Shown here: in pieces, positions 1-11,803 of the stretch | Position numbering within the stretch: the stretch's first letter is position 1 | Layout of the letters: each line of letters begins with the position of its first letter | Assembly: GCA_004299545.1 (NCBI GenBank) | Contig: SCRB01000266.1 | Span: 1-11,803 of the forward strand | Direction of reading: 5' to 3' | DNA length: 11,803 nucleotides | DNA from: Rhizobiaceae bacterium | Lineage (GTDB): Bacteria > Pseudomonadota > Alphaproteobacteria > Rhizobiales > Rhizobiaceae | The notes under the pieces: model-generated | Seen by the model: only the letters and a program-made list of their open reading frames with translations | Told to the model about the DNA's origin: nothing | The model's database searches: none | Program-made: the position numbers and the translations under genes

Positions 1-1644
<1,644 letters not shown>

Positions 1645-1718
1645 CGGAGCAGTCCCATGCAAGGTGCGCCTATAGAAAATAACGCGAACCGGCATCGTCC
1701 TGATGCCAAGGCGGCTCG

Positions 1719-1982
1719 GTGGGAGGCAGCAACCCGTCTGCCGCAGGATACGCATGGAGTGCCCTCGCGCTCGTCGCCTGCCAGTGCCATCTGCCGCTGC
1801 TTCTTGCCATCCTCGCGGGCACGTCCGCTGGCGCAATGATCGGCTCGCACTGGTTGATCGCTTCACCGGCTCTCACCGTCACTTTTGTCCTGTCACTAGG
1901 CAGGGCCCTGTCAATGGTCAGGAGAGGCAAGGTGCAAAGGGGATATCCAAGCCGTGCTGGATACGCACCGAACCTCTTCTAG
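1719..1982 (+). CDS. merE: MerE-like mercury transport protein
   Basis: This is a small inner-membrane protein of the MerE family, which takes up inorganic and organic mercury and delivers it toward MerA. The 87-residue product has the family core: GYAWSALALV, the paired cysteines in CQCHLP (Cys21, Cys23; the family usually has CPCHLP), then LAGTSAGA and a GSHW turn. Two hydrophobic segments lie at about residues 12-33 and 46-62. The start is GTG at 1719, the first usable start after an in-frame TGA at 1701. AAGG at 1708-1711 gives a plausible ribosome site. The N terminus is about 8 residues shorter than in Tn501-type MerE. The C terminus carries about 15-20 extra residues after the usual basic end (RALSMVRRG), which suggests the original stop codon was lost. 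It follows merA on the same strand and was probably co-transcribed. Family assignment is firm; activity is uncertain. Confidence 0.8.
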   Translation: MGGSNPSAAGYAWSALALVACQCHLPLLLAILAGTSAGAMIGSHWLIASPALTVTFVLSLGRALSMVRRGKVQRGYPSRAGYAPNLF

Positions 1983-2018
1983 CTTGCGTGTTTTCTGCCC
2001 ACGCCAGCCGCGCTTTGG

Positions 2019-2297
2019 TTAGCTCGCCAGCCCGTTCAGAGGCAAGTCAAAGCGATAATCAACGATCGGCGTTTCTGAACCCTCTATGGTTAGTCTAGCG
2101 GTAAGGAGCGCTTTTTGAAAACTCTTGGTCTCGCGGGCAGAAACCGGCATCAACACGCGCTCGATTACGGCTATCTGCCTGCACTTTTCTAGCACCTTCA
2201 ATCTCAACTGGCGCCTCTGCGCCCAGAACGAGCCGATAATCGTTACGGCGCCGATCACGGTTATGCCAACGCAAATGCGGACGCGCTGAAGCAGAGG
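2019..2297 (-). pseudogene. Possible remnant of a small membrane-protein gene
   Basis: The 1983-2385 stretch has no convincing intact gene. On the minus strand a frame is open from a TAA at 2298-2300 to a stop at 2019. It begins without ATG and reads as a hydrophobic stretch (ICVGITVIGAVTIIGSFW), then a basic region (AQRRQLRLKVLEKC) and a polar tail. This resembles the membrane-anchor-plus-basic-segment layout of many small bacterial membrane proteins. The first start-like codon, GTG at 2258, would remove half of the membrane segment, so the 5' end appears lost. I do not recognise the family. It may also be a chance open frame. Confidence 0.25.
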
Positions 2298-2344
2298 TTA
2301 TCTGCCTGATGTTCTCCATCGTTCATTCCTCCCCGAAGGATGCA

Positions 2345-2372
2345 GCCGGCGACGGCCCGGGCCGCCGCCGGC
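2345..2372 (-). terminator. GC-rich hairpin after the hsp20 operon
   Basis: A 12-bp stem (2345-2356 with 2361-2372) closes a CCGG loop. The only imperfection is one position that is a G-U pair in minus-strand RNA. It begins 13 bp after the stop codon of the distal Hsp20 gene. It suits transcription termination or 3'-end protection of the hsp20 mRNA. No U-tract follows, so classical intrinsic termination is not assured. Confidence 0.5.
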
Positions 2373-2385
2373 GCCCAGCCATGCG

Positions 2386-2892
2386 TCAGCTCTTGACGGC
2401 GATGCGCTTGACCTGCGATTGCGCCTTCTCGCTCTTCGGCAAGGTCACGGTCAGCACGCCGTTCTTGAAGTGGGCGTCGACCTTGTCCTCCTTGACCTCG
2501 TAGCCGATCGGGATACGCCGCTCGAAGAGGCCGTAGTAACGCTCGGAGAACTGCTTATCCTTGTCTTCCGTCTCGGAGTGCTTTTCGCCCTTCAGCGTCA
2601 GCACGCCGTCATTGAGCAGGACCTCGATATCCTTGTCCTCCAGGCCCGGCACTTCGGCCGTCACCTTAATCTCCTTTTCGTTGTCGGAGATCTCGACGTT
2701 GGGCCAGGCGGCGCCGAAAGTGGTAGACCTGCCGATGGCGGGCAGGCGGCTGTCGAAAGAACGGAAGACATCATCAAACAGCCGGTTCACCTGCCGGTGC
2801 AGGGACAGGAAGGGATCCCGTTCGTCGTCACGGAAGACGCTCGGCAGTTGATCGCCATTGCGACTCCAGGGAATCAGATCACGGACACTCAT
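2386..2892 (-). CDS. Small heat-shock protein, Hsp20/alpha-crystallin family (first type)
   Basis: This is an ATP-independent cytoplasmic holdase that binds unfolding proteins and hands them to ATP-dependent chaperones. The 168-residue product has a variable N-terminal arm (1-60, with RQVNRLFDDVFRSF). Its alpha-crystallin domain spans about 63-153: WPNVEISDNEKEIKVTAEVPGL in two blocks, GVLTLKGEK, YGLFERRIPI and the signature NGVLTVTLPK (144-153). The tail carries an I-x-V motif (IAV, 164-166) for oligomer assembly. Length and motifs are complete. The start ATG at 2892 is preceded by AAAGGAGAAG at good spacing. It lies 97 bp downstream of a second, divergent Hsp20 on the same strand, so the two were probably co-transcribed. 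It differs clearly from that neighbour in sequence, so this is a pair of distinct sHSP classes and not a recent duplication. Confidence 0.95.
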   Translation of the reverse strand: MSVRDLIPWSRNGDQLPSVFRDDERDPFLSLHRQVNRLFDDVFRSFDSRLPAIGRSTTFGAAWPNVEISDNEKEIKVTAEVPGLEDKDIEVLLNDGVLTLKGEKHSETEDKDKQFSERYYGLFERRIPIGYEVKEDKVDAHFKNGVLTVTLPKSEKAQSQVKRIAVKS

Positions 2893-2924
2893 TGTTCTTC
2901 TCCTTTCGTTCGTTCGATTGACAC
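2889..2924 (-). other. Possible 11-codon leader reading frame coupled to hsp20
   Basis: An AAGGAG motif precedes a GTG at 2924. An 11-codon frame from it ends in TGA, which overlaps the ATG of the downstream Hsp20 gene as ATGA. The AAGGAGAAG motif occurs twice, once before this GTG and once before the hsp20 ATG. Translational coupling is possible, but a frame this short can arise by chance. Confidence 0.15.
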
Positions 2925-2935
2925 GACTTCTCCTT

Positions 2936-2960
2936 GGCGCCGGGTGTCAAGCCCGGCGCC
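2936..2960 (-). promoter_or_regulatory. Perfect 9-bp hairpin between the two hsp20 genes
   Basis: GGCGCCGGG (2936-2944) and CCCGGCGCC (2952-2960) form a perfect stem with a 7-nt loop. It lies 29 bp after the stop of the promoter-proximal Hsp20 gene and 43 bp before the start of the next. No U-tract follows. It could be a partial terminator, an mRNA processing or stabilising element that sets the ratio of the two proteins, or part of a leader of the downstream gene. Confidence 0.5.
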
Positions 2961-2989
2961 CGATAAGTCGCTGATGCTGGCAAAAGCCG

Positions 2990-3466
2990 TCAGGCGGCCT
3001 GCTTCTCGGCCTCGATCTTCTTGGTCGAGACTTTCGGCGTCGTCGTCTCGGCTGCGATCTCGATCCGGCGCGGCTTCATCTCTTCAGGAATCTCGCGCTT
3101 CAGATCGATTGTCAGCAGGCCGTTTACGAGGCTGGCATTCACGACCTTGACATGGTCGGCCAGCTCGAAACGCCGCTGGAACGCACGGCCGGCGATGCCG
3201 CGATGCAAATACTGGCCGTCGTCCTCCGTCGCCTTCTGACCCGCCACCATGAGCATGTTCTGCTCCTGTGTAATGGTCAGTTCGTCCTGGTCGAATCCGG
3301 CCAACGCCATCGAAATGCGGTAGTCGTCCTCGCCGGTCTTGACGATGTCGTAGGGCGGCCAGTTGTCGACCTGATGATCGACGCGGCTCGCGGCTTCGAG
3401 CGCATTCACCATTCGGTCGAAACCGATGCTCGACCTGAACAGGGGAGAATAGTCCAACGTTCTCAT
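2990..3466 (-). CDS. Small heat-shock protein, Hsp20/IbpA-like (rhizobial ROSE-controlled type)
   Basis: This is an ATP-independent holdase of the IbpA-like class typical of rhizobia. The 158-residue product opens MRTLDYSPLFRSSIGFDRM, a hallmark N terminus of this class. Its alpha-crystallin domain spans about 36-125: WPPYDIVKTGEDDYRISMAL, then AGFDQDELTI, HRGIAGRAFQRRF and NGLLTIDLKRE. An I-x-I motif (IEI, 135-137) is followed by a charged tail rich in Lys, Glu and Ala. The frame stays open far upstream. The ATG at 3466 is chosen because it starts the family N terminus and has GGAGGA at 3474-3479 at ideal spacing. An in-frame ATG at 3481 would overlap the ribosome site and the ROSE hairpin and is unlikely. 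It is the promoter-proximal gene of the pair and is probably induced by heat at transcription and translation. Confidence 0.95.
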   Translation of the reverse strand: MRTLDYSPLFRSSIGFDRMVNALEAASRVDHQVDNWPPYDIVKTGEDDYRISMALAGFDQDELTITQEQNMLMVAGQKATEDDGQYLHRGIAGRAFQRRFELADHVKVVNASLVNGLLTIDLKREIPEEMKPRRIEIAAETTTPKVSTKKIEAEKQAA

Positions 3467-3468
3467 AG

Positions 3469-3553
3469 CTACATCCTCCATTGAGCAACATAGATACGAG
3501 GAGCGCCAAGAAGCGGCGCTCCTTGACCTTGCCGGCCCACGTCGGGCGCCGGC
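3469..3553 (-). promoter_or_regulatory. ROSE-type RNA thermometer in the hsp20 leader
   Basis: In minus-strand RNA the leader folds into three consecutive hairpins. The first pairs 3544-3553 with 3531-3538 (5-nt loop, two bulged bases). The second pairs 3515-3523 with 3499-3507 (9 bp, 7-nt loop). The third pairs CTATGTTGCT (3493-3484) with AGGATGTAG (3477-3469), with a 6-nt loop and one unpaired G. That arm contains most of the Shine-Dalgarno site and ends two bases before the ATG. The TTGCT facing AGGA with an extra G is the defining feature of ROSE elements, which block translation of rhizobial small heat-shock mRNAs at low temperature and melt on heating. Position, target gene and motif all agree. 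The fold was derived by eye. Confidence 0.82.
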
Positions 3554-3560
3554 GATAACG

Positions 3561-3589
3561 ATTTGGGAATTGCCTTCCGCTGCGTCAAG
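3561..3589 (-). promoter_or_regulatory. RpoH-like promoter of the hsp20 operon
   Basis: On the minus strand, CTTGAC (3589-3584) and CCCAAAT (3567-3561) are separated by 16 bp. This fits alphaproteobacterial heat-shock sigma promoters, although CTTGAC also suits the housekeeping factor. A start about 7 bp downstream would fall at the 5' edge of the first ROSE hairpin, which supports the assignment. Confidence 0.5.
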
Positions 3590-4059
3590 GGGGGGCGTGT
3601 CATCCTTTGTGCAGGGCCGACCGGCAGCACCCTGCGACGGCAAAACGTCATGAGGCTTCCCTGCCGGAACTTCGGACCGCGATCGCCGTTTTGGCGAAAA
3701 CATGCAGAATATCGGGTGTCGACATGGCGACCGATCTTCTTGAGCCTGGAGACCAAAATAGCCCATGGAGTGTTGGCTGGGCCTGCGAGCGCGCTGTCCG
3801 CGAAACCGCATCGCGAAATGACCTGCGGGCGGATCGCGTGAGGAAACCGTCAACGACAAGTCCATGGAGCCGATGTCCAAATGCCCTGGGCGAACTGTCG
3901 CTCACCCAAGAGCCAAGGACGCGCGGCGGCGCACCCCGTGGAACGATTGCAAGATCGATAGATAAGCCGACGGCGTGGGGCCGAAATCGCTTCATTTTCG
4001 CGGATGGCGCGCCAATGCCGCGCATTATTTGCCTCAGCGGTACTCCCCTTACGGTCGAC
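3590..4059. other. Gene-free stretch between the hsp20 promoter and the tandem repeat
   Basis: Frames of 90-160 codons are open on both strands, but none has a recognisable domain, a convincing ribosome site or a sensible composition. No inverted-repeat ends of an insertion sequence are recognised. It may be decayed sequence left by rearrangement. Confidence 0.4.
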
Positions 4060-4123
4060 AACCCCAGGTCTATGCAGCGGGCAGCGTTTTAAACCCCAGG
4101 TCTATGCAGCGGGCAGCGTTTTA
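4060..4123. repeat. Perfect 32-bp tandem direct duplication
   Basis: Two identical 32-bp units lie head to tail (4060-4091 and 4092-4123). Each starts AACCCCAGGTCTATG and ends GGGCAGCGTTTTA. Identity ends exactly at the unit borders on both sides. There are only two copies and no spacer. The array lies 17 bp upstream of the RpoH-like promoter of the next gene. It could be a recent slippage duplication or a doubled regulator-binding site. Confidence 0.9.
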
Positions 4124-4140
4124 GAGGAATCGGCTGCGCA

Positions 4141-4169
4141 CTTGGCAACGGCGACTTCAATGCCCATCT
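4141..4169 (+). promoter_or_regulatory. RpoH-like promoter of the 72-residue protein gene
   Basis: CTTGGC (4141-4146) and CCCATCT (4163-4169) are separated by 16 bp. With the preceding G, the second element matches the heat-shock sigma consensus CCCCATNT at all but one position. It lies 29 bp before the start codon at 4199, which suits a short leader. Confidence 0.5.
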
Positions 4170-4198
4170 GGTTCGCCGGACAATTGACGGAGGATAAA

Positions 4199-4417
4199 AT
4201 GCCTATGACGCGCAAAGAGGTCACCTCGGTCCTTGGTCCCGTGGACGAGGCAACCATCGCCGAGATCATATCGACGGGGGCTACGGTTGAGGAATTGAGG
4301 GAAGCCTGGGCCTGGGCGTTCGGTGACGAAGCGCTGATGAGCGCAGGCCGTCCGCTGCCCGGGACACGTGTTGGCGAACTGATCGCATTGCTGGAACCGG
4401 AACCGACCGAGGAGTGA
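4199..4417 (+). CDS. Small acidic hypothetical protein (72 residues)
   Basis: The product is soluble, mostly helical in appearance and acidic, with no signal peptide or membrane segment. It reads MPMTRKEVTSVLGPVDEATI, then AEIISTGATVEELREAWAWA, a GRPLPGTRVGELIALLEPE segment and an acidic end. I do not know a named domain for it. The pattern resembles small hypothetical proteins found in alphaproteobacterial genomes. GGAGG sits five bases before the ATG at 4199. A longer upstream opening of the frame crosses the tandem repeat and is not credible. An RpoH-like promoter directly upstream and heat-shock genes on both sides suggest a stress-related role, which is inference. Confidence 0.75.
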   Translation: MPMTRKEVTSVLGPVDEATIAEIISTGATVEELREAWAWAFGDEALMSAGRPLPGTRVGELIALLEPEPTEE

Positions 4418-4507
4418 CCGCGAAATACATGCCGCGCACACGTCACTTACTGCTCGACAGAATGCGACTATTTGCCCTTAAGAGACGACTCAAAAACGGA
4501 GGAAATG

Positions 4508-4840
4508 ATGCACGACGCCTGGTTTTCCGAACTCGTGATGCTTCAGTTCGCGCAAGGCCCCGCGCGCAAGGTGGCCAGCAGCTTCGAGGCGCTCGAATGC
4601 CTGGATCAGGAGTGGCCCGAATGGGCGCGGGGCTGCAGCTGGCGCGCCGCTTGTCGGGCCTGCCGGGACGCGCTGGAAGGGTGGCGCGGCGCCCACGATG
4701 CACGTAGGGCATTTGTGAAGGCGGCTGAAAGGGCTGGGCTTGCGATCGTGCGCGAGCCTGTCCGGCCGCGGAAAGGGGCGCCCGCGTTCCGGCTGCCGCA
4801 AGGCGGCCCGCAAAAGCTCTCCCTCAGTTCAGCGGGATAA
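4508..4840 (+). CDS. DUF982 family protein (first copy)
   Basis: DUF982 proteins are small proteins of unknown function that are abundant in rhizobia. The 110-residue product follows the family pattern: MHDAWFSELVML at the N terminus, SSFEALECLDQEWPEW, a CRDALEG segment near residues 52-58, and ARRAFVKAAERAGL at about 65-78. A basic, proline-rich tail of about 30 residues (PVRPRKGAP) goes beyond the usual family end. Two ATGs follow GGAGG (4498-4502). The one at 4508 has the better spacing and gives the typical start. The 3' end overlaps the oppositely oriented usg gene by 17 bp, so the two are convergent. A second DUF982 gene lies at 8511-8807. Confidence 0.8.
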   Translation: MHDAWFSELVMLQFAQGPARKVASSFEALECLDQEWPEWARGCSWRAACRACRDALEGWRGAHDARRAFVKAAERAGLAIVREPVRPRKGAPAFRLPQGGPQKLSLSSAG

Positions 4841-5102
4841 TACCGTCGATGGCGCGCCATTCGGAAGGCTTGATCAGCCCGTGATGGGCGACCCGGACCG
4901 AATGCAGCGCGCCGTCGAGTTCTCGCGCCCAGTAATCGAGAAAGCCACGCAGTTCGGGAAACGCCGGCGCCAGATCGTATTCCTGCCAGACATAGAGCTG
5001 CAGAAGGCCCGGATGATCGGGCATGTGATAATGGATTTCCGCGGTCGTCAGGCCGTAGCCTTGCATCTGCAGGCGGAATTCCCTGCTTATCGTTGACGCC
5101 AT
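4824..5102 (-). CDS. usg: Usg family protein
   Basis: The name comes from a small gene found upstream of trpF in Caulobacter; biochemical function is unknown. The 92-residue product matches the family along its length: LQMQGYGLTTAEIHYHMPDH, then LLQLYVWQEYDLAPAFPELR, FLDYWARELDGALHSVRVAH and a final LIKPSEWRA. It is soluble, with no membrane segment. The ATG at 5102 is preferred because AAGGTGAG lies 7 bases upstream. A GTG four codons earlier would place the start inside that motif. It is 21 bp downstream of the hypothetical gene at 5124-5465 and very probably co-transcribed with it. No trp gene is nearby, so this copy is detached from its namesake context and sits in a chaperone cluster. 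Confidence 0.85.
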   Translation of the reverse strand: MASTISREFRLQMQGYGLTTAEIHYHMPDHPGLLQLYVWQEYDLAPAFPELRGFLDYWARELDGALHSVRVAHHGLIKPSEWRAIDGIIPLN

Positions 5103-5123
5103 TCGCTTTCTCACCTTTTTCTG

Positions 5124-5465
5124 TCAGGCATCCAGCCGATCCATGTTCGGCCGGTCGCAACAGTCAAAGGCGGCTGGCCTCGGCTCTCCGTCGAGCCGCC
5201 TCAGCGCGTCCATGATCTGATTGAAGGAAACAGGCTCGCTGCCGTCCGGCGGCTGACGCAGCGCCGGCATCGACTCTACGGCACAGGCGTCCGAGGCCCA
5301 GGACGACAGGATCGCCCGCTTTTCCTGCAGGTCGAGCGTTTCATCGGTGAGCACGTCGTCGGGATGCCGGAAATGGCGCGCCGGCGACAGCAGCCGGTCA
5401 AGCGTAGGATCGGATGTTTCGGGTACAAGAGAAGGGATGATCGGCGTAGGGTTCTGTCGGTCCAT
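5124..5465 (-). CDS. Conserved-looking hypothetical protein upstream of usg
   Basis: This 113-residue soluble protein has no named domain that I recognise. Its most distinctive part is HPDDVLTDETLDLQEKRAIL, followed by SSWASDACAVESMPALRQPP and an FNQIMDALRRLDG helix. That layout matches short hypothetical proteins I associate with rhizobial genomes, in which a segment of the form EKRAIL-SWASDA-AVE-P-LR recurs. A cysteine pair occurs in FDCCDRPN near the C terminus. GGAGG is spaced six bases from the ATG at 5465. It is the first gene of a two-gene minus-strand unit with usg, and its promoter region is shared divergently with groESL. Confidence 0.75.
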   Translation of the reverse strand: MDRQNPTPIIPSLVPETSDPTLDRLLSPARHFRHPDDVLTDETLDLQEKRAILSSWASDACAVESMPALRQPPDGSEPVSFNQIMDALRRLDGEPRPAAFDCCDRPNMDRLDA

Positions 5466-5516
5466 CTTGGTCCTCCGTCTTCCAAAAAACTCCCTTTTAG
5501 GCTCTGGTTTCCACCT

Positions 5517-5535
5517 GCTTCGCCGATGGCGAAGC
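5517..5535 (-). promoter_or_regulatory. Hairpin in the leader of the usg unit
   Basis: GCTTCGCC (5517-5524) and GGCGAAGC (5528-5535) form a perfect 8-bp stem with a 3-nt loop. It lies about 52 bp upstream of the start codon at 5465, between the proposed promoter and the ribosome site. A regulatory role is possible but unproven. Confidence 0.4.
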
Positions 5536-5543
5536 TTCGGATA

Positions 5544-5572
5544 ATTTTGTTCGGCCGTTTGGAAAATTCAAG
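5544..5572 (-). promoter_or_regulatory. Possible promoter of the hypothetical-usg unit
   Basis: On the minus strand, CTTGAA (5572-5567) and CAAAAT (5549-5544) are separated by 17 bp. The upstream element fits heat-shock or housekeeping promoters; the downstream element is a weak match. Confidence 0.3.
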
Positions 5573-5581
5573 CGGAAATGC

Positions 5582-5610
5582 ACGACACCGACCCCAATTA
5601 GCCGTATGTT
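5582..5610 (+). promoter_or_regulatory. Possible housekeeping promoter of groESL
   Basis: ACGACA (5582-5587) and TATGTT (5605-5610) are spaced exactly 17 bp apart. A start near 5617 would place the CIRCE operator over the first transcribed bases, where HrcA repression normally works. Confidence 0.35.
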
Positions 5611-5619
5611 TTCATGGCG

Positions 5620-5646
5620 CTAACACTCCGTTCCGGCGAGTGCCAA
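5620..5646 (+). promoter_or_regulatory. CIRCE operator for HrcA
   Basis: CTAACACTC and GAGTGCCAA flank a 9-bp spacer. The consensus is TTAGCACTC-N9-GAGTGCTAA, so the left arm has two changes and the right arm has one. The spacing is exact. It lies 150 bp upstream of groES, the standard location of CIRCE. HrcA binds such sites and represses chaperone genes until unfolded protein occupies GroEL. No hrcA gene lies in the window, so the repressor would act in trans. Confidence 0.88.
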
Positions 5647-5663
5647 AATTTTTTCCAAGCCCC

Positions 5664-5693
5664 CTTGAAATCGAAAAACGGCAAAACCAGATC
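5664..5693 (+). promoter_or_regulatory. RpoH-like promoter of groESL
   Basis: CTTGAA (5664-5669) is followed after 17 bp by CCAGATC (5687-5693). The first element is a good heat-shock sigma match and the second is imperfect. It is downstream of CIRCE, so transcripts from here would not carry the operator. Confidence 0.4.
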
Positions 5694-5700
5694 ACACGCG

Positions 5701-5751
5701 CGCGACGCCCGCGAGGGGTCGCGTGCCCCGCGCCGGCCTTCCCCGGGCCGG
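5701..5751 (+). promoter_or_regulatory. Two GC-rich hairpins in the groES leader
   Basis: CGCGAC (5701-5706) pairs with GTCGCG (5718-5723), with further C-G pairs inside. CCGGCC (5733-5738) pairs with GGCCGG (5746-5751) across a 7-nt loop. Both lie between the proposed promoter and the groES ribosome site. They may stabilise the mRNA or tune its translation. Confidence 0.4.
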
Positions 5752-5796
5752 AGCGGAGGAACCTCTCACAATCTGTTTGTCCCGAAGGAGAACGAT

Positions 5797-6111
5797 ATGA
5801 CGTTCCGTCCATTGCATGACCGTATCCTGGTCCGCCGCATCGAGGCCGACGAAAAAACGGCCGGCGGCATCATCATCCCCGACACCGCCAAGGAAAAGCC
5901 GCAGGAGGGCGAGGTGATCGCCGTCGGCCCCGGCGCACGCGACGAAAGCGGCAAGCTCGTCGAGCTCGACGTGAAAGCCGGCGACCGCATCCTCTTCGGC
6001 AAATGGTCCGGCACCGAGATCAAGCTCGACGGCGAGGACCTGCTCATCATGAAGGAAAGCGACGTGATGGGCGTGATCGAGGATGCCGGCACGCTGAGGA
6101 AAGCGGCCTGA
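5797..6111 (+). CDS. groES: Co-chaperonin GroES (Hsp10)
   Basis: GroES forms the heptameric lid of the GroEL chamber in the cytoplasm. The 104-residue product begins [20 protein letters not shown]. It contains the mobile-loop region [20 protein letters not shown] (20-39), whose GGIIIP binds GroEL. The core then reads [40 protein letters not shown] and ends [15 protein letters not shown]. Length is normal for alphaproteobacterial GroES. The frame is open upstream, but the ATG at 5797 gives the conserved N terminus and has GAAGGAG six bases before it. groEL follows after 51 bp in the same operon, under the CIRCE operator. Many Hyphomicrobiales carry several groESL copies, so this could be a primary or an accessory set. 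Confidence 0.98.
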
Positions 6112-7791
<1,680 letters not shown>

Positions 7792-7806
7792 AGCCACTGA
7801 AAAGGC

Positions 7807-7834
7807 CTGCCCGCCCCACCGAGGGGGCGGGCAG
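7807..7834 (+). terminator. Hairpin after groEL
   Basis: CTGCCCGCCCC (7807-7817) and GGGGCGGGCAG (7824-7834) form a perfect 11-bp stem with a 6-nt loop, 15 bp after the groEL stop. No U-tract follows. It is probably a full or partial terminator, or a 3' stabiliser that separates abundant groESL mRNA from the small genes downstream. Confidence 0.6.
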
Positions 7835-7860
7835 CCATCGGGAATGCCCGGGAGCTTGCC

Positions 7861-8085
7861 ATGAACATGATGCCTGGCATCGAGACCGTTCCGCCGCCGA
7901 AGCATCCGGCGAGTGAATTTCTGGCCTACGAGATGGAATGCCGGAGCACGCTGAAGCCGTTGCTGGCCCGATTGCTCGACATGGCCCAATCGGCCGGCTG
8001 GAACCGTCGGACCGCGGCGACGGCGCTGATGTTCCTTGCCGCGCATCATGTCTCGGCAGCTTCCCAAGCATCCGACAAAACCTGA
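7861..8085 (+). CDS. Small hypothetical protein (74 residues) downstream of groEL
   Basis: The soluble product of 74 residues has no named domain that I recognise. It reads PPKHPASEFLAYEMECRSTL, then KPLLARLLDMAQSAGWNRRT and AATALMFLAAHHVSA. This suggests two or three helices ending in an alanine-rich amphipathic one, with no signal peptide. GGGAG precedes the ATG at 7861 by six bases. The gene lies 69 bp after groEL, beyond the hairpin, and 31 bp before the helix-turn-helix-like gene, so it may be the first gene of a small operon leading to htpG. Clean spacing and coherent composition support a real gene; function is unknown. Confidence 0.65.
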   Translation: MNMMPGIETVPPPKHPASEFLAYEMECRSTLKPLLARLLDMAQSAGWNRRTAATALMFLAAHHVSAASQASDKT

Positions 8086-8116
8086 GTCCGAGTGCCGGCG
8101 GAAGGGAGGTCACGAC

Positions 8117-8530
8117 ATGATTCCGGGGCGATTGCGCCAATGCCTGAAAATTCTGAGATGGGAGCCTGCCGACCTTGCGGACGAACTTGGCCGCCGGGAA
8201 TGCGAGGTCAAGGCATGGATCGAAGGGCACGCTCCTGCGTCCCTTGCCGTTGCCGCATGGATCGAGGCGCTGGCTAAGGCGCATGAGACGTTGGCGCCGC
8301 CGGGCCGGATCTCGACGGCATCGAAACCGACGAGCAAGGAAATCGAACCGGCGGGGATCAGGCTGCCCGAGGCGAGCCGTCGAACGATACAGTTAGGGAC
8401 CACACAAGGGCTGACGCGGCGCCCGGCACATCCGCTTGGAACCGGATTTTCCGGCGCGGCTGGCATTCCAGCCGCTTCAGCCGCTACATCGTCGAAAGGA
8501 GGTTCAAGCCATGGATCGCGCCCGCTTTGA
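8117..8530 (+). CDS. Small helix-turn-helix-like protein with long tail
   Basis: The first 65 residues (MIPGRLRQCLKILRWEPADL, then ADELGRRECEVKAWIEGHAP and LAVAAWIEALAKAHETL) have the layout of a Cro/CI-type helix-turn-helix domain. A first helix precedes a D-L-A-D-E-L-G helix, and a recognition-like helix then ends in W-I-E-G. It could bind DNA and regulate its neighbours, but this is inferred from pattern only. GGGAGG lies seven bases before the ATG at 8117. The remaining 70 or so residues are low in hydrophobics, rich in Ala, Ser, Thr and Pro, and run 20 bp into the next gene. A natural protein of about 65-75 residues extended by a frameshift would explain this. It sits 31 bp after the preceding small gene. 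Confidence 0.6.
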   Translation: MIPGRLRQCLKILRWEPADLADELGRRECEVKAWIEGHAPASLAVAAWIEALAKAHETLAPPGRISTASKPTSKEIEPAGIRLPEASRRTIQLGTTQGLTRRPAHPLGTGFSGAAGIPAASAATSSKGGSSHGSRPL

Positions 8531-8807
8531 GGAGCCAGTCACGCTTCTTGTCGGGATGGGCTTCCCCGCAAAAATCGAAAGTGCGACGGAAGCATACGCT
8601 CTGCTTCAGGATTGGCCGGCCGCCAATCGGAACCATACGCATGCCGTTGCTCTCAATGCCTGCAAGGCCGGTATCGCGGGCGAAGTCGATCCGGAAACGG
8701 TGCGCGCGGCTCTCGTCGCGTTCGCGCGACGTAACGACATATTGGTGCCTGACATGAGCGCGCCTCCAGCCTCATCTCGACTCATCGAGGCGCACCACAT
8801 CGGATGA
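8511..8807 (+). CDS. DUF982 family protein (second copy)
   Basis: The 98-residue product matches the DUF982 layout: FEEPVTLLVGMGFPAKIESA at the N terminus, TEAYALLQDWP, then HAVALNACKAGIAGEVDPET and VRAALVAFARRNDI. Function of the family is unknown. The ATG at 8511 is preceded by AAAGGAGG, eight bases away, which is one of the strongest ribosome sites in the window. The gene overlaps the end of the preceding frame by 20 bp. It differs greatly in sequence from the DUF982 gene at 4508-4840, so the two are distant paralogues and not a local duplication. htpG follows after 108 bp. Confidence 0.8.
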   Translation: MDRARFEEPVTLLVGMGFPAKIESATEAYALLQDWPAANRNHTHAVALNACKAGIAGEVDPETVRAALVAFARRNDILVPDMSAPPASSRLIEAHHIG

Positions 8808-8861
8808 TCCACGCAGACCCGCATTTGAAACGCGGCCGCTATTGCCTTACGGCGGGCCGTC

Positions 8862-8886
8862 CTTAGAAATTGAAGCCGATCCCATC
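8862..8886 (+). promoter_or_regulatory. Possible RpoH-like promoter of htpG
   Basis: CTTAGA (8862-8867) is followed after 13 bp by CCCATC (8881-8886), about 30 bp before the htpG ATG. The elements resemble heat-shock promoters, but the spacing is about 3 bp shorter than in the other two candidates here. Confidence 0.3.
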
Positions 8887-8915
8887 GACAAGCAGCAACA
8901 AGATAGTGATTTGAA

Positions 8916-10808
8916 ATGACGACGGATACGACTGCAGCGGAAACGAAAACGTTCGAGGCGGATGTCGCGCGGCTCCTGCACCTGATGGTGCATTCGGTCT
9001 ATTCCGACCGAGACGTCTTCCTGCGCGAACTGATCTCCAACGCAGCCGACGCCTGCGAGAAGCTCCGCTATGAGGCGATCAGCCATCCGGAGCTTCTGGG
9101 CGACGACCCGCAGCCGCGCATCACGATCGGAGCCGATCCGGACGAAAAGCGGCTTTCCGTCGAAGACAACGGCATCGGCATGAGTCGGGATGAAATGACG
9201 GAAGCGCTTGGCACCATCGCACGGTCCGGCACTCGGGCATTCATGGAAAGCATGGAAGGGGGTAAGGCGGCGGACGGTACACAGCTCATCGGCCAGTTCG
9301 GCATCGGTTTCTATTCCGCCTTCATGGTCGCCGACAGGGTCGATGTGATCAGCCGCCGGGCAGATGGCGAGGAGGCCTGGCGCTGGTCATCCGACGGCAA
9401 GGGCGCTTACGAGGTCGGCTCGGTACCGCTCGACGAGGCGCCGAACCGCGGTACCCGCGTCGTCCTTCATCTGATGGAGGATGCCAAGCCCTACACCGAA
9501 GCCTTCCGTCTCGAGCGGCTGGTGAAGTCGCAGTCCGGGCACGTGCCGGTGCCGATCGCTCTGATCGAGAAACCGTCTGCCGCGCCGAAGGAAGTAGCCG
9601 ACGGAACGGCCTTGTGGATGCGGCCCAAAAGCGAAATCAAGCCCGAAGAGTATACGGATTTCTATCGCAATGTTTCGGGCCAGTATGACGAACCGGCCGC
9701 GACGATCCATTTCCGCGCCGAGGGGCGGCAGGAATACAGCGTGCTGGCCTTCATCCCCGGTTCGCGCCCATTCGACCTCTTCGACCAGGATCGCAAGGGA
9801 CGCATGAAGCTCTATGTGCGGCGTGTCTTCATCACCGACGATGCCGACCTTCTGCCGCGCTATCTGCGCTTCGTGCGCGGTGTCGTCGATTCCGCCGACC
9901 TGCCGCTCAACGTCTCGCGCGAGATGATCCAGGAGAGCCCGCTTCTGGCAGCGATCCGCAAGGGTGTGGCCAATCGCATCCTGACCGAACTTGGCCGGAT
10001 GGCGGAAAACGAGGCGGAAGCCTACGCCCGGATATGGGAGAATTTCGGGACGGTCTTGAAGGAAGGGCTCTACGAGGACTTCGAACGGCGCGAGCAATTG
10101 TTCAAACTAGCCCGTTTCCGGTCGACAGCCTCCGGTGAGACGCTGCGCAGCCTCGACGACTATGTCGCATCGATGAAGGAAGGGCAGAAGGCCATTTTCT
10201 TCATGACGGGCGACGACCGGGGGCGGCTTGAAGCCTCGCCGCAACTCGAAGGCTTCAAGACGCGCGGCATCGAGGTCCTGCTTTTAACCGATCCCGTCGA
10301 CAGCTTTTGGGTGACGATCGCGCCGGAGTACGAGGGCAAGCCGTTCAGGTCGGTGACGCAGGGGGCAGCCGATCTTTCGGACGTTCCTCTCCTCGACGAT
10401 GCGGCGAAGCCAAGTGCCGAAACACCCTCGGACATCGCGACGTTCATCGCCTTCGTCAAGACCGCGCTCGGCGATGCGGTGTCGGATGTGAAGGCTTCCG
10501 ATCGCCTGACGGAAAGCGCCGTCTGCCTGGTCGCTCCGGATCATGGGCCCGACCGACAGTTCGAGCGCCTGCTCAACGCGGCAGGTCGCCTCGACAAGGC
10601 CGCCAAACCAATCCTCGAAATCAATCCCCGGCACGAGCGTATCGTGGCCTTAGCCAAACTCGGCAAGGGAGAGCGGGCTTTCAAGGAGGACGCGGCACAT
10701 CTCCTCTACGACGAAGCGCGCGTGCTCGACGGCGACAAGCCGGTGGATGCAAGGGCTTTCTCGGAGCGGCTCGCGCGCATCGTCGCCCGAGGCCTGCCTC
10801 GAAGCTGA
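8916..10808 (+). CDS. htpG: Molecular chaperone HtpG (bacterial Hsp90)
   Basis: HtpG is the dimeric ATP-driven Hsp90 of bacteria, which remodels late folding intermediates with DnaK. The 630-residue product is full length. Its GHKL ATPase domain (about 14-220) has the catalytic Glu38 and Asn42 in RELISNAADACEKLR. DNGIGM follows at 84-89, and the lid and glycine-rich loop GQFGIGFYSAF at 126-136. The middle domain includes YVRRVFITDDADLLPRYLRF and DLPLNVSREMIQESPLL. The C-terminal dimerisation domain ends ARIVARGLPRS. No clear Shine-Dalgarno motif precedes the ATG at 8916, unlike nearly all other genes here, so initiation may be weak or coupled. It closes the chaperone cluster. No terminator with a U-tract is seen right after the stop. 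Confidence 0.97.
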   Translation: MTTDTTAAETKTFEADVARLLHLMVHSVYSDRDVFLRELISNAADACEKLRYEAISHPELLGDDPQPRITIGADPDEKRLSVEDNGIGMSRDEMTEALGTIARSGTRAFMESMEGGKAADGTQLIGQFGIGFYSAFMVADRVDVISRRADGEEAWRWSSDGKGAYEVGSVPLDEAPNRGTRVVLHLMEDAKPYTEAFRLERLVKSQSGHVPVPIALIEKPSAAPKEVADGTALWMRPKSEIKPEEYTDFYRNVSGQYDEPAATIHFRAEGRQEYSVLAFIPGSRPFDLFDQDRKGRMKLYVRRVFITDDADLLPRYLRFVRGVVDSADLPLNVSREMIQESPLLAAIRKGVANRILTELGRMAENEAEAYARIWENFGTVLKEGLYEDFERREQLFKLARFRSTASGETLRSLDDYVASMKEGQKAIFFMTGDDRGRLEASPQLEGFKTRGIEVLLLTDPVDSFWVTIAPEYEGKPFRSVTQGAADLSDVPLLDDAAKPSAETPSDIATFIAFVKTALGDAVSDVKASDRLTESAVCLVAPDHGPDRQFERLLNAAGRLDKAAKPILEINPRHERIVALAKLGKGERAFKEDAAHLLYDEARVLDGDKPVDARAFSERLARIVARGLPRS

Positions 10809-11098
10809 CGCCGGGTGGTTTCTCCGCTATTTGGATCTTGTTTCACGGTTCCGGAGGGACCGTCGATACCATCCGACCGGCTTCAAAGAGTTCCGCACTG
10901 CCCTTTTATGCGACTTCAGACGCACAAAAGGCGAACGTGTAGCAGCGGCTTATGCATTTTCGATATCAACAGCTCTGGCTCGGTTCGCCGATCCGCGGGC
11001 TTGTGAATAGCTGGAAAGAGGCCGCTACCGGACTGTCCGTTATCGGGTAGCGCTCTGCAGATAGCTGCCAATCCGCCCCCGGCCTCCTTCCTCTCGTT
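10809..11098. other. Gene-free stretch after htpG with two inverted repeats
   Basis: No open frame here has a convincing start, ribosome site or domain. Two inverted repeats stand out. CCTTTTATGCG (10902-10912) faces CGCACAAAAGG (10921-10931) across 8 nt, with one mismatch that becomes a G-U pair in minus-strand RNA. CGCTACC (11023-11029) faces GGTAGCG (11046-11052). Neither is followed by a U-tract on the + strand. Confidence 0.45.
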
Positions 11099-11572
11099 CT
11101 AAGGTGATTGATAAGCGAGCCGCCGCGATCGCGAGAGGGGCCGGTATTCGGCCACGGTCAGGGTCGTGATGTCACCGACGCCGCGTTCGTCGAGATTGCC
11201 GGCGGAGGCATGATGGGCCGCATGCGCACGGCGCCAGTAATCGTATGGCGTGAAGGTCAAGACGCCGATCAGCCGACCGGTCCAGTCATCCGCCCTGCGA
11301 CGAGCGAAGAATGACCCGTGACCGCAATCGTGCTGGATCATAAACAGGCGAAGCAGAAAGCCCGCCGCCGGAATGGTCAGGGCAATACCCCACCAGAGGC
11401 CATGATGCACCGCGACCGCAGCGAGCACCCAGAGAGCGACAAACGGGACGAGCGTCACTCCCAGTTCGAGCATGCTGCGGCCTCTCTGGGGTGTCCGATA
11501 GGTGGAGAGGATTTTGGGCCAGGCCCGTTCGCCGGCTTCAGTAAGAGGAATGGGTGCGGCGGCTGGCGTCAA
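11099..11572 (-). pseudogene. Fatty-acid desaturase, truncated at its C terminus
   Basis: Membrane di-iron fatty-acid desaturases introduce double bonds into acyl chains and adjust membrane fluidity. The 157-residue frame matches the N-terminal half: an EAGERAWPKILSTYR entry segment, two hydrophobic segments (about 36-54 and 59-78), the first histidine box HDCGH (81-85), then WTGRLIGVLTFTPYDYWRR and the second box HAAHH (117-121). After LAYQSP it stops, where full-length relatives of roughly 340 residues continue to further membrane segments and a third HxxHH box. Three metal-binding boxes are needed, so this product should be inactive. The start is TTG at 11572, directly after an in-frame TGA, with AGGAAAG nearby. 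The break near 11108 marks a deletion or rearrangement junction next to the chaperone cluster. Confidence 0.8.
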
Positions 11573-11691
11573 TGATCAGACTTTCCTGAGTCCAGTACCC
11601 AGTGCATGTCTGGAACAGGCTGCTCTTGCAATCGAGATGTTGCTGATTGGGCTTCGCGCGCCGGTCGGTAAAATCTCATACCTCGTACATG

Positions 11692-11728
11692 AGCGATCGA
11701 AGTCCCGCCTGGCAGGCGGAGGTCGCTC
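11692..11728. repeat. Interrupted inverted repeat
   Basis: GAGCGA (11692-11697) faces TCGCTC (11723-11728). Inside lies CGCCTG-G-CAGGCG (11706-11718), flanked by further C-G pairs. The whole can fold as a long stem with an asymmetric bulge. It lies upstream of the truncated desaturase. A terminator of a gene entering from the right, or an operator, are both possible. Confidence 0.45.
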
Positions 11729-11757
11729 TAAACGTGCAGATGAGCGATCTTCTGTTT

Positions 11758-11803
11758 TCATGTGAGACGGTTGTCTTCGACGATCTGCCGAGCGCGGCGG
11801 CGG
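11758..11803 (-). CDS. Possible C-terminal end of a gene entering from the right
   Basis: A minus-strand frame runs from the window edge to a TGA at 11758 and ends ARQIVEDNRLT. Composition is plausible for a protein C terminus, and the inverted repeat at 11692-11728 lies 30 bp downstream, as a terminator would. Fourteen codons are too few to identify a family. Confidence 0.2.
   Translation of the reverse strand, partial: RRRARQIVEDNRLT

Follow-up and report, generated by a model that had tools for sequence, protein, structure and literature searches.

Hsp20 gene pair and its surroundings

The window, by which we mean the entire 11,803-nucleotide stretch of DNA that was analyzed, contains two genes for small heat-shock proteins on the minus strand, preceded by an RNA leader and a likely heat-shock promoter. 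These features are listed below; cells refer to the leader alignments described in the next section.

3584..3589, minus strand: -35 element CTTGAC of a likely RpoH (sigma-32) promoter; CTTG in 80 of 81 leaders, top profile score
3561..3567, minus strand: -10 element CCCAAAT, 16-base spacer; A at the fourth position and T at the last unchanged in 81 of 81 leaders
3460..3553, minus strand: ROSE RNA thermometer (RF00435, 74.2 bits, full length), 87-base leader plus first codons
3531..3553, minus strand: hairpin I, predicted by folding; 80.6% of cells paired in the 16-row alignment, 69.8% in the 27-row alignment
3500..3522 at 37 C, minus strand: hairpin II, predicted by folding; 95.3% of cells paired (16 rows), 59.9% (27 rows)
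3462..3500, minus strand: hairpin III, predicted by folding; 95.1% of cells paired (27 rows), ATG in the lower stem
2990..3466, minus strand: small heat-shock protein 1, Hsp20, 158 aa (PF00011, E 7.7e-20), ATG at 3466
2386..2892, minus strand: small heat-shock protein 2, Hsp20, 168 aa (PF00011, E 2e-22)

Relatives of this locus were collected by scanning reference genomes with the Hsp20 protein, and the best 80 of 142, which share 69-84% identity, were used. By title, 56 of these 80 are Mesorhizobium or Rhizobium, the others including Shinella, Brucella pseudintermedia, Devosia, and Methylorubrum. For the second Hsp20 gene, 77 of the best 80 loci have a relative directly downstream and on the same strand, and the two hsp20 genes are likely co-transcribed. 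The stretch between them (2893-2992, minus strand) holds a strong hairpin rich in G+C, GGCGCCGGG...CCCGGCGCC, which lacks a T run and perhaps sets relative mRNA stability; of 77 related loci checked crudely over the same interval, 45 contain a perfect inverted repeat of 8 bases. We also observed matches to the alphaproteobacterial sRNA ar35 on the downstream side of related hsp20 genes, at 4193-4306 and 5053-5182 in locus L032 and at 5949-6081 in locus L081.

The stress-gene cluster of the window consists of a FAD oxidoreductase with an HMA domain, the two hsp20 genes, a DUF982 gene, usg, groES, groEL, another DUF982 gene, and a gene for Hsp90. The gene at 6163-7791 is taken to encode GroEL by eye from its translation. 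A 32-base unit is perfectly duplicated in tandem at 4060-4123, in the stretch that separates the hsp20 operon from the gene after it. At the far end of the window, an open reading frame of 157 aa (11099-11572, minus strand) matches a fatty-acid desaturase profile at positions 3-82 of 253 only, the first third; it stops within the window and appears to be cut short or broken.

A ROSE element over the ribosome site

The Rfam ROSE family (RF00435) is matched by 94 bases, 3553-3460 on the minus strand, over the full length of the model (positions 1-94 of 94), with a score of 74.2 bits against a gathering score of 45 and an E-value of 4.9e-10 for the whole window. The first-pass annotation had claimed a complete ROSE thermometer in front of the Hsp20 gene and had proposed a covariance-model search as a check; the full-length match bears the claim out. 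The scan of the window returned no other Rfam family above its cut-off. A second thermometer in the window was considered, and a permissive Rfam scan gave four extra matches, every one of them under its own gathering score. Counted from where the ROSE match begins, the leader is 87 bases long and leads up to the ATG at 3466, and the gene that follows it encodes a PF00011 protein (3466-2990), as is expected of a ROSE element, which stands in the leader of a small heat-shock gene.

Three consecutive hairpins, another claim of the earlier annotation, are seen in the predicted fold at 37 C, in which hairpin I spans 3553-3531, hairpin II 3522-3500, and hairpin III 3499-3463 of the minus strand. At 20-30 C, hairpin II is moved to 3529-3502 and hairpin III spans 3500-3462. 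The minimum free energy (MFE) of the 94 bases at 37 C is -43.9 kcal/mol, whereas shuffled versions average -33.9 (z -2.8); of 200 such shuffles, 1 reaches an equally good fold. Within hairpin III, TTGCT (3488-3484) pairs with the ribosome site GGAGGA (3479-3474) and leaves G3486 unpaired. This is the UYGCU-type pairing with an unpaired G that marks ROSE elements, and it corresponds to the previously described pairing of CTATGTTGCT with AGGATGTAG. Hairpin III had been said to end two bases from the ATG. This holds for its upper stem, which stops at 3469, two bases ahead of the ATG (3466-3464), but not for its lower stem, which resumes below a T3494/C3468 mismatch and pairs the ATG itself, both in the Rfam structure and in the MFE folds from 20 to 50 C. 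Across 79 distinct rows, the three bases of the ATG are paired in 74 of 78, 76 of 78, and 78 of 79 cells.

The core of the element is strongly conserved. UYGCU...AGGA is found upstream of the Hsp20 gene in all 80 relatives (the best 80 of 142), and in the 81 rows formed by the window and the leaders of these relatives, TTGCT, the G within it, and GGAGGAT are unchanged throughout. When 20 loci drawn from the 80 were scanned with Rfam, ROSE scored above its cut-off in 18; the same scan gave no ROSE match above the cut-off in L029 and L084.

Covariation was counted on the structure taken from the window's own fold. A first alignment, A1 (25 rows), was set aside because L006 and L007 were wrongly oriented. 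In A2 (16 rows, 15 distinct), these two rows were turned and L009 was added. A2 excludes 10 rows with a diverged middle (L010, L036, L050, L055, L066, L068, L070, L073, L075, and L080), and this choice of rows favors the structure. A3 (27 rows, 25 distinct) comprises A2, its 10 excluded rows, and L004. Over all 32 pairs, 88.5% of cells are paired in the 16 rows versus 44.6-49.3% with slid partners, and 79.4% versus 39.3-52.3% in the 27 rows. Both sides are changed in 11 of the 32 pairs in the 16 rows, a count reached by 0 of 500 shuffles. The 27 rows again give 11 such pairs (2 of 500 shuffles as high), and so do the same rows slid by -1, with more such cells (25 versus 21 unslid). Further pair types are no more numerous than in the shuffles, 72 of 500 being as high for the 16 rows and 258 of 500 for the 27 rows. 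Covariation is thus clear on the selected 16 rows and weak on the full 27, and it depends on the rows chosen; the 27-row alignment is itself poor in the region of hairpin II, which is paired in 59.9% of cells. For hairpin III, a change on both sides is found in 1 of 14 pairs in either alignment. Given the 27-row counts, hairpin III is backed by conserved pairing and not by covariation, and hairpins I and II are moderately backed. It is the model match and the invariant core, rather than covariation, that set the odds of ROSE membership.

The whole leader was also folded across temperatures with ViennaRNA, an energy model that is coarse for such imperfect pairs, so that the exposure figures neither confirm nor refute a thermometer. 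On average, bases of the ribosome site are unpaired with a probability of 0.229 at 20 C, 0.254 at 25 C, 0.345 at 42 C, and 0.402 at 50 C, and hairpin III is kept in the MFE structure through 50 C. Between 25 and 42 C, the range proposed in the first-pass annotation, exposure does rise, but the rise is slight and gradual, and the folds show no sharp opening. Because folding shows only this gradual increase, the heat-opening of hairpin III is predicted from its membership in the ROSE family.

The promoter and its likely sigma factor

The promoter described earlier as CTTGAC-N16-CCCAAAT is located at 3589-3584 and 3567-3561 and is conserved in the 80 relatives. Between its CCCAAAT box and the ROSE match lie 7 bases, and transcription is predicted to start at approximately 3553-3555. 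Of the 81 leaders, 80 have CTTG at the aligned position, and L068 has ATTG instead. The sixth base of the -35 element is A in 50 rows and C in 31 rows of the 81-row alignment, and two promoter flavors can be distinguished by eye among the leader rows listed, CTTGACG with TTCCCARAT and CTTGAAA with GAATTATAT.

The E. coli sigma-32 consensus is quoted as CTTGAA-N13-18-CNCCATAT in an excerpt of PMC3669281. The window's CTTGAC agrees with it at 5 of 6 specified bases and its TCCCAAAT at 5 of 7, the two being 15 apart in this register. A strict RpoH-like pattern had no match across the window, with 1.36 expected by chance; a looser version was present in 77 of 81 leaders and absent in L037, L068, L073, and L084. 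One RpoH protein above the family cut-off was found in the window's genome (TIGR02392, 378 bits versus 323.1), a draft of 1067 contigs with 85.2% completeness. Recognition of the promoter by RpoH is likely.

A profile built from the 80 other leaders ranks the hsp20 promoter as the top site of the window, with a score of 22.4 compared with a maximum of 14.9 in 30 mononucleotide shuffles, although this rank reflects conservation among homologous leaders and is not an independent test. For the same reason, the profile tests a site near groES better than it does the hsp20 site. This second-ranked, RpoH-like site, CTTGAA...ACCAGAT (5663-5693, plus strand), scores 20.7; the likely start of groES, placed by eye near 5797, follows approximately 100 bases later. 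A degenerate CIRCE-like inverted repeat with 3 mismatches to the CIRCE consensus (0.01 expected) is found at 5620-5646 on the plus strand, just upstream, not downstream, of the groES promoter.

Interpretation and relation to known systems

We conclude that the locus is almost certainly a two-gene Hsp20 operon that has an RpoH-type promoter and, ahead of its first gene, a ROSE-type RNA thermometer. As long as the temperature is normal, both the ribosome site and the start codon would be held in hairpin III by imperfect pairing, which the unpaired G and G-U pairs make weaker. Heat would loosen this hairpin and the first Hsp20 would be translated, and RpoH would increase the amount of transcript. 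The stacking of transcriptional and translational control proposed earlier is supported by the ROSE match, the conserved promoter, and the RpoH gene, with the transcription start and the heat response being predicted.

Three other readings were weighed against a ROSE thermometer under RpoH control. That the hairpins arose by chance is hardly credible: the matched stretch is 61% G+C, and random hairpins are common in such a leader, but the full-length covariance match, the z of -2.8, the core that is invariant in 81 rows, and the 95.1% pairing of hairpin III refute it. It is improbable, too, that the element is ROSE by sequence yet control is mainly transcriptional through RpoH, the thermometer adding little within the growth range. 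The small growth in predicted ribosome-site exposure from 25 to 42 C is what such a reading would expect, although the folding energies take no account of the non-canonical pairs that ROSE elements are reported to contain. Purely transcriptional control would not require the anti-ribosome-site sequence and its unpaired G to be invariant in 81 of 81 rows. In favor of mainly transcriptional control, the excerpted text of PMC3989490 describes one ROSE-bearing sHSP gene of Mesorhizobium loti that showed no overexpression following the heat shock applied there.

We likewise see little chance that the promoter is independent of RpoH and belongs to the housekeeping sigma-70 type. A -35 element TTGACG with another -10 element has been predicted for the M. 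loti operon (PMC3989490, in excerpt), which is similar according to its published description; our 81-row alignment suggests a conserved -10 element different from that one. The same excerpt cites the Sinorhizobium meliloti homologs as RpoH-dependent, and the two conserved boxes, CTTGA and one like CCCAAAT, are similar to the sigma-32 consensus of E. coli as quoted from PMC3669281. No sigma-70-like site was found in 2280-4300, which argues only weakly against this reading, as 0.5 were expected by chance.

The distribution of ROSE was surveyed in the window's own genome and 60 relatives, a total of 61. ROSE was found at E <=0.001 in 7 of these, 6 of them above the cut-off, in a search whose strict filters lose weak matches. 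Three of the four genomes of the window's genus have ROSE; the fourth, G001, gave no match in this strict-filter search. The Hsp20 identity to that of the window is 70-100% in the three genus genomes with ROSE and at best 54% in G001, and for this reason ROSE seems to go with an accessory Hsp20 operon. In G002, one of the three genus genomes with ROSE, two identical ROSE copies (L003 and L009) lie approximately 97 kb apart in opposite orientation, which suggests that the operon was recently duplicated there. Among 72,556 plasmid records, 22 match region 2300-5200, 13 of these being called conjugative, and none of the 22 covers 80% of the region. As a tentative reading, which we hold to be somewhat less probable than its opposite, an accessory heat-tolerance cassette may be made up of the Hsp20 pair, ROSE, and the RpoH-type promoter and may move among rhizobial relatives along with groESL and usg, frequently by way of plasmids; if so, both layers of heat control would travel as a unit. 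A Mesorhizobium terrae plasmid (NZ_CP044217.1, 26907-31858) has the same order as the window, namely hsp20, hsp20, hypothetical, DUF982, usg, hypothetical, groES, and groEL. It differs in that IS21 and IS5 genes adjoin, and htpG and the FAD oxidoreductase are absent among the 15 features listed in its incomplete gene table.

The locus is one more well-supported ROSE instance with a conserved heat-shock promoter, and an ordinary member of a family that has been known from rhizobia for a long time. It shares with RF00435 the full-length match, the three hairpins, the UYGCU opposite the ribosome site, and the Hsp20 gene behind them, and it differs from the model only slightly, lacking four hairpin II positions and having four inserted bases. 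The primary ROSE papers are reportedly Nocker 2001 and Chowdhury 2006. ROSE in rhizobial sHSP genes is mentioned in an excerpt of PMC11784457. In M. loti, according to excerpts of PMC3989490, the sHSP genes mll2387 and mll2386 were the most heat-induced and form a two-gene operon with ROSE downstream of a promoter, as in the window, and the heat-induced usg (msl2390) and groEL (mlr2394) are close to it in locus number. In Pseudomonas ibpA, sigma-32 transcription and ROSE-type translation control have been established by experiment (PMC3669281, in excerpt). Because the M. loti operon and Pseudomonas ibpA are in print, as seen in these excerpts, stacked sigma-32 and ROSE control is not new, and general understanding is unchanged. 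The excerpt of PMC3669281 describes P. putida ibpA as having a sigma-32 promoter and a U(U/C)GCU thermometer, as here, both of which were tested there; it has two hairpins only and an ATG that is predicted to be unpaired, whereas the ATG of the window is predicted to be paired.
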